64,000 bases of DNA from Streptomyces misionensis (GTDB lineage: Bacteria > Actinomycetota > Actinomycetes > Streptomycetales > Streptomycetaceae), in NCBI RefSeq assembly GCF_007896895.1, contig NZ_VOGW01000187.1, forward strand, positions 20,425 through 84,424. The letters run 5' to 3'. Made by a program: the position numbers and the translations under genes. Shown in pieces: positions 1 to 64,000 of the stretch; within the stretch, counting starts at the first letter, position 1; the number at the start of each line of letters is the position of its first letter. The notes under the pieces were generated by a model. It was not told the origin of the DNA. It ran no database searches and saw only the letters and a list, made by a program, of their open reading frames with translations.

Positions 1-207
1 GTCGCCTCGGCTCCGGCCTCGAACCGGCCCACGATCCAGCTCACCCCCGGCAGCACGCTCGCCCTCGTCGGCGGCGGCACCGCCGTGGTCCTGGTCGTCG
101 GCGCGGTCCTGGTCTCCATGCTTCTCGCGGTCGCCATCACCGCCACCTCCGTGGCCGTGTGCGCCGTCGTCCTCCGCTCGATGCTGAACGCCGAAAGGAA
201 GCGCTGA
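1..207 (+). CDS. SpdD-like spread/membrane protein of the AICE, 5' truncated by the window
   Basis: The frame is open from base 1 to a TGA at 205-207 and gives the last 68 residues of a protein. The fragment has a short polar stretch, then a Gly/Val/Ala/Leu-rich hydrophobic run of about 40 residues able to form one long or two short membrane segments, ending in a basic tail (A-E-R-K-R). This matches the C-terminus of Streptomyces SpdD-type spread proteins, which help move conjugated element DNA between mycelial compartments. The assignment rests on composition and context in front of repSA. The start codon is outside the window. Confidence 0.6.
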   Translation, partial: VASAPASNRPTIQLTPGSTLALVGGGTAVVLVVGAVLVSMLLAVAITATSVAVCAVVLRSMLNAERKR

Positions 208-208
208 C

Positions 209-445
209 ATGGGCATCTTCAGCCGCAAGAGCAACACCCCGGAACCCGCCCGCAACGAGGAGATGGTCGAACTCGGCCGCGAGTACGCCATCGCCCGCCG
301 TCACCGCGACACCAGGGCCATGAACCGGATCATGCGGCAGGTCGGCAACGACAAGGACGTCACGGACCTGAGCGACTTCCGCGCCGGCCAGGAGTCCTAC
401 GACTCCATCCCGCCCATCCCGCGCGGTCGCAACCGCCGCCGCTGA
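209..445 (+). CDS. Small basic AICE-encoded protein, function unknown
   Basis: A 78-residue ORF whose ATG lies one base after the stop of the preceding gene, with an AAAGGAAG ribosome binding site seven bases upstream. It is rich in Arg, Asn and Glu, starts M-G-I-F-S-R-K and ends R-G-R-N-R-R-R. No membrane segment, zinc motif or known domain is visible. Small proteins of this kind are common between spd and rep genes of Streptomyces elements. Tight spacing suggests co-transcription with the SpdD-like gene. I do not recognise a function. Confidence 0.65.
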   Translation: MGIFSRKSNTPEPARNEEMVELGREYAIARRHRDTRAMNRIMRQVGNDKDVTDLSDFRAGQESYDSIPPIPRGRNRRR

Positions 446-540
446 ACGGCCCCCGGAGCGGCCTCGGTCGCCAAACTTCCGCCGCTCCGGGCGCCTGCAC
501 CCCATTCCAGATCCAACGGACCCGAAAGGGAGACCCCATC

Positions 541-723
541 ATGCCCCAGCACGCCCAGAACACGCCCGTCTGCCGCGACTGCGACGGCTTCGCCACCGCC
601 GCCATCACCACCGGCACCCGCCACACCGACGGCACCCGCGGCACCCTCACCGTCACCTGCCCGACCTGCAAGGGCACCGGCCACCGCGTCCCCGCCGCCG
701 GCCTCACCCACGTCGGGCGGTGA
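541..723 (+). CDS. Small zinc-ribbon-like protein of the AICE
   Basis: A 60-residue ORF preceded by GAAAGGGAGA eight bases before the ATG. It contains two Cys pairs, C-R-D-C-D-G near residue 11 and C-P-T-C-K-G-T-G-H near residue 40. The second resembles the CxxCxGxG units of the DnaJ zinc domain, so the pairs probably bind one zinc ion. Similar tiny zinc proteins sit upstream of repSA in many Streptomyces elements. Their role is not established; DNA or protein binding during transfer or replication is only a guess. Confidence 0.6.
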   Translation: MPQHAQNTPVCRDCDGFATAAITTGTRHTDGTRGTLTVTCPTCKGTGHRVPAAGLTHVGR

Positions 724-726
724 CTG

Positions 727-897
727 ATGGCGCTCCTCGACTGGCGCTCGCCCGAGCACTTTGACCACAGCGGCGACAAGCCGTGCGTGATCTGCACCAA
801 GCCCACCCCGCTCCGCTCCGACCGCGGCAAGCCCGTCCACAAGGTGTGTGCCGAGGAGTGGATGGACCGCCACCCGTCCAAGGAGGACGGTAAGTGA
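727..897 (+). CDS. Tiny CxxC/HxxxC protein upstream of repSA
   Basis: A 56-residue ORF starting at an ATG three bases after the previous stop and ending in a TGA that overlaps the GTG start of repSA (GTGA at 894-897). It holds C-V-I-C around residue 20 and H-K-V-C around residue 42, which could form a single zinc knuckle. The four-base overlap implies translational coupling with the replication initiator. No function is recognised; it may simply set repSA expression or bind DNA. Confidence 0.6.
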   Translation: MALLDWRSPEHFDHSGDKPCVICTKPTPLRSDRGKPVHKVCAEEWMDRHPSKEDGK

Positions 898-2285
898 CCG
901 ACACCGCCACCATGGCGGGCCTGGACCCGGCCACCCTCAACGATCTGCTGAGGCTGGCCGGGTCCACCGGCTTCGACCGCATCCAAGACCAAATCCGCCG
1001 CACCGGCGGCTGCTCCGACCCCATCCACCTGCAAGGTTCGACCGTCACCCGCGACGCCACCAGTGGTGTGATGCTGCATTGTTATTCCACCGTGACCGAA
1101 CCCGGCGGCGTCCTCCGCGTGGCCTGCGGCAACCGGCGGGCATCCCGCTGCCCCTCCTGCGCCTGGACCTACGCCGGGGACACCTACCACCTCATCCGCG
1201 CCGGCCTCGTCGGCGACCCCGCCAAAGGCACCCCCGACACGATCCGCGACCACCCGCGTGTCTTCGCCACCCTCACCGCCCCGTCGTTCGGCCCGGTCCA
1301 TAATCGGCCCGGCAACCGGCCCTGCCGCTGCGGCACCCACCACCCCGAGGACGCCCCCGAGCTGGGCACCCCGCTCAACCCGGACACCTACGACTACGCG
1401 GGCGCCGTGCTGTGGAACAACCACGCCTCCGACCTGTGGCGCTACTTCACGATCTACCTGCGCCGAGAGATCGCCAAGCGCGCCGGCCTCACCCAGAAAG
1501 CCGCCCGCGAAGCCTCCCGCATCTCCTTCGGCAAGGTCGCCGAGTACCAGAAACGCGGAGCCGTCCACTTCCACGCCGTGATCCGCTTCGACGGCCCCGA
1601 GGGCCCCGACACCCCGCCGCCGGCCTGGGCCACCCTTGACCTCCTCACCGACGCCATCCGCGCCGCCGCCGCCCGCGTCGCCGTCGACGTGCCCCCGTCC
1701 GGTGACCAACCGGCCCGGACCCTGCGCTGGGGTGACCAGCTCGACGTTCGGCCGATCCGTGCCTTCGGCGACGGTCAGGAGATCACCGAACAGGCCGTCG
1801 CCTCCTACGTCGCCAAGTACGCCACCAAGGCAGCCGAGACCACCGGCACCGTCGACCGCCGCATCGGCAACAAAGAGGCCCTGGCCCTGCTCGGCATCCC
1901 CGACCACCCGGCCCGGCTCATCGCCGCGTGCCTCGACCTACACCCGCTCTACCCGGACCGCAAGCTCCGCGACTGGGCCCACATGCTCGGCTTCCGCGGC
2001 CACTTCTCCACCAAATCCCGCCGCTACTCCACCACCCTCGGCGCCCTGCGCCAGACCCGCGCCGACTACCGCGCCGCCCAGCAACGAGCCGCCCTCGGCC
2101 TGCCCGACCCCGACGACGAGGAAGCAACCACCCTCACCCTCGCCCACTGGACCTACGCCGGCCACGGCCACACCCCCGGAGAATCCTGGCTCGCCGCCAA
2201 CATCCGCCGCGACATCCAACACAACCGCGAGATCGCCCGCGAGGAACTACCCACCCTGCTCGTCTTGGAAGGAGTCACCGAGTGA
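894..2285 (+). CDS. repSA: RepSA-type replication initiator of the AICE
   Basis: A 463-residue protein of the RepSA family, which starts rolling-circle replication of pSAM2-like elements after excision. Visible features are a Cys-rich N-terminal part (C-G-N-R-R-A-S-R-C-P-S-C near residue 75), a metal-binding H-F-H-A-V motif near residue 225 typical of HUH nickases, and a Y-V-A-K-Y-A-T-K segment near residue 305 carrying the likely catalytic tyrosine. The length fits the family. The GTG start overlaps the preceding stop, and the stop overlaps the xis start, so rep-xis-int form one coupled operon. It looks intact. Confidence 0.88.
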   Translation: MTDTATMAGLDPATLNDLLRLAGSTGFDRIQDQIRRTGGCSDPIHLQGSTVTRDATSGVMLHCYSTVTEPGGVLRVACGNRRASRCPSCAWTYAGDTYHLIRAGLVGDPAKGTPDTIRDHPRVFATLTAPSFGPVHNRPGNRPCRCGTHHPEDAPELGTPLNPDTYDYAGAVLWNNHASDLWRYFTIYLRREIAKRAGLTQKAAREASRISFGKVAEYQKRGAVHFHAVIRFDGPEGPDTPPPAWATLDLLTDAIRAAAARVAVDVPPSGDQPARTLRWGDQLDVRPIRAFGDGQEITEQAVASYVAKYATKAAETTGTVDRRIGNKEALALLGIPDHPARLIAACLDLHPLYPDRKLRDWAHMLGFRGHFSTKSRRYSTTLGALRQTRADYRAAQQRAALGLPDPDDEEATTLTLAHWTYAGHGHTPGESWLAANIRRDIQHNREIAREELPTLLVLEGVTE

Positions 2286-2470
2286 CCACCGCCACGCCCG
2301 AACTGCTGACCGTGCCCGAGGTCATGGAACGGCTCAACGTCGGCCGGACCAAGGTCTATGACCTGATCCGCACGCGCCGGCTGGTGTCCATCAAGGTCGA
2401 CGGCTGCCGCCGTATACCCACCGATGCGGTGCGCGCCTTCATCACGGGGCAGATCGGTGAGGCTGCCTGA
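2282..2470 (+). CDS. xis: Excisionase (Xis), helix-turn-helix protein
   Basis: A 62-residue protein with a single winged-helix/MerR-like DNA-binding domain: L-L-T-V-P-E-V-M-E-R-L followed by G-R-T-K-V-Y-D-L-I and R-R-I-P-T-D-A-V-R-A-F-I, the usual pattern of excisionase family proteins. It would bend DNA at the att site and bias the integrase toward excision. It starts with GTG inside the repSA stop and its TGA overlaps the int ATG (2468-2472). Length and position between repSA and int match pSAM2-type elements. Confidence 0.85.
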   Translation: MTTATPELLTVPEVMERLNVGRTKVYDLIRTRRLVSIKVDGCRRIPTDAVRAFITGQIGEAA

Positions 2471-3627
2471 TGGCCAAGCGTCGCCCCAACGGTGGGGGCA
2501 CCATCACCAAGCGCAAGGACGGTCGCTATCAGGGCGCCGCGTACGTCACCGACACGGACGGCAACCGTGTCCGGAAGTACGTCTACGGCGCGACCTGGGA
2601 CGAGGCGAACGAGAAGCTCGGCAAGCTCCAGGAGCAGGAGCGGAACGGCATCCCGGTGCCCTCGCGGGCCTGGACGCTCGGTGAGTGGCTGGCCTACTGG
2701 CTGGAGCACATCGTCAAGCCGGAACGGGAGCACAACACCTACGTCAAGTACGAGTCCAAGATCAGGCTGTACCTCCTGCCACACCTGGCCAAGAAGCCGT
2801 TGACCAAGCTCACGCCGGCGCAGCTCCGTGCGTTCATGGCCACGCTGAAGCGTGAGGAGGTCGGGGCCGCCACCCGCTTCGAGGTGCTGCGGGTGCTGCG
2901 CAACGCCCTCAACCGGGCCATCCATGAGGAGATCCTGACGCGGAACGTCGCCCTCCTGGTGGACATGCCCAAGGTGAGCAAGGACAAGGGCAAGGCGTGG
3001 AGCGCGCGTGAGGCTGTCGCCTTCCTGCGGGCGTCCCGCGCCCACCGCCTCTACGCGGCCTGCGTCCTGGTCCTCGTGCTGGGGCTCCGTCGCAGTGAGG
3101 TGCTGGGCCTGCGCTGGCAGGACATCGACTTCGACGCTCGCCACTTCACCCCGGTCAAGCAGGTGCAGCGCGTCAAGGGCGTCGGCCTTGTCCTCAAGGA
3201 CCTCAAGACCGAGTCCTCACAGGCGGTGCTGCCTCTCCCCGAGTTCTGCGCCCGCGCCCTGGAGGAGCGGCGGGAGCTGCAAGAGCTGGAACGGAAGATC
3301 GCCGGTGAGCACTGGTCGCAGGAGCCTGACCACGACCTGATCTTCTCCTCGGAGCACGGCGGCATGATCGACCCGGTGGGCTTCTCGCGGACCTTCGACC
3401 GCCTCGTGAAGCGCGCCGGCGTCCGCCGCATCACGGTCCGGCTTGCTCGGCACACCTGCGGCACCCTGCTCGCCTTCCTGAAGGTGCACCCCAAGGTCGC
3501 CCAAGCCATCCTGCGCCACAGCCAGATCAGCATGACCATGGACGTCTACACACACGTGGTGGGCGACGAGGAGCGGGAAGCGGTCGCGCTCCTTGCGGAA
3601 CTTCTGGAAGACCCGCTCATCGGCTGA
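2470..3627 (+). CDS. int: Site-specific tyrosine integrase of the AICE
   Basis: A 385-residue tyrosine recombinase that integrates and excises the element at tRNA-Ile. The N-terminal arm-binding and core SAM-like domains (residues 1-170) precede the catalytic domain. Visible catalytic residues are the first Arg in G-L-R-R-S-E near residue 205, the second Arg in R-L-A-R-H-T-C-G near 323-330, the His of L-R-H-S-Q and the nucleophile in M-D-V-Y-T-H near 359. The usual box II histidine (HxxRH) is Arg here. The gene is translationally coupled to xis, and a strong hairpin lies directly after its stop. Confidence 0.92.
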   Translation: MAKRRPNGGGTITKRKDGRYQGAAYVTDTDGNRVRKYVYGATWDEANEKLGKLQEQERNGIPVPSRAWTLGEWLAYWLEHIVKPEREHNTYVKYESKIRLYLLPHLAKKPLTKLTPAQLRAFMATLKREEVGAATRFEVLRVLRNALNRAIHEEILTRNVALLVDMPKVSKDKGKAWSAREAVAFLRASRAHRLYAACVLVLVLGLRRSEVLGLRWQDIDFDARHFTPVKQVQRVKGVGLVLKDLKTESSQAVLPLPEFCARALEERRELQELERKIAGEHWSQEPDHDLIFSSEHGGMIDPVGFSRTFDRLVKRAGVRRITVRLARHTCGTLLAFLKVHPKVAQAILRHSQISMTMDVYTHVVGDEEREAVALLAELLEDPLIG

Positions 3628-3645
3628 TGTCAGCCATGGATGTCA

Positions 3646-3677
3646 AAGACCCCCAGCCGCTATCGACTGGGGGTCTT
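3646..3677. terminator. Bidirectional terminator between int and tRNA-Ile
   Basis: An 11-bp perfect inverted repeat, arms 3646-3656 and 3667-3677, with a 10-base loop. It ends five bases from the encoded CCA of tRNA-Ile. It can stop rightward transcription from int and leftward transcription from the tRNA gene. Confidence 0.8.
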
Positions 3678-3682
3678 CTCGC

Positions 3683-3759
3683 TGGTGGGGCTAACAGGAT
3701 TTGAACCTGTGGCCTCATCCTTATCAGGGATGCGCTCTAACCAACTGAGCTATAGCCCC
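3683..3759 (-). tRNA. tRNA-Ile (GAT anticodon), attachment site of the AICE
   Basis: The minus strand folds as a 77-nt tRNA that includes an encoded 3' CCA: acceptor G-G-G-G-C-T-A pairs with T-A-G-C-C-C-C, the anticodon loop reads CTGATAA (anticodon GAT), and the T-loop reads GTTCAAATC. The GAT anticodon decodes ATC/ATT. The 3' end points toward the integrase, so its 3' half is the probable attachment core and integration has kept the gene intact. It lies downstream of the gyrA-DUF3566 genes on the same strand and has its own promoter-like sequence. Confidence 0.97.
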
Positions 3760-3799
3760 GCCGCGCTTTGCGGGGTGTGTCCCGCGCGCTGACTCCTGA

Positions 3800-3828
3800 A
3801 GATTAGCGCACGACCACGTCAGTCCCAA
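3800..3828 (-). promoter_or_regulatory. Probable sigma-HrdB promoter of tRNA-Ile
   Basis: On the minus strand a TTGGGA -35 (3823-3828) and a TAATCT -10 (3800-3805) are 17 bases apart, placing initiation near 3793, about 34 bases before the mature tRNA 5' end. The spacing and -10 fit the principal sigma factor consensus. Confidence 0.6.
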
Positions 3829-3847
3829 AATCGGTTGTCGCCAGGCC

Positions 3848-4576
3848 TCACTCGTCCTCGGCGAGGGTCAGCTCGATGCCGCCCACGAAGCCCGCGGAGA
3901 GGTTGTAGATGAAGGCGCCGAGCGTCGCCAGCGCGGTGGCCAGGACGACGTCGATCGCGGCGATGATCGTCGTGAAGGTCAGGACGTGGGGGAGGGAGAG
4001 GAAGGACTGGAGGTCGAAGCCGGTGGCCTCGTTCGCGCCGGTCGCCTCCGAGATCGTCCCGCCGACCGTGGAGAACACGCCCATCGCGTCCATGACCATC
4101 CACAGCACCGCCGAGGCGACGATGGTGCAGATGCCGAGCGCGATGGAGAGCAGGAAGCTCACCTTCATCACCGACCACGGGTCGGCCTTCGCCACCCGCA
4201 GCCGCGCCTTGCGGGTGCGCGGTGCCGTGCGCACCCCGGTGCGCGGCCGTCGTACCGCGCCGGCCGGCGGCTCCGCCGGGTAGGCCTGCGGCGGGTGGTA
4301 CGGCCCGCCCGCCTGCTCGGGGCGCCGCTCCCCGGGGAGCGGAGACGACGACTGCGCCTCACCGGCCGCGGCCGGGCCACGGGTGTCCGTCACAGTTCCC
4401 CCCTGGGGTCCAGACGAGCCGGTGGCGTCCGCCGCGGACGCCCGCACCGGCTTCAGGTTGGTCGTGTGCGGGTCGGTTTCCCCGCCCGCCCCGTGCGCGG
4501 CGGAGCCACGGCCGCCGCCGTCCGTCTCCGTACCCGTGGAGGTACCGGCCGATCCGGCGCCCGTGGCTCCGCTCAC
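3848..4576 (-). CDS. DUF3566 membrane protein encoded downstream of gyrA
   Basis: A 242-residue protein with a long Pro/Gly/Thr/Arg-rich cytoplasmic N-terminus (residues 1-135) and two membrane segments: one at the start of the S-F-L-L-S-I-A-L-G-I-C stretch and one in the T-I-I-A-A-I-D-V-V-L-A-T-A-L-A stretch. It ends V-G-G-I-E-L-T-L-A-E-D-E. This is the DUF3566 layout, a family almost always found directly after gyrA in actinobacteria. Its biochemical role is unknown; the context hints at a link to replication or the cell envelope. The GTG start has GAGGAG upstream. It lies 19 bases after gyrA and is probably co-transcribed. Confidence 0.88.
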   Translation of the reverse strand: MSGATGAGSAGTSTGTETDGGGRGSAAHGAGGETDPHTTNLKPVRASAADATGSSGPQGGTVTDTRGPAAAGEAQSSSPLPGERRPEQAGGPYHPPQAYPAEPPAGAVRRPRTGVRTAPRTRKARLRVAKADPWSVMKVSFLLSIALGICTIVASAVLWMVMDAMGVFSTVGGTISEATGANEATGFDLQSFLSLPHVLTFTTIIAAIDVVLATALATLGAFIYNLSAGFVGGIELTLAEDE

Positions 4577-4595
4577 GATGACTCACTCCTCGTGC

Positions 4596-7190
<2,595 letters not shown>

Positions 7191-7232
7191 TGCTGGTGAA
7201 GATCCTTCCCTGTGCGGTCAGCTGAGACCGAC

Positions 7233-9690
<2,458 letters not shown>

Positions 9691-10227
9691 TCACCCGTAG
9701 GTATCGCCGGGCCCGGTGCTTCCCGGGGCCCGCAGCGGGCCGTAGCGGCGGGCCTGGCCGCCGGGGCCGTGCACCTTGATCAGCCGGACCGCGCCATGGC
9801 CGAGGTCCTGGTTGAGCCGCGCGACCAGCGCCGGCGCGAGCAGCCGCAGCTGGGTCGCCCAGGCCGTCGAGTCGCAGCCCACGGTGAGCACCCGCTCGTC
9901 CTCGTCGTAACGCTGCGGCACACAGTGCTTGGCCAGGTCCTCGCCGACGATCTGCGGCCAGCGGCCCATCACCCCGCCCACCGCCGCCGGGGTCTCCCAG
10001 CCGCGCTCGGTGATCAGCCGGTTGATCGCCGCGCCGAGCGCCATCGGGTCACGGCCGTCGGCGCGCGCCCCGGACCGCAGGCCGCCGCCCCGCCGGGCCT
10101 GCTTCTTCTGCCGCGCCGCGTCACCGCGCGCGCGGGCCTGCTCCTTGGCCGCGCGCAGCGCGACGCGCGCGAGGTCCACACCGGAGGGCTCGGCACCCTT
10201 GCGGGGCGGGTGCTGCTCGGCGCTCAT
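9691..10227 (-). CDS. DciA-like DUF721 protein, putative replicative helicase loader
   Basis: A 178-residue DUF721 protein. Family members (DciA) recruit or load DnaB helicase in bacteria lacking DnaC/DnaI. The N-terminal half is basic and Ala/Arg-rich, with a region around residues 12-50 likely helical. The conserved domain runs from about residue 60, with [12 protein letters not shown] and [17 protein letters not shown]. Its ATG overlaps the recF stop by four bases, so the two are translationally coupled. The position between recF and gyrB is standard for actinobacteria, and the window has a dnaB gene but no other loader. Confidence 0.88.
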
Positions 10228-11345
10228 ACGCGTTCCACCGCCCCGCCGGAGACGGCGTAGCGCGCCCCGGTCAGCACGTGCGGCACGTCGTCGTCCACCG
10301 CGGCGGTGACCAGCACCTGCTCCCCGGGCGCCACCAGCTCGGCCAGCCGCTCGCGGCGGCGGGCGTCCAGTTCGGCGAAGACGTCGTCCAGGACGAGCAC
10401 CGGCTCGTTGCCCTCGGCGCGCAGCAGGTCGTAGGAGGCCAGGCGCAGGGCGAGGGCGTACGACCAGGACTCGCCGTGCGAGGCGTACCCCTTGGCGGGC
10501 AGCTCACCGAGTTTCAGGATCAGGTCGTCCCGGTGCGGGCCGACCAGGGTGACACCCCGCTCGATCTCCTGCTTGCGCGCCTCGGCCAGGGCGGCCAGCA
10601 GCTGGGCGTACAGGTCCTCGCGGGTGTGGGCCTCGCCGGGCGCGGACGGCTTGTACTCCAGCGCGAGGGGACCGCCGCCGGGGGCCAGCTGCTCGTACGC
10701 CTTGTCGGCCAGCGGCCGCAGTGCGCCGATCAGGTCGAGCCGCTGGGCGAGCAGTTCGGCACCGGCGCGCGCCAGATGCTGGTCCCACACGTCCAGCGTG
10801 GACAGGTCCATGGAGCGCCCGCCGTGCCGCCGGGCCAGCGCGGCGGACTTCAGCAGCGTGTTGCGCTGCTTGAGCACCCGCTCGTAGTCGGAGCGCACGC
10901 CCGCCATCCGCGGCGAGCGCGCGGTGATCAGCTCGTCGAGGAACCGGCGCCGCTCGCCCGGATCGCCCTTCACCAGGGCGAGGTCCTCGGGCGCGAACAG
11001 CACGGTCCGTACGACGCCCAGCACATCGCGGGGTCTGACCTGCGACGACCGGTTGATGCGGGCGCGGTTGGCGCGTCCCGGGTTCAGCTCCAGCTCGATC
11101 AGCTGCTGCCGGTCGCCCTGGCGGACCTGCGCCCGGATCACGGCCCGCTCGGCGCCCATCCGCACCAGCGGCGCGTCCGAGGCGACGCGGTGGCTGCCGA
11201 GCGTCGCCAGATAGCCGACCGCCTCCACCAGGTTGGTCTTGCCCTGCCCGTTGGGCCCGACGAAGGCGGTGACGCCCGGGTCGAGCGGCACCTCGGCCCG
11301 GGCGTACGAGCGGAAGTCGGCGAGCGAAAGATGCGTGACGTGCAT
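10224..11345 (-). CDS. recF: DNA replication and repair protein RecF
   Basis: A 373-residue SMC-like ATPase that helps load RecA at gaps and stalled forks. The Walker A motif G-P-N-G-Q-G-K-T-N is at residues 30-38. An [12 protein letters not shown] segment stands in the ABC signature region, and Walker B with D-loop is [12 protein letters not shown] near residue 325. The length is normal. The stop overlaps the DciA start. In Streptomyces a gnd-type gene separates recF from dnaN, as here, with 30 bases between gnd and recF, so gnd-recF-dciA are probably one transcript. Confidence 0.96.
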
Positions 11346-11375
11346 GACCGTGCGCCGACCTCCTCCCTGCTTCTT

Positions 11376-12254
11376 TCAGGACTTCTTCTCTACGGCGTGG
11401 CCGCCGAACTGGTTGCGCAGCGCGGCGATCATCTTCATCTGCGGCGAGTCCTCCTGGCGGGAGGCGAACCGCGCGAACAGCGATGCGGTGATCGCGGGCA
11501 GCGGCACCGCGTTGTCGATCGCGGCCTCCACGGTCCAGCGTCCCTCACCGGAGTCCTGGGCGTAACCGCGCAGGCCGTCCAGGTGCTCGTCCTCGTCCAG
11601 CGCGTTGACCGCGAGGTCGAGCAGCCAGGAGCGGATGACGGTGCCCTCCTGCCAGGAGCGGAAGACCTCGCGGACGTCCGTGACGGAGTCCACCTTCTCC
11701 AGCAGCTCCCAGCCCTCGGCGTAGGCCTGCATCATGGCGTACTCGATGCCGTTGTGGACCATCTTCGCGAAATGGCCCGCGCCGACCTTGCCGGCGTGCA
11801 CCGAACCGAAGTCGCCCTCCGGCTTGAGCGCGTCGAACACCGGCTGCACACGGGCGACGTGCTCGGCGTCGCCGCCGTACATCAGCGCGTACCCGTTCTC
11901 CAGGCCCCAGACGCCGCCGGAGACGCCGCAGTCCACGAAGCCTATGCCCTTGGCGGCCAGCTCCGCGGCGTGCTTCTCGTCGTCCGTCCAGCGGGAGTTG
12001 CCGCCGTCCACGACCACGTCGCCCGGATCCAGCAGCTCGGCGAGCCGGTCGATGGTCGACTGGGTGGGCGCGCCGGCCGGGACCATCACCCAGACCACCC
12101 GCGGACCGCTGAGCTTGCCCACCAGCTCTTCCAGGCTGTGGACGTCCGCGAGATCGGGGTTGCGGTCGTATCCGATGACGGTGTGGCCCGCGCGGCGGAT
12201 CCGCTCGCGCATGTTGCCGCCCATCTTGCCGAGGCCGACGAGACCGAGCTCCAT
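11376..12254 (-). CDS. gnd: 6-phosphogluconate dehydrogenase, short decarboxylating type
   Basis: A 292-residue enzyme of the short, usually NAD-preferring Gnd class, converting 6-phosphogluconate to ribulose 5-phosphate in the pentose phosphate pathway. The Rossmann motif G-L-V-G-L-G-K-M-G-G-N-M is at residues 4-15. The substrate region D-C-G-V-S-G-G-V-W-G-L and the catalytic K-M-V-H-N-G-I-E-Y stretch are clear. It is shorter than the roughly 470-residue NADP enzymes because the second helical repeat is missing, which is normal for this class. It sits between dnaN and recF, a Streptomyces-specific insertion in the origin gene order. Confidence 0.93.
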   Translation of the reverse strand: MELGLVGLGKMGGNMRERIRRAGHTVIGYDRNPDLADVHSLEELVGKLSGPRVVWVMVPAGAPTQSTIDRLAELLDPGDVVVDGGNSRWTDDEKHAAELAAKGIGFVDCGVSGGVWGLENGYALMYGGDAEHVARVQPVFDALKPEGDFGSVHAGKVGAGHFAKMVHNGIEYAMMQAYAEGWELLEKVDSVTDVREVFRSWQEGTVIRSWLLDLAVNALDEDEHLDGLRGYAQDSGEGRWTVEAAIDNAVPLPAITASLFARFASRQEDSPQMKMIAALRNQFGGHAVEKKS

Positions 12255-12412
12255 CAGTTGTGTTCCTTAGGGTCGCTGGTGGCGTGAGGGGCACGGGACG
12301 TGCCGCCCAGAGCCTAAACCGACCCTTCGGCGCACAGCTGTGGGCTCGGGCGCTCATCCGGCGACGGCCGCTGCGACCGCCCGCCACGTGCGGCAATACC
12401 CCAATCCGGCCG

Positions 12413-12447
12413 CGGTGCCGGGCGCCCACAGAAGGCGCCCGGCACCG
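12413..12447 (-). terminator. dnaN terminator
   Basis: Perfect 14-bp arms 12413-12426 and 12434-12447 with a 7-base loop, 20 bases after the dnaN stop and before gnd. Confidence 0.8.
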
Positions 12448-12467
12448 TGCACAGCTGTGGAAAACCG

Positions 12468-13598
12468 TCAGCCGCTGAGCCGCACCGGCATGATCAGGTA
12501 CTTGTACGCCTCGTCGGCCTCCGCGTCCACCGCGGGCTTGCCGCTGAGCAGCGCCGGCTTCGTGGACGTGGTGAACGACAGCTGCGCCACCGGGGAGTCG
12601 ATCGCGCTCAGGCCGTCCAGCAGGAACGTCGGGTTGAAGGCGATCGAGATGTCGTCGCCCTCCAGCTGCGCGTCGACCCGCTCCACGGCCTGTGCGTCGT
12701 CGCTGGAGCCGGCCTCCAGGATCAGCACGCCCTGCTCGAAGCTCAGGCGCACCGGGGTGTTCCGCTCGGCCACCAGCGCCACACGCTTCACGGCCTCCAC
12801 GAACGGCGCCGTCTCGATCACCGCGACCGAGTTGAACTCGGTCGGGAACAGCGTCCGGTACTTCGGCAGGTCGCCCTCGAGCAGCCGCGTGGTCGTGCGT
12901 CGGCCCGCGCCCTCGAAACCGATCAGGCCCTCACCGGCGCCGGAGCCCGAGAGGGCCAGCGTCACGCTGTCCCCGGCGCCGAGCGACTTCGCGGTGTCCA
13001 GCAGCGTCTTGGCGGGCACCAGGGCGACCGCGGACGCGTCCGGGTTCTCCGGCTTCCACAGGAACTCGCGGACGGCGAACCGGTAGCGGTCGGTGGAGGC
13101 CAGGGTGACGGTGTCGCCCTCGATCTCGATGCGCACACCGGTGAGCACGGGCAGCGTGTCGTCGCGGCCGGCGGCGATGGCCACCTGGGAGACGGCGGCC
13201 GCGAAGACCTCGCCCGGGACGGTGCCGGTCGCGTTCGGCATCTGCGGCAGCGCCGGGTACTCCTCCACCGGGAGGGTGTGCAGCGTGAACCGGGACGATC
13301 CACAGACCACGGTCGCCCGTACACCGTCTGTGGAAATCTCCACCGGCCGGTTGGGGAGCGCGCGGGAGATGTCGGCGAGCAGCCGGCCGGAGACCAGGAC
13401 GGTGCCGTCCTCCTCGACCTCGGCGTCGACGCTCACCCGAGCGGACACCTCGTAGTCGAAGCTCGACAGGCTCAGCTGGCCGTCCTCGGCCTTCAGCAGC
13501 AGGCCGGCGAGGACAGGCGCCGGCGGACGGGCCGGGAGGCTGCGTGCCGCCCAGGCCACTGCCTCCGCGAGTACGTCGCGTTCCACCCGGATCTTCAC
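12468..13598 (-). CDS. dnaN: DNA polymerase III sliding clamp (beta subunit)
   Basis: A 376-residue ring clamp that tethers DNA polymerase III and other enzymes to DNA. The start V-K-I-R-V-E-R-D-V-L-A-E-A-V-A-W-A-A-R is typical, three consecutive clamp folds fill the length, and the C-terminus Y-L-I-M-P-V-R-L matches the canonical end of the family plus two residues. The GTG start has AGGAGG nine bases upstream. The frame remains open far upstream through oriC, but that extension is full of DnaA boxes and is non-coding. A strong hairpin follows the stop. Confidence 0.97.
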   Translation of the reverse strand: MKIRVERDVLAEAVAWAARSLPARPPAPVLAGLLLKAEDGQLSLSSFDYEVSARVSVDAEVEEDGTVLVSGRLLADISRALPNRPVEISTDGVRATVVCGSSRFTLHTLPVEEYPALPQMPNATGTVPGEVFAAAVSQVAIAAGRDDTLPVLTGVRIEIEGDTVTLASTDRYRFAVREFLWKPENPDASAVALVPAKTLLDTAKSLGAGDSVTLALSGSGAGEGLIGFEGAGRRTTTRLLEGDLPKYRTLFPTEFNSVAVIETAPFVEAVKRVALVAERNTPVRLSFEQGVLILEAGSSDDAQAVERVDAQLEGDDISIAFNPTFLLDGLSAIDSPVAQLSFTTSTKPALLSGKPAVDAEADEAYKYLIMPVRLSG

Positions 13599-14662
13599 CG
13601 TAAGCCGCCTCCTGCTTGTTGCTTCTGAGTCCTCCGACTCGGTGTCACCGCCCACTGCGAAGGGCAGGACACCGGGGACCAGTCTGACGCACCGCAGTGA
13701 CAGCAGGTGCCCGTCGGGGTCAAGTCGCTCCGGGAGGCAGCCGGGCCCGAGACGGCGAGTTGTGCACAGGCCCCGCTTCAAAACGATTGCCGAGCTCTCT
13801 CTAGTCGGGAGTAGTAGTAGGGCCTGTGGATACCGTGGATAACCACATTCGCCCAGCTCAGCGCGGGTTTTTTGTCCACCGACCCTGTGGGTGGAGGCGG
13901 TGGACAACCGGGGCCGGCTGTGGAGAACGGAAAGTTCTGCACACACCGCCCACAGGCTGAGGGCAGTTCTCCCCAGCTGTGTCCCCAGGAATACCCAGGT
14001 TTCCCACACCCCAACCCGGCAGCTTCGTGTGACGGCTTTCACTCGACGCGGTGAGAGGGTGGGGCGGGTTGCCGAACAGTGGACAGCCATGTGGAGAAGC
14101 GGCGCGAGACTGGGGACAACCGCCCCCAGCCTGTGGGTTGCCGGTGGACAACTTTCTGCACAGCCTGTGGATCCCCGCTTCGTCCACAGCCTGTGGATCT
14201 CTTTCGTCCACGAATCCACAACCCTCTGAGCTGCGAGGACGCACAACCCCCAGCCTCCCTGTGGACACACCTCGGGACAACTTCGCGGTCCCCAGGATGT
14301 GGAAGAGAGAAAGTCGCCGAATCTGTGGAGACAGGCCGTAACCCGGCCCTCAAATCGAACACGGGCCGACGCCGGGTCCACCGGCCAAAGGCGCGCGCCG
14401 GGCCGTGCAGGCTCTCCGCCGGCGCCGATCGGGCGTCTCCGCCCCCGGCCGACGACGGCACCCAGGCGCCCGAGGCAGGGCATCGACGCCCACGGGTCCC
14501 GTCGACGCCCGCGGAGCGCAGCCGGGCGCCCACGAAGCCGCACCAGGCCCGCAGCACACCGCACCAGGCCCCGGATCGGGCCCGTACATGCCGAAGGGCG
14601 TGTCCGGGACAACCGTCCCGGAGACGCCCTCGAAAGCCGGTCAGGACCGGCGCCGGCGGCCG
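13599..14662. other. Chromosomal replication origin oriC
   Basis: The roughly 1.06 kb dnaN-dnaA spacer carries many 9-mers close to the Streptomyces DnaA box TTGTCCACA. Full matches to the degenerate consensus are at 13919-13927, 14090-14098 and 14180-14188. One-mismatch boxes include 13760-13768, 13872-13880, 13899-13907, 14111-14119, 14143-14151, 14204-14212 and 14260-14268; weaker ones lie at 13825-13833, 13834-13842, 14212-14220 and 14324-14332. Boxes occur on both strands, mostly at 13820-14335. Position and density match the known Streptomyces oriC, which has about 19 boxes and no obvious AT-rich 13-mers. The dnaN promoter should be near 13600-13800. Confidence 0.95.
14596..14629 (-). 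terminator. dnaA terminator
   Basis: An inverted repeat with arms 14596-14610 and 14615-14629, one mismatch and a 4-base loop, lies about 35 bases after the dnaA stop. It would keep dnaA transcription out of oriC. Confidence 0.75.
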
Positions 14663-16639
14663 CTAGCCGTTCTTGATGCGGTTGGTCAGCTCCGTCACCT
14701 GGTTGTAGATGGACCGCCGCTCCGCCATCAGCGCCCGAATCTTCCGGTCGGCGTGCATGACGGTCGTGTGGTCCCGGCCCCCGAACTGCGCGCCGATCTT
14801 CGGCAGCGACAGGTCCGTCAGCTCCCGGCACAGGTACATCGCGATCTGCCGGGCGGTCACCAGTGCCCGCCCCCGGGAGGTCCCGCACAGGTCCTCCACG
14901 GTCAGCCCGAAGTAGTCCGCCGTGGCCGCCATGATCGCCGTGGCCGTGATCTCGGGCGCGGAGTCCTCCCCGCCCGGGATCAGGTCCTTGAGCACGATCT
15001 CGGTGAGCCCCAGGTCCACCGGCTGCCGGTTGAGCGAGGCGAACGCCGTCACCCGGATCAGCGCGCCCTCCAGCTCACGGATGTTCCGCGAGATCCGGGA
15101 CGCGATGAACTCCAGCACCTCCGGCGGCGCGTTGAGCTGCTCCTGCACCGCCTTCTTGCGCAGGATCGCGATCCGCGTCTCCAGTTCGGGCGGCTGCACG
15201 TCGGTGATCAGGCCCCACTCGAAGCGGTTGCGCAGCCGGTCCTCCAGCGTGACCAGCTGCTTGGGCGGCCGGTCGCTGGACAGCACGATCTGCTTGTTGG
15301 CGTTGTGGAGCGTGTTGAAGGTGTGGAAGAACTCCTCCTGCGTCGACTCCTTGTCCGCCAGGAACTGGATGTCGTCGACGAGCAGGATGTCCATCTCGCG
15401 GTAGCGCTTGCGGAAACTGTCGCCCTTGCCGTCCCGGATCGAGTTGATGAACTCGTTGGTGAACTCCTCCGAGCTGACGTACCGCACGCGCGTGCCCGGG
15501 TAGAGACTGCGCGCGTAGTGCCCGATGGCGTGCAGCAGATGGGTCTTGCCGAGCCCCGACTCCCCGTAGATGAACAGCGGGTTGTACGCCTTCGCCGGCG
15601 CCTCGGCGACCGCCACCGCGGCCGCGTGCGCGAACCGGTTGGAGGCGCCGATGACGAACGTGTCGAAGAGGTACTTCGGGTTCAGCCGTGCCGTCGGCTC
15701 CCCGGGGCCGCTCGCGGGCGCGGGCTTCGCGGCCAGCGGTCCGGGCGCGCCCGTCGATGCGCCGTCCGGCCGTCCGGGTCCGCCCCGGTGCCCCGCGTCG
15801 CCGCCCATCGGCCGCTCGGGCGGCTCCCGGCGGACGGGGTCGCGCTGGTCGTACTCGGTCCGCGGGGCGTCGTAGTCCGCGCGGTCGTACTCGGAACGGT
15901 CGTAGTCGGAACGGTCGTACTCGGAGCGCGGCTTGCCGTACTCGGTCCGCGGGGCGTCGCGGTCCGGGCGGGACGGCTCGTACTCCCCGCGCTGCTGGTC
16001 GTACGACGGGCGGTCCATGCCCGGCGAGCGGTAGTCGTGGCCGGTCCCGTAGGGGTCCTGGGAGGACGGCGAGGCGTACGGGTCGCGCTCGGGGAAGCCG
16101 AGCCGCTGCTGCTGCCAGCCGTACTCGTCCTGCCCGCCGCGCGGCCAGGCGCCGGGTTCGGGGCGCTGGTACTCGGAGGGGTAGGCGGGCCGCACGGTGG
16201 GCAGCTGGTCGGCGCGGGACGGCGGCTCGCCGCCCGGGTGCTGGTCCGCGCGGTGCCGGCCGTAGCCCTCGTAGGACGGCGGTCCGGAGGGCAGCTCCGG
16301 CTCCTCGTAGCGCGGCGGGGACGGCTGCTGGGCGGGCGGCGCGGCCGGGGCCGGCGGCTCGCCCGCGGAGTCGTCCACGGTGATCGCGATGCGGATGGGG
16401 CGGCCGCACTCCCGGCTCAGCGTCTCGCTGACGACCGGCGCGAGACGGCCCTCCAGTACGCCCTTCGCGAATTCGTTCGGCACGGCGAGCAGGGCGGTGT
16501 CCGCGACCAGCGCGAGCGGCTGGCAGCGCCGGATCCAGTGCTCGTCCTTCGCCTCCACACCCTGTCCGCGGCCCTCTCCGAGGAGCTGCTCCAGTACGCG
16601 TGGCCACACTGCGGCAAGATCGGCAGGTACGTCAGCCAC
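14663..16639 (-). CDS. dnaA: Chromosomal replication initiator DnaA
   Basis: 658 residues from GTG ([13 protein letters not shown]). Domain I covers residues 1-100. Domain II is very long (about 105-310), acidic and Tyr/Pro/Gly-rich, as in Streptomyces, and includes a tandem Y-D-R-S-E/D repeat near residues 235-258. The AAA+ domain III has Walker [10 protein letters not shown] near residue 358 and [10 protein letters not shown]. Domain IV carries the signature [10 protein letters not shown] for DnaA-box binding. It is divergent from rpmH and preceded by a promoter with two DnaA boxes upstream, which suggests autoregulation. Confidence 0.97.
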
Positions 16640-16762
16640 AGGGCACGCTCTCTCGCAGGTCCCACGAAAGTGTGATCGCGGGACGGGTCGGGGTGAATGT
16701 CGGGTGGTCGGCGGGGCAAACCCGCCGGGGCGGGGGACAAAAGAACGAATCGGAGTCCAGCC

Positions 16763-16792
16763 ACGGTAGTCAGCGTGGCCGGTACGGTTCAA
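16763..16792 (-). promoter_or_regulatory. Probable dnaA promoter
   Basis: Minus strand TTGAAC (16787-16792) and TACCGT (16763-16768), separated by 18 bases. Initiation would be near 16756, leaving a leader of about 117 bases to the GTG. Confidence 0.6.
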
Positions 16793-16796
16793 GTTG

Positions 16797-16817
16797 TTGT
16801 CCCCAGCCTGTGGACAG
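16797..16817. promoter_or_regulatory. Two DnaA boxes between dnaA and rpmH
   Basis: TTGTCCCCA at 16797-16805 and, on the other strand, CTGTCCACA at 16809-16817 face each other, each one mismatch from TTGTCCACA. They lie just upstream of the dnaA -35 and 21 bases before the rpmH -35, fitting DnaA autoregulation. Confidence 0.75.
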
Positions 16818-16837
16818 TGTCCCCCGGCGCCCCCGGT

Positions 16838-16867
16838 TTGACCGAATGGCGTAGCCCCGCGTACCGT
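16838..16867 (+). promoter_or_regulatory. Probable rpmH promoter
   Basis: TTGACC (16838-16843) and TACCGT (16862-16867) with an 18-base spacer, the same -10 and spacing as the divergent dnaA promoter. The leader to rpmH would be about 160 bases. Confidence 0.6.
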
Positions 16868-17034
16868 AACCAGGTCGAGTTGTCGATGGCTGCTGCCGCC
16901 TGCCTCCGATGGGCACAGATCACGTCAGGTGATCGGGAAGCGGTGCACTCGGGCGTGAAGCGAGCTACTCGTGGGCGCACGGTGACAGCCAGGACGGCAC
17001 CCCGCCAACTACCGATTCTTTCTGGAGCCCCCGA

Positions 17035-17172
17035 GTGAGCAAGCGCACCTTCCAGCCGAACAACCGTCGTCGCGCGAAGACCCACGGCTTCCGGCTGCGT
17101 ATGCGCACCCGTGCCGGCCGCGCGATTCTCGCGTCCCGCCGTAGCAAGGGTCGCGCCCGTCTGTCCGCCTGA
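17035..17172 (+). CDS. rpmH: 50S ribosomal protein L34
   Basis: A 45-residue, extremely basic protein of the large ribosomal subunit. The start [18 protein letters not shown] and the R-M-R-T-R-A-G-R motif are diagnostic. It uses a GTG start with GGAG upstream. It is the first gene of the rpmH-rnpA-yidD-yidC-jag-rsmG cluster that runs away from dnaA. Confidence 0.97.
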
Positions 17173-17193
17173 TCCCGGTCAGGTCATGACATC

Positions 17194-17565
17194 GTGCTGC
17201 CCACCGAGAACCGGCTGAGGCGGCGCGAGGACTTCGCGACCGCGGTACGACGGGGGCGCCGGGCAGGCCGCCCGACCCTCGTCGTCCACCTTCGTAGCGG
17301 TGCCACGGACCCGCACGCGCCTGGGGAGAGCGCTCCTCCGACGCGTGCGGGTTTCGTCGTGAGCAAGGCCGTGGGTGGCGCGGTCGTGCGCAACAAAGTG
17401 AAGCGCAGACTGCGTCATCTGATGCGTGACCGAGTCGACCTGTTTCCCCCCGGTAGCCTGGTAGTCGTACGAGCGCTGCCCGGAGCGGGCGACGCCGACC
17501 ATGCACAGCTGGCCCAAGACCTGGACGCCGCCGTAGGGCGGCTGCTGGGAGGGGGCACGCGATGA
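17194..17565 (+). CDS. rnpA: Ribonuclease P protein component
   Basis: A 123-residue basic protein that binds RNase P RNA and helps mature tRNA 5' ends. The start [13 protein letters not shown] is typical, and the RNR signature appears as [13 protein letters not shown] near residues 66-78. The GTG start lies 21 bases after rpmH. The stop overlaps the yidD ATG by four bases, so they are coupled. Confidence 0.95.
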
Positions 17566-17936
17566 AGTACCCGCTGCTGGCTCTGATCAAGCTGTACCAG
17601 TGGACGATCAGTCCACTGCTGGGGCCGGTGTGCAAGTACTACCCGTCGTGCTCCCATTACGGCTACACGGCCATCGACCGGCATGGTGCGATCAAGGGCA
17701 CGGCACTCACCGCCTGGCGCATCCTCCGGTGCAATCCGTGGTCGCTGGGCGGGGTGGACCATGTTCCGCCGCGCAAGCGTCCGCGGTGGCACGAAATGTT
17801 GCGCGACGCCTGGCGCACACGCAGGGGCGGGTCCTCCGCCGCCGAACCGGCCACCGAAGAGAGGCCGGAGAATTCCCTCTCCGACCTTCCTCCAAGCCCG
17901 GCCGCAGAGACCTCGTCCCATGCCCAAGGAGCATGA
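17562..17936 (+). CDS. yidD: Membrane protein insertion efficiency factor YidD
   Basis: A 124-residue member of the YidD/UPF0161 family, a membrane-associated helper of YidC-dependent insertion. The family core, with [11 protein letters not shown] and [14 protein letters not shown], fills residues 1-75. The remaining 50 residues are a variable Arg/Glu/Ser/Pro tail common in actinobacteria. Its ATG overlaps the rnpA stop and yidC begins three bases after its stop, giving a tight coupled array. Confidence 0.94.
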
Positions 17937-17939
17937 TTA

Positions 17940-19238
17940 GTGGACACGATTGCCAGCCTGTTCAGTTTCATCACCTGGCCCGTCTCCTGGGTCATCGTTC
18001 AGTTCCACACGGTGTACGGAGCGATCTTCGGACCTGACACCGGGTGGGCCTGGGGCCTGTCCATCGTGTCCCTGGTGATTCTGATCCGCATCTGCCTGAT
18101 CCCGCTTTTCGTGAAGCAGATCAAGGCGACACGCGCGATGCAGACGCTCCAGCCGGAGATGAAGAAGATCCAGGAGCGCTACAAGAACGACAAGCAGCGT
18201 CAGTCCGAAGAGATGATGAAGCTGTACAAGGAGGCGGGCACCAACCCGCTCTCCTCGTGCCTTCCCATCCTGGCGCAGTCCCCGTTCTTCTTCGCCCTGT
18301 ACCACGTGCTCAACGGCATCGCGTCCGGCACCAAGATCGGCTACATCAACGCCGACCTGCTGGCCAGCGCCCGTAAGGCACACATCTTCGGGGCCCCGCT
18401 GGCCGCGAAGTTCCTCGACGGCGCCGACACGGTGCAGAAGCTCGGTGCCTCGCTCACCGACGTCCGTGTCGTCACCGCGGTCATGATCGTCCTGATGTCG
18501 GCGTCGCAGTTCTACACGCAGCGCCAGCTGATGACGAAGAACGTCGACACCACGGTGAAGACGCCGTTCATGCAGCAGCAGAAGATGCTGATGTACGTCT
18601 TCCCGATCATGTTCGCCTTCTTCGGCATCCGCTTCCCGGTCGGTGTCCTCATCTACTGGCTGACCACCAACGTGTGGACCATGGGTCAGCAGATGTACGT
18701 CATCCGCAACAACCCGACCCCGGGCTCCAAGGCCCAGGCCGCCTACCTGGAGCGCCTGACCAAGCACGTCACGCACCACGGCAAGGTCGGCCGCCGCAGC
18801 GAGAAGGCGATCATCAAGGCCATCGTCGCCAAGGGCCGCGAGCGCAACGAGTTCGAGCGCAAGTTCATCAACGCCCTGAACAAGGCCGGCCTCGCCGCCC
18901 AGGCGGACGGCACCGTGACGAAGAGCGTGGCCCAGGCCGAGGCGCAGACCGAGGACGGTACGACCACCACCGCCACGGGCACCCCCGCCCGGCGCCAGCA
19001 GCCCAAGCGCCAGACCAAGGCCCAGCGCCAGTCCGGCGCGGCCAAGCCGGCGGGCGACTCCTCTTCGTCGGAGAAGTCCGACGAGGAAGAGTCGCAGGAG
19101 AATTCCGACCAGCCGCAGGACAGCAAGCCCGCCGCTGCCCGGCAGGCCTCGAAGCCCGGCACGGGCGCCCGCAGCAAGGCCCAGAGCGGCCAGCGCAAGG
19201 GCGGCTCGCAGCGGCCCAAGTCCCCGTCCAAGAAGTAA
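17940..19238 (+). CDS. yidC: Membrane protein insertase YidC/Oxa1
   Basis: A 432-residue insertase that places proteins into the cytoplasmic membrane, alone or with Sec. The N-terminal segment (residues 5-25) and the hydrophobic stretches around 35-58, 105-120, 173-190 and 215-245 fit the five-helix Oxa1 core. The cytoplasmic loop [13 protein letters not shown] and the conserved [15 protein letters not shown] are visible. The last 140 residues are a Lys/Gln/Ser-rich soluble tail able to contact ribosomes. It starts with GTG in line with yidD and is followed 15 bases later by jag. Confidence 0.96.
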
Positions 19239-19253
19239 GAAGGAGCCCAGCCC

Positions 19254-19766
19254 GTGACGGAAGGCACCACCTCCGCCGCTGCCGAGGGTGTAGACGCCCT
19301 CACCCGCCTGGAGCAGGAGGGCGAGATCGCGGCGGACTACCTGGAGGGTCTGCTGGACATCGCCGACCTCGACGGCGACATCGACATGGACGTCGAGGCC
19401 GATCGTGCCTCCGTGTCGATCATCAGCGACAGCGGCAGCCGTGATCTGCAGAAGCTGGTCGGTCGCGACGGCGAGGTGCTGGAGGCGCTGCAGGAGCTGA
19501 CGCGTCTGGCCGTGCACCGGGAGACCGGTGACCGCAGCCGGCTGATGCTGGACATCGCCGGGTACCGGGCCCAGAAGCGGGCCGAGCTGTCCGAGCTGGG
19601 CGCTCAGGCCGCCGCCGATGTGAAGAGCTCCGGCGAGCCCGTGAAGCTCCGGCCCATGACCCCGTTCGAGCGCAAGGTCGTGCACGACGCGGTCAAGGCC
19701 GCCGGACTGCGCAGCGAGTCCGAGGGCGAGGAGCCGCAGCGCTTCGTCGTCGTGCTGCCCGCCTGA
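19254..19766 (+). CDS. jag: Jag/KhpB-type KH-R3H RNA-binding protein
   Basis: A 170-residue protein of the Jag (SpoIIIJ-associated, KhpB) family. A central KH domain shows L-V-G-R-D-G-E-V-L-E-A-L-Q-E-L near residue 70, and the C-terminal R3H domain shows the R-P-M-T-P-F-E-R-K-V-V-H-D-A-V core. Family members bind RNA and influence cell division and envelope synthesis in other Gram-positives. The acidic N-terminus lacks the longer Jag-N domain. The GTG start has AAGGAG upstream. It ends the yidC operon before a hairpin. Confidence 0.92.
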   Translation: MTEGTTSAAAEGVDALTRLEQEGEIAADYLEGLLDIADLDGDIDMDVEADRASVSIISDSGSRDLQKLVGRDGEVLEALQELTRLAVHRETGDRSRLMLDIAGYRAQKRAELSELGAQAAADVKSSGEPVKLRPMTPFERKVVHDAVKAAGLRSESEGEEPQRFVVVLPA

Positions 19767-19785
19767 TCGGTCCCCTTGTTACACC

Positions 19786-19812
19786 GGCCCCGTCTGTTGA
19801 GCAGGCGGGGCC
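19786..19812 (+). terminator. Terminator after jag
   Basis: An 11-bp stem with one wobble pair, arms 19786-19796 and 19802-19812, 5-base loop, between jag and rsmG. Confidence 0.75.
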
Positions 19813-19883
19813 GAACTTTGTCAGCCTGGTAGTTCTGGTGGCCGGTGCGCGAAGCACCGGCGCTGTACGGAAGGACGGTCCCC

Positions 19884-20600
19884 GTGACGGAGGCAGCGGA
19901 GCTTCCCCCCGCGCCCGAGCAGGCGCGCGAAGTGTTCGGTGATCGCTTCGCCGATGCGGTGCGCTACGCGGAACTGCTCGCCGAGGCGGGCGTGCAGCGC
20001 GGCCTGATCGGCCCGCGGGAAGTGCCCCGCCTGTGGGAGCGGCACATTCTGAACTGTGCGGTGCTCTCCGAGGCCGTTCCCGAGGGGGTGACGGTCTGCG
20101 ACGTCGGCTCCGGCGCCGGTCTGCCGGGCATCCCGCTGGCGCTGGTCCGCGACGACCTCAACATCACCCTGCTGGAGCCCCTGCTGCGGCGCACCAATTT
20201 CCTCACCGAGGTGGTCGAGCTGCTCGGCCTGGACCATGTCACCGTGGTGCGGGGGCGCGCCGAGGAGGTCCTCGGCAAGCTGCCGCCGGTCCATGTGGTG
20301 ACCGCCCGGGCCGTGGCCCCGCTGGACCGTCTGGCCACGTGGGGCATCCCGCTGCTGCGCCCGTACGGCGAGATGCTGGCCCTCAAGGGCGACACGGCGG
20401 AGGAGGAGCTGAAGGCGGCGGCCACCGCGCTCAGCAAGCTCGGTGCGGTGGAGACCTCGATCCTCCATGTGGGCGAGGGCATCGTCGATCCGATGTCGAC
20501 AGTGGTCCGGGTGGAGGTAGGGGAGAGCCCCGGCGGTGTTCGCTTCGCCGCCAAGCGGGCGAAGGCCGCCCGCACGGGTCGCGCCCGCCGACGTCGCTGA
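19884..20600 (+). CDS. rsmG: 16S rRNA (guanine527-N7)-methyltransferase RsmG
   Basis: A 238-residue SAM-dependent methyltransferase (GidB) modifying G527 of 16S rRNA; loss of it gives low-level streptomycin resistance in Streptomyces. SAM-binding motif I reads [17 protein letters not shown] near residue 72. W-E-R-H-I-L-N-C-A and [12 protein letters not shown] are family hallmarks. The GTG start was chosen because GGAAGGAC precedes it; the frame is open 13 codons further up. The basic C-terminal tail R-A-R-R-R-R is normal. Confidence 0.95.
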
Positions 20601-20683
20601 GCCGACCGGCGTACTCCACACAAGCTGCCGAGCCCGTGCGGTCGGAGTGTCGCGGAGTCCCGATCGCCGGGGCGCTGCATCGT

Positions 20684-20697
20684 GTTTCACGTGAAAC
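20684..20697. promoter_or_regulatory. parS site upstream of parA
   Basis: Perfect 14-bp GTTTCACGTGAAAC, the ParB-binding centromere of Streptomyces, in the rsmG-parA spacer where it may also let ParB influence parAB transcription. Confidence 0.95.
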
Positions 20698-20897
20698 GTC
20701 GCTCACTGCTGCACGGCATCATCAGTCGCGGCCGCGCTGCGGCCGAACCCCGCGACCGGAAGCCTCTCGGTTCCCTGGGAGAGGGCCCCGATCCCACTGT
20801 CCGGGCAGCTCCGTCCCCCTCCGGGGGCACGGAGTTGTCCACAGAGGTGGATTTCTCCACAGAAGACCGGACCTCACTGGTTCACGACCCCGAAGGC

Positions 20898-21971
20898 ATG
20901 GGAGGCTCTGTTCATTGCGAGCCTGAAGTCGAGGAGAGTGAATCCTTGCGGTCCGACGCCAACATCGCGGGACCGATGACCGATCCGGTCCCCGGTCCCC
21001 GTACCGAGTCGATGGGGGCGGATGTTTCACGTGAAACACCGCCTCCGATGGACGACACCCCCATCGGTCGTGCGGCCCAACTGGCGGTGGAGGCCATCGG
21101 CCGCGCCGGCGAAGGCCTGCCACGCCCGGAGCAGACCCGTGTCATGGTGGTCGCCAACCAGAAGGGTGGCGTGGGCAAGACGACGACGACCGTCAACCTT
21201 GCCGCCTCACTGGCTCTGCACGGTGCCCGGGTCCTGGTGATCGACCTGGACCCGCAGGGCAACGCGTCCACGGCACTCGGGATCGACCACCACGCCGAGG
21301 TTCCCTCCATCTATGACGTGTTGGTGGAGAGCAAGCCGCTCGCCGAGGTCGTCCAGCCCGTTCCGGACGTCGAGGGACTCTTCTGCGCCCCGGCCACCAT
21401 CGATCTCGCCGGTGCGGAGATCGAGTTGGTGTCCCTGGTGGCACGGGAAAGCCGGCTGGAGCGCGCGATCCAGGCGTATGAACAGCCGCTGGACTACATC
21501 CTCATCGACTGTCCGCCCTCGCTCGGCCTGTTGACGGTCAACGCCCTGGTCGCGGGCCAGGAGGTGCTCATTCCGATCCAGTGCGAGTACTACGCGCTGG
21601 AGGGCCTGGGTCAGCTGCTGCGCAATGTCGATCTGGTGCGGGGGCACCTCAACCCCGGCCTGCATGTATCGACCATCCTGCTCACCATGTACGACGGCCG
21701 GACGCGTCTCGCCTCCCAGGTCGCGGAAGAGGTGCGCAGCCACTTCGGTGACGAGGTGCTGCGGACGAGCATTCCCCGCTCGGTCCGTATCTCCGAGGCG
21801 CCGAGCTACGGGCAGACGGTGCTGACTTACGATCCTGGATCGAGCGGTGCCCTCTCGTATCTTGAGGCGGCCCGAGAAATCGCGCTGCGGGGCATTGGCA
21901 TCAGCTATGACGCGAGCCAGGCCCACGTCGGCGCCCAGAGCGACCCGAGCATGGTGGAGGGGATCCAGTGA
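20898..21971 (+). CDS. parA: Chromosome-partitioning ATPase ParA
   Basis: A Walker-type ATPase that positions ParB-parS complexes during sporulation septation. The deviant Walker [10 protein letters not shown] lies about 50 residues past M-D-D-T-P-I-G-R, followed by I-D-L-D-P-Q-G-N and [10 protein letters not shown]. From ATG 20898 the protein has 357 residues. The start is uncertain: TTG 20946 has GAGGAG nine bases upstream, ATG 21048 would give a 307-residue core, and the frame is open back to 20682. A parS inside the N-terminal region encodes V-S-R-E-T. The stop overlaps the parB GTG. Confidence 0.93.
21024..21037. promoter_or_regulatory. parS site inside the parA 5' region
   Basis: Perfect GTTTCACGTGAAAC in the parA frame, encoding V-S-R-E-T, just before the M-D-D-T-P core start. 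Confidence 0.95.
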
Positions 21972-23068
21972 GTGAGCGACGGAGGGGGCTCGGCCGAGGA
22001 CTAGGCGCGCTGATCCCTGCCGCACCGGTCGAGAAGAACCCGGTCCCGACCGCGTTGGGAGGGGGACCGTCCGTCTCTTCCGCCGCGGGGCCGGTCATGA
22101 CGACGGACCGCGGAGTGGCCGCGGCGAAGGTGGCCTCGCTGCCGCCCGTTTCACGGGAAACCGAGGAGCCGTCGGCGAGCCCCGCCAAGGAGACGCCCAC
22201 GCCGCCGATGGGCGCCCACTTCGCCGAGATCCCCCTCGACGCCATCACGCCGAACCCGCGCCAGCCGCGCGAGGTCTTCGACGAGGACGCCCTGCACGAG
22301 CTGGTCACCTCCATCAAGGAAGTCGGTCTGCTCCAGCCGGTCGTCGTACGGCAGTTGGGCCCCGGCCGCTATGAGCTGATCATGGGCGAGCGCCGCTGGC
22401 GCGCCTGCCGTGAGGCCGGCCTGGAGGCCATCCCGGCCATCGTCCGGGCCACGGAGGACGAGAAGCTCCTCCTGGACGCGCTGCTGGAGAACCTGCACCG
22501 CGCGCAGCTGAACCCGCTGGAAGAGGCCGCCGCCTACGACCAGTTGCTGAAGGACTTCAACTGCACCCACGACCAGCTGGCCGACCGGATCGGACGCTCC
22601 AGGCCGCAGGTCTCCAACACATTGCGGCTGCTGAAGCTTTCGCCGACGGTCCAGAAGAGGGTCGCCGCCGGGGTCCTCTCCGCCGGCCATGCCCGGGCGT
22701 TGCTGTCCGTGGCGGACTCGGAGGAGCAGGACCGGCTGGCCCACCGCATCGTGGCCGAGGGGCTGTCGGTGCGGGCCGTCGAGGAGATCGTCACCCTGAT
22801 GGGCTCGCGGCCTCAGAAGCCGCAGCGGCCCAAGGGGCCGAGGGCCGGCTCCCGGCTCTCCCCGGCGCTGAACGAGCTGGCGACCCGGTTGTCCGACCGC
22901 TTCGAGACCCGGGTGAAGGTCGACCTCGGGCAGAAGAAGGGCAAGATCACCGTGGAGTTCGCCTCCGTGGAGGACCTCCAGCGGATTCTCGGCACCCTGG
23001 CACCGGGCGAGGGCCCGGTCCTTCCCAAGGACCTTCAGGAGAATGCCGACGACGACCAGGACGACTGA
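21968..23068 (+). CDS. parB: Chromosome-partitioning protein ParB
   Basis: A 366-residue CTPase clamp that loads at parS and spreads to form the partition complex. The N-terminus [16 protein letters not shown] is the ParA-interacting motif. The CTP-binding region has G-E-R-R-W-R-A-C-R and [17 protein letters not shown] helix-turn-helix, [14 protein letters not shown], recognises parS, and a C-terminal dimerisation domain follows. The GTG start overlaps the parA stop by four bases. A one-mismatch parS lies within its linker coding region and also encodes V-S-R-E-T. Confidence 0.97.
22148..22161. promoter_or_regulatory. Near-parS site inside parB
   Basis: GTTTCACGGGAAAC differs from parS by one base (T to G at position 9). 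It lies in the parB linker region and encodes V-S-R-E-T. Whether ParB binds is unknown. Confidence 0.55.
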
Positions 23069-23102
23069 TCCGGGGCGCCCCGGACGGTTGGGTCCGGGCA
23101 TC

Positions 23103-23143
23103 GAGCGGGCCGTGTCCGGTGTGTACCGGAACACGGCCCGCTC
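23103..23143 (+). terminator. parAB terminator
   Basis: A 13-bp perfect outer stem (23103-23115 with 23131-23143) continued by five more pairs after a bulged A, followed by a T-containing stretch, 35 bases after the parB stop. Confidence 0.85.
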
Positions 23144-23262
23144 TTTGCTTTGGGGCAGTATCGAGCGAATCGCTTCGTGGATACGATGCCGATCAGGAAG
23201 CGCAGTGCTCTGACGACCGCCCGCGCTGTGGTGGTCGGTGACGGAAGCGAGGAACGGCTTTC

Positions 23263-23880
23263 ATGGGGCGTCGGCTTGTGCCGCTCACTCTGGACAATCT
23301 TCAGGACCTTCCCCAACGCTGTCGCTCATGTGTCTTCTGGGAACTGGACCCCGTCAGCGGCGAGGCGGCGGTCAAGGGCGGCACGGCCGCCGTGGAGAAG
23401 GAGTCCTGGATCTCCGCTGTGCTGCTCGACTGGGGCTCGTGCGGACGCGTGGTCTACGTCGATGACGCACCGGTGGGCTTTGTGCTCTACGCCCCTCCCG
23501 CCTACGTCCCCCGCTCGGCGGCTTTCCCCACGAGCCCGATCTCTCCCGACGCCGTCCAGCTGATCACGTCCTTCATCAAGCCCGGATACCAGGGTCAGGG
23601 CCTCGGACGGGTGCTGGTGCAGACGGTCGCCAAGGATCTGCTCCGCCGGGGCTTCAAGGCCATAGAGGCCTTCGGAGACGCCCGCTGGAAGGAGCCCGCC
23701 TGTCTGCTGCCGGCCGACCATCTGCTGGCCGTGGGCTTCAAGACGGTACGACAGCACCCCACGCATCCTCGGCTGCGGCTGGAGCTGCGTTCCACCCTCT
23801 CCTGGAAGGAGGACGTCGAGATGGCGATCGACCGGCTGCTGGGCGCCGTCCAGAAGGAACCCGCGCTGAGGCCGCTCTAG
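23263..23880 (+). CDS. GNAT-family N-acetyltransferase next to parB
   Basis: A 205-residue protein with a GNAT fold: I-K-P-G-Y-Q-G-Q-G-L-G-R-V-L-V-Q near residues 107-122 is the acetyl-CoA pyrophosphate loop (motif A). R-C-R-S-C-V-F-W-E-L-D near residue 20 is a conserved N-terminal signature of this subgroup. The substrate is not known. The gene follows parB at this place in Streptomyces chromosomes, but the parAB terminator separates them. The ATG has AGGAACGG upstream. It converges on trxA, with a terminator and a parS site in between. Confidence 0.85.
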   Translation: MGRRLVPLTLDNLQDLPQRCRSCVFWELDPVSGEAAVKGGTAAVEKESWISAVLLDWGSCGRVVYVDDAPVGFVLYAPPAYVPRSAAFPTSPISPDAVQLITSFIKPGYQGQGLGRVLVQTVAKDLLRRGFKAIEAFGDARWKEPACLLPADHLLAVGFKTVRQHPTHPRLRLELRSTLSWKEDVEMAIDRLLGAVQKEPALRPL

Positions 23881-23905
23881 CCGGCGCTCGCCGGAGGGAC
23901 ATAAG

Positions 23906-23939
23906 CGAATGGGCCAACCCTCGGGGGTTGGCCCATTCG
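23906..23939. terminator. Bidirectional terminator between the GNAT gene and trxA
   Basis: Perfect 15-bp arms 23906-23920 and 23925-23939 with a 4-base loop, located between convergent genes and directly followed by parS. Confidence 0.88.
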
Positions 23940-23940
23940 T

Positions 23941-23954
23941 GTTTCACGTGAAAC
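23941..23954. promoter_or_regulatory. parS site after trxA
   Basis: Perfect GTTTCACGTGAAAC, one base from the trxA stop codon and one base from the terminator hairpin. Confidence 0.95.
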
Positions 23955-23955
23955 A

Positions 23956-24285
23956 TCACTCGGCGATGAAGTCCTCGAGGTCGCGCACGATCGCGGCCTT
24001 GGGCTTGGCGCCGACGATGGTCTTGGCGACCTCGCCACCCTGGTAGACGTTCAGAGTCGGGATGGACATGACGCCGTACTTGGCGGCCGTGGCCGGGTTC
24101 TCGTCGATGTTGAGCTTGACGATCTCGATCTTGTCCCCGTGCTCGGCGGCGATCGCCTCAAGGGAAGGGGCGATCTGGCGGCACGGACCGCACCAGGCGG
24201 CCCAGAAGTCCACCAGCACGGGCTTGTCGTTCTTGAGGACGTCCTCCTCGAAGGAGGCGTCGGTCACGTTCTTCAGGGCGGCCAC
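23956..24285 (-). CDS. trxA: Thioredoxin
   Basis: A 109-residue thioredoxin with the redox site W-C-G-P-C near residues 31-35 and the cis-proline in M-S-I-P-T-L. It reduces disulfides in cytoplasmic proteins and, in Streptomyces, the anti-sigma factor RsrA. The GTG start gives V-A-A-L-K-N-V, with AAGGAG about 12 bases upstream. It follows trxB by 57 bases and is most likely co-transcribed from the sigma-R-like promoter ahead of trxB. Confidence 0.96.
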   Translation of the reverse strand: MAALKNVTDASFEEDVLKNDKPVLVDFWAAWCGPCRQIAPSLEAIAAEHGDKIEIVKLNIDENPATAAKYGVMSIPTLNVYQGGEVAKTIVGAKPKAAIVRDLEDFIAE

Positions 24286-24342
24286 TCTGGGCTCCTTACC
24301 TTGGTCGTGGGGTAGGCGGGGAAGGAAAGCTGAGAGGAAGGC

Positions 24343-25314
24343 TCAGACCGCGGCGGTCTTCTCGGGCTCGGCCTTGTCCTCGTCCGCCAGGGCGGCGAGG
24401 AAGCGCTCGGCGTCCAGAGCGGCGGAGCAGCCGGTGCCGGCCGCGGTGATCGCCTGTCGGTAGGTGTGGTCGACCACGTCACCGGCGGCGAAGACACCGG
24501 TCACATTGGTGCGGGTGGACGGGGCGGCGACCTTCAGGTAGCCCTCCTCGTCGAGGTCCAGCTGGCCCTTGAACAGCTCGGTGCGCGGGTCGTGGCCGAT
24601 CGCGATGAACAGCCCCGTCACGGGCAGCTCGGACAGCTCACCGGTCTTGACGTTGCGCAGCTTCAGCCCGGAGAGCTTCTGGTCGCCCTGGATCTCGGCG
24701 ACCTCGCTGTCCCAGACGAACTTGATCTTCGGGTCGCCGAAGGCGCGCTCCTGCATCGCCTTGGAAGCACGCAGCGTGTCCCGGCGGTGGACGATCGTGA
24801 CGGACTTGGCGAAGCGCGAGAGGAAGGTGGCCTCCTCCATCGCGGTGTCGCCGCCGCCGATCACGGCGATGTCCTGGTCCTTGAAGAAGAACCCGTCACA
24901 GGTGGCGCACCAGGAGACGCCGCGTCCGGAGAGCGCGTCCTCGTTCGGGAGGCCGAGCTTGCGGTGCTGGGAGCCCGTGGTGACGATGACGGCCTTCGCC
25001 TTGTGGACCGTGCCCGAGGTGTCGGTGACGGTCTTGATCTCACCGGTCAGATCGACCGAGACGATGTCGTCGGGGATCAGCTCGGCGCCGAAGCGCTCGG
25101 CCTGCGCCCGCATGTTGTCCATGAGGTCGGGGCCCATGATGCCGTCGCGGAAGCCCGGGAAGTTCTCCACCTCGGTGGTGTTCATCAGCGCACCACCGGC
25201 GGTGACGGCGCCTTCGAACACCAGCGGCTTCAGCGACGCACGGGCGGTGTACAGCGCCGACGTATAGCCTGCGGGCCCGGAGCCGATGATGATCACGTTA
25301 CGGACGTCGCTCAC
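24343..25314 (-). CDS. trxB: Thioredoxin reductase
   Basis: A 323-residue NADPH-dependent flavoenzyme that reduces thioredoxin. The FAD motif G-S-G-P-A-G is at residues 11-16, the redox pair C-A-T-C near 136-139, and the NADPH motif [10 protein letters not shown] follows. The second FAD motif, [19 protein letters not shown], is near residues 279-297. The GTG start S-D-V-R-N-V-I-I-I is typical. A GGAAT-N18-GTT promoter lies upstream. Confidence 0.97.
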
Positions 25315-25384
25315 GGCTTGATTCCTCGTCTCTGGTCTGCGTCAGTGACCGGTGGATGCCCCTTTCGGAGCTCTCACCCCACCC

Positions 25385-25410
25385 AACGGATCCTACGGGG
25401 CGCGCATTCC
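25385..25410 (-). promoter_or_regulatory. Sigma-R-type promoter of trxBA
   Basis: Minus strand GGAAT (25406-25410) and GTT (25385-25387) are exactly 18 bases apart, the consensus for sigma-R of Streptomyces, which is known to control trxBA under thiol-oxidative stress. Initiation would be near 25378, about 65 bases before the trxB GTG. Confidence 0.85.
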
Positions 25411-25482
25411 CGCTGTGTCCGGGCACACGCGTGCGGCACACGACGGAGCGAACGGGGACGCCACGCCGGACCGGGACCCGGC

Positions 25483-26421
25483 TCAGGGACGGGCGACGGG
25501 CTGCTTCAGAAGAACCTTGCCGACGGTGGTGGACGGCTGCCCCACACAGGCGGCGTCGACCACATAGGCGGTGACGCGCGCACTGTTCTGAGGATCGGGC
25601 AGGACCACGAGATAGGCGCTCTTCCCGGCGTAGGAGCCGTTCTTCGCCGCCAGTGCCTGCTCCCCTCGGGGAATCGCCTGCCGCACGCAGTCCGGAACCG
25701 GAACCTGCGGCTGGAGGAGCGTGTTCGCGCTCTCGGTCGACTGCGGGGTGTTCGGCTGGACGCCGCTGCCCGATCGCGGCTGCTGGGTGGCCGGGCTTCG
25801 CTGAAGGCCCTTCTTCGCTCCCAGCAGCTCCCGCACCTGGTTCTGGACGCTGGCGCCGGAGAAACTCTCCGCGGACGCGCTCGGCTTGCCGTGGGCCGTG
25901 GTGGACGTTCCGCCGCCGAGCGACTGGAGCACCAGCGCACCGGCACCCAGAACGGCGGCGGTCAGCACACCACCCAGCACCACGGCCCGGCGCCGCCGCC
26001 CGCTCCTTTCCCTGCCCGGCTTCCGCCCCGGCCCGGTCGCCGCATGCGGCCGACCGCCGGGACGGCCGACCGGAGCCGAGACCGCACGATCCGCCGGGGC
26101 CGCACGATCCGCCGGGGCCGATGTTTCACGTGAAACATCACCTGCGGGCTCCTCCTCAGGGGCAGAGGCATGGAGCAGAGCCTCGGCGGCAAGGGCGGCA
26201 TCGATCCGCTGCGCCACGTCGGCCGGCATCGGCTCGTCCGCCGGGGAGGACCCCAGTAGCCCCCGGATCTCCTCCAACGAGGCGTAGATGTCCGCGCACA
26301 GCTCACAGGCGCCCAGATGACGCCGTACGTCCGTGCCTCGCCCGGCGGGGAGCAGGCCTTCGGCGAGGTCGGAGATCTCCGTGACGTCCGGGTGCCCGGC
26401 CGCGTCGGTCGTCGCTGTCAC
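25483..26421 (-). CDS. Probable anti-sigma factor for SigM, zinc-finger membrane protein
   Basis: A 312-residue protein whose N-terminal anti-sigma domain carries H-L-G-A-C-E-L-C near residues 35-42, the HxxxCxxC zinc motif of ZAS proteins. An Ala/Pro-rich linker follows, then a single membrane segment in the R-R-R-A-V-V-L-G-G-V-L-T-A-A-V-L stretch near 160-178 and an extracytoplasmic C-terminal region. The GTG start overlaps the sigM stop, the usual arrangement of cognate pairs. The linker contains a parS site read as V-S-R-E-T. Pairing with SigM is inferred from context. Confidence 0.85.
   Translation of the reverse strand: MTATTDAAGHPDVTEISDLAEGLLPAGRGTDVRRHLGACELCADIYASLEEIRGLLGSSPADEPMPADVAQRIDAALAAEALLHASAPEEEPAGDVSRETSAPADRAAPADRAVSAPVGRPGGRPHAATGPGRKPGRERSGRRRRAVVLGGVLTAAVLGAGALVLQSLGGGTSTTAHGKPSASAESFSGASVQNQVRELLGAKKGLQRSPATQQPRSGSGVQPNTPQSTESANTLLQPQVPVPDCVRQAIPRGEQALAAKNGSYAGKSAYLVVLPDPQNSARVTAYVVDAACVGQPSTTVGKVLLKQPVARP
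26123..26136. promoter_or_regulatory. parS site inside the anti-sigma gene
   Basis: Perfect GTTTCACGTGAAAC within a 20-bp perfect palindrome (26120-26139), in the coding sequence of the linker, encoding V-S-R-E-T. Confidence 0.95.
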
Positions 26422-27164
26422 GCTCGCCCACCTCCGCCCTTCACTACGGCTGAATCGGTCGGTCCCGGGTCCCGGAGCCCTCCGTCGGAGGGCTCCGTTG
26501 CGGATGGGACGGAAGCCCCTTGCCCCCGGTTCCGTCCCCGGCCGCTCTCTTCCCCGCCGGACGATTCGGGCCGGGGGGCTCCCCCGCGGCTGGGACGCAG
26601 ATGGGTGAGCAGCGGCAGCAGCCGGGCTCTGCCCCGGGCGCAGCGGCTCTTCACCGTCCCCGTCGGCACATCGAGGATCCGCGCCGCCTCGGCGACCGGA
26701 TAGCCCTGCATGTCCACGAGGACCAGCGCGGCCCGCTGCTCCGGCGGCAGAGTGCCGAGCGCCTCGATGAGCTGGCGGTGCAGATCGTTGCGCTCGGCCG
26801 GCGCGGAGGCGGACTCGTGCGGCTCCAGCAGTTGCTCCAGCCGTTCGGTGTCGTCCACCGGGGCGGTCTTGCGGGAGGCCGCCTTGCGGGCGCGGTCCAG
26901 GCAGGCGTTGACCGTGATCCGGTGCAGCCAGGTCGTCACCGCCGACTGCCCCCGGAAGGTGTGCGCGGCCCGGTAGGCCGACACCAGGGCGTCCTGCACC
27001 GCGTCGGCGGCCTCCTCGCGGTCGCCCAGCGTCCTCAGCGCGACCGCCCAGAGCCGGTCCCGGTGCCGCCGTACGATCTCGCCGAAGGCATCGGGGTCGC
27101 CCTGCACATGGCGGGCGAGCAGGTCGTGGTCGCTCACACCGCCGTACTCGGCGCCCTCTGCCAT
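26418..27164 (-). CDS. sigM: ECF sigma factor SigM
   Basis: A 248-residue extracytoplasmic-function sigma factor. Region 2 (residues 11-80) has D-P-D-A-F-G-E-I-V-R-R-H-R and A-D-A-V-Q-D-A-L-V-S-A-Y. Region 4 (about 130-185) has L-P-P-E-Q-R-A-A-L-V-L-V-D and the helix-turn-helix I-L-D-V-P-T-G-T-V-K-S-R-C-A-R-G-R. The last 55 residues are a Pro/Gly/Ser-rich tail. The ATG has GGAGGGG five bases upstream. Its place beside trxB and murJ matches sigM of actinobacteria, linked to envelope or oxidative stress. Confidence 0.93.
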   Translation of the reverse strand: MAEGAEYGGVSDHDLLARHVQGDPDAFGEIVRRHRDRLWAVALRTLGDREEAADAVQDALVSAYRAAHTFRGQSAVTTWLHRITVNACLDRARKAASRKTAPVDDTERLEQLLEPHESASAPAERNDLHRQLIEALGTLPPEQRAALVLVDMQGYPVAEAARILDVPTGTVKSRCARGRARLLPLLTHLRPSRGGAPRPESSGGEESGRGRNRGQGASVPSATEPSDGGLRDPGPTDSAVVKGGGGRA

Positions 27165-27190
27165 CTGTCCCCTCCGGTCCGGGTGAGACG

Positions 27191-28909
27191 TCAGCCCGTG
27201 AACTTCACTTCGCCGATGGCCTGCTTGTAACCGGCGCTGGCGTACAGCTGGGAGTCGTAGCCGGAGTTCGGCACGGCCGTCAACCAGACGAGGACGTACC
27301 GCGTCTTCAGCTGCTTGGCGACCTTCACCGTAGCGGTGGTGCCGGTGGTGGTGGCACTGCCGATCCGGGTCATCGAGTCCAGCGACGCCGGGTTCAGCGA
27401 GTCCGCCGCGTACAGCTCCACCGTGGTGTGGTCGCCGCCGTAGCGCAGATCGAGGGTGGCGGTGCCGAGCTGCGTGGCCGAGCCGAGGTCGTAGACGATG
27501 CCGACACCCGGCTTGTACGGCGCGATGGACGGCCCCTCGTTGAAGGACTTCGTCTTCCAGTAGGTCGACGGATTGCCGTCGTACGTCTTGGCGACATCAC
27601 CGGCGCTCTGGGCGTCGCCCTTGGCGACGAACTCCTGGCCGCCCTGGATCTTTATCGGCGTCGTCTGCGGCCGGCCGGCGGTCTTGTCGCCGTCGTCCGT
27701 GGTCTGGCTCTTGTTGGTGTCGTTCGACTTGCCGCCCTGGTCCATCAGGGCATCGGCCAGCTGCCAGCTGCCGAGACCGAGTGCGGCGATGAGGAGGGCG
27801 GAGACCGCCCACTTCAGGGCCTTTCCGGTGCGGCTCTGCAACGGGGGCGGCGGTGGCGCGATCGGCTGGGTGGCGCCGGGGTGCACTGCGGGGCGGCCGT
27901 AGGTGCCCTGCTGGTACGTGGTGCGCTGGTACTCCGGCGGTGCCGTGAACGTCGGCTCCGGCGGGCGGATGCGGGGCATCTCGCTGATCGCCTTCACCAG
28001 CTCCTCGGGAGTGGTGCACGCCGCTTCGTGCCGGGACGCGGTGGCACCGTCGTTGACGAGGGCCCGCATGGCCAGTTCGGACAGACCGCGGTGGATACCG
28101 GCCCGCACCTGGTCCGGTGCGATGAGGCCGACGTCCTTCGGGAGGCCGGACAGGCCGTAGGCGTCGTTCTCGTAGGGCCAGCGCTGGGTCAGCGCCGCGT
28201 ACAGCAGGGCGCCGATGGCCTCGGTGTCCGTGCGCTGCGGGGTGTCGGAGCTGATGCCGCGCAGCGCGGCGTTCACGGCGAGGCCGCGGATGCGCCACTG
28301 CCCGGTCGAGGTGCGCAGCACGGCGTTGGGGTTCAGCCGCAGATGGGCAAGGCCCTCGCGGTGCGCGGCGGCCATGGCGGAGGCCACCTGACTGACCATC
28401 TGGTAGGCGTCGTGCGGTTCCAGCGGGCCGGCCGTGAGCAGCGTGGACAGCTCGGTGGCGTCGGGCAGCCATTCGTGCACGACGTAGACGAGGTCGTTCT
28501 CCTCGACGGCGTCGAGGACCTGGACGAAGCGCGGGTCGCCGAGCAGCGCGGAGGACCGTGCGGCGGCGAGCACGGACCGAGCCCGCGTATGATCCGCAGG
28601 CAGCACATGGACACCGACCGCCCGACGAAGCTTCTCGTCGACGGCACGCCAGCTGCTGAACCCGTCCAGTCGGGTGACGCACTCCTCCAGCCGGTAGCGT
28701 CTGGCGAGTTTGTGACCGCTGTGCAGTTCCGGAGGCGAGGCCTGCTTCAAGGAACCCTTCGCGTCACTCCCCTGCGCCCCGTCACCGTCCGTGTCCCGCT
28801 CCGGGTTCTTGGCCACCCCGTCGGCCGTGGACTGGTCCGCCTTCGCGGTCAGCGGCTGCTCGCCGCTGTTGTCTGCCACGTCGACGGCAGCCGTGCTCCG
28901 TTCCGCCAC
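27191..28909 (-). CDS. Membrane pseudokinase with C-terminal beta-sandwich, MurJ partner
   Basis: 572 residues from GTG (V-A-E-R-S-T-A-A-V-D); the frame is open to a GTG at 28969. A Ser/Thr-kinase-like domain (about residues 70-325) lacks catalysis: the HRDLKPEN motif is H-L-R-L-N-P-N-A-V and DFG is R-G-L. A membrane helix lies around residues 358-385, followed by an extracytoplasmic domain of about 180 residues resembling discoidin/F5-8-type beta-sandwiches. In Mycobacterium the same parts are fused behind MviN/MurJ; here they form a separate gene just downstream of murJ, implying control of lipid II flipping. Upstream GGGAGGCAGGGAC supports the chosen start. Confidence 0.87.
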   Translation of the reverse strand: MAERSTAAVDVADNSGEQPLTAKADQSTADGVAKNPERDTDGDGAQGSDAKGSLKQASPPELHSGHKLARRYRLEECVTRLDGFSSWRAVDEKLRRAVGVHVLPADHTRARSVLAAARSSALLGDPRFVQVLDAVEENDLVYVVHEWLPDATELSTLLTAGPLEPHDAYQMVSQVASAMAAAHREGLAHLRLNPNAVLRTSTGQWRIRGLAVNAALRGISSDTPQRTDTEAIGALLYAALTQRWPYENDAYGLSGLPKDVGLIAPDQVRAGIHRGLSELAMRALVNDGATASRHEAACTTPEELVKAISEMPRIRPPEPTFTAPPEYQRTTYQQGTYGRPAVHPGATQPIAPPPPPLQSRTGKALKWAVSALLIAALGLGSWQLADALMDQGGKSNDTNKSQTTDDGDKTAGRPQTTPIKIQGGQEFVAKGDAQSAGDVAKTYDGNPSTYWKTKSFNEGPSIAPYKPGVGIVYDLGSATQLGTATLDLRYGGDHTTVELYAADSLNPASLDSMTRIGSATTTGTTATVKVAKQLKTRYVLVWLTAVPNSGYDSQLYASAGYKQAIGEVKFTG

Positions 28910-29027
28910 CGTCGTCCCTGCCTCCCCATCCGTTGCACGCTGTCCGACGCCGAAACCAATTGTGCCCACAGTCCGCCGCTATGCACGACACGCGGGGGCG
29001 GACGATGGTTGTGCCCCTACCCCCGCC

Positions 29028-31412
29028 TCAGCGACCCAGACGCCCGCGCACCATTCCCACGAGCGAGTTGAGTTCGTCGATCCGCATCCGGCGCGCGGCG
29101 ACGAAGAAGACACCCAGCAGAACGGCTCCGCCGACGACCAGCGCCGCGAAGGAGCCGATGACGCCCTGGCCGAGGCTGTGCCCGATGCCGTAGCAGGCCG
29201 CGCCGCTGAGCAGGGCAGCCGGTACGGAGGCGATGCACAGCCGCGCGTATGTCCGCAGCACCCGGGCGCCGTCCAGGTCGCCGCCCAGCCGCTTGCGCAG
29301 CCGACGCCAGGCGACGACCACACCGATCGCGTAGGCGACGCCGTACGCGGCGGCCATGCCGGCGACCGCCCAGCGGGCCGGCAGCAGGAAGAAGCACAGC
29401 GCCGAAGCGCCCGCGTTGACCGCGGCGACGATGACGGTGTTGTAGAAGGGAGTGCGGGTGTCCTCGTAGGCGTAGAAGGCACGCAGGACGACGTACTGCA
29501 CCGAGAACGGGATCAGGCCGAGACCGAAGGCCATCAGCATGTAGCCCATGTTGGTGGCCGAGCTGGTGCCAGAGCTGCCGAAGATCAGGGTGCACATCGG
29601 GATGCCCAGCGACACGAAGCCGAAGGCGACCGGGACGATGGCGACCGCGGTGGTCCGCAGGCCCTGCGAGATGTCGTCGCGTACGGCGCCGCCATCGCCC
29701 TCGGCGGCCGAGCGGGAGATGCGCGGCAGCAGGGCGGCCATCAGGGAGACCGTGATGATGGCCTGGGGCAGGCCCCAGATCAGCTGGGCGTTGGCGTAGG
29801 CGGCGAAGCCGGTGCCGGAGACGCCGGATTCCTTGCCGGCCGCGGTGGACAGCTGGGTGACGATCATGGCGCCGGCCTGGTTGGCGAGCACGAACAGGAA
29901 CGTCCACTTGGCGAGCGCCGCCGCCTTGCCCAGACCGTGGCCGCGCCAGTCGAACCGCGGCCGGATCCGGAACCCGGTCTCGCGCAGATAGGGGATCATC
30001 GCCAGCGCCTGCACGACCAGGCCGAGCAGCACGCCGACGCCGAGCAGGCGCTGACCCTGCGGCGGAATGTTCGTGACCGTCATGTGGGAGTGCGCGGCGG
30101 TGCCGTAGACCCAGATGAACATGCCCAGCGTCACGATGATGACGATGTTGTTCAGGACCGGGGTCCACATCATCGCGCCGAACTTGCCGCGGGCGTTGAG
30201 GACCTGACCCATCACCACGTGGATGCCCATGAAGAAGATCGAGGGCAGGAAGTAGCGGGTGAAGGTGACCGCGACCTCATTGGCCGCCGGGTTGCTGGCG
30301 ACCGGGTTGGACAGCATGCGGACCAGCAGGGGGGCCGCGAACATCGCGAGGGCGGTCAGCGCGGCCAGCGCCACCATGACGAGGGTCAGCAGCCGGTTGG
30401 CGAAGGCCTCGCCGCCGTCCTCGTCCTCCTTCATCGAGCGGACCAGCTGCGGCACGAAGACCGAGTTGAGGCCGCCGCCCACGGTGAGGATGTAGATCAT
30501 GGTCGGCAGCTGGTAGGCGACCTGGAAGGAGTCGCCGAGGAAGCCGAGGCCGAGCGCGGAGACGATCAGCGCGGACCGGACGAAGCCGGTGAGCCGGGAG
30601 ACCAGGGTGCCCGCCGCCATGACGGCGCTGGACTTCAGCAGCCCGCCGGCCTTGCCGCCCTTCTTCGCGGGGGCGGGAGCGGCGGTCGCGACGGAGGCCG
30701 CGGGTGCCATGGCCGCCTCGGCCGCGGGGCCCGCCGGACCCGCTGGCTCGGCGGCCCCGGCCGGAGCCGGCACCGGGGGCTGCATCGGGTTGTGGGCGGC
30801 GTACGGCGCGGACTGGTATCCGGCGCCCGCGTACGGGTTCGGCTGCTGCGGGTGCTGACCGTAGTCCGGCGGGTACTGCCCACCGGCCCCCTGACCGTTG
30901 CCCGGCGCCGCGGCGGGACCCGGGACGCCCGCGGAGTCCATCGGCAGATGGCCGCCGCTGTGCTGCTGGTCCTTGAAGAGATGGGCGAAGGCGTCCGGCT
31001 CGTGGTACTCCTCGCCGGAGTGCGAGACCAGGTCGTCCACCCCCACGAACTGGGTGGTGCGCGGATCGTCGCCGTAGGGCAGGTAGGGCGCCGCGCCGTC
31101 GGGCTCCGGGGCCGGGGTCTGCGCCCACACCCGCGGATCGGGTGCGTAGGGCGACTGGGCGGGCCGGCCGTACAGCGGCTGCTCGTGGCCGTCCGGGGGC
31201 GGCGGGGGGTGCGCGGCACGGTCGTAGAGCGCCTCGGCGACCGGGTCCTGGGCGGTCAGGTCGTGCGCCCGGTAGGGGTCCTGCTCGTAGGCGTCCTGGA
31301 GGTACATGTCCGCCGCTTGCTGCGGCGGCACCTGGCCGGGGTCGGGCGGCGTCTCGGGGTAGCCCGAGCCGGCCGCGCCCTGGCCGCGGTCACCGTCGTA
31401 CGGCGCGTTCAT
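29028..31412 (-). CDS. murJ: Lipid II flippase MurJ (MviN)
   Basis: A 794-residue MOP-superfamily transporter that flips lipid II outward for peptidoglycan synthesis. The first 235 residues are a cytoplasmic Pro/Gln/Tyr/Gly-rich extension typical of actinobacteria. About 14 membrane helices follow from K-S-S-A-V-M-A-A-G-T-L-V-S-R-L-T-G-F-V-R, the MurJ signature with its essential Arg. Other family motifs include F-V-P-Q-L-V-R and R-A-F-Y-A-Y-E-D-T-R-T-P. The gene lies between a DUF6049 gene and the pseudokinase on the same strand, likely one operon. Confidence 0.95.
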   Translation of the reverse strand: MNAPYDGDRGQGAAGSGYPETPPDPGQVPPQQAADMYLQDAYEQDPYRAHDLTAQDPVAEALYDRAAHPPPPPDGHEQPLYGRPAQSPYAPDPRVWAQTPAPEPDGAAPYLPYGDDPRTTQFVGVDDLVSHSGEEYHEPDAFAHLFKDQQHSGGHLPMDSAGVPGPAAAPGNGQGAGGQYPPDYGQHPQQPNPYAGAGYQSAPYAAHNPMQPPVPAPAGAAEPAGPAGPAAEAAMAPAASVATAAPAPAKKGGKAGGLLKSSAVMAAGTLVSRLTGFVRSALIVSALGLGFLGDSFQVAYQLPTMIYILTVGGGLNSVFVPQLVRSMKEDEDGGEAFANRLLTLVMVALAALTALAMFAAPLLVRMLSNPVASNPAANEVAVTFTRYFLPSIFFMGIHVVMGQVLNARGKFGAMMWTPVLNNIVIIVTLGMFIWVYGTAAHSHMTVTNIPPQGQRLLGVGVLLGLVVQALAMIPYLRETGFRIRPRFDWRGHGLGKAAALAKWTFLFVLANQAGAMIVTQLSTAAGKESGVSGTGFAAYANAQLIWGLPQAIITVSLMAALLPRISRSAAEGDGGAVRDDISQGLRTTAVAIVPVAFGFVSLGIPMCTLIFGSSGTSSATNMGYMLMAFGLGLIPFSVQYVVLRAFYAYEDTRTPFYNTVIVAAVNAGASALCFFLLPARWAVAGMAAAYGVAYAIGVVVAWRRLRKRLGGDLDGARVLRTYARLCIASVPAALLSGAACYGIGHSLGQGVIGSFAALVVGGAVLLGVFFVAARRMRIDELNSLVGMVRGRLGR

Positions 31413-31458
31413 GCCTTACCCCACCTCATCGTCCCGGGCCCACCGGCCACGACATCGC

Positions 31459-33831
31459 TCAACGGTCCACTCTCTCACCCGTCCCGGACGGGTCGGTGCT
31501 TTCCGGTGCGGTGTCCGGCGCAGGGTCACTCGGCTGCTCCGGGTCGTCTGCCCCGGAGGCGGAGTCGGACTCCCCCGGGAGACGGTCCCCGGGCCCGTCG
31601 GGGTTCCCCGGCTCGTCGGAGTGCTCCCCCGCCTCGCCCGGTCCGCCCTCCCCGGCCTGGCGGGCGGCCGCGCGCTTGCGCTGGGTGTACATCCGGAAGC
31701 CGGCGAGGACGAGGAGCAGCACACCGCCGCCGATGACCAGCATCACCGTGGGCGTGACCTCGGTGACCTTCACATCGAAGGTGACGGGGGCGCCGTACTC
31801 CTGGCCGTCCTCGGTGTACAGCTGGGCGGTCACCGTCGCCCGGCCGTTGGCGTTGGCCGACGTGCTGAACTTCACCGACTGGGCGTGGCCGCCGGCGATG
31901 TCGACGCGCTGCTCCGAGTAGGCCTTGCCGCCGATCTTCAGACGGGTCGGCATGGTCGAGCTGAGGCGCAGCACCAGATGGCCGACCGGCTGGACCAGGT
32001 TGTTCTGGACGGTCACCGGGATGGTCGCGCTGCGTCCGGAGAGCTTGGTCTCCGACTTGTCGATCAGCTTGACCTGCCGGGACAGATCGTCGAGCCACGA
32101 CTCGACCCCGCTGCGGTAGCTGTCACCCGCCTCTTCCCGGCCGCGCCACGACGTGGACATCCCGCGGTTTATGGCCCGCCCGAACGGCGTCACCACGCGG
32201 GACTGGTCGGAGAGGATCACCTGGAAGTTGTCGAGCTTGTCCTGGGTGCTGGCGATCTGCCCGAAGGCCGAGACCGGCAGCTCCTGCCGGCGCAGGGCGG
32301 AGGGGTAGGCGGAGGTCGAGGGGATGCGCGTGGTGGCGTTCGGGTCGGGCTTGGCCTTGGCCGCCGCGGTCAGGTCCTGGGCCTGGGACCAGGTACCGCC
32401 TTGGAGCGCCTTCACCGCCGTGGCCATCGCCTGGACCTGGGCCGCGGTGGGCATGCGCTGCGGCGCGACGACGATGCTGCGCTGCTGGTCCGTCTGGGCG
32501 TTGATCTCCAGGCTCTGGGCCAGGAACTGCTGGACGGCGAGTGTGGCCGGGCCGGCCTTCGTCAGGTCGCCCTCGAAGGCCGTGGACAGCTTGGCGTCGG
32601 CGACGATCGCCGTGGTGCCGCCGCCGACCGGACGGGCCGCCGAGGGCGTGTACGACAGCCCGTCGGTCTCCTGGAGGCTGTCGCTGCGGGCGATCACCCG
32701 GTCGGCGCCGGCCGAGGTCGCGACCCTCATGATCGACGGGTCGACGGCGCCGTCCACGGGCCACGCGTAGTCCGTGCTCGGTGTGACATGGAGCACGGTC
32801 TTCACGGTGGTGGCGGCGACGTCGGTGGCGTCCTTGAGGTGGCTCAGGGAGCCGGTGACGCTGGTGCCGCGGTGGGCGAGGGAGGCGAGATCCGGGTCGG
32901 CGAAGGGCAGTGCGACGACCTCCTTGCCCACGACCGCCTTCTGGAGATCCGCCAGCCACTGCTTGGCGAGCGCCTGGTGATCCTTGGGGCCGGGCGTGGT
33001 GGTGCCGCCGTCTCCCGGCAGCTGGTAGTTGCCCGATGCCATGGCGTCCACGGAGGCCAGCAGGTCCGGGTCGATCACCCAGGTGACGTCCAGGTCCTTG
33101 CCCAGGTCGACCATCTGGGCCAGACGGCCGCCCGGCGCCAGCTCCTTGGCCAGGTCGTCGTTGAGGAACTCGGGCGTCTGCAGCTCGCCGGCGCCGGTTC
33201 TGGCCGTCATGTGGACGGTCGACAGCAGCGGCCACAGGACCGTCGTCCGCGTCTTGGTGCCGGCGTCGGACGGCTGCCACGGCAGGAACGTCCGCTGCAC
33301 GCCGAGCAGCTGCTGCCAGGGCTGCGCGGAGGTCTGCCCGGACAGCGCGACCCCGAATTCATAGACGCCGTCCGCGCCGAGGTCCAGCTTGTCCACCGGG
33401 ACGGAGATGCTGAAGTGCTCGGCGATGCCCGGCGCCAGCTTGGCGAACTTCTGCTCGTACTTGCCGCCGATCTCGGTGCCGCCGGCGCCCTGGAGATCGT
33501 CGGGGTGGCGGGCCACCGAGCTGATCTCCGAGCGGGTGTTCAGCATCGGCCCGACCCGCAGGCCCACATGGGCGCCGGTGACGGTCTGCTTGCCGTTGTT
33601 GGTCACCGTGCCGGAGACGGTCAGGGTGTCGCCGTCGGTGGGGGCGCCTGGGCTCAGCGAGTCCAGGGAGACCGACACCGGATCCCCGGACGCGGCCTGG
33701 GCGGGCGCGGCGGCGGGCAGCTGGAGCAGTCCGGCCAGCAGTGGCGCCCCGGCGAGCAGCGCTCCGGTGCGCCGCAGCCAGCGGCGCGCAGGTGAGGCAC
33801 TGGTCCCCTGGAAGTCAGCCGCCTCGGCCAC
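31459..33831 (-). CDS. DUF6049 secreted, membrane-anchored protein
   Basis: A 790-residue protein with an N-terminal signal (R-R-W-L-R-R-T-G-A-L-L-A-G-A-P-L-L near residues 17-34, A-Q-A-A-S cleavage near 47). A large extracytoplasmic region contains beta-rich segments such as T-L-T-V-S-G-T-V-T-N-N-G-K. Near residues 690-712 there is one membrane helix (M-L-V-I-G-G-G-V-L-L-L-V-L-A-G), then a basic stop and an acidic Pro/Ser/Gly tail. The family is always next to murJ in actinobacteria, but its role is unknown. The GTG start lies in a divergent region facing cca. The stop is 46 bases from murJ. Confidence 0.85.
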   Translation of the reverse strand: MAEAADFQGTSASPARRWLRRTGALLAGAPLLAGLLQLPAAAPAQAASGDPVSVSLDSLSPGAPTDGDTLTVSGTVTNNGKQTVTGAHVGLRVGPMLNTRSEISSVARHPDDLQGAGGTEIGGKYEQKFAKLAPGIAEHFSISVPVDKLDLGADGVYEFGVALSGQTSAQPWQQLLGVQRTFLPWQPSDAGTKTRTTVLWPLLSTVHMTARTGAGELQTPEFLNDDLAKELAPGGRLAQMVDLGKDLDVTWVIDPDLLASVDAMASGNYQLPGDGGTTTPGPKDHQALAKQWLADLQKAVVGKEVVALPFADPDLASLAHRGTSVTGSLSHLKDATDVAATTVKTVLHVTPSTDYAWPVDGAVDPSIMRVATSAGADRVIARSDSLQETDGLSYTPSAARPVGGGTTAIVADAKLSTAFEGDLTKAGPATLAVQQFLAQSLEINAQTDQQRSIVVAPQRMPTAAQVQAMATAVKALQGGTWSQAQDLTAAAKAKPDPNATTRIPSTSAYPSALRRQELPVSAFGQIASTQDKLDNFQVILSDQSRVVTPFGRAINRGMSTSWRGREEAGDSYRSGVESWLDDLSRQVKLIDKSETKLSGRSATIPVTVQNNLVQPVGHLVLRLSSTMPTRLKIGGKAYSEQRVDIAGGHAQSVKFSTSANANGRATVTAQLYTEDGQEYGAPVTFDVKVTEVTPTVMLVIGGGVLLLVLAGFRMYTQRKRAAARQAGEGGPGEAGEHSDEPGNPDGPGDRLPGESDSASGADDPEQPSDPAPDTAPESTDPSGTGERVDR

Positions 33832-34108
33832 GCGCTCGCCCGTCCCTCGTCGTCGTCAGTGGTCGTCGGAATGTGCGTCCCCGCATGGTAACGATGCGCG
33901 CGGAGCGGAAGTGCCGCGGTCTCGTCACAAGATCGCCGAGCGGCGACGACCTGTCCTCTATATCCAGTATCGAGGGGAGAGAGGTCGTACGCCGCAAGGG
34001 CAGCGCTTGCACGGGTATGCCGGGAGCTGTCCGCACCCCGCCCCGGCGGGACGGCCCGCGCCTTATGGGGGAGCCCCGGAGGGCCCGGGCCACGTACCCT
34101 CTTCTGTT

Positions 34109-35551
34109 GTGCCGAACCCCAACGAAGACACTCCCTCCGCCCTGAGCCAGGCGCAGCAGCGCGCGGTCACCGAGCTGCTGCGGGTGGCGCCGGTCGCCGA
34201 CGATCTCGCCCGCCGATTCCAGGAGGCCGGGTTCTCCCTCGCCCTGGTCGGCGGGTCGGTGCGCGACGCACTGCTCGGCCGGCTCGGCAACGATCTGGAC
34301 TTCACCACCGATGCCCGCCCCGAGGACGTACTGAAGATCGTCCGGCCTTGGGCGGACGCCGTCTGGGAGGTGGGGATCGCCTTCGGCACCGTAGGCGCCC
34401 AGAAGGACGGCTATCAGATCGAGGTCACCACCTACCGGTCGGAGGCGTACGACCGCACCTCGCGCAAGCCCGAGGTGTCCTACGGCGACTCCATCGAGGA
34501 GGACCTGGTCCGCCGGGACTTCACGGTCAACGCGATGGCCGTGGCACTGCCGGCGAAGGAGTTCATCGATCCGCACGGTGGCCTGGAGGACCTCGCGGCA
34601 CGGGTGCTGCGGACGCCGGGCACACCGGAGGAGTCCTTCTCGGACGACCCGCTGCGGATGATGCGCGCCGCGCGCTTCGCCGCCCAGCTGGACTTCGAGG
34701 TCGCGCCCGAGGTCGTCACCGCCATGGCGGACATGGCGGGGCGCATCGAGATCGTCTCGGCGGAACGGGTCCGGGACGAGCTGAACAAGCTGGTTCTCTC
34801 CGAGCACCCGCGCAAGGGGCTGACCCTGCTCGTCGACAGCGGGCTCGCCGATCATGTGCTGCCCGAGCTGCCGGCGCTGCGTCTGGAGCGTGACGAGCAC
34901 CACCGGCACAAGGACGTCTACGAGCACACGCTGATCGTCCTGGAGCAGGCGATCGCGCTGGAGGAGAACGGCCCCGACCTCACGCTGCGGCTGGCCGCGC
35001 TGCTGCATGACATCGGCAAGCCGCGCACCCGCCGCTTCGAGAAGGACGGCCGGGTCTCCTTCCACCACCACGAGGTGGTCGGCGCCAAGATGACCAAGAA
35101 GCGCATGACCGCCCTGAAGTACTCCAACGAGCTGGTGAAGGACGTCTCGCGGCTGGTCGAGCTCCATCTGCGCTTCCACGGCTACGGCACCGGGGAGTGG
35201 ACGGACTCGGCGGTCCGCCGCTACGTCCGTGACGCGGGCCCCCTGCTGGAACGCCTGCACAAGCTGACCCGCTCCGATTGCACCACCCGCAACAAGAGGA
35301 AGGCGACCGCGCTGTCCCGGGCCTATGACGGCCTGGAGGAGCGCATCGCCCAGTTGCAGGAGCAGGAGGAGCTGGACGCGATCCGCCCGGACCTCGACGG
35401 CAACCAGATCATGGAGATCCTGGGCGTCGGTCCCGGCCCGGTGATCGGCAAGGCGTACAAGCACCTGCTGGAGCTGCGGCTGGAGAACGGTCCGATGGAG
35501 CGCGATGCCGCGGTGGCCGCGCTCAAGGAGTGGTGGGCCGGGCAGGAGTGA
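34109..35551 (+). CDS. cca: CCA tRNA nucleotidyltransferase
   Basis: A 480-residue enzyme that adds or repairs the 3' CCA of tRNA. The nucleotidyltransferase core has L-V-G-G-S-V-R-D-A-L-L-G-R and the metal site N-D-L-D-F-T-T-D-A-R (residues 45-75). R-R-D-F-T-V-N-A-M-A follows. The C-terminal HD domain shows L-L-H-D-I-G-K-P-R-T-R-R near residue 300. GTG 34109 was chosen because homology begins soon after (P-N-P-N-E-D); the open frame extends 240 codons upstream across the divergent promoter region. Two parS sites follow the stop. Confidence 0.95.
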   Translation: MPNPNEDTPSALSQAQQRAVTELLRVAPVADDLARRFQEAGFSLALVGGSVRDALLGRLGNDLDFTTDARPEDVLKIVRPWADAVWEVGIAFGTVGAQKDGYQIEVTTYRSEAYDRTSRKPEVSYGDSIEEDLVRRDFTVNAMAVALPAKEFIDPHGGLEDLAARVLRTPGTPEESFSDDPLRMMRAARFAAQLDFEVAPEVVTAMADMAGRIEIVSAERVRDELNKLVLSEHPRKGLTLLVDSGLADHVLPELPALRLERDEHHRHKDVYEHTLIVLEQAIALEENGPDLTLRLAALLHDIGKPRTRRFEKDGRVSFHHHEVVGAKMTKKRMTALKYSNELVKDVSRLVELHLRFHGYGTGEWTDSAVRRYVRDAGPLLERLHKLTRSDCTTRNKRKATALSRAYDGLEERIAQLQEQEELDAIRPDLDGNQIMEILGVGPGPVIGKAYKHLLELRLENGPMERDAAVAALKEWWAGQE

Positions 35552-35570
35552 GCGCAGGGGCCCGGCCGGT

Positions 35571-35584
35571 GTTTCACGTGAAAC
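35571..35584. promoter_or_regulatory. parS site after cca (first of a pair)
   Basis: Perfect GTTTCACGTGAAAC, 20 bases after the cca stop and 45 bases centre to centre from the next parS. Confidence 0.95.
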
Positions 35585-35605
35585 ATCCTTCGGGCCGACC
35601 GTGCC

Positions 35606-35639
35606 GAGGGTCGATGTTTCACGTGAAACATCGACCCTC
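35606..35639. terminator. parS-centred 34-bp palindrome between convergent genes
   Basis: Bases 35606-35622 are the exact reverse complement of 35623-35639, a perfect 34-bp palindrome whose centre is parS GTTTCACGTGAAAC (35616-35629). As RNA it would fold into a long hairpin and could end cca or MFS transcripts. The MFS stop codon lies inside it (35619-35621). Confidence 0.75.
35616..35629. promoter_or_regulatory. parS site overlapping the MFS gene end (second of a pair)
   Basis: Perfect GTTTCACGTGAAAC embedded in the 34-bp palindrome; it supplies the stop codon of the leftward MFS gene. Confidence 0.95.
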
Positions 35640-36920
35640 TTTCCGTGTCTCTGCCCCGCGCAGCCGCTCGAAGTGCGCCAAGAAGACGGCCACGACCGCG
35701 TAGATCGCGGCCACCAGGGCGACCAGTGCCGGTGATCTGCCATCCGGCGGGAGTATCAGGGCCGCCACCCCGGCCGCACCGACGAAGGCCACGTTGAAGA
35801 GCACGTCGTAGACCGAGAAGACCCGCCCCCGGAAGCCGTCGTCCACGCCGGCCTGGACGATGGTGTCGGTGGCGATCTTGGCGCCCTGGGTGATCAGCCC
35901 GAGCACGAACACCGCGACGAGCAGCGGTGCGGTGGCGAAGGGCAGACCGAGCGCGGGTTCCAGCAGCGCGGCCGCCGCCGAGCACACCACGATCCAGCGG
36001 ATCGGTCCCAGCCGTCCCGCCGCCCAGGGTGTCACCACGGCCGCCACGAAGAATCCCGCGCCGGAGAGGGCCAGCGCCAGGCCGAGCAGCCGCAGTCCCT
36101 CCTCGGGTGTGGCCGCGAGGGAGTAGCGGCAGAGCATGAGCAGCAGGACGAGGAGCGCGCCGTAGCAGAAGCGCATCAGCGTCATCGAGCCCAGCGCCCA
36201 GGCCGCGCCCCTGCGTCCCGGGGTGGCCAGGTGCCTCATGGCCGCGAACAGATCGCGCGCCGTGTCGGCGAGCGCGGTCGTCAGATGCGGTTGCAGCTGC
36301 TGCCGGTCGGGGCCGAGGAGGGTGGGGGCCATGCTCAGGGAGACGGCTGCCGCGCACAGATACAGAAAGGCGCCCAGCAGCACCACGGCGGCATCGGACC
36401 CCGAGGAGAGCAGCCGTACCCCGAAGGCGAGTCCGCCGCCGACCGTCGCGGCGAGCGTGCCGGCCGTCGGGGACAGGGAGTTGGCGATCACCAGTCGATC
36501 GGTGTCGACCACCCGGGGCAGGGCTGCGGACAGCCCGGCCAGGATGAAGCGGTTGACGGCCGTGACACACAGCGCGGAGGCGTAGAAGAGCCAGGCCGGT
36601 ACGTGGCCCGCCATCAGCAGGGCGGTGCCGGCAGCCAGCAGCGCGCGCAGCAGATTGCCGTGGACGAACACCTGACGGCGCCGCCAGCGGTCCAGCAGGA
36701 CGCCCGCGAAGGGGCCGATGAGCGAGTAGGGGAGCAGCAGCACCGCCATCGCAGAGGCGATCGCGGCGGGCGAGGTCTGTTTCTCGGGGGAGAAGACGAC
36801 ATAGGCGGCGAGCGCGATCTGGTAGACACCGTCGGCGCCCTGGGACAGCAGACGGACGTACAGCAGACGCCGGAAGTACCGCAGGCGCAGCAGGACGCGC
36901 AGGTCACGGACGACGGGCAT
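35619..36920 (-). CDS. MFS transporter, multidrug-efflux-like
   Basis: A 433-residue major facilitator with about 12 hydrophobic segments. The A-like motif L-L-D-R-W-R-R-R-Q-V-F-V-H-G-N is in the loop between helices 2 and 3, and the early G-P-F-A-G-V motif is clear. The sequence resembles the actinobacterial MFS family near cca and ino1; the substrate is unknown. ATG 36920 is preferred because GTGAGG lies nine bases upstream; the in-frame ATG at 36935 falls in that site. The last three codons, C-F-T, and the stop come from a parS sequence. Confidence 0.87.
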   Translation of the reverse strand: MPVVRDLRVLLRLRYFRRLLYVRLLSQGADGVYQIALAAYVVFSPEKQTSPAAIASAMAVLLLPYSLIGPFAGVLLDRWRRRQVFVHGNLLRALLAAGTALLMAGHVPAWLFYASALCVTAVNRFILAGLSAALPRVVDTDRLVIANSLSPTAGTLAATVGGGLAFGVRLLSSGSDAAVVLLGAFLYLCAAAVSLSMAPTLLGPDRQQLQPHLTTALADTARDLFAAMRHLATPGRRGAAWALGSMTLMRFCYGALLVLLLMLCRYSLAATPEEGLRLLGLALALSGAGFFVAAVVTPWAAGRLGPIRWIVVCSAAAALLEPALGLPFATAPLLVAVFVLGLITQGAKIATDTIVQAGVDDGFRGRVFSVYDVLFNVAFVGAAGVAALILPPDGRSPALVALVAAIYAVVAVFLAHFERLRGAETRKEGRCFT

Positions 36921-36942
36921 GGGGCACAGCCTCACATATGCG

Positions 36943-36976
36943 GAAGGTCCCCGGGTCGGAGGACCCGGGGACCTTC
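36943..36976 (-). terminator. ino1 terminator
   Basis: Perfect 15-bp arms 36943-36957 and 36962-36976 with a 4-base loop, downstream of ino1 and just upstream of the MFS start. Confidence 0.85.
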
Positions 36977-37065
36977 ACAGCCCTGGCAGGAGCGATTTTT
37001 GTGCGAGCGGTTCCACGCCGGGGCGCGTCGCGTCACGCGCCGCCAGCGCGCCGCGCTGGGCCGAG

Positions 37066-38148
37066 TTAGCGCTCGACCTCGCCGCGGATGAACTTCTCGA
37101 CGTTCTCGCGGGCCTCGTCGTCGAAGTACTGGACCGGCGGGGACTTCATGAAGTAGGAGGACGCGGAGAGCACGGGGCCACCGATGCCGCGGTCCTTGGC
37201 GATCTTCGCGGCGCGCAGGGCGTCGATGATGACACCGGCGGAGTTCGGGGAGTCCCAGACTTCGAGCTTGTACTCCAGGTTCAGCGGAACGTCACCGAAG
37301 GCGCGGCCCTCGAGGCGGACGTACGCCCACTTGCGGTCGTCCAGCCAGGCCACGTAGTCGGACGGGCCGATGTGGACGTTCTTCTCGCCGAGGTCCCGGT
37401 CGGGGATCTGGGAGGTGACGGCCTGCGTCTTGGAGATCTTCTTGGACTCGAGACGCTCGCGCTCGAGCATGTTCTTGAAGTCCATGTTGCCGCCGACGTT
37501 CAGCTGCATCGTGCGGTCCAGGATGACACCGCGGTCCTCGAACAGCTTGGCCATGACGCGGTGCGTGATGGTGGCGCCGACCTGGGACTTGATGTCGTCA
37601 CCGACGATCGGGACACCGGCCTCGGTGAACTTGTCCGCCCACTCCTTGGTACCGGCGATGAAGACCGGAAGGGCGTTGACGAAGGCGACCTTGGCGTCGA
37701 TGGCGCACTGGGCGTAGAACTTCGCCGCGTCCTCGGAGCCGACCGGCAGGTAGCAGACCAGGACGTCGACCTGCTTGTCCTTCAGGATCTGGACGACGTC
37801 GACCGGCTCGGCGTCCGACTCCTCGATGGTGGCGCGGTAGTACTTGCCGAGGCCGTCGAGGGTGTGGCCGCGCTGCACGGTGATGCCGGTGTTCGGCACG
37901 TCGCAGATCTTGATGGTGTTGTTCTCGGAGGCGCCGATGGCGTCCGCCAGGTCGAGGCCGACCTTCTTGGCGTCCACGTCGAACGCGGCCACGAACTCGA
38001 TGTCACGCACGTGGTAGTCACCGAACTGCACGTGCATCAGACCGGGGACCTTGGCCGCCGGGTCGGCGTCCTTGTAGTACTCGACTCCCTGCACCAGCGA
38101 CGCGGCGCAGTTGCCCACGCCGACGATGGCTACGCGAACCGAACCCAT
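37066..38148 (-). CDS. ino1: Inositol-3-phosphate synthase (myo-inositol-1-phosphate synthase)
   Basis: A 360-residue NAD-dependent enzyme that makes inositol 3-phosphate from glucose 6-phosphate, feeding phosphatidylinositol and mycothiol synthesis. The NAD motif [13 protein letters not shown] is at residues 6-18. [20 protein letters not shown] and S-Y-F-M-K-S-P are actinobacterial Ino1 signatures. The ATG follows the padR stop by 43 bases on the same strand, suggesting a padR-ino1 operon. Confidence 0.95.
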
Positions 38149-38191
38149 TCCGGTTGCTCCCTGTGTGTACGAGTGAGGCCCTGACTGGGAC

Positions 38192-38875
38192 TCACGTGGC
38201 GGTGTCGTCGGGCGTATCCGTCCGGGAGGTGTCCCCCGGACGGGGCAGGCCGCCCGTCGATCCAGTGGTGGTGTCCTGTTGAGCGGACCCCCCGGACGCG
38301 GAACCCCTCAGGTCCCGTCCGGCTCGCTCGCTCTCGATGAGCTCGTTCAGCCAGCGCACTTCGCGCTCCACGGACTCCATTCCGTGGCGCTGGAGCTCAA
38401 GTGTGTAGTCGTCCAGCCGCTCCCGCGTACGAGCCAGGGAGGCGCGCATCTTCTCCAAGCGCTCCTCCAGGCGGCTGCGCCGGCCCTCCAGCACGCGCAT
38501 GCGCACATCGCGCGAGGTCTGCCCGAAGAAGGCGAACCGTGCGGCGAAGTGCTCGTCCTCGTACGCGTCGGGGCCGGTCTGCGAAAGCAGGTCCTCGAAG
38601 TGCTCCTTACCTTCCGCCGTCAACCGGTAGACGATCTTGGCGCGGCGTCCGGCGAGGGGAGCGGCGAGGGCGTCCTCGTGGGTGTTGCCGGGTTCCTCGG
38701 TCAACCAGCCGTTGGCGAGCAACGTCTTGAGGCAGGGATACAAGGTCCCGTAGCTGAACGCACGGAACACACCCAGGGACGTATTGAGTCGTTTACGCAG
38801 CTCATAGCCGTGCATGGGGGACTCGCGCAGCAGGCCGAGCACGGCGAACTCAAGGATGCCGGAGCGCCGGCTCAT
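38192..38875 (-). CDS. PadR-family transcriptional regulator
   Basis: A 227-residue regulator. The PadR winged helix (residues 1-100) has [20 protein letters not shown] and [10 protein letters not shown], followed by an effector/dimerisation region rich in charged helices and a Ser/Thr/Gly tail. The ATG is preceded by GAGGAGG five bases upstream, so the longer open frame (to 39001) is rejected. A 10-bp inverted repeat about 75 bases upstream is the likely autoregulatory operator. It probably controls the ino1 operon and perhaps the divergent PBP gene. Confidence 0.9.
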
Positions 38876-39271
38876 CGTCGCCTCCTCTCGGCCCGCGGTT
38901 TCCTCCGCGGGTCTCTCCGTGCCTCTCAACGCGTCTTTATCTCGCGCTGATGTATCGACTCGATACATCCCGACGATAGAACGGCGTATCCCAGGGGACA
39001 AGGGGGGCGGTGGTGAACGGGATCACATAACCGATTCGTAGGAGGCAACTTGCCTGGTTTGCGGTGAACTTCGGGGCTCGGCGGGTTTTGGCGGTGCGTA
39101 GTCTGTGCGGCATGCAGACCACCGGGAACCATGCGACGCCTGGGGAGCGTCGTCGTCCCCGGTGCAGTACGGGTGAATGCGTGACCGACCGCATCCGTAC
39201 GCCGGGGGGACCGGAAACCAGCCGCCGTTCCAGGCGCGCACGGGTGCGCCTGCCCGAGGAGTAATCGTTCG
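38876..39271. other. padR-PBP divergent region
   Basis: 396 bases without a convincing gene. It carries the padR operator (38949-38969), the padR ribosome binding site and, further right, the leader of the PBP gene with GAGGAG before its ATG. No clear PBP promoter was found. Confidence 0.5.
38949..38969. promoter_or_regulatory. Probable PadR operator
   Basis: Perfect 10-bp arms GATGTATCGA (38949-38958) and TCGATACATC (38960-38969) around a single base. PadR sites are typically palindromes built on ATGT/ACAT half-sites. Confidence 0.75.
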
Positions 39272-41980
39272 ATGAGCGAGCACCGTCGCAAACCGCCGCA
39301 GCCGCAGGGAGGCGGACGTGCCGCGGCCCGACGTGGCCAGCCCGGCTCGTCCCCCGGCCGCCGCGCGGCACCGCGAGGCGCCAGCGGATCGCCTGCCGAC
39401 TCTCCGGGAGACACGGAGCGGCCGCTCGGCGGCCGCGCCGAGGCCCGGCGCGCGGCCCAGAGAAACGGCGGCGGACGCCGCAGGGCCGAACCCGGGGGCC
39501 GCCGCGGCGGCCCGGGCGGGCCCACCGGACCAGGGCGCGGCCGGGGACGTACGGCACCGCCCGGCAAGAAGCGGATCATCGACTATCCCCGCGCGAACAA
39601 GTACGGATGGCGCCGCTGGGTGCCGTCCTGGAAGCTCGTGTCGGGCATGTTCATCGGCTTCGTCGGCTGCCTGGTGGCCGTGGCCGGCATCGGGTACGCG
39701 ATGGTGAGCGTCCCCGACGTGGCCAAGACGGCGACGGCCCAGAACAACGTCTACTACTGGTCCGACAAATCGGTGATGGTCGCCACCGGCGGTGAGACCA
39801 ACCGCCAGATCATCAACTACGAGGACATCCCCAGGGAGATGCGCTACGCCGTCATCTCCCAGGAGAACAAGACCTTCGAGACGGACAGCGGTGTCGACCC
39901 GGCGGGCATCGGGCGCGCGATCTTCAACATGGCCCGGGGCGGTCAGACCCAGGGCGGTTCGACGATCACCCAGCAGTACGTGAAGAACGCCATGCTGGAC
40001 GACCAGTCGCAGACCCTCTCCCGCAAGTTCAAGGAGATCTTCGTCGCGATCAAGGTGGGCGCCACCGTCCCCAAGCCGAAGATCATGGCCGGCTATCTGA
40101 ACTCGGCGTACTTCGGCCGCGGCGCCTACGGCATCCAGGCGGCCGCCCGTGCCTACTTCAACGTCGACGCCAAGGACCTCAACCCGGGCCAGTGCGCCTT
40201 CCTGTCGGCGATGCTGAAGGGCGCCACCTACTACGATCCGGCCGGCGCGACGTCCCTCGACCCCAACGCCACGGCGCAGGCGAACCAGAAGCGCGCCCTG
40301 GGGCAGATGCAGGACACCCTCGACAAGATGGTCAAGTACGGCCACCTCAGCGCCGCCGAGCGCGACAAGTACCGCACGCTGCCGCACTGGCAGAACCCGC
40401 GGTCCAACAGCCGGCTCAGCGGTCAGGTCGGTTACCTGGTCGACCTCGCCAAGTCCTACCTGATCAACAACAGCGACAAGACCCACGTCACCGCGGACGA
40501 TCTGCAGAAGGGCGGCTACCGGATCTACACGACCTTCGACAAGAAGAAGGTCAACGCGCTGGAAGCCGCCGTCAAGAACGTCCGGGACGCCAACATCAAG
40601 CCCAAGCAGCGCCCGGATACGGACACCCACGTCCAGTTCGGCGGTGCCTCGGTGGACCCGGCGTCGGGTGCCATCAAGGCCATCTACGGCGGTGAGGACG
40701 CGACCAAGCACTTCACCGACAACGCCGACTCGACCGGTGCCCAGGTGGGTTCGACGTTCAAGCCCTTCGTGCTGGCGGCCGCGATGAAGTGGGGTGTCCG
40801 GGACCCGCACGGCCCGCCGGACCAGGGGTCCGACCAGCGCACGATCGTCTCCCCCAAGAGCCTGTACAGCGGCAAGAACAAGCTGAAGATCGAGAAGTAC
40901 GACCACACGGTCTGGACCGACAAGGACGGCAAGGAGTGGCTCCAGACCAACGACGGCGATGACAACGTCGGCAACCCGCCGGACTACAAGATCGACCTCC
41001 GCGAGGCGATGCAGTTCTCGGTGAACTCCGCCTATGTGCAGCTCGGCATGGACGTGGGCCTGGACAAGGTGAAGCAGTCCGCGCTCGACGCGGGTGTGCT
41101 GGAGAGCAGCCTGGCCAGCGCCAACTACCCGTCCTTCTCGATCGGTACCTCCGACCCGAGCGCCATCCGCATGGCCGGGGCCTACGGCACCTTCGCCGCC
41201 AGCGGGAAGCAGAACGATCCGTACTCGGTCGACAGGGTCGAGAACAAGGACGGGGTCGTCTTCACGCACAAGGCGGCGCCGAAGGACGCCTTCGACCCGA
41301 ACGTGGCGAACAACGTCACCGACGTCCTGCGGACCGTGGTCGACAAGGGCACGGGTACCAGCGCCCGGCTGCCCGGGCGTGAGGTGGCCGGCAAGACCGG
41401 TACCACCGACGGCAACAAGTCGGCCTGGTTCGTCGGCTACACCCCGCAGCTGTCCACCGCGATCAGCATGTTCCGTCTGGACGACAACGCGAACAACAAG
41501 CAGCGGACGTTCCTGGAGATGTACGGAACGGGCGGCCAGAAGAAGATCCACGGTGCCTCGTTCCCGGCGGAGATCTGGCACGACTACATGGCCGAGGCGC
41601 TCCAGGGCCAGCCGGCGCTGACCTTCCCGGCGCCCCAGCCCATCGGCATGGTCGTCAACCCCGAGCCGACTCCGACGCCGTCCCCGTCGATCACGCAGAG
41701 CCCGTCCTCCAGCCCGAGCACGAGCCCGTCGCCGAGCGACAGCGGGCCCTCCCCGAGCCCGTCGAACAGCCAGACCTGCGGCTTCTTCGGCTGCAGCGAC
41801 GGCGGCAACGGCAATGGCAACGGCGGGGGCAATGGCAATGGCAACGGCGGGGGCAACGGCAACGGCAACGGCGGCCCCGGCGGGGGCGGTGGTCCGTCTC
41901 CCTCGACGTCGGCCACCGATCCCAACGGAGACAACCGGGGCACCGGCCCGGGAGGCTTCTGGGGAGACCCGACGGGCTGA
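39272..41980 (+). CDS. Class A penicillin-binding protein (glycosyltransferase/transpeptidase)
   Basis: A 902-residue bifunctional peptidoglycan synthase. A basic cytoplasmic N-terminus of 120 residues is followed by a membrane anchor (about 121-147). The GT51 domain has Q-E-N-K-T-F-E near 197 and G-G-S-T-I-T-Q-Q-Y-V-K-N. The transpeptidase domain shows S-T-F-K (near 493), S-V-N (near 583) and K-T-G-T-T (near 708). The C-terminus is a Pro/Ser then Gly/Asn-rich tail with three 24-bp tandem repeats. It starts an envelope block with the GT87 protein, FemX and the alanine racemase-like gene. GAGGAG precedes the ATG. Confidence 0.95.
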   Translation: MSEHRRKPPQPQGGGRAAARRGQPGSSPGRRAAPRGASGSPADSPGDTERPLGGRAEARRAAQRNGGGRRRAEPGGRRGGPGGPTGPGRGRGRTAPPGKKRIIDYPRANKYGWRRWVPSWKLVSGMFIGFVGCLVAVAGIGYAMVSVPDVAKTATAQNNVYYWSDKSVMVATGGETNRQIINYEDIPREMRYAVISQENKTFETDSGVDPAGIGRAIFNMARGGQTQGGSTITQQYVKNAMLDDQSQTLSRKFKEIFVAIKVGATVPKPKIMAGYLNSAYFGRGAYGIQAAARAYFNVDAKDLNPGQCAFLSAMLKGATYYDPAGATSLDPNATAQANQKRALGQMQDTLDKMVKYGHLSAAERDKYRTLPHWQNPRSNSRLSGQVGYLVDLAKSYLINNSDKTHVTADDLQKGGYRIYTTFDKKKVNALEAAVKNVRDANIKPKQRPDTDTHVQFGGASVDPASGAIKAIYGGEDATKHFTDNADSTGAQVGSTFKPFVLAAAMKWGVRDPHGPPDQGSDQRTIVSPKSLYSGKNKLKIEKYDHTVWTDKDGKEWLQTNDGDDNVGNPPDYKIDLREAMQFSVNSAYVQLGMDVGLDKVKQSALDAGVLESSLASANYPSFSIGTSDPSAIRMAGAYGTFAASGKQNDPYSVDRVENKDGVVFTHKAAPKDAFDPNVANNVTDVLRTVVDKGTGTSARLPGREVAGKTGTTDGNKSAWFVGYTPQLSTAISMFRLDDNANNKQRTFLEMYGTGGQKKIHGASFPAEIWHDYMAEALQGQPALTFPAPQPIGMVVNPEPTPTPSPSITQSPSSSPSTSPSPSDSGPSPSPSNSQTCGFFGCSDGGNGNGNGGGNGNGNGGGNGNGNGGPGGGGGPSPSTSATDPNGDNRGTGPGGFWGDPTG
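41804..41875 (+). repeat. Three 24-bp tandem repeats in the PBP tail
   Basis: Units 41804-41827, 41828-41851 and 41852-41875 each encode G-N-G-N-G-N-G-G. Third-base changes (aac/aat) separate the copies. Such a tract is prone to copy-number change. Confidence 0.9.
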
Positions 41981-42024
41981 CCCGGCCGTCCGGCCGATTG
42001 GCGGTCATATCGCCCGCCATATGC

Positions 42025-42038
42025 GTTTCACGTGAAAC
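42025..42038. promoter_or_regulatory. parS site after the PBP gene
   Basis: Perfect GTTTCACGTGAAAC in the PBP-GT87 spacer, two bases before a terminator hairpin. Confidence 0.95.
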
Positions 42039-42040
42039 AT

Positions 42041-42070
42041 GGGCCGCCGCACCGCGAGGTGCGGCGGCCC
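42041..42070 (+). terminator. Terminator after the PBP gene
   Basis: Perfect 13-bp arms 42041-42053 and 42058-42070 with a 4-base loop, immediately after parS. Confidence 0.85.
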
Positions 42071-42108
42071 TCCGCGTTTTCCTGGACGGGTACGGCAGGA
42101 TGTGGTCC

Positions 42109-43653
42109 ATGCCCAGTGCAGAGATGACACCCGCGGGCGTGCGCGAGCCCGAGCCGGAGCGATCCGCCCCCTCGGAGCCGGTGCGGCCGACCAGGGAGGA
42201 CGAGGTCGCAGCGGTCGGCAGTGAGCTGATCGGCGGCCCCATCGGGCGCTACGCCCGGCTGAGGACCTCCTGGTGGACGCCCGTCCGGGTCGTCGCACTG
42301 GTGGCGATCGGCATGTTCGCCCTCGGCCTGGTCCAGAAGGCACCGTGCTACCACAGTGCCTGGTTCTTCGGCGCGAGCTCCCAGTACACGAAGGCCTGCT
42401 ACTCGGACATTCCGCACCTCTACCAGGGCCGTGGCTTCGCCGACCACCTCGTGCCCTATTTCGACAAGCTCCCGGACGATCTCTCCGGCGGCATGGGCTA
42501 CCTCGAATACCCGGTGCTGACCGGGGTCTTCATGCAGGTGGCCTCCTGGCTGACCCCGCACAGCGGCAGCATCCAGGACCAGGAGCAGTGGTACTGGTTC
42601 GTCAACGCCGCCATGTTGATGGTCTGCACGGCCGTCCTCGCCGTCTGCGTGGCCCGCACCCACCGCCGACGCCCCTGGGACGGCCTCCTGGTCGCCCTGG
42701 CACCCGCCGCGGTGCTGACGGCCACCATCAACTGGGACCTGCTGGCGGTGGCACTGACGGCCGCCGCGATGCTGATGTGGTCCCGCCGTCGTCCGGTCGC
42801 CTTCGGCGTCCTCCTGGGGCTCGCCACGGCCGCCAAGCTCTACCCCGTCTTCCTGCTCGGCCCCCTGCTCGTGCTGTGCTGGCGGGCCGGCAAATGGCGG
42901 GAGTACGGGCAGGCCGTGGCCGGCGCGGCGGTCGCCTGGCTGGTGGTGAACCTGCCGGTGATGCTGTTCGCCTTCCCGGGCTGGTCGAAGTTCTACACGT
43001 TCAGCCAGGACCGGGGCGTCGACTTCGGCTCGTTCTGGCTGATCTGGTCCCAGAACTCCAGCAACCCGCCCGGTACCGGCTTCGTGAACACCGCCGCGAC
43101 GGCGCTGGTGGTGCTGTGCGCCCTCGGTATCGCCGTGCTCACCTTCACCGCCCCGCGCCGGCCGCGCTTCGCCCAGCTGGCCTTCCTGATCGTCGCGGTC
43201 TTCGTCCTCACCAACAAGGTCTACTCGCCGCAGTACGTGCTGTGGCTCGTACCGCTGGCGGCCCTCGCCCGGCCCAAGTGGCGGGACTTCCTGATCTGGC
43301 AGGCGTGCGAGGTGGCGTACTTCCTCGGCATCTGGATGTACCTCGCGTACACGACCAGCGGGGACGCCCACAAGGGCCTGCCGACGCACGGCTACCACTG
43401 GGCGATCGTGCTGCACCTGCTGGGCACGCTGTACCTGTGCGCCGTCGTCGTCCGCGACATCCTGAAGCCGGAGCGGGACGTGGTGCGCAGGTCCGGGGAC
43501 GACGACCCCTCGGGCGGGGTGCTCGACGGGGCGGATGACGTCTTCGTCCTGGGCGCGGCGGCCCGTCCGCCCCGGCACGCCGTTCACCACGAGGCGCCGC
43601 AGGTGGACTGGGGCAGGCCGGAATCGCCGTCCCAGCAGGGTGGTTCGCTCTGA
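42109..43653 (+). CDS. GT87-family (DUF2029) membrane glycosyltransferase
   Basis: A 514-residue polytopic protein with about 11-12 hydrophobic segments, of the DUF2029/glycosyltransferase 87 family. Related actinobacterial enzymes are polyprenyl-phosphate-mannose-dependent mannosyltransferases acting outside the membrane. An acidic N-terminus precedes the first helix (V-R-V-V-A-L-V-A-I-G-M-F-A-L-G-L near residue 60). A Y-L-E-Y-P-V-L-T-G-V motif in the first external loop is typical. ATG 42109 has GGCAGGA eight bases upstream. The acceptor is unknown; its position after the PBP suggests envelope glycan work. Confidence 0.85.
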   Translation: MPSAEMTPAGVREPEPERSAPSEPVRPTREDEVAAVGSELIGGPIGRYARLRTSWWTPVRVVALVAIGMFALGLVQKAPCYHSAWFFGASSQYTKACYSDIPHLYQGRGFADHLVPYFDKLPDDLSGGMGYLEYPVLTGVFMQVASWLTPHSGSIQDQEQWYWFVNAAMLMVCTAVLAVCVARTHRRRPWDGLLVALAPAAVLTATINWDLLAVALTAAAMLMWSRRRPVAFGVLLGLATAAKLYPVFLLGPLLVLCWRAGKWREYGQAVAGAAVAWLVVNLPVMLFAFPGWSKFYTFSQDRGVDFGSFWLIWSQNSSNPPGTGFVNTAATALVVLCALGIAVLTFTAPRRPRFAQLAFLIVAVFVLTNKVYSPQYVLWLVPLAALARPKWRDFLIWQACEVAYFLGIWMYLAYTTSGDAHKGLPTHGYHWAIVLHLLGTLYLCAVVVRDILKPERDVVRRSGDDDPSGGVLDGADDVFVLGAAARPPRHAVHHEAPQVDWGRPESPSQQGGSL

Positions 43654-43676
43654 GCGAACGCTCCTCCAGGGCATGA

Positions 43677-43712
43677 AGAAGGCCGTACACGGAGCGCCGT
43701 GTACGGCCTTCT
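43677..43712. terminator. Bidirectional terminator between the GT87 and racemase-like genes
   Basis: Perfect 16-bp arms 43677-43692 and 43697-43712 with a 4-base loop, between convergent genes. Confidence 0.9.
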
Positions 43713-43726
43713 CGCGAACTCGTGCC

Positions 43727-44758
43727 TCAGCGGTCCACGATGCGGTCGAACTGCGTCGTGGTGTGGCGCAGATGGGCCACCAGCTCGTCGCCGACCTTGG
43801 GCTCCGCTGCGTCCGAGGGGACGAACAGGATCGACACCTGCATGTGCGGCGGCTCGGCGAACCAGCGCTGCTTGCCGTCCCAGACGAACGGCGAGAGGTT
43901 CCGGTTGACCGTGGCGAGACCGGCGCGGGCGACGCCCTTGGCGCGCGGCATGACGCCGTGCAGGGCCTTCGGGGCCTCCAGGCCCACCCCGTGCGACGTA
44001 CCGCCCGCCACGACCACCAGGAAGCCGTCGGAGGCCGCCTTCTGCTGCCGGTAGCCGAACCGGTCGCCCTTGGCCACCCGCGTGACGTCCAGGACGGCAC
44101 CGCGGTACTCGGTCGCCTCGTGGTCCCCCAGCCACAGCCGTGTGCCGATGCGGGCGCGGAACCGGGTCTGCGGGAACTGCTGCTGGAGCCGGGCCAGTTC
44201 GTCGGCCTTGAGGTGGCTGACGAACATCGTGTGCAGCGGCAGCCGGGCCGCGCGCAACCGGTCCATCCAGCCGATGACCTCCTCGACGGCGTCCGAGCCG
44301 TCGGTGCGGTCCAGCGGCAGATGGATGGCGAAGCCTTCGAGGCGGACGTTCTCTATGGCCTGGTGCAGCTGCGGCAGGTCCTGCTCGCTGATGCCGTGCC
44401 GCTTCATCGAGGACATCACCTCGATGACGACCCGGGCACCCACCAGGCCGTACACGCCGTCGATCGAGGAGACCGAACGCACGACCCGGTCGGGCAGCGG
44501 CACGGGCTCCTCGCCGCGCCGGTAGGGCGTCAGCACCAGCAGGTCACCACTGAAGAAATCCTTGATGCGCGCGGCCTCGTACGTCGTGCCGACGGCGAGC
44601 AGGTCCGAGCCGAGCCGCGTGGCCTCTTCCGACAGCCGTTCGTGCCCGAAGCCGTAGCCGTTGCCCTTGCAGACCGGTACCAGGCCCGGGAACTGCTCCT
44701 GCACATGCTTGTGGTGCGCCCGCCAGCGCGCGGTGTCGACGTAGAGCGTGAGCGCCAT
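43727..44758 (-). CDS. Alanine racemase-like PLP protein in the femX operon
   Basis: A 343-residue protein of the alanine racemase fold. V-C-K-G-N-G-Y-G-F-G near residues 29-38 holds the PLP-binding lysine. H-T-M-F-V-S-H and R-A-R-I-G-T-R-L-W-L-G lie on the barrel. The C-terminal domain G-D-R-F-G-Y-R-Q-Q occupies the place of the catalytic tyrosine region. It departs from housekeeping Alr in its short length and divergent C-terminus, so its substrate may not be alanine. It lies 83 bases after femX on the same strand, suggesting a role in peptidoglycan cross-bridge chemistry. Confidence 0.82.
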   Translation of the reverse strand: MALTLYVDTARWRAHHKHVQEQFPGLVPVCKGNGYGFGHERLSEEATRLGSDLLAVGTTYEAARIKDFFSGDLLVLTPYRRGEEPVPLPDRVVRSVSSIDGVYGLVGARVVIEVMSSMKRHGISEQDLPQLHQAIENVRLEGFAIHLPLDRTDGSDAVEEVIGWMDRLRAARLPLHTMFVSHLKADELARLQQQFPQTRFRARIGTRLWLGDHEATEYRGAVLDVTRVAKGDRFGYRQQKAASDGFLVVVAGGTSHGVGLEAPKALHGVMPRAKGVARAGLATVNRNLSPFVWDGKQRWFAEPPHMQVSILFVPSDAAEPKVGDELVAHLRHTTTQFDRIVDR

Positions 44759-44841
44759 GGCCGGACCCGGACCCTTTCTCGTGGCTGAGGTGTATCGGTG
44801 GTGTGAGTGCTGTGAACCCTATGGAATCAAACGCCGGCGGC

Positions 44842-45963
44842 TCAGCGGCGCGACATGTAGATGTCGAGCGCCTTGTGGAGCAGCTTGTTCAGCGGGAAGT
44901 CCCATTCGCCGAGGTACTCCGCGGCCTGCCCGCCCGTGCCGACCTTGAACTGGATCAGGCCGAACAGGTGGTCCGACTCGTCCAGCGAGTCGGAGATGCC
45001 GCGCAGGTCGTAGACGGTGGCGCCGAGCGCGTAGGCGTCGCGCAGCATCCGCCACTGCATCGCGTTCGACGGGCGGACCTCGCGGCCGATGTTGTCGGAG
45101 GCGCCGTAGGAGTACCAGACGTGGCCGCCGACGATCAGCATCGTCGCCGCGGAGAGGTTCACGCCGTTGTGCCGGGCGAAGTACAGCCGCATGCGGTTGG
45201 GGTCCTCGGTGTTGAGGGCCGTCCACATGCGCTGGAAGTACGACAGCGGGCGCGGCCGGAAGTGGTCGCGCACGGCCGTGATCTCGTACAGCCGCTGCCA
45301 CTCGGCGAGGTCCTGGTAACCGCCCTGGACGACCTCGACGCCGGCCTTCTCGGCCTTCTTGATGTTGCGCCGCCACAGCTGGTTGAAGTTCTTGTGGACC
45401 TCTTCCAGGGAACGGTTCGCCAGCGGCACCTGGTAGACGTAGCGGGGCTGCACGTCGCCGAAGCCGGCGCCGCCGTCCTCGCCCTGCTGCCAGCCCATGC
45501 GGCGCAGCTTGTCGGCCACCTCGAAGGCGCGCGGCTCGATGTAGTCGGCCTCCAGGTCGCGCAGGCGCTTGACGTCCTGGTCCTGGATGCCCTTCTTGAT
45601 CGTCTCGGCGTTCCAGCGCCGGATGATCACCGGCGGGCCCATCTTCACGGAGAAGGCGCCCTGCTGCTTCAGGTGCGCCAGCATCGGCTGGATCCAGTCG
45701 TCCAGGTTCGGCGCGTACCAGTTGATGACCGGGCCCTCGGGCAGATAGGCGAGGTAGCGCTTGATCTTGGGCAGCTGGCGGTAGAGGACCAGGCCCACGC
45801 CGACCAGCTGACCGGTGCGCTCGTCGAACCAGCCGAGGTTCTCCGAACGCCACTCCGCCTTCACGTCTGCCCAGGCCGGGACCTGCATGTGACTCGCCGA
45901 CGGCAGGCTCTGGATGTAGGCCAGATGTTGCTCGCGGCTGATGGTCCTCAGGGTCAGGCTCAT
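44842..45963 (-). CDS. femX: FemX-like peptidyltransferase for the peptidoglycan cross-bridge
   Basis: A 373-residue FemABX-family enzyme. In Streptomyces coelicolor the FemX protein at this locus adds the first glycine to the lysine-equivalent of lipid II, using glycyl-tRNA. Two GNAT-like halves are visible, with Q-V-P-A-W-A-D-V-K near residue 28 and L-W-R-R-N-I-K-K-A-E-K-A-G-V near 185. The C-terminal half has Y-D-L-R-G-I-S-D-S and V-G-T-G-G-Q-A-A-E-Y-L-G-E-W-D. The ATG at M-S-L-T-L is preferred, with GGAG upstream. No vanK or van genes are nearby. Confidence 0.92.
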   Translation of the reverse strand: MSLTLRTISREQHLAYIQSLPSASHMQVPAWADVKAEWRSENLGWFDERTGQLVGVGLVLYRQLPKIKRYLAYLPEGPVINWYAPNLDDWIQPMLAHLKQQGAFSVKMGPPVIIRRWNAETIKKGIQDQDVKRLRDLEADYIEPRAFEVADKLRRMGWQQGEDGGAGFGDVQPRYVYQVPLANRSLEEVHKNFNQLWRRNIKKAEKAGVEVVQGGYQDLAEWQRLYEITAVRDHFRPRPLSYFQRMWTALNTEDPNRMRLYFARHNGVNLSAATMLIVGGHVWYSYGASDNIGREVRPSNAMQWRMLRDAYALGATVYDLRGISDSLDESDHLFGLIQFKVGTGGQAAEYLGEWDFPLNKLLHKALDIYMSRR

Positions 45964-46053
45964 GTCGGGGCGCTCCTCGGGCTGGTGTGTCCCCATGGGT
46001 ACAGGGGCTCCGGCTCTCGCGCCGAAGCCTACTGCCCGGGTGAGCGCCCCGAC

Positions 46054-46082
46054 CGGGCGGACGGCTCAGAAGGATCCGCCCG
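46054..46082 (-). terminator. Possible terminator after the small membrane protein
   Basis: An 8-bp perfect stem (46054-46061 with 46075-46082) with a 13-base loop, 12 bases beyond the stop of the leftward gene. Confidence 0.4.
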
Positions 46083-46094
46083 CAAGGGGACGGG

Positions 46095-46406
46095 TCAGAA
46101 GAGCCCGCCGAACAGACCGCCGTTCGACATGCCGATCAGCAGGCCGATTCCGGCGGCGCCGAGACCCAGGACGAGCCCGAAGCGCTCGCGGGTGGTCACC
46201 GAGACCCACTGCCCGTACGCGCCGGTGAGGATCCCCACCAGGCCGGCCCAGGACGTCAGCAGATGCAGGCCGGGGAAGAACGCGGTGATGAAGGACAGCA
46301 GGCCGAGCACCAGCGTCACGGCCATCAGGGTGTCCGGGAGCGGATGGGTCTTGCCGTCGCTGGCGAAGAGGGATCCGGCGGTGTTCGGCTGAAAGGCCTC
46401 TGCCAT
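46095..46406 (-). CDS. Small conserved membrane protein upstream of rpsF
   Basis: A 103-residue protein with three hydrophobic segments (about 27-46, 49-66 and 76-98) and no catalytic motif. M-A-E-A-F-Q-P-N-T-A-G-S-L-F at the start and the Gly-rich end N-G-G-L-F-G-G-L-F are striking. The ATG has AGGAGG seven bases upstream. It lies divergently beside the rpsF operon in Streptomyces. The function is unknown. Confidence 0.8.
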   Translation of the reverse strand: MAEAFQPNTAGSLFASDGKTHPLPDTLMAVTLVLGLLSFITAFFPGLHLLTSWAGLVGILTGAYGQWVSVTTRERFGLVLGLGAAGIGLLIGMSNGGLFGGLF

Positions 46407-46699
46407 GGGGCACCTCCTGCGGAAGGCGGCGCATCGTAGCGCCGTACACACCCGAGGTGTACAGATTGACGGCCCTCCCAGCCGGATTTCAACCGGAAGC
46501 GGGTGTGCGGGTAGTCTGTACCGTCTGCACCGGTGTCTGCCCGGATCCACGGCGGGGAATCCTCCCGACCCGTGATCGTCGTCTGATCGTCAGTGGAAAC
46601 CCCTGATTGTCAGTGGCGGCCGATACCGTTGCGAACGCATTACGACCCTCCTGCCACGGAACGACCGTGGCCGCTGAGTCCAAAGGAGGTGGGTTCCAC

Positions 46700-46990
46700 A
46701 TGCGTCACTACGAGGTGATGGTCATCCTCGACCCCGATCTCGAGGAGCGTGCGGTCTCCCCGCTGATCGAGAACTTCATGTCCGTCGTCCGTGATGGCGG
46801 CGGCAAGGTGGAGAAGGTCGACACCTGGGGCCGTCGTCGTCTCGCCTACGAGATCAAGAAGAAGCCCGAGGGCATCTACTCGGTCATCGACCTGCAGGCC
46901 GAGCCTGCGGTCGTCAAGGAGCTCGACCGGCAGATGAACCTGAACGAGTCGGTCCTCCGGACCAAGGTCCTCCGTCCCGAGACCCACTGA
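46700..46990 (+). CDS. rpsF: 30S ribosomal protein S6
   Basis: A 96-residue ribosomal protein that binds 16S rRNA together with S18. [12 protein letters not shown] and [15 protein letters not shown] are typical. The ATG follows AAAGGAGGTG. It heads the rpsF-ssb-rpsR-rplI operon; the 293 bases upstream hold its promoter, where TAGTCT near 46511 with a weak TTCAAC 18 bases earlier is one possible pair. Confidence 0.97.
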
Positions 46991-47063
46991 GCTTTCGCTC
47001 GGCTGATCCCGGGATTCGAGTAGCAGCAAGCAGCCAGCAGCAAACCCGCCGAGAGGTTCCCCC

Positions 47064-47498
47064 ATGGCAGGCGAGACCGTCATCACGGTCATCGGCAATC
47101 TTGTCGACGACCCCGAGCTGCGCTTCACCCCGTCCGGTGCGGCGGTCGCGAAGTTCCGTGTCGCGTCCACTCCCCGCACCTTCGACCGTCAGACCAACGA
47201 GTGGAAGGACGGCGAGAGCCTCTTCCTGACCTGCTCGGTCTGGCGCCAGGCGGCGGAGAACGTCGCCGAGTCGCTCCAGCGAGGCATGCGCGTGATCGTG
47301 CAGGGCCGGCTGAAGCAGCGGTCCTACGAGGACCGTGAGGGCGTCAAGCGCACGGTCTACGAGCTGGACGTCGACGAGGTCGGCCCCAGCCTGCGCAATG
47401 CCACGGCCAAGGTCACCAAGACCTCCGGTGGTGGCGGCCGCGGTGGCCAGGGCGGTTACGGCGGCGGTGGCGGCTACTCGGACGAGCCTCCCTTCTAG
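47064..47498 (+). CDS. ssb: Single-stranded DNA-binding protein SsbA, short linker
   Basis: A 144-residue SSB. The OB-fold (residues 1-112) is complete, with [12 protein letters not shown] and [15 protein letters not shown]. The C-terminal acidic tip D-E-P-P-F, used to dock partner proteins, is intact. The intrinsically disordered linker is only about 25 residues of Gly/Arg/Gln/Tyr. Streptomyces SsbA proteins are usually near 180-200 residues with a much longer Gly/Gln linker, so this allele looks internally shortened. It lies between rpsF and rpsR as usual. Confidence 0.95.
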
Positions 47499-47538
47499 GG
47501 CTCGTATCCACACTTCTTGATCACACAGGAGAAACACC

Positions 47539-47775
47539 ATGGCGAAGCCGCCTGTGCGCAAGCCGAAGAAGAAGGTCTGCGCTTTCTGCAAGGACAAGGT
47601 CACGTACGTGGACTACAAGGACACGAACATGCTGCGGAAGTTCATTTCCGACCGTGGCAAGATCCGTGCCCGCCGCGTGACCGGCAACTGCACTCAGCAC
47701 CAGCGTGACGTCGCCACGGCCGTGAAGAACAGCCGTGAGATGGCGCTGCTGCCCTACACGTCCACCGCGCGCTAA
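47539..47775 (+). CDS. rpsR: 30S ribosomal protein S18
   Basis: A 78-residue basic protein, partner of S6. It keeps C-A-F-C near residues 14-17, [16 protein letters not shown] and a C-terminal basic segment. The Cys pair marks the zinc-binding (C+) form. The ATG has CAGGAGAAA upstream. It is the operon's third gene. Confidence 0.97.
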
Positions 47776-47793
47776 GGGAAGGGTGACCGACTC

Positions 47794-48240
47794 ATGAAGA
47801 TCATCCTCACCCACGAGGTGTCCGGCCTCGGTGCCGCCGGCGACGTTGTCGACGTCAAGGACGGCTACGCTCGCAACTACCTGATCCCGCGGAAGTTCGC
47901 TATCCGCTGGACCAAGGGTGGCGAGAAGGACGTCGAGCAGATCCGTCGTGCTCGCAAGATCCACGAGATTCAGACCATCGAGCAGGCCAACCAGATCAAG
48001 GCCCAGCTCGAAGGCGTGAAGGTCCGCCTGGCCGTTCGCTCCGGCGACTCCGGCCGTCTCTTCGGTTCCGTCACCCCGGCCGACATCGCGTCCGCGATCA
48101 AGGCTTCCGGTGGCCCCGAGGTCGACAAGCGCCGTGTGGAGCTGTCCGCTCCGATCAAGACCCTGGGCGCCCACGAGACGTCCGTGCGTCTGCACCCCGA
48201 GGTGGCCGCCAAGGTCAACATCGAGGTCGTCGCGGGCTGA
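47794..48240 (+). CDS. rplI: 50S ribosomal protein L9
   Basis: A 148-residue two-domain ribosomal protein. The N-domain [13 protein letters not shown] with [14 protein letters not shown] is the family signature. A long connecting helix and the C-domain with G-R-L-F-G-S-V-T follow. It ends the operon before a hairpin. Confidence 0.97.
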
Positions 48241-48271
48241 CCGCCGTGCTCGGTCTGAGCAGCTGAGAGAG

Positions 48272-48298
48272 GGGCCGTACCCATCGCGGGTGCGGCCC
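48272..48298 (+). terminator. Terminator of the rpsF-rplI operon
   Basis: An 11-bp stem with one G-U pair, arms 48272-48282 and 48288-48298, then a pyrimidine-rich stretch, 31 bases after rplI. Confidence 0.75.
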
Positions 48299-48342
48299 TT
48301 CTCCTTTGCGTGATGTCCTCGAGCGAAGGGCGCGAGGGCGAT

Positions 48343-48356
48343 GTTTCACGTGAAAC
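48343..48356. promoter_or_regulatory. parS site between rplI and the MATE gene
   Basis: Perfect GTTTCACGTGAAAC between convergent genes, two bases before the stop codon of the leftward MATE gene. Confidence 0.95.
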
Positions 48357-48358
48357 GG

Positions 48359-49696
48359 TCAGCGGGTCGCGCCCGTCACGATCCAGCGGCCCGAGCGGCT
48401 GCGCCACCACAGGGTCGCCATGCGGGTGGTCATCATCAGCGTCATCGCGGCCCACAGCGCGGTCAGTCCGCCACCGAGCGCCGGGACGAGCAGGGCCACC
48501 GGCACGAACACGGCCAGAGTCAGCAGCATGGCCCAGGCCAGATAGGGCCCGTCGCCCGCGCCCATCAGGACTCCGTCCAGGACGAAGACGATTCCGCAGA
48601 TGGGCTGGGACAGCGCCACCATCAGCAGAGCGGGCAGCGCCGCGTCCTTGACCACCGCATCGCCGGTGAACAGCGGGAGGAAGAGCGGCCGCGTGGCCAC
48701 CACGAGCAGCCCGAGTACGACCCCGGTCGCGATGCCCCACCGGACCATCCGCCGGCAGGCCTCACCGGCACCCTCCGCATCGCTCGCACCGAGGTAACGG
48801 CCGATGATGGCCTGCCCCGCGATGGCGATCGCGTCCAGTGCGAAGGCGAGCAGATTCCACAAGGACAGGATGATCTGGTGGGCGGCTATGTCGGCATCCC
48901 CGAGTCGGGCCGCGACCGCGGTGGCGATCATGAGGATGGCGCGCAGCGAGAGGGTGCGGACCAGCAGCGGTACGCCGGCCTGCGCCGAGGCGCGGATACC
49001 GGCCGCGTCCGGGCGGAGCGAGGCCCCGTGCCGACGGGCGCCGCGCACGACCACGGCCAGATAGACGGCCGCCATCCCGCACTGCGCGATGACCGTGCCC
49101 CAGGCCGAGCCGGCGATGCCCAGCCCGGCGCCGTAGACCAGGCTCGCGTTGAGAACGGCATTGGCGATGAAGCCGGCGACGGCGACATAGAGCGGGGTCC
49201 TGGTGTCCTGGAGGCCGCGCAGCACTCCGGTGGCGGCGAGCACCATGAGCATGGCCGGGATACCCAGGGAGGAGATGCGCAGATACGTCGTCGCGTACGG
49301 GGCGGCTGTGGAGGAGGCGCCGAAGAGATCCAAGATGCCGGGGGCCAGGGGAAAAACGACGGCGATGACGGCGCTCCCGAGCAGCAGCGCCAGCCAGATG
49401 CCGTCCATGCCTTGGCGGATGGCACCCTGGAGGTCACCCGCGCCCGTGCGGCGGGCCACGGCCGCCGTGGTGGCGTAGGCGAGGAAGACGAACACGCTCA
49501 CGGCGGTGGTGAGCAGGGCGGAGGCGACGCCGAGACCGGCGAGCTGAGCGGTGCCGAGATGGCCGACGATCGCGCTGTCTACCATGACGAAGAGCGGCTC
49601 GGCGACGAGGGCGCCGAAGGCCGGGACGGCCAGCGCGACGATCTCTCGGTCGTGCCGTCGTCGGGTGGCCTCGGGGATCTCGGGAGCCTGGGTCAT
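48359..49696 (-). CDS. MATE-family efflux transporter
   Basis: A 445-residue polytopic protein with about 12 membrane segments in two similar halves, of the DinF-like multidrug and toxin extrusion family. P-A-F-G-A-L-V-A-E-P-L-F-V-M-V-D-S-A-I-V-G-H-L is the N-terminal signature, and G-V-L-R-G-L-Q-D-T-R-T-P follows in the middle. It would export organic cations or metabolites using an ion gradient; the substrate is unknown. It is convergent with rplI. The ATG has AGGCTCCCG-like purines but no strong ribosome site. Confidence 0.92.
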   Translation of the reverse strand: MTQAPEIPEATRRRHDREIVALAVPAFGALVAEPLFVMVDSAIVGHLGTAQLAGLGVASALLTTAVSVFVFLAYATTAAVARRTGAGDLQGAIRQGMDGIWLALLLGSAVIAVVFPLAPGILDLFGASSTAAPYATTYLRISSLGIPAMLMVLAATGVLRGLQDTRTPLYVAVAGFIANAVLNASLVYGAGLGIAGSAWGTVIAQCGMAAVYLAVVVRGARRHGASLRPDAAGIRASAQAGVPLLVRTLSLRAILMIATAVAARLGDADIAAHQIILSLWNLLAFALDAIAIAGQAIIGRYLGASDAEGAGEACRRMVRWGIATGVVLGLLVVATRPLFLPLFTGDAVVKDAALPALLMVALSQPICGIVFVLDGVLMGAGDGPYLAWAMLLTLAVFVPVALLVPALGGGLTALWAAMTLMMTTRMATLWWRSRSGRWIVTGATR

Positions 49697-50178
49697 GGGC
49701 GCTAATGTAATCGTCCACAGGTAAGAGATGCAATTGTCGATTGCCCCTTACTTGTGATCTCGACTCCCTTCGTTTCGCGCACCGTTCGAAGCGATCTTGG
49801 CCCGACCGGGAAACTTTTTCTTCTGCACAGCCGGTGGATGTCGAACTCGCAGGTCAGAGAGGTGTTGCTGTCGAGGGCGAGGGCTTGTTCACAGGGCTGT
49901 CCACCGGGTCGTGCACAGGTTTCGGCGAGTTCTCCACAGCATCGGGCCGGTCGTCCACATGGCCTGTGGATAACCAGATTGGCTGACGCTGCCGACGGGC
50001 CTACCGTGGTCCGGCGCCCGCTCCTTCTCCCGGACCCGGAAGCCGTTCTCTCCGAGGCCCGGGAACCGGCATGAACCGACGCGCCAGAAGCGGAGTCGGG
50101 CCTCTCGATTTGTCAGTGTCGTGCCGTAGAACAGAGGCCACGGCGAGGTCCGCCGCGCGGACGGGAGGAGGTGGCTCG
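49697..50178. other. dnaB upstream region with a DnaA-box cluster
   Basis: 482 bases between MATE and dnaB without a supported gene. It contains five DnaA-box-like 9-mers at 49885-49973 (entered separately) and the dnaB ribosome binding site GGAGGAGGT. No clear promoter pair was found. Confidence 0.6.
49885..49973. promoter_or_regulatory. DnaA-box cluster upstream of dnaB
   Basis: TTGTTCACA (49885-49893), CTGTCCACC (49897-49905), TTCTCCACA (49930-49938) and TCGTCCACA (49951-49959) are on the plus strand; TTATCCACA, the perfect classical DnaA box, is on the minus strand at 49965-49973. Two others match the Streptomyces degenerate consensus fully. The cluster ends about 205 bases before dnaB and lies about 36 kb from oriC. 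Confidence 0.75.
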
Positions 50179-51657
50179 GTGAGTATTTCCGAGCCCTTGG
50201 ACGATCCGTGGGCGGACAGCGGGCCCAGTGATCGTCTGCCGGCCTCCCGTCGGCGTCCCGACGGCGGCCGGGGCCGTGACGAGCAGCACGACCGGGGCCG
50301 GGACAACGCTTCCTGGGACGGCGGCGGCTCCGCCTTCGAGCGGGTGCCCCCGCAGGACCTCGACGCCGAGCAGTCGGTGCTGGGCGGCATGCTGCTGTCC
50401 AAGGACGCCATCGCCGACGTCGTGGAGATCCTCAAGGGACACGACTTCTACAAGCCCGCGCACGAGACGATCTACCAGGCGATCCTGGACGTCTACGCCA
50501 AGGGCGAGCCGGCCGACCCGATCACCATCGCCGCCGAGCTCACCAAGCGCGGTGAGATCAACAAGGTCGGCGGCGCCGCGTATCTGCACAGCCTGGTCCA
50601 GACCGTGCCGACGGCGGCCAACGCCGAGTACTACGCGGAGATCGTCCACGAGCGCGCGGTCCTGCGCCGTCTGGTCGAGGCCGGGACGCGCATCACCCAG
50701 ATGGGATACGCGGCCGACGGTGACGTGGACGAGATCGTCAACAGCGCCCAGGCCGAGATCTACGCCGTCACCGAGCAGCGCACCAGCGAGGACTACCTGC
50801 CGCTGGGCGACATCATGGAGGGCGCCCTCGACGAGATCGAGGCGATCGGTTCGCGCAGCGGCGAGATGACGGGCGTGCCCACCGGCTTCACCGACTTCGA
50901 CTCGCTCACCAACGGCCTGCACCCCGGTCAGATGATCGTCATCGCGGCCCGTCCCGCCATGGGCAAGTCGACGCTCGCGCTGGACTTCGCGCGGGCCGCG
51001 GCCATCAAGCACAACCTGCCGAGCGTCATCTTCTCGCTCGAGATGGGCCGCAACGAGATCGCGATGCGTCTGCTGTCCGCCGAGGCCAGGGTGGCCCTGC
51101 ACCACATGCGCTCCGGCACGATGACCGACGAGGACTGGACCCGGCTCGCCCGCCGTATGCCGGACGTCTCGGCCGCCCCGCTCTACATCGACGACTCCCC
51201 GAACCTGTCGATGATGGAGATCCGGGCCAAGTGCCGCCGGCTCAAGCAGCGCAACGACCTGAAGCTCGTCGTCATCGACTACCTCCAGCTGATGCAGTCC
51301 GGCGGTTCCAAGCGCGCCGAGAGCCGTCAGCAGGAGGTCTCGGACATGTCCCGTAACCTCAAGCTGCTCGCCAAGGAACTGGAGATCCCGGTCATCGCGC
51401 TGTCTCAGCTCAACCGTGGTCCCGAGCAGCGCACCGACAAGAAGCCGATGGTCTCCGACCTGCGTGAGTCCGGCTCCATCGAGCAGGACGCCGACATGGT
51501 CATCCTGCTGCACCGCGAGGACGCCTACGAGAAGGAGTCACCGCGTGCGGGCGAGGCCGACCTGATCGTCGCCAAGCACCGAAATGGACCCACGGCCACC
51601 ATCACGGTGGCCTTCCAGGGCCACTACTCCCGCTTCGTGGACATGGCGCAGACCTGA
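50179..51657 (+). CDS. dnaB: Replicative DNA helicase DnaB
   Basis: A 492-residue hexameric 5'-3' helicase. After a disordered acidic N-terminus (residues 1-55) comes the helical N-domain (P-P-Q-D-L-D-A-E-Q-S-V-L-G-G-M-L). The RecA-like domain has Walker A A-R-P-A-M-G-K-S-T near 256-264, Walker B L-V-V-I-D-Y-L-Q-L-M and D-L-R-E-S-G-S-I-E-Q-D-A-D. No intein is present. GTG 50179 follows GGAGGAGGT seven bases away, so the longer frame is rejected. A DnaA-box cluster lies upstream. Confidence 0.97.
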   Translation: MSISEPLDDPWADSGPSDRLPASRRRPDGGRGRDEQHDRGRDNASWDGGGSAFERVPPQDLDAEQSVLGGMLLSKDAIADVVEILKGHDFYKPAHETIYQAILDVYAKGEPADPITIAAELTKRGEINKVGGAAYLHSLVQTVPTAANAEYYAEIVHERAVLRRLVEAGTRITQMGYAADGDVDEIVNSAQAEIYAVTEQRTSEDYLPLGDIMEGALDEIEAIGSRSGEMTGVPTGFTDFDSLTNGLHPGQMIVIAARPAMGKSTLALDFARAAAIKHNLPSVIFSLEMGRNEIAMRLLSAEARVALHHMRSGTMTDEDWTRLARRMPDVSAAPLYIDDSPNLSMMEIRAKCRRLKQRNDLKLVVIDYLQLMQSGGSKRAESRQQEVSDMSRNLKLLAKELEIPVIALSQLNRGPEQRTDKKPMVSDLRESGSIEQDADMVILLHREDAYEKESPRAGEADLIVAKHRNGPTATITVAFQGHYSRFVDMAQT

Positions 51658-51733
51658 CCGGACTCCATGCCCCCGGTGCCTCCGCGCCGGAAATGAATTC
51701 GACGCACGGCGTTCCAGCAGATGGACTGGGGGG

Positions 51734-53119
51734 ATGACGAGTTCACAGGACGCGCTGCTCCCGGGGACGCAGCGCGCATTGCTGCACAGGATCGCCGTCG
51801 CCCAGCGCGAAGGGCGGACGCCGTCGCTGGTCGCCGCCGTGGTGCGCGACGGGCGGACCGTATGGCACGGGGCGCGCAGCTCGGTGGAGGGGCACGCGCC
51901 GGACGAGAACGTGCAGTACCGGATCGGGTCCATCACCAAGACCTTCACGGCCGTGCTGGTGATGCGACTGCGCGACGAGGGCGTGCTCGACCTCGGTGAT
52001 CCGCTGGAGAAGCATCTGCCGGGCACCGCCGTGGGAGAGGCCACGATCGCCCAGCTGCTCGCGCACACGGCCGGGGTGGCGGCCGAGTCCCCCGGGCCCT
52101 GGTGGGAGCGGACGCCGGGCTCACTGCGGCCCGAGCTGAGCGACGTACTCGGCGAGCAGCCCCTGCTGCACCCCGCGGGCCGGCTGCACCACTACTCCAA
52201 CACCGGCTACACGCTGCTCGGCGCGCTGGTGGAGGAGCTGCGTGGCGCCCCCTGGGAGGAGGTGCTGCGCCGGGAGATCCTCGAACCGCTGGGCCTGCAC
52301 CGCACCAGTGCTCAGCCGCAGGCCCCGCACGCGGGCGGCTGGGCGGTGCATCCGTGGGCCGACGCGCTGCTGCCGGAGCCGGCGGAGGACCTCGGCCGCA
52401 TGGCGTCCGCCGGACAGCTGTGGTCGACCACGGGGGACCTGGCGCGGTTCGCGGTCTTTCTCGCCCATGGGGACGAGCGGGTGCTGAGTGCGGAGTCGGT
52501 GCTGGAGATGCGGACCCCGGCGGCGCCGGCCGAGGCCCCCGATGTGGTGGACGGGGTCAGTTACGGCCTCGGTATGCAGCTCACCACCCGCGACGGGCGG
52601 CTGCTGGTCGGCCACTCCGGTTCGCTGCCCGGCTTCCTGGCCAACCTCACCATCAGCGTGGAGGACGACCTGGCCGCGGTGGTGCTCACCAACTGCACCA
52701 GCGGGCCGTCGCTGGGGACGGTGGGCGCCGATCTCCTGCGGATCGTCGCCGAGGCGGAGCCGAGGATCCCCGAGCCCTGGCGCCCGCTGCGTGAGGTCGA
52801 CCCGGCGGCTCTGGAACTGGCCGGACAGTGGTACTGGGGGACCGGTGCCTTCGGGCTGCGGGTGACGGCCGATGGTCTTCTCTCGCTCGCTCCTCTGACC
52901 GGCGGCGGCCGCGGCTCCCGCTTCCGCCCGAACGGCGACGGCACCTGGACAGGACTCGAGGACTACTACGCCGGTGAGCTCCTGCGGCCCGTGCGGCGGC
53001 CGGACGGCTCCCTGAGCCATCTCGACCTCGGCTCGTTCGTGTTCACCCGGCAGCCGTACGACCCCGAGGCCCCGGTGCCCGGCGGCGTGGACCCGGAGGG
53101 CTGGCGGGGCCTCGACTGA
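51734..53119 (+). CDS. Serine hydrolase of the beta-lactamase/D-Ala-D-Ala peptidase type
   Basis: A 461-residue class C beta-lactamase-fold protein. The nucleophile is in S-I-T-K near residue 67, followed by Y-S-N near 154 and H-S-G near 295, replacing KTG, as in many esterase-like members. A C-terminal lipocalin-like domain of about 100 residues follows (W-Y-W-G-T-G-A-F-G-L). No signal peptide is visible, so it is probably cytoplasmic. The substrate is unknown. It follows dnaB by 76 bases and ends at a parS-centred palindrome. Confidence 0.87.
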   Translation: MTSSQDALLPGTQRALLHRIAVAQREGRTPSLVAAVVRDGRTVWHGARSSVEGHAPDENVQYRIGSITKTFTAVLVMRLRDEGVLDLGDPLEKHLPGTAVGEATIAQLLAHTAGVAAESPGPWWERTPGSLRPELSDVLGEQPLLHPAGRLHHYSNTGYTLLGALVEELRGAPWEEVLRREILEPLGLHRTSAQPQAPHAGGWAVHPWADALLPEPAEDLGRMASAGQLWSTTGDLARFAVFLAHGDERVLSAESVLEMRTPAAPAEAPDVVDGVSYGLGMQLTTRDGRLLVGHSGSLPGFLANLTISVEDDLAAVVLTNCTSGPSLGTVGADLLRIVAEAEPRIPEPWRPLREVDPAALELAGQWYWGTGAFGLRVTADGLLSLAPLTGGGRGSRFRPNGDGTWTGLEDYYAGELLRPVRRPDGSLSHLDLGSFVFTRQPYDPEAPVPGGVDPEGWRGLD

Positions 53120-53130
53120 CCCGTCGGCGC

Positions 53131-53170
53131 AGAGGGGCCCCGCGTTTCACGTGAAACGCGGGGCCCCTCT
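53131..53170. terminator. parS-centred 40-bp perfect palindrome
   Basis: Bases 53131-53150 are the exact reverse complement of 53151-53170. The outer parts are GC-rich and the centre is parS. It lies between the convergent serine hydrolase and GNAT genes and would form a very stable RNA hairpin, the best terminator candidate in this spacer. Confidence 0.8.
53144..53157. promoter_or_regulatory. parS site within a 40-bp palindrome
   Basis: Perfect GTTTCACGTGAAAC at the exact centre of the palindrome 53131-53170. Confidence 0.95.
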
Positions 53171-53194
53171 CCGCTCCGAGCGGGGCGAAAGCCG

Positions 53195-53647
53195 TCACAG
53201 GCGCAGCTTGAAGCCTTCGTGCGAGGCGGTGAACCCGAGCCGCTCGTAGAAGCGGTGGGCGTCGGGGCGGGACTTGTCGGACGTCAGCTGCACCATCCGG
53301 CAGTCGAGCCGCCGGGCCGTGTCGACGGCCCACTGGATCAACTCGGTGCCCAGACCGCTGCCGCGTTCATCGGCATGGATGCGCACGGCCTCGATGAGCC
53401 CACGCGTCGCACCCCGGTGGGAAAGACCGGGGATGGTGGTGAGCTGGAGGGTCCCGATCACCCGGCCGTCGCGCACGGCGACGACAAGATGCTGGTTCGG
53501 ATCCGCATCCAGCCGCTTCAGCGCCGCCTGGTACGGCGCGGGATCGTCGGGCGACTCCCGCTGCGCGCCCAGCGGATCGTCGGCGAGCATGCCGATGATC
53601 GCCGGAAGGTCGTCGGCGGTCGCCGCCCGTATCTCAAGATCTCCCAT
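53195..53647 (-). CDS. GNAT-family N-acetyltransferase
   Basis: A 150-residue single-domain acetyltransferase. The acetyl-CoA loop reads R-G-S-G-L-G-T-E-L near residues 95-103, and the C-terminal D-A-H-R-F-Y-E-R-L-G-F motif is classical. The substrate is unknown; small members of this subgroup acetylate amines or amino acids. It lies nine bases after the MarR gene on the same strand, so the two may be co-transcribed. It converges on the serine hydrolase. Confidence 0.9.
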   Translation of the reverse strand: MGDLEIRAATADDLPAIIGMLADDPLGAQRESPDDPAPYQAALKRLDADPNQHLVVAVRDGRVIGTLQLTTIPGLSHRGATRGLIEAVRIHADERGSGLGTELIQWAVDTARRLDCRMVQLTSDKSRPDAHRFYERLGFTASHEGFKLRL

Positions 53648-53656
53648 GCCCGCACC

Positions 53657-54115
53657 CTACGCGGGCACGTTCAGCGACTCCACGACCTTCACCAGCGGGG
53701 CCAGTTGAGGGTTCTCCGAGGCCTTGTCCAGGGCCTCACGCAGGGCGGCGTCATTGGTGGGGCGCGCCTTCTCCAGCAGCCGCAGGCCGGCCTCGGTGAC
53801 ATTGGTGTAGATGCCGCGCCGGTCGGTGGGGCACAGATAGCGCTCCAACAGGCCGCGGTCCTCCAGGCGGGTCACCAGACGGGTGGTGGCGCTCTGGCTG
53901 AGCACGACCGCGTCGGCGACCTGCTTCATCTGGAGATGCCCGCCCTCGCCGTCGTGCTGTCGGCTCAGTACATCGAGCAGTGAGTACTCGCGCACGCTGA
54001 GGTCGTGCTGCGCCTGGAGGGCGCGCTCGATGTGCGCCTCGATCTTCCCGTGCAGCGCAGAGAGGGCGCACCAGCCCTGAGCGAGGGCGGTGAGCGCGGG
54101 GTCCGTCGCTGTCAT
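53657..54115 (-). CDS. MarR-family transcriptional regulator
   Basis: A 152-residue winged-helix regulator. The recognition region is V-V-L-S-Q-S-A-T-T-R-L-V-T-R-L-E-D-R-G-L near residues 72-91, then the wing D-R-R-G-I-Y-T-N-V-T. The ATG at M-T-A-T-D-P has CGGAGGAA upstream and is favoured over the longer frame. It is divergent from an MFS exporter gene, the usual arrangement for MarR-controlled efflux. A TTGCA-N13-TGCAA repeat lies between them. Confidence 0.9.
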   Translation of the reverse strand: MTATDPALTALAQGWCALSALHGKIEAHIERALQAQHDLSVREYSLLDVLSRQHDGEGGHLQMKQVADAVVLSQSATTRLVTRLEDRGLLERYLCPTDRRGIYTNVTEAGLRLLEKARPTNDAALREALDKASENPQLAPLVKVVESLNVPA

Positions 54116-54179
54116 TGGCGTGTTCCTCCGTCCCGGAGCGGCTGCCTCAAGGATAGCCCAATGCCGTGATTGCCCGCTC

Positions 54180-54202
54180 TTGCATTTAGCCAGCGTCTGC
54201 AA
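54180..54202. promoter_or_regulatory. Possible MarR operator
   Basis: An inverted repeat TTGCA (54180-54184) and TGCAA (54198-54202) with a 13-base gap, in the MarR-MFS spacer. The half-sites are short, so this is tentative. Confidence 0.35.
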
Positions 54203-54258
54203 TTATCGTGATGGAACGCAAAGCGCTCATGCAACCGACTGGGAAGGTGTACCCCCAC

Positions 54259-55467
54259 ATGCCTCTCGCGCTTCTGGCCCTCGCGATCGGGGCCTTCGGA
54301 ATCGGCACCACCGAGTTCGTGATCATGGGTTTGCTGCCCGAGGTCGCGGGCGATTTCGGGGTCTCCATCCCCACGGCCGGCCTGCTGGTGACCGGCTACG
54401 CGCTCGGCGTGGTCATCGGCGCCCCGCTGATGACCGTGCTGGGCACCAAGGTCCCGCGCAAGCGGATGCTGATGCTGCTGATGGGCCTCTTCATCGCCGG
54501 CAACCTGCTGTCCGCGCTGGCCCCCGTCTTCGCGGTCATGCTGATCGGCCGCGTGGTCGCCTCGCTCGCCCACGGAGCCTTCTTCGGCATCGGCTCGGTG
54601 GTGGCGGCCGAACTGGTCGCACCCCAGAAGAAGGCCGGCGCCATCGCCATGATGTTCACCGGTCTGACGGTCGCCAATGTCGTCGGAGTCCCGCTGGGCA
54701 CCCTGATCGGCCAGCACGTCGGCTGGCGCGTCACCTTCGCGATCGTTGCCGCGCTCGGCGTGATCGGCCTCGCGGGCGTCGCCAAGCTGGTGCCCGAGCT
54801 GCCCCGCCCCGAGGGCGTGCACCTGCGGCACGAGCTGGCCGCGTTCAAGAACGCCCAGGTCCTGCTCGCCATGGCGATGACCGTCCTCGGTTTCGGCGGT
54901 GTCTTCGCGGCCATCACCTACATCGCGCCGATGATGACCCACATCGCCGGCTTCGCCGACGGCTCGGTCACCTGGCTGCTGGTCCTGTTCGGCCTCGGCA
55001 TGGTCGGTGGCAACCTCGTCGGCGGCAAGTTCGCCGACCGCGCCCTGATGCCGATGCTGTACGTCTCGCTGGGCGCCCTGGCCATCGTCCTCGCCCTGTT
55101 CACGCTGACCGCCCACAACAAGATCGCGGCCGCCGTGACCATCGCCCTCATCGGCGCCCTCGGCTTCGCCACCGTTCCGCCGCTGCAGAAGCGCGTCCTC
55201 GACCAGGCGCACGGCGCGCCCACGCTCGCCTCGGCGGTGAACATCGGCGCCTTCAACCTGGGCAACGCGCTCTCCGCCTGGCTCGGTGGCCTGGTGATCT
55301 CGGCCGGCTTCGGCTACACCGCCCCCAACTGGGTCGGTGCCGTGCTCGCCGCGGCCGCCCTGGTCCTCGCCGTCCTCTCGGCCGTCCTGGAGCGCCGGGA
55401 CACCGCCCGGGGCGCCGTGGCCGCCTCCAGCACCCCCAGCGGCCGACACGCCGCCGCCCGCCACTGA
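54259..55467 (+). CDS. MFS efflux transporter (DHA1, AraJ/Cml-like)
   Basis: A 402-residue 12-helix exporter. The start M-P-L-A-L-L-A-L-A-I-G-A-F-G-I-G-T-T-E-F-V-I-M-G-L-L is the signature of this DHA1 subgroup, and G-R-V-V-A-S-L-A-H-G-A-F-F-G-I-G is helix 4. Substrates in the subgroup include chloramphenicol and sugars. ATG 54259 is preceded by GGGAAGGT; in-frame ATGs at 54211 and 54229 and a GTG at 54208 are alternatives. The gene is divergent from MarR, its probable repressor, and followed by a GlcG-type gene. Confidence 0.88.
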   Translation: MPLALLALAIGAFGIGTTEFVIMGLLPEVAGDFGVSIPTAGLLVTGYALGVVIGAPLMTVLGTKVPRKRMLMLLMGLFIAGNLLSALAPVFAVMLIGRVVASLAHGAFFGIGSVVAAELVAPQKKAGAIAMMFTGLTVANVVGVPLGTLIGQHVGWRVTFAIVAALGVIGLAGVAKLVPELPRPEGVHLRHELAAFKNAQVLLAMAMTVLGFGGVFAAITYIAPMMTHIAGFADGSVTWLLVLFGLGMVGGNLVGGKFADRALMPMLYVSLGALAIVLALFTLTAHNKIAAAVTIALIGALGFATVPPLQKRVLDQAHGAPTLASAVNIGAFNLGNALSAWLGGLVISAGFGYTAPNWVGAVLAAAALVLAVLSAVLERRDTARGAVAASSTPSGRHAAARH

Positions 55468-55533
55468 GCCACCCACCGTCACCCGCGCCGACCCCGGTGC
55501 GGCCCCCATCGCACCACCCGAGGAGACACGTCC

Positions 55534-55953
55534 ATGACCACCACCGCCGTCGCCCCGCTCACCATCGAGGACGCCGAGCTGCTGGTCGCCACGGCCCGCC
55601 GTGCGGCCGAGGAGGCGGGCGTCACCGTCAGCGTCACCGTTCTCGACGCGGGCGGTCACCTGCTCGCCTTCCGCCGGGACGACCGGGCCGTGCTGATCTC
55701 CGGCGAGACCAGCACGCGCAAGGCCTACACCGCGCTCCAGCTGAACGCCCCCACCGCCGACCTGGTCGGCGCCGTCCAGCCGGGCGGCCTCTTCCACACG
55801 CTGCCCACGGCCCTCGACCGGCCGCTGCTGTTCATCGCGGGCGGCGTCCCCGTCCACCGGGACGGCCGGCTGATCGGCGCGGTCGGCGTCGGTGGCGGGG
55901 CACCCGAGCAGGACCACGGCTTCGCCACCGCGGCCGTGCGGGCCCTCGCCTGA
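55534..55953 (+). CDS. GlcG/HbpS-family heme- or cofactor-binding protein
   Basis: A 139-residue DUF336 protein. V-T-V-S-V-T-V-L-D-A-G-G-H-L-L-A-F-R-R-D-D near residues 30-50, R-K-A-Y-T-A and R-L-I-G-A-V-G-V-G-G-G are the family core. Relatives include HbpS of Streptomyces reticuli, a heme/redox sensor, and GlcG of glycolate operons. No signal peptide is visible, unlike HbpS. It follows the MFS gene by 66 bases with GAGGAG before the ATG, and a strong hairpin follows. Confidence 0.88.
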   Translation: MTTTAVAPLTIEDAELLVATARRAAEEAGVTVSVTVLDAGGHLLAFRRDDRAVLISGETSTRKAYTALQLNAPTADLVGAVQPGGLFHTLPTALDRPLLFIAGGVPVHRDGRLIGAVGVGGGAPEQDHGFATAAVRALA

Positions 55954-55972
55954 TCGCACGTCCCGGACGATC

Positions 55973-56005
55973 ACAGGCCCCGCCGCTCCCAGCGGCGGGG
56001 CCTGT
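55973..56005. terminator. Bidirectional terminator between GlcG-like and GNAT genes
   Basis: Perfect 15-bp arms 55973-55987 and 55991-56005 with a 3-base loop, between convergent genes. Confidence 0.85.
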
Positions 56006-56022
56006 CCATGTCCCACAGGGGT

Positions 56023-56889
56023 TCAGCCGGCGGCCACCGTCAGCGGGGCGAACCGGCGCGTCCAGTCACCGGGCAGTTCGGTGATGCCGTACGTCATCAC
56101 CGAGTTGGACGCCACGGACGCCAGGCCCCGCGCCCCGGCCCACGACAGCAGCTCCTCATGGCGTACGTCGATGTCGGTACGCAGCGGACGATCCGTATCG
56201 GCCGCCAGGGAGGCGATGAGCGCCCGGGCGGTCTCCGTGTCCCGGGCGATCAGCGGGCCGACGACATGGGTGTCCATGTTCGGCCACGCGGCCGCGTAAC
56301 CGATGATCCGGCCGTCCACCTCCGCCACCCGGAGCTGGTCCGCGAAGGCGGGCAGCCGGGCGATGAGGGGCGTCCGGTCGGCGCCGAACACCTCCTCGTC
56401 CAGCCGCAAAATCCCGGCCAGGTCCTCCGCGGTGGCGGCACGTGTCGGCACCTCCGGCTCCGGCCCGCCGGGAGTGAAGCGGCCCATGAGCATCTCCGCC
56501 CGTCCCGTCACCTTGAAGCCCAGCTCCTCGTAGAGCGGGCGGCCGTTCTCCGTGGCGTACAAGGTCAGCGGCGTTCCGTCCATGACCGACAGCACATGCC
56601 GCATCAAGCGGCGTCCGACGCCGCGGCGAGCATGACGCTCGGCGACCAGGACCATGCCGACGGCGCCGAGTTCCGGCCGCTCCCAGGTTCCGTACTCGGT
56701 GAGGACGCAGGCGGCGACGAGGCCGCCCTGGGGGTCATCGATGCCGAAGCCCCGTCCTGCCGTGAGGAGGAAGCCCCACTTGTGTTCCTCGCGTGGCCAC
56801 CCCCGGTCCTCGGACAGGTCGGCGCAGGCGGTGAGATCGCGAAGCGTCAGACGGCGAATGGGCAGAGCGTCGAGGGAAGGAGTTGGCAC
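56023..56889 (-). CDS. Two-domain GNAT acetyltransferase
   Basis: 288 residues from GTG 56889. Two GNAT-like halves are visible: the first with L-V-A-E-R-H-A-R-R-G-V-G-R-R-L-M near residues 82-97 and P-L-Y-E-E-L-G-F, the second around G-P-L-I-A-R-D-T-E-T-A-R-A-L. Proteins of this layout often acetylate or detoxify small molecules; the substrate is unknown. The frame continues to an ATG at 56961, but those 24 residues look non-conserved and neither start has a strong ribosome site. Confidence 0.85.
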   Translation of the reverse strand: MPTPSLDALPIRRLTLRDLTACADLSEDRGWPREEHKWGFLLTAGRGFGIDDPQGGLVAACVLTEYGTWERPELGAVGMVLVAERHARRGVGRRLMRHVLSVMDGTPLTLYATENGRPLYEELGFKVTGRAEMLMGRFTPGGPEPEVPTRAATAEDLAGILRLDEEVFGADRTPLIARLPAFADQLRVAEVDGRIIGYAAAWPNMDTHVVGPLIARDTETARALIASLAADTDRPLRTDIDVRHEELLSWAGARGLASVASNSVMTYGITELPGDWTRRFAPLTVAAG

Positions 56890-57018
56890 GCACGTCAGGC
56901 TGTCCGAAGCAGACCCCCGGCGTCCACCCGTTTCGATGCGGACGCACGCGCTTTTGGTCATGTCGTAGCCGTACGTACAGTCCGCGGACAGCCTGGCGGC
57001 ACGCGGCCGACCGGGAGT

Positions 57019-57032
57019 GTTTCACGTGAAAC
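57019..57032. promoter_or_regulatory. parS site between GNAT and Nudix genes
   Basis: Perfect GTTTCACGTGAAAC, 34 bases beyond the Nudix stop. Confidence 0.95.
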
Positions 57033-57065
57033 ATCGTCTCGCCATGGCCGGCCGCAGACGACTCG

Positions 57066-57548
57066 CTACCCCAGATCGGGAGCGTGCATGGCCCGTACGC
57101 CCTCGATATTGCCGTCCAGATAGTGCCGCAGCGACAGCGGAACGAGATGGACGGAGGCGATACCGACCCGAGTGAACGGGATGCGGACGATCTCGTACTC
57201 ACCGGCCGGCTCGTCCACCTCCGGGCCATGGCGCAGGGACGGGTCCATGGACTCCAGCCGGCAGACGAAGAAGTGCTGCACCTTCACGCCGGTCGCGCCC
57301 CCGTCCTCACCGATGTGCTCCACGGTGTCCACGAAGCACGGCACCACATCGGAAATCTTGGCGCCCAGTTCCTCGTACACCTCTCGGTGCAGGGCGTCCA
57401 CGACGGTCGAGTCCCCGGGCTCGACCCCGCCACCGGGGGTCACCCAGTAGGGATCGACGCCTGGCTTGGTGCGCTTGATCAGGATCAGGTCGTCACCGTC
57501 CAGGAGAACGGCGCGGGCGGTGCGCTTGACCACGGGTCGGACGGTCAT
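57066..57548 (-). CDS. Nudix hydrolase
   Basis: A 160-residue Nudix-fold protein, which hydrolyses a nucleoside diphosphate linked to another group. The box reads G-G-G-V-E-P-G-D-S-T-V-V-D-A-L, then H-R-E-V-Y-E-E-L-G at about residues 43-66. The metal-binding R-E-V-Y-E-E is intact, but the first box glutamate is replaced (by Ser or Asp depending on alignment). The ATG at M-T-V-R-P-V-V-K is chosen; the upstream frame crosses a near-parS. The substrate is unknown. Confidence 0.88.
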   Translation of the reverse strand: MTVRPVVKRTARAVLLDGDDLILIKRTKPGVDPYWVTPGGGVEPGDSTVVDALHREVYEELGAKISDVVPCFVDTVEHIGEDGGATGVKVQHFFVCRLESMDPSLRHGPEVDEPAGEYEIVRIPFTRVGIASVHLVPLSLRHYLDGNIEGVRAMHAPDLG

Positions 57549-57569
57549 GGGAGAAATGTGGCCCGGCTG

Positions 57570-57583
57570 GTTCCACGTGAAAC
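57570..57583. promoter_or_regulatory. Near-parS site upstream of the Nudix gene
   Basis: GTTCCACGTGAAAC differs from parS by one base (T to C at position 4), 21 bases before the Nudix start. Confidence 0.55.
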
Positions 57584-57637
57584 ATCGCAAAGCGGCGTCG
57601 GACGACCGCATGGCGTTGGCATTGCCTGCCAGGGGCC

Positions 57638-58543
57638 TCAGCACCAGCGCGCGGCCGCTCTCAGCAGGCATTCGTGGGCCCGGGCCACGGACGGCAGGGC
57701 GAGCGTGCCCGCGCGGACCACCAGGAAGTAAGTGCGCAGTGGCGGCACCACCGGGTCGTGCAGAGCGACGAGCGCGCCCCCGTCGAGGGCCGGTGCGCAG
57801 AGATACCGGGGCAGTACGGCCAGACCCGCGCCCGCGATCGCACAGGCGAGCACCGCCCGCAGATCGGGGACGACGACCGTGCCGGGGGCGGCCGGGCGGG
57901 TGTCGAAGACGGAGGCCCAGTAGCGGGAGACGAACGGCAGCGACTCATGGATCTCGATCAGGGGAAGGTCCTGGAGCGCGGGCGCGCCCTTCAGCCGTAA
58001 CGCGTCCGGGTCGATGCGCTCCGACCACCGGGGAGCGGCGACCAGCACATGCTCCTCGTCGCAGAGCGCGGTCGCGGTGAACAGGGCGCCACGCGGCCTG
58101 GCGGTGCTGATGGCCAGATCGTGGTGCCCGGCCGCCAGACCTTCCAGAACCTCCTCCGTGGTACCGAAAGAGGCCCGCAGCGCGAAGCCCCTGCGGTCGT
58201 CGCCGGTCAGCTCCGTGAGGGCGGGCAAGGCCCGTTCGGCGATGAACTCCGGCGGGCCGGCCAGATGCAGCGTTCTTCGCGAGGACTCGTCCTCCAGCCG
58301 GCTCTCGGCTATCTCCACCAGCGCGTCGAGGTGGGGCGCGGCCTTGTGGGCGAGTTCGTCGCCGATGCTGGTCGGGGTGACACCGCGCGCCTGGCGGAGG
58401 AAGAGAGGCCTGCCCAACTGCCGTTCCAGTGTGCGGATCTGCGAGGTGACGGCGGGTTGGGAAAGACCGAGCAGCGCCGCGGCACGGGTGAAGGAACCGG
58501 CCCGGTGCACGGTGACAAAGGTGCGCAGCAAGGCCAGATCCAT
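57638..58543 (-). CDS. LysR-family regulator with a TTA codon
   Basis: A 301-residue LTTR. The helix-turn-helix G-S-F-T-R-A-A-A-L-L-G-L-S-Q-P-A-V-T-S-Q-I lies near residues 17-37, followed by R-P-L-F-L-R. The effector domain covers about 90-295. Codon 182 (plus strand TAA at 57998-58000) is TTA, rare in Streptomyces and read by the developmentally controlled bldA tRNA. AGGGAGGGG precedes the ATG at M-D-L-A-L-L. It shares no divergent partner in the usual LysR way. The target is unknown. Confidence 0.9.
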   Translation of the reverse strand: MDLALLRTFVTVHRAGSFTRAAALLGLSQPAVTSQIRTLERQLGRPLFLRQARGVTPTSIGDELAHKAAPHLDALVEIAESRLEDESSRRTLHLAGPPEFIAERALPALTELTGDDRRGFALRASFGTTEEVLEGLAAGHHDLAISTARPRGALFTATALCDEEHVLVAAPRWSERIDPDALRLKGAPALQDLPLIEIHESLPFVSRYWASVFDTRPAAPGTVVVPDLRAVLACAIAGAGLAVLPRYLCAPALDGGALVALHDPVVPPLRTYFLVVRAGTLALPSVARAHECLLRAAARWC

Positions 58544-58688
58544 GACAAGCCCCTCCCTGCCCTCGCCTTCTTCGGCCCCGGCAGCCCTCAACGATAAAAA
58601 AGTCGATACCCCCCTGTCATCAGCGTGATTGGACACTGACAGAGAGTCAACTAGCCTTGTTCACACGGTTCTTCGCAAGCGGAACCGC

Positions 58689-58727
58689 CGGCGGTCCGAG
58701 CCAAGAGGGGGGAGGCTCGGACCGCCG
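58689..58727 (-). terminator. Terminator of the PLP lyase operon
   Basis: Perfect 14-bp arms 58689-58702 and 58714-58727 with an 11-base loop, 26 bases beyond the lyase stop. Confidence 0.8.
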
Positions 58728-58752
58728 TCCCGTTTCTCCGGCGGACGCCGGC

Positions 58753-59901
58753 TCAGTCCGCCGACTCGTCCAGGGCGCGCAGGATGTCCGCCACCAGGTC
58801 CTCGGGGTCCTCGGCGCCGACCGACATCCGGATGAAGCCCTCCGGTACCGCGTCCCCGCCCCAGCGGGCACGGCGCTCGGCCGTGGAGCGCACCCCGCCG
58901 AAGCTCGTCGCGTCCTCCACCAGGCGCAGGGCGGCGAGGAAACGTTCGGCACGCGCGCGTGTGGACAGCGTGAACGACACCACACAGCCGTAGCGGCGCA
59001 TCTGCCGGGAGGCGACCGTGTGCGCGGGGTCGCCGGGCAGCCCCGGGTACCGCAGGCCCGACACCTCCGGCCGCTGCCGCAGAGCCTCGGCGACGGCGAG
59101 GGCGGTGGCGTTCTGCCGGTCGACTCGCAACTGGAGCGTGGCGATGGACCGGTGCGCGAGCCAGGATTCCATGGGACCGGGGATCGCCCCGACGATCTTG
59201 CGCCAGCGCCGTACGGCGGCCATCACCTCGGCGTCGCGCCCGGCCACGTACCCCAGGAGGACGTCCCCGTGCCCGGTGAGCTGCTTGGTGCCGCTGGCCA
59301 CCGCGAAGTCGGCCCCCAGGGCCAGCGGGCGCTGGCCGAGCGGGGTGGCCAGGGTGTTGTCGACGGCCACCAGGGTGCCCTGGGCATGGGCCGCCACCGC
59401 CAGACGCCGGATGTCGCACACATCGAGCCCGGGGTTCGACGGCGACTCGATCCACAGCAGCCGCGCGCCCTCCAGCACCTCCAGCTGGGCGTCCCGTCCG
59501 GTCGGGGCGGTGCGCACCTCGACGCCGTACGCCTCCAGCTGGGCGCGGACCAGCGGCAGCGCCTGGTAGCCGTCGGACGGCAGCACCACCGCGTCCCCGG
59601 CGCGCACCTGGGAGAAGAGCACGGCGGAGATCGCCGCCATGCCGGAGGCGAACACCAGCGTCTCGACGTCCGCCCGCCCGGGCGCCTCCAGCTCGCCGAT
59701 GGCGTTCTCCAGCAGCGTCCAGGTCGGGTTGTCGTCACGGCCGTAGGAGTACGGCCCCGACACCTCGCCCGGCAGATGGAAGTGCGCCGCGAAGACGGGG
59801 CCGGGCAGGGTCGGCTCGTGTTTGACCGGCTCGGGCAACCCGGCCCGGACCGCGCGCGTGCCGTCGCCCACGGGGTCTTCGCTCGTACCAGTCGCGCTCA
59901 T
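58753..59901 (-). CDS. Cystathionine gamma-lyase-like PLP enzyme
   Basis: A 382-residue member of the Cys/Met-metabolism PLP family. The cofactor lysine is in A-S-G-T-K-Q-L-T-G-H-G-D near residues 203-214. F-A-S-G-M-A-A-I-S and W-I-E-S-P-S-N-P-G-L are other signatures, and V-E-D-A-T-S-F-G-G-V-R-S-T is the conserved C-terminal motif. It would cleave or form cystathionine-type thioethers in transsulfuration; gamma-lyase is the best guess. Its ATG overlaps the stop of the phosphatase gene by four bases. Confidence 0.88.
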   Translation of the reverse strand: MSATGTSEDPVGDGTRAVRAGLPEPVKHEPTLPGPVFAAHFHLPGEVSGPYSYGRDDNPTWTLLENAIGELEAPGRADVETLVFASGMAAISAVLFSQVRAGDAVVLPSDGYQALPLVRAQLEAYGVEVRTAPTGRDAQLEVLEGARLLWIESPSNPGLDVCDIRRLAVAAHAQGTLVAVDNTLATPLGQRPLALGADFAVASGTKQLTGHGDVLLGYVAGRDAEVMAAVRRWRKIVGAIPGPMESWLAHRSIATLQLRVDRQNATALAVAEALRQRPEVSGLRYPGLPGDPAHTVASRQMRRYGCVVSFTLSTRARAERFLAALRLVEDATSFGGVRSTAERRARWGGDAVPEGFIRMSVGAEDPEDLVADILRALDESAD

Positions 59902-60425
59902 GCCGCCCGTCCCTCCAGGTGTTCCCGTACGGCGGCGAGCAGACCGGTGCTCGCCTCCTCCACCATCTCAAGGCACTCCTCGAAACCCTCCAGGCCGCCG
60001 TAGTACGGGTCGGGCACGTCGAGGGCCTCGTCGCCCGCAGGGGGCTCGTCCGGCGCGGCGGATCCGGGCGGGACGTGGGCGTACGCACGCAGCAGCCGGA
60101 CCTTGCGCGCGTCCGCCTCGGTGGGCGCGAGCCGGCGCAGGGCCCTGAGGTGTCCCGCGTCCAGGGCGATCACGAGGTCGAGGCGGGCGAACCACGACGG
60201 CTGGAACTGGCGCGCGACGTGGTCGCAGTCGTAGCCGTGCTCGTGCAGGACGGCTACGGTGCGCGGGTCGGCGGCCTCGCCCTCGTGCCAGCCGCCGGTG
60301 CCGGCGCTGTCGATCTCCACCAGCTCCTCCAGCCCGGCCTCCGCCACCCGCGCGCGGAAGACGTACTCGGCCATCGGGGAACGGCAGATGTTGCCGGTGC
60401 ACACGAAGCAGACGCGATAGGTCAT
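59898..60425 (-). CDS. Low-molecular-weight protein tyrosine phosphatase
   Basis: A 175-residue phosphatase. The P-loop C-T-G-N-I-C-R-S-P is at residues 9-17, giving nucleophile Cys9, and the general-acid region D-P-Y-Y-G-G is near residue 135. The length is slightly above the family norm because of an extra acidic Pro-rich insert before D-P-Y. It dephosphorylates Tyr-phosphorylated proteins; a related PtpA influences secondary metabolism in Streptomyces. It is the middle gene of the holin-like/phosphatase/lyase operon. Confidence 0.93.
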   Translation of the reverse strand: MTYRVCFVCTGNICRSPMAEYVFRARVAEAGLEELVEIDSAGTGGWHEGEAADPRTVAVLHEHGYDCDHVARQFQPSWFARLDLVIALDAGHLRALRRLAPTEADARKVRLLRAYAHVPPGSAAPDEPPAGDEALDVPDPYYGGLEGFEECLEMVEEASTGLLAAVREHLEGRAA

Positions 60426-60432
60426 GGGGCGC

Positions 60433-60810
60433 TCAGTCCTCGTCCGGCAGGATCATGTGCAGGGCCCAGGAGACGACCGAGATGATCAGTCCGCCGAGGA
60501 CGGCCGTCCAGAACCCCTCCACATGGAAGCTCAGCTGGAGCTTGCCGCACACCCACGAGGTCAGCAGCAGCATCAGCGCGTTGACGACAAGCGTGATCAG
60601 GCCCAGCGTCAGAATGAACAGCGGGAAGGTGAGCACCTTCAGGATGGGCTTGACCAGCCAGTTCACCAGACCGAAGATCAGTGCGACGACGATCAGCGTC
60701 CCGGCTTTCTTCGCGGTGCCGTCACCGGTCAAGGTGATCTTGTCCAGGAGCCATACGGCCACCGCGAGGGCTCCCGCGTTCGCGATCGTCTTGACTACGA
60801 AATTCTTCAT
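60433..60810 (-). CDS. Phage-holin-family (PF04020) small membrane protein
   Basis: A 125-residue protein with four hydrophobic segments, starting M-K-N-F-V-V-K-T-I-A-N-A and containing F-G-L-V-N-W-L-V-K-P-I-L-K-V-L-T-F-P-L, the hallmark of the YvlD/holin-4 superfamily. Despite the name, chromosomal members are not phage genes; their role is unclear. The ATG at M-K-N-F is chosen over the longer frame. It lies seven bases upstream of the phosphatase start. It is divergent from a cupin gene. Confidence 0.88.
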   Translation of the reverse strand: MKNFVVKTIANAGALAVAVWLLDKITLTGDGTAKKAGTLIVVALIFGLVNWLVKPILKVLTFPLFILTLGLITLVVNALMLLLTSWVCGKLQLSFHVEGFWTAVLGGLIISVVSWALHMILPDED

Positions 60811-60869
60811 GTGTCTGATCGTGGCAGACCCGATCGGAAGCGAGCAGTGAGGCGAGGGCGGCAACGCAG

Positions 60870-61187
60870 ATGAAGGCATTCCGGCTGGACGAACTGGAGG
60901 CGGAACGTGCCGCCAACGAGGGTGCCTATCTTCAGTTTCTGCGCGAGCGGAACATGTCGGTCGGCCTCTACGCCCTCGACGCGGGCGAGCACGATCCGCA
61001 GAAGCCGCACAACCAGGACGAGGTGTACTTCGTCGTCAGCGGCCGGGCGTCGATCACCGTGGGCCTGGAGACGACCGAGGTGGCACGGGGCAGCGTCGTG
61101 TACGTGCCCGCCGGTGTCGCCCACAAGTTCCACCACATCAGCGAGGATCTGAGGGTGCTCGTCGTCTTCTCTCCGCCCGAGGCGTGA
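60870..61187 (+). CDS. Small cupin-domain protein
   Basis: A 105-residue single-domain cupin. Motif 1 includes K-P-H-N-Q-D-E-V-Y-F-V-V-S-G near residues 45-58 and motif 2 includes V-P-A-G-V-A-H-K-F-H-H near 79-89. The His/Glu residues could bind a metal. The enzymatic or sensory role is unknown. It is divergent from the holin-like gene with 59 bases between starts. Confidence 0.9.
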   Translation: MKAFRLDELEAERAANEGAYLQFLRERNMSVGLYALDAGEHDPQKPHNQDEVYFVVSGRASITVGLETTEVARGSVVYVPAGVAHKFHHISEDLRVLVVFSPPEA

Positions 61188-61333
61188 GAGCGGACCTCCG
61201 GGTTCCCTAGGGGACGGTTCAGGGGAGGACAAGGGCCGCGGGGCCCCCGCGCGCCCCTCGGACGGCCCTAGCATCGAACGCAGGACATCGGGACCGTACG
61301 AGATGTACGCACGAGACGAGAAGGACGAGGGCC

Positions 61334-61546
61334 ATGCGAGGGATCTTCGCGGGACTGCCGTGGTGGGTGAAGTGGGTCGCGGTGCCGGTCATCGCCCTGG
61401 TCGTCTTCGGCGGGCTGATAGCGAGCGTCGTCGGTTTCGTGATCGGCCTGCTGTTCAAGGCCCTGGTCTTCGTGGCCCTGGTCGGCGGACTGATCTACAT
61501 CGTGCGCAAGTTCATGTCGAACTCCTCCTCGCACGGCGACTGGTGA
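61334..61546 (+). CDS. DUF5326 small membrane protein
   Basis: A 70-residue protein with two hydrophobic segments (about 13-38 and 42-60) separated by a short turn, starting M-R-G-I-F-A-G-L-P-W-W-V-K-W and ending in a Ser/His-rich tail. This is the DUF5326 family, found upstream of ssgR in Streptomyces. AAGGACGAGG precedes the ATG. The function is unknown. Confidence 0.85.
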   Translation: MRGIFAGLPWWVKWVAVPVIALVVFGGLIASVVGFVIGLLFKALVFVALVGGLIYIVRKFMSNSSSHGDW

Positions 61547-61746
61547 ACGACGGGGGAGCCGGTGACCGGTGAGGGGGTGCCGGTTCCCTCGGGGGAGGGA
61601 AGTTTCCCCGTGAGCCCGTCTGTACGCGGTGGCAGGCGGTTAGAGTCCGGAACTCCCCACGGGGACCGGCCCCGTGGGTGGCGCAGACCCCCAACCGTGC
61701 TCCCCGCTCCCGCACGGCCTGCCCCCTCGCGCTTCCGGAGTAACCC

Positions 61747-62607
61747 TTGGCCACGGTCGACACCGCACCGGCAGAAACCCGCACACTCCCCGCCCAGCCG
61801 CGCCCCCGCACCTCTTCCCCGCGGCGGCCGTCCGGCATGGCCGTCGCATCGCAGCCGGCCGCCGCGACCCTCATCGGCTCCGTGCAGCGCGCCATGCGGC
61901 TGCTGGAGACGGTCGCCGCCCATCCCTACGGCGCCCCCGCCAAGCAGCTCGCCCGCGCGACCGGCCTGGCCCTGCCCACCGCCTACCACCTGCTGCGCAC
62001 GCTGGTGCACGAGGGCTATCTGCGCCGGGAGAAGGGGCTGTTCTTCCTCGGTGACGCGGCCGAGCGGCTGAGCAGCAACGGAGCCCGGGAGAATCGTCGC
62101 TGCAGGGTCGCGGACACGCTCGCACACTGGCGTGATTCCATCGGTGCGCCGATGTACTACGCGATGTACCGGGACGGCGAGATCGACGTCCTGTGCGTCT
62201 CCGACTCCCGGGAGGCCCCCGCGGCCGAGGAGTGGGCCGACTTCCGCGAGACCGGGCATGCGCACGCCCTCGGCCAGTGCCTGCTCTCCCAGCTGGACGA
62301 GGGCGCCCGGCGCGACCACCTCGCGCGCTACCCGGTACAGGCCCTCACCCCGTCCACCGTGCGCGACAGCGACGCCCTGCTGCGGCGGCTGGCCCGGGTG
62401 CGGCGCATGGAGCCGGTGGTGGAGCGCCAGGAGTACGCGCTCGGCACGGTCTGCGCGGCGGTCCCCATCACCGTCGGCACGACCGCGGCCACCGTGGCCT
62501 TCTCGCTCCCGGTCCACCAGGCCGACCGGCTGCTGCCCGCGGCCCACCGGCTGCAAACGGAGATCGGCCGCCAGATCGGGTCACTCACGCTTTCTATCAG
62601 TATCTGA
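61747..62607 (+). CDS. ssgR: IclR-type regulator SsgR, activator of ssgA
   Basis: A 286-residue IclR-family regulator with an N-terminal Thr/Pro/Arg-rich extension, then the winged helix (S-V-Q-R-A-M-R-L-L-E-T-V-A near residue 45 and L-A-L-P-T-A-Y-H-L-L-R-T-L). The IclR effector domain follows. It lies directly upstream of ssgA, as does ssgR of S. coelicolor, which activates ssgA in a growth-phase-dependent way independent of whiG. It uses a TTG start with GGAG six bases upstream. Confidence 0.92.
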   Translation: MATVDTAPAETRTLPAQPRPRTSSPRRPSGMAVASQPAAATLIGSVQRAMRLLETVAAHPYGAPAKQLARATGLALPTAYHLLRTLVHEGYLRREKGLFFLGDAAERLSSNGARENRRCRVADTLAHWRDSIGAPMYYAMYRDGEIDVLCVSDSREAPAAEEWADFRETGHAHALGQCLLSQLDEGARRDHLARYPVQALTPSTVRDSDALLRRLARVRRMEPVVERQEYALGTVCAAVPITVGTTAATVAFSLPVHQADRLLPAAHRLQTEIGRQIGSLTLSISI

Positions 62608-62735
62608 AATCTTACTCCTTGTGATCTGCTGTGTACTTTCAGCAAGATTTACCACGGTCAGAGGGATCAAACCCGGCCAGTCGATGTCATACGACGGGGT
62701 AGGCGATGCGCGAGTCCGTACAGGCAGAGGTCATG

Positions 62736-63143
62736 ATGAGCTTTCTCGTCTCGGAGGAGCTCTCCTTCCGCATTCCGGTGGAGTTGCGCTACGAGACCGG
62801 CGATCCCTATGCCGTGCGGCTCACCTTCCATCTGCCCGGCGACGCCCCGGTCACCTGGGTCTTCGGGCGGGAGTTGCTGATCGACGGCGTAGGACGGCCG
62901 TGCGGGGAGGGTGATGTGCGCATCTCCCCCGTCGAGGCCGAGGTGCTGGGCGAGGTGCTGATCAGGCTTCAGGTCGGCTGCGACCAGGCCCTGTTCCGCT
63001 CGTCTGCGTCGCCGCTCGTCGCCTTCCTCGACCGTACGGACAAGCTGGTGCCGCTCGGCCAGGAGGGTGCGCTGGCCGATTTCGACGCGCATCTCGACGA
63101 GGCGCTGGACCGCATCCTGGCCGAGGAGCAGAGCGCGGGCTGA
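62736..63143 (+). CDS. ssgA: Sporulation cell-division activator SsgA
   Basis: A 135-residue SALP protein that localises division machinery during sporulation in Streptomyces. M-S-F-L-V-S-E-E-L-S-F-R-I-P-V-E-L-R-Y starts the conserved core, and L-V-A-F-L-D-R-T-D-K-L-V-P-L-G-Q-E is typical. ATG 62736 has GAGG five bases upstream; ATG 62733 and 62706 are in-frame alternatives. It follows ssgR, separated by an AT-rich 128-base spacer that should contain its promoter. Confidence 0.93.
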   Translation: MSFLVSEELSFRIPVELRYETGDPYAVRLTFHLPGDAPVTWVFGRELLIDGVGRPCGEGDVRISPVEAEVLGEVLIRLQVGCDQALFRSSASPLVAFLDRTDKLVPLGQEGALADFDAHLDEALDRILAEEQSAG

Positions 63144-63220
63144 CCGTCGCGAGACGGGGCGTCGCCGCTCCGCCGTGTCGCACGGAACAGAGCAGTAACG
63201 CTTCTGCGCAGGACGCCGAG

Positions 63221-63237
63221 CGGCGCCCTCGGCGCCG
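63221..63237. terminator. Possible hairpin between ssgA and the YibE/F gene
   Basis: Perfect 7-bp arms 63221-63227 and 63231-63237 with a 3-base loop, between convergent genes. Confidence 0.4.
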
Positions 63238-63252
63238 GGGCCCCGATCCGGC

Positions 63253-64000
63253 TCACCGCTTGCGGCGCCGGCCCCGGCCGCCCCGTGCCGGAGCGGGCCG
63301 GCCGCCCGCGAGGGCCCCGGCGCCCGGCCCGCGCCGGTCGGAGCCCACCACCAGGGCGGCCAGCGCGGTGGTGACCGGCACCGAGGCCACCAGGCCGATG
63401 GAGCCCACCAGGGTGCGCACGATCTCCTCGGCCACCAGCTCGCTGTTGGCCACCGTCCCCACGCCGCTCTGGGCGATGGAGAACAGCAGCAGCAACGGCA
63501 GCGCGGCGCCGGCGTAGGCGAGCACGAGCGTGTTGACGACGGACGCGATGTGATCGCGGCCGATGCGGATGGCCGCCCGGTACAGGCCGCGCGGGCCCAT
63601 CGAGGGATTGGCCTCGTGCAGCTCCCACACGGCCGACGTCTGGGTCACCGTCACATCGTCCAGGACGCCGAGCGAGCCGATGATGACCCCGGCCAGCAGC
63701 AGACCGCTCATGTCGATCTTCGGATAGAGCCCGTGGATCAGACCGGTGCTGTCGTCGGTGTTGCCGGTGAGCGCCGCCCAGCCGATGAACTGCGCCCCGA
63801 GCAGGCCGATCAGCGACAGCGAGATCAGGGTGCCGAGCACGGCCACCGACGTACGGGCCGACAGACCGTGGCACATGTACAGGGCGATCAGCATGATGGC
63901 GCTCGACCCGACGACCGCCACGAGCAGCGGGTTGGAGCCCTGGAGGATCGCGGGGAGGATGAACTGGTTGAGCACCAGGAAGCTCACGGCGAGGGCGACG
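63253..64000 (-). CDS. YibE/F-family membrane protein, 5' part outside the window
   Basis: The C-terminal 248 residues of a polytopic protein. Six or so hydrophobic segments are visible, with G-S-L-G-V-L-D-D-V-T-V-T-Q-T-S-A-V-W-E-L, the YibE/F signature. The C-terminal tail is Gly/Arg-rich (R-G-G-R-G-R-R-R-K-R). The frame is open to base 64000, so the GTG at 63987 is not taken as the start. The family is thought to be transport-related; the substrate is unknown. Confidence 0.88.
   Translation of the reverse strand, partial: VALAVSFLVLNQFILPAILQGSNPLLVAVVGSSAIMLIALYMCHGLSARTSVAVLGTLISLSLIGLLGAQFIGWAALTGNTDDSTGLIHGLYPKIDMSGLLLAGVIIGSLGVLDDVTVTQTSAVWELHEANPSMGPRGLYRAAIRIGRDHIASVVNTLVLAYAGAALPLLLLFSIAQSGVGTVANSELVAEEIVRTLVGSIGLVASVPVTTALAALVVGSDRRGPGAGALAGGRPAPARGGRGRRRKR

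Follow-up and report, generated by a model that had tools for sequence, protein, structure and literature searches.

A parS-centred palindrome at a convergent gene end in Streptomyces misionensis is probably both a ParB site and a transcript-end hairpin

Does a parS site that forms the centre of a long perfect palindrome between two converging genes serve chromosome partition, the ends of transcripts, or both? We investigated this in a stretch of 64,000 nucleotides from Streptomyces misionensis (contig NZ_VOGW01000187.1, hereafter the window), an oriC region with the genes of ParB, a ParA-family protein, DnaB and thioredoxin. The initial annotation had described a perfect palindrome of 20+20 bp with parS in its middle, placed between convergent genes, and we confirmed both points (site A in the table). 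The centre is a single exact copy of GTTTCACGTGAAAC, which we take to be the 14-bp chromosomal parS motif, and the arms are not copies of it. With one mismatch allowed, the palindrome extended to 53127-53174, with complementarity of 96%. There were three zero-gap perfect palindromes of at least 20 bp in the window, all centred on parS, measuring 40 bp (53131-53170), 34 bp (35606-35639, around the second parS of site B) and 20 bp (26120-26139); site A is the longest zero-gap palindrome present. Its left arm was found at site A alone within the stretches of the own genome that were scanned, and the central 38 bp were absent from the 227 loci compared, with L128, the own genome, as the sole exception. 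When plasmid records were searched with the spacer and its flanks, matches were confined to the flanking genes, with none over the spacer. No Rfam family matched 52900-53400 at the gathering threshold.

Features of site A and of the parS sites compared with it (positions are those of the window unless a locus is named)
Feature	Position	Strand	Remark
Site A, perfect zero-gap palindrome, 20+20 bp	53131-53170	.	predicted to form one hairpin as RNA, either strand, -47.5 kcal/mol
Left arm of site A	53131-53143	+	GC-rich
parS core, exact GTTTCACGTGAAAC	53144-53157	.	inner 5 bp and ACGU loop of the site A hairpin
Right arm of site A	53158-53170	+	pairs with the left arm
Serine hydrolase (Pfam Beta-lactamase and DUF7586)	51584-53119	+	start uncertain; stop 11 nt left of the palindrome
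GNAT acetyltransferase	53195-53647	-	stop 24 nt right of the palindrome
Site B, parS pair (35571-35584, 35616-35629)	35571-35629	.	between CCA tRNA nucleotidyltransferase and MFS gene
Site C, parS 14 bp past the cydB (cytochrome bd subunit II) stop, before cydCD	L085:10636		
Bare parS in convergent spacer	23941-23954	.	comparison; separate hairpin of -29.4 kcal/mol
Bare parS in convergent spacer	48343-48356	.	comparison; separate hairpin of -31.7 kcal/mol

At the DNA level, the central 14 bp would be a ParB loading site within a cluster of parS copies close to oriC. We detected 12 matches to parS with at most two mismatches in the window, compared with 0.11 expected by shuffling. Exact copies numbered 15 in the genome, of which 10 lie in the window and 13 on the same contig, over a span of about 54 kb, and the ParA and ParB genes lie beside the cluster. 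According to the accessible text of PMC4852455 and PMC12511625, ParB ChIP-seq in S. venezuelae gives peaks at parS sites near oriC. Given these published peaks, the exact motif and its conservation, we infer that 53144-53157 is loaded by ParB.

Other copies of the cluster lie in varied surroundings. The one at 21024, inside or close to the beginning of the ParA-family gene, is framed by a quasi-palindrome (21012-21050) that is conserved in orthologues too and has a mismatch adjoining the core; it would fold close to an ATG (21012), and in frame it encodes the peptide VSRET. The copy at 35616-35629 overlaps a stop codon, the MFS protein ending in ...CFT. According to the simple caller from which the gene starts were taken, the copies at L085:10671-10686 and at 20682-20697 of the window overlap the starts of CydCD (MFHVKP) and of the ParA frame (VFHVKR), respectively. 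Doublets with a start-to-start spacing of 18-24 bp, whose members could pair as a hairpin, formed 14 pairs in 11 genomes (for example L092:3009/3027, L092:9602/9621, L096:2718/2740, L096:9250/9269, L104:8670/8689, L111:12314/12336 and L122:8092/8116), and a spacing of 45 bp recurred at site B (5 pairs).

As RNA, the palindrome would fold into one long hairpin whichever strand is transcribed, and may end or protect both convergent transcripts, in the manner of hairpins at other gene ends of Streptomyces. Because parS is itself palindromic, it supplies the tip of the stem and the loop. The 75-nt spacer folded with -59.1 kcal/mol on the plus strand (z = -7.9) and -58.7 kcal/mol on the minus strand (z = -7.3), and none of 200 shuffled sequences was equally stable. 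The best hairpin of the spacer outside the palindrome reached -14.9 kcal/mol, compared with -47.5 kcal/mol for the palindrome (one mismatch allowed). A scan of 50000-56000 for hairpins followed by T gave no hit in the spacer and two sites elsewhere, both inside the MFS gene 54208-55467. By these tests, the earlier statement that the spacer holds no other terminator was borne out.

We compared site A with the corresponding spacers of 80 Streptomyces loci carrying the GNAT gene, namely the best 80 of 421 relatives, a sample skewed to near kin; L079 was dropped owing to masked bases, which left 79 loci. The next gene was convergent in all 79 of them. Exact parS was present in 72/79 loci (best 80 of 421), 14-144 bp past the GNAT stop, and parS with one or two mismatches in 7/79, five of the seven being GTTCCACGTGAAAC; the core was conserved in this sense. 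This single variant occurs at site A in several species with the hairpin mostly kept (L012, L024, L050, L053, L058, L133, L143). A parS-centred hairpin of -15 kcal/mol or stronger, with two mismatches allowed, was found in 71 of the 79 loci (best 80 of 421; median over all 79, -28.5 kcal/mol), including six of the seven with a mismatched core.

The letters of the arms were not conserved, as there were 54 distinct left 8-mers among the 79 loci (best 80 of 421), and arm positions 1-8 formed Watson-Crick pairs in 64-72 of them. When one locus per distinct left arm was taken from the same best 80 of 421, 9.4 of the first 12 positions were paired, compared with 5.2 of 12 after shuffling of the right arms (sd 0.21, max 6.0 in 2000). 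On a tree of GNAT DNA (80 rows including the window, best 80 of 421 relatives, Fitch parsimony), we counted 142 double changes over 12 positions, each replacing one Watson-Crick pair by another; the count is approximate, since the tree was built quickly and 29 of its 77 inner branches had weak support. Pair-breaking changes on the same tree numbered 152, chiefly at outer positions. When each left position was set against a neighbour 1-3 columns off, 17-24 double changes were obtained over 10 positions. Judging by these alignments, the arms are under selection for pairing, and the hairpin is selected across much of the genus; selection would have added or kept complementary GC-rich arms around parS. 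A chance palindrome was rejected on account of the co-variation of the arms and of the parS centre of every long palindrome in the window.

The arms could also be an extension of the sequence that ParB recognizes, a long form of the centromere. In favour of this, the first flanking pair was T-A in 68/79 loci (best 80 of 421), which gives a 16-bp motif. The window's own site has C-G there, however, the letters past the first pair vary among species, and most other conserved parS copies are armless. Extended recognition is disfavoured because it is complementarity, and not the letters, that the species have in common, and we regard such recognition as extremely improbable.

The centred hairpin was absent in 8/79 loci (best 80 of 421). 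Four of these had another hairpin, either beside parS (L027, L078) or partly over it (L053, L071), and in the other four (L005, L051, L067, L072) the best hairpin was no better than -10.4 kcal/mol. The site A parS of G006 was bare, in a spacer with no other hairpin. We also used a more even sample, made of 69 of the 93 other matching genomes (among 121 of the family; the remaining matches were mostly weaker), with the own genome (L128) dropped and two mismatches allowed in the hairpin; it shares some genomes with the best 80, so that the two are not fully independent. It held 27 loci of the own genus, 21 of them with the serine-hydrolase neighbour, and parS was present in 16 of these 21 (14 exact), armed in 11/16 and unarmed in 5/16. 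The parS-less spacers of the same gene pair had an ordinary hairpin of -17 to -37 kcal/mol in 4/5 cases and none in the fifth, a spacer of 22 bp. Among the 42 loci of other genera in this sample, neither the serine-hydrolase neighbour nor parS was found. The cross-Streptomyces comparison of palindromes suggested in the initial annotation thus placed relatives with bare parS in the minority (8/79, best 80 of 421, and 5/16), about half of them without another strong hairpin.

A stable GC-rich hairpin just past the stop codon is a mark of intrinsic terminators and was found at site A; a U-tract after the stem was found on neither strand. With the U-tract missing, the strong terminator of the initial annotation is a putative one. 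Across the 79 loci (best 80 of 421), the first five positions after the stem had a T fraction of 0.30-0.37 on the serine-hydrolase strand and of 0.09-0.20 on the GNAT one. For reference, the fraction was 0.15 over the entire window and 0.17-0.28 following 36 hairpins from convergent spacers that lack parS. There was, then, weak T enrichment on the serine-hydrolase strand and no U-tract on the GNAT strand. The absent U-tract would suit a hairpin that does not terminate transcription and guards 3' ends, blocking exonucleases after Rho-dependent or other downstream termination; according to the accessible text of PMC8269248, the U-poor structured ends of S. clavuligerus may be either I-shaped terminators or trimmed Rho-dependent ends. 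Against such a guard, T is raised past the stem on the serine-hydrolase strand relative to the window (best 80 of 421), and according to the accessible text of PMC12207403, terminators of Streptomyces have hairpins of the greatest length and stability and contain few U. We consider the guard possible, if doubtful.

Further, we examined 150 exact parS copies, taken from parts of the own genome and of ten relatives (G010 was left out, and G001, G002, G004, G005, G008 and G009 were covered for part of their parS-bearing stretches). Arms recurred at three places, sites A, B and C, all of them gene ends. The pair at site B was seen in 10 genomes, and in all 10 at least one member had perfect arms of at least 8 bp; arms of at least 5 bp were present in 16/20 members (the G004 pair was assigned from its spacing and place, its neighbours being miscalled). 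Among the 9 genomes covering site C, perfect arms of 7-10 bp were found in 4 and imperfect ones in 2, and parS was absent in 3. The other conserved copies (20684, 21024, 23941, 26123, 42025, 48343, 57019) nowhere had a perfect extension longer than 5 bp in the genomes read. Inside called genes, 8/62 copies reached -15 kcal/mol with two mismatches allowed (four orthologues of 21024, one of 26123 with -24.5 kcal/mol, and three others; a ninth was site B), so that weak arms are not wholly confined to gene ends. In non-convergent spacers, 1/14 copies with at least 12 non-coding bp on each side reached this value outside sites A, B and C (two mismatches allowed, sites assigned by hand). In other families of the class the number was 1/58 exact copies (L183:2448), with one locus from each of 30 of 104 matching genomes and one mismatch allowed.

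These counts bear on a mutational origin of the arms, in which template switching perfects and lengthens palindromes and parS grows arms wherever nothing opposes it. The weak centred stems at eight in-gene copies are consistent with such a by-product, as are the replacement of whole arms between relatives with few broken intermediates and the mismatch-free palindromes of up to 60-64 bp at L056 and L081. It does not explain why a single one of the 14 non-convergent copies reached -15 kcal/mol, nor the absence of arms where a separate hairpin is present. We think a pure by-product very improbable; mutational self-perfection is unlikely as the whole story and possible as a helper.

Convergent spacers with parS numbered 37, of which 15 were armed and 22 held bare copies only (one mismatch allowed). 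A second hairpin of -20 kcal/mol or stronger, clear of parS, was found in 0/15 armed spacers and in 16/22 bare ones (Fisher p = 6e-6, the orthologues not being independent). L104, among the armed, had a stronger off-centre hairpin over parS; the remaining bare spacers had a hairpin overlapping parS off-centre (4/22) or neither (2/22). In 56 convergent spacers without parS the median hairpin was -20 kcal/mol (one mismatch allowed). From the numbers for armed and bare spacers it follows that the parS-centred hairpin replaces the ordinary hairpin of the gene end.

Copies of parS in the own and ten related genomes amounted to 3.6 per kb in convergent spacers, 0.72 in tandem spacers, 0.24 in divergent spacers and 0.08 inside called genes, that is, in convergent spacers about five times the tandem and about fifteen times the divergent density, on the understanding that the spacer classes and densities carry the errors of the gene caller and that orthologous sites are not independent. 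This caller was a simple GC3 script, which placed several starts too long and labelled some orthologues of sites A and B as tandem, divergent or inside a gene.

The high convergent density and the concentric hairpin in 71/79 loci (best 80 of 421) would both be expected if the two functions were coupled, with a bidirectional terminator shielding ParB loading from RNA polymerase, parS-bound ParB acting as a roadblock that aids termination, or both, and with the fusion selected as a unit. However, other conserved copies in convergent spacers lie beside the hairpin and not within it, and in-gene copies function without arms, so ParB loading does not in general require the fusion. A concentric arrangement is expected in any case, because lengthening a palindrome is the easiest route to a hairpin. 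Functional coupling therefore seems rather unlikely to us. We are similarly reserved about the broader idea that Streptomyces places its centromere sites at convergent gene ends, with some of them forming part of those ends, to make transcription stop where ParB loads. If it were true, loading might be insulated, ParB clamps might be herded by converging polymerases or ParB might act as a roadblock; partition and termination would be one regulated function, which could change in sporulation.

Shared use of one palindrome fits the data as well as coupling of partition and termination does, and it is the simplest account, because spacers at gene ends need a hairpin and a ParB site, being palindromic, is the cheapest seed or tip from which to build one. 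We therefore favour dual use and hold it to be likely: site A would be a parS-cored gene-end hairpin, a ParB site as DNA and a transcript-end hairpin as RNA, with 3' ends at site A, ParB binding at the same copy and the two uses sharing the sequence without needing each other. Since evolution keeps both parS and the hairpin, one short sequence probably does two jobs. Of the combined element first proposed, what we observed were the conserved core, the co-varying arms and a parS-centred hairpin in place of the ordinary one. The missing U-tract counts against dual use. So do the unarmed copies in 8/79 (best 80 of 421) and 5/16 loci, the bare G006 site and the eight weak in-gene stems.

The site agrees with the Streptomyces chromosomal parS of the ParABS system in its exact motif, its oriC-proximal cluster and the adjoining parAB. 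It differs in that parS centres a longer palindrome with species-specific arms, which the accessible text of PMC4852455 and PMC12511625 does not mention; the word "intergenic" is absent from that text of both, and "terminator" and "convergent" from that of PMC12511625. With the U-poor or I-shaped gene-end hairpins of Streptomyces, as the accessible parts of PMC8269248 and PMC12207403 describe them, it shares a long, very stable GC-rich stem, a short loop, few U and a convergent gene end, whereas its tip is an invariant ParB site and not a free loop. The nearest parallel is the DNA uptake sequences of Neisseria paired as terminators (accessible text of PMC2397512), in which a DNA signal motif likewise belongs to a terminator hairpin located at gene ends. 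In Neisseria the stem consists of two inverted motif copies, an arrangement that we did not find at site A. Here a single self-palindromic motif makes the tip, on a stem of unrelated sequence, and the DNA function is segregation instead of uptake. We found no description of parS-cored terminators in the titles and abstract openings searched, most subscription literature lying outside their reach, and no word starting with "terminat" in the accessible text of the ParB review PMC7022226.

In summary, these results suggest that gene ends shape the location of parS in Streptomyces. Sites of this type offer natural, replicated constructs for studying how transcription meets ParB clamps at a bacterial centromere, as a single genome has the same parS motif both inside a concentric terminator-like hairpin and free of one. 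They also show an RNA element that has taken in a DNA recognition motif, and selection can be seen on each of the two.
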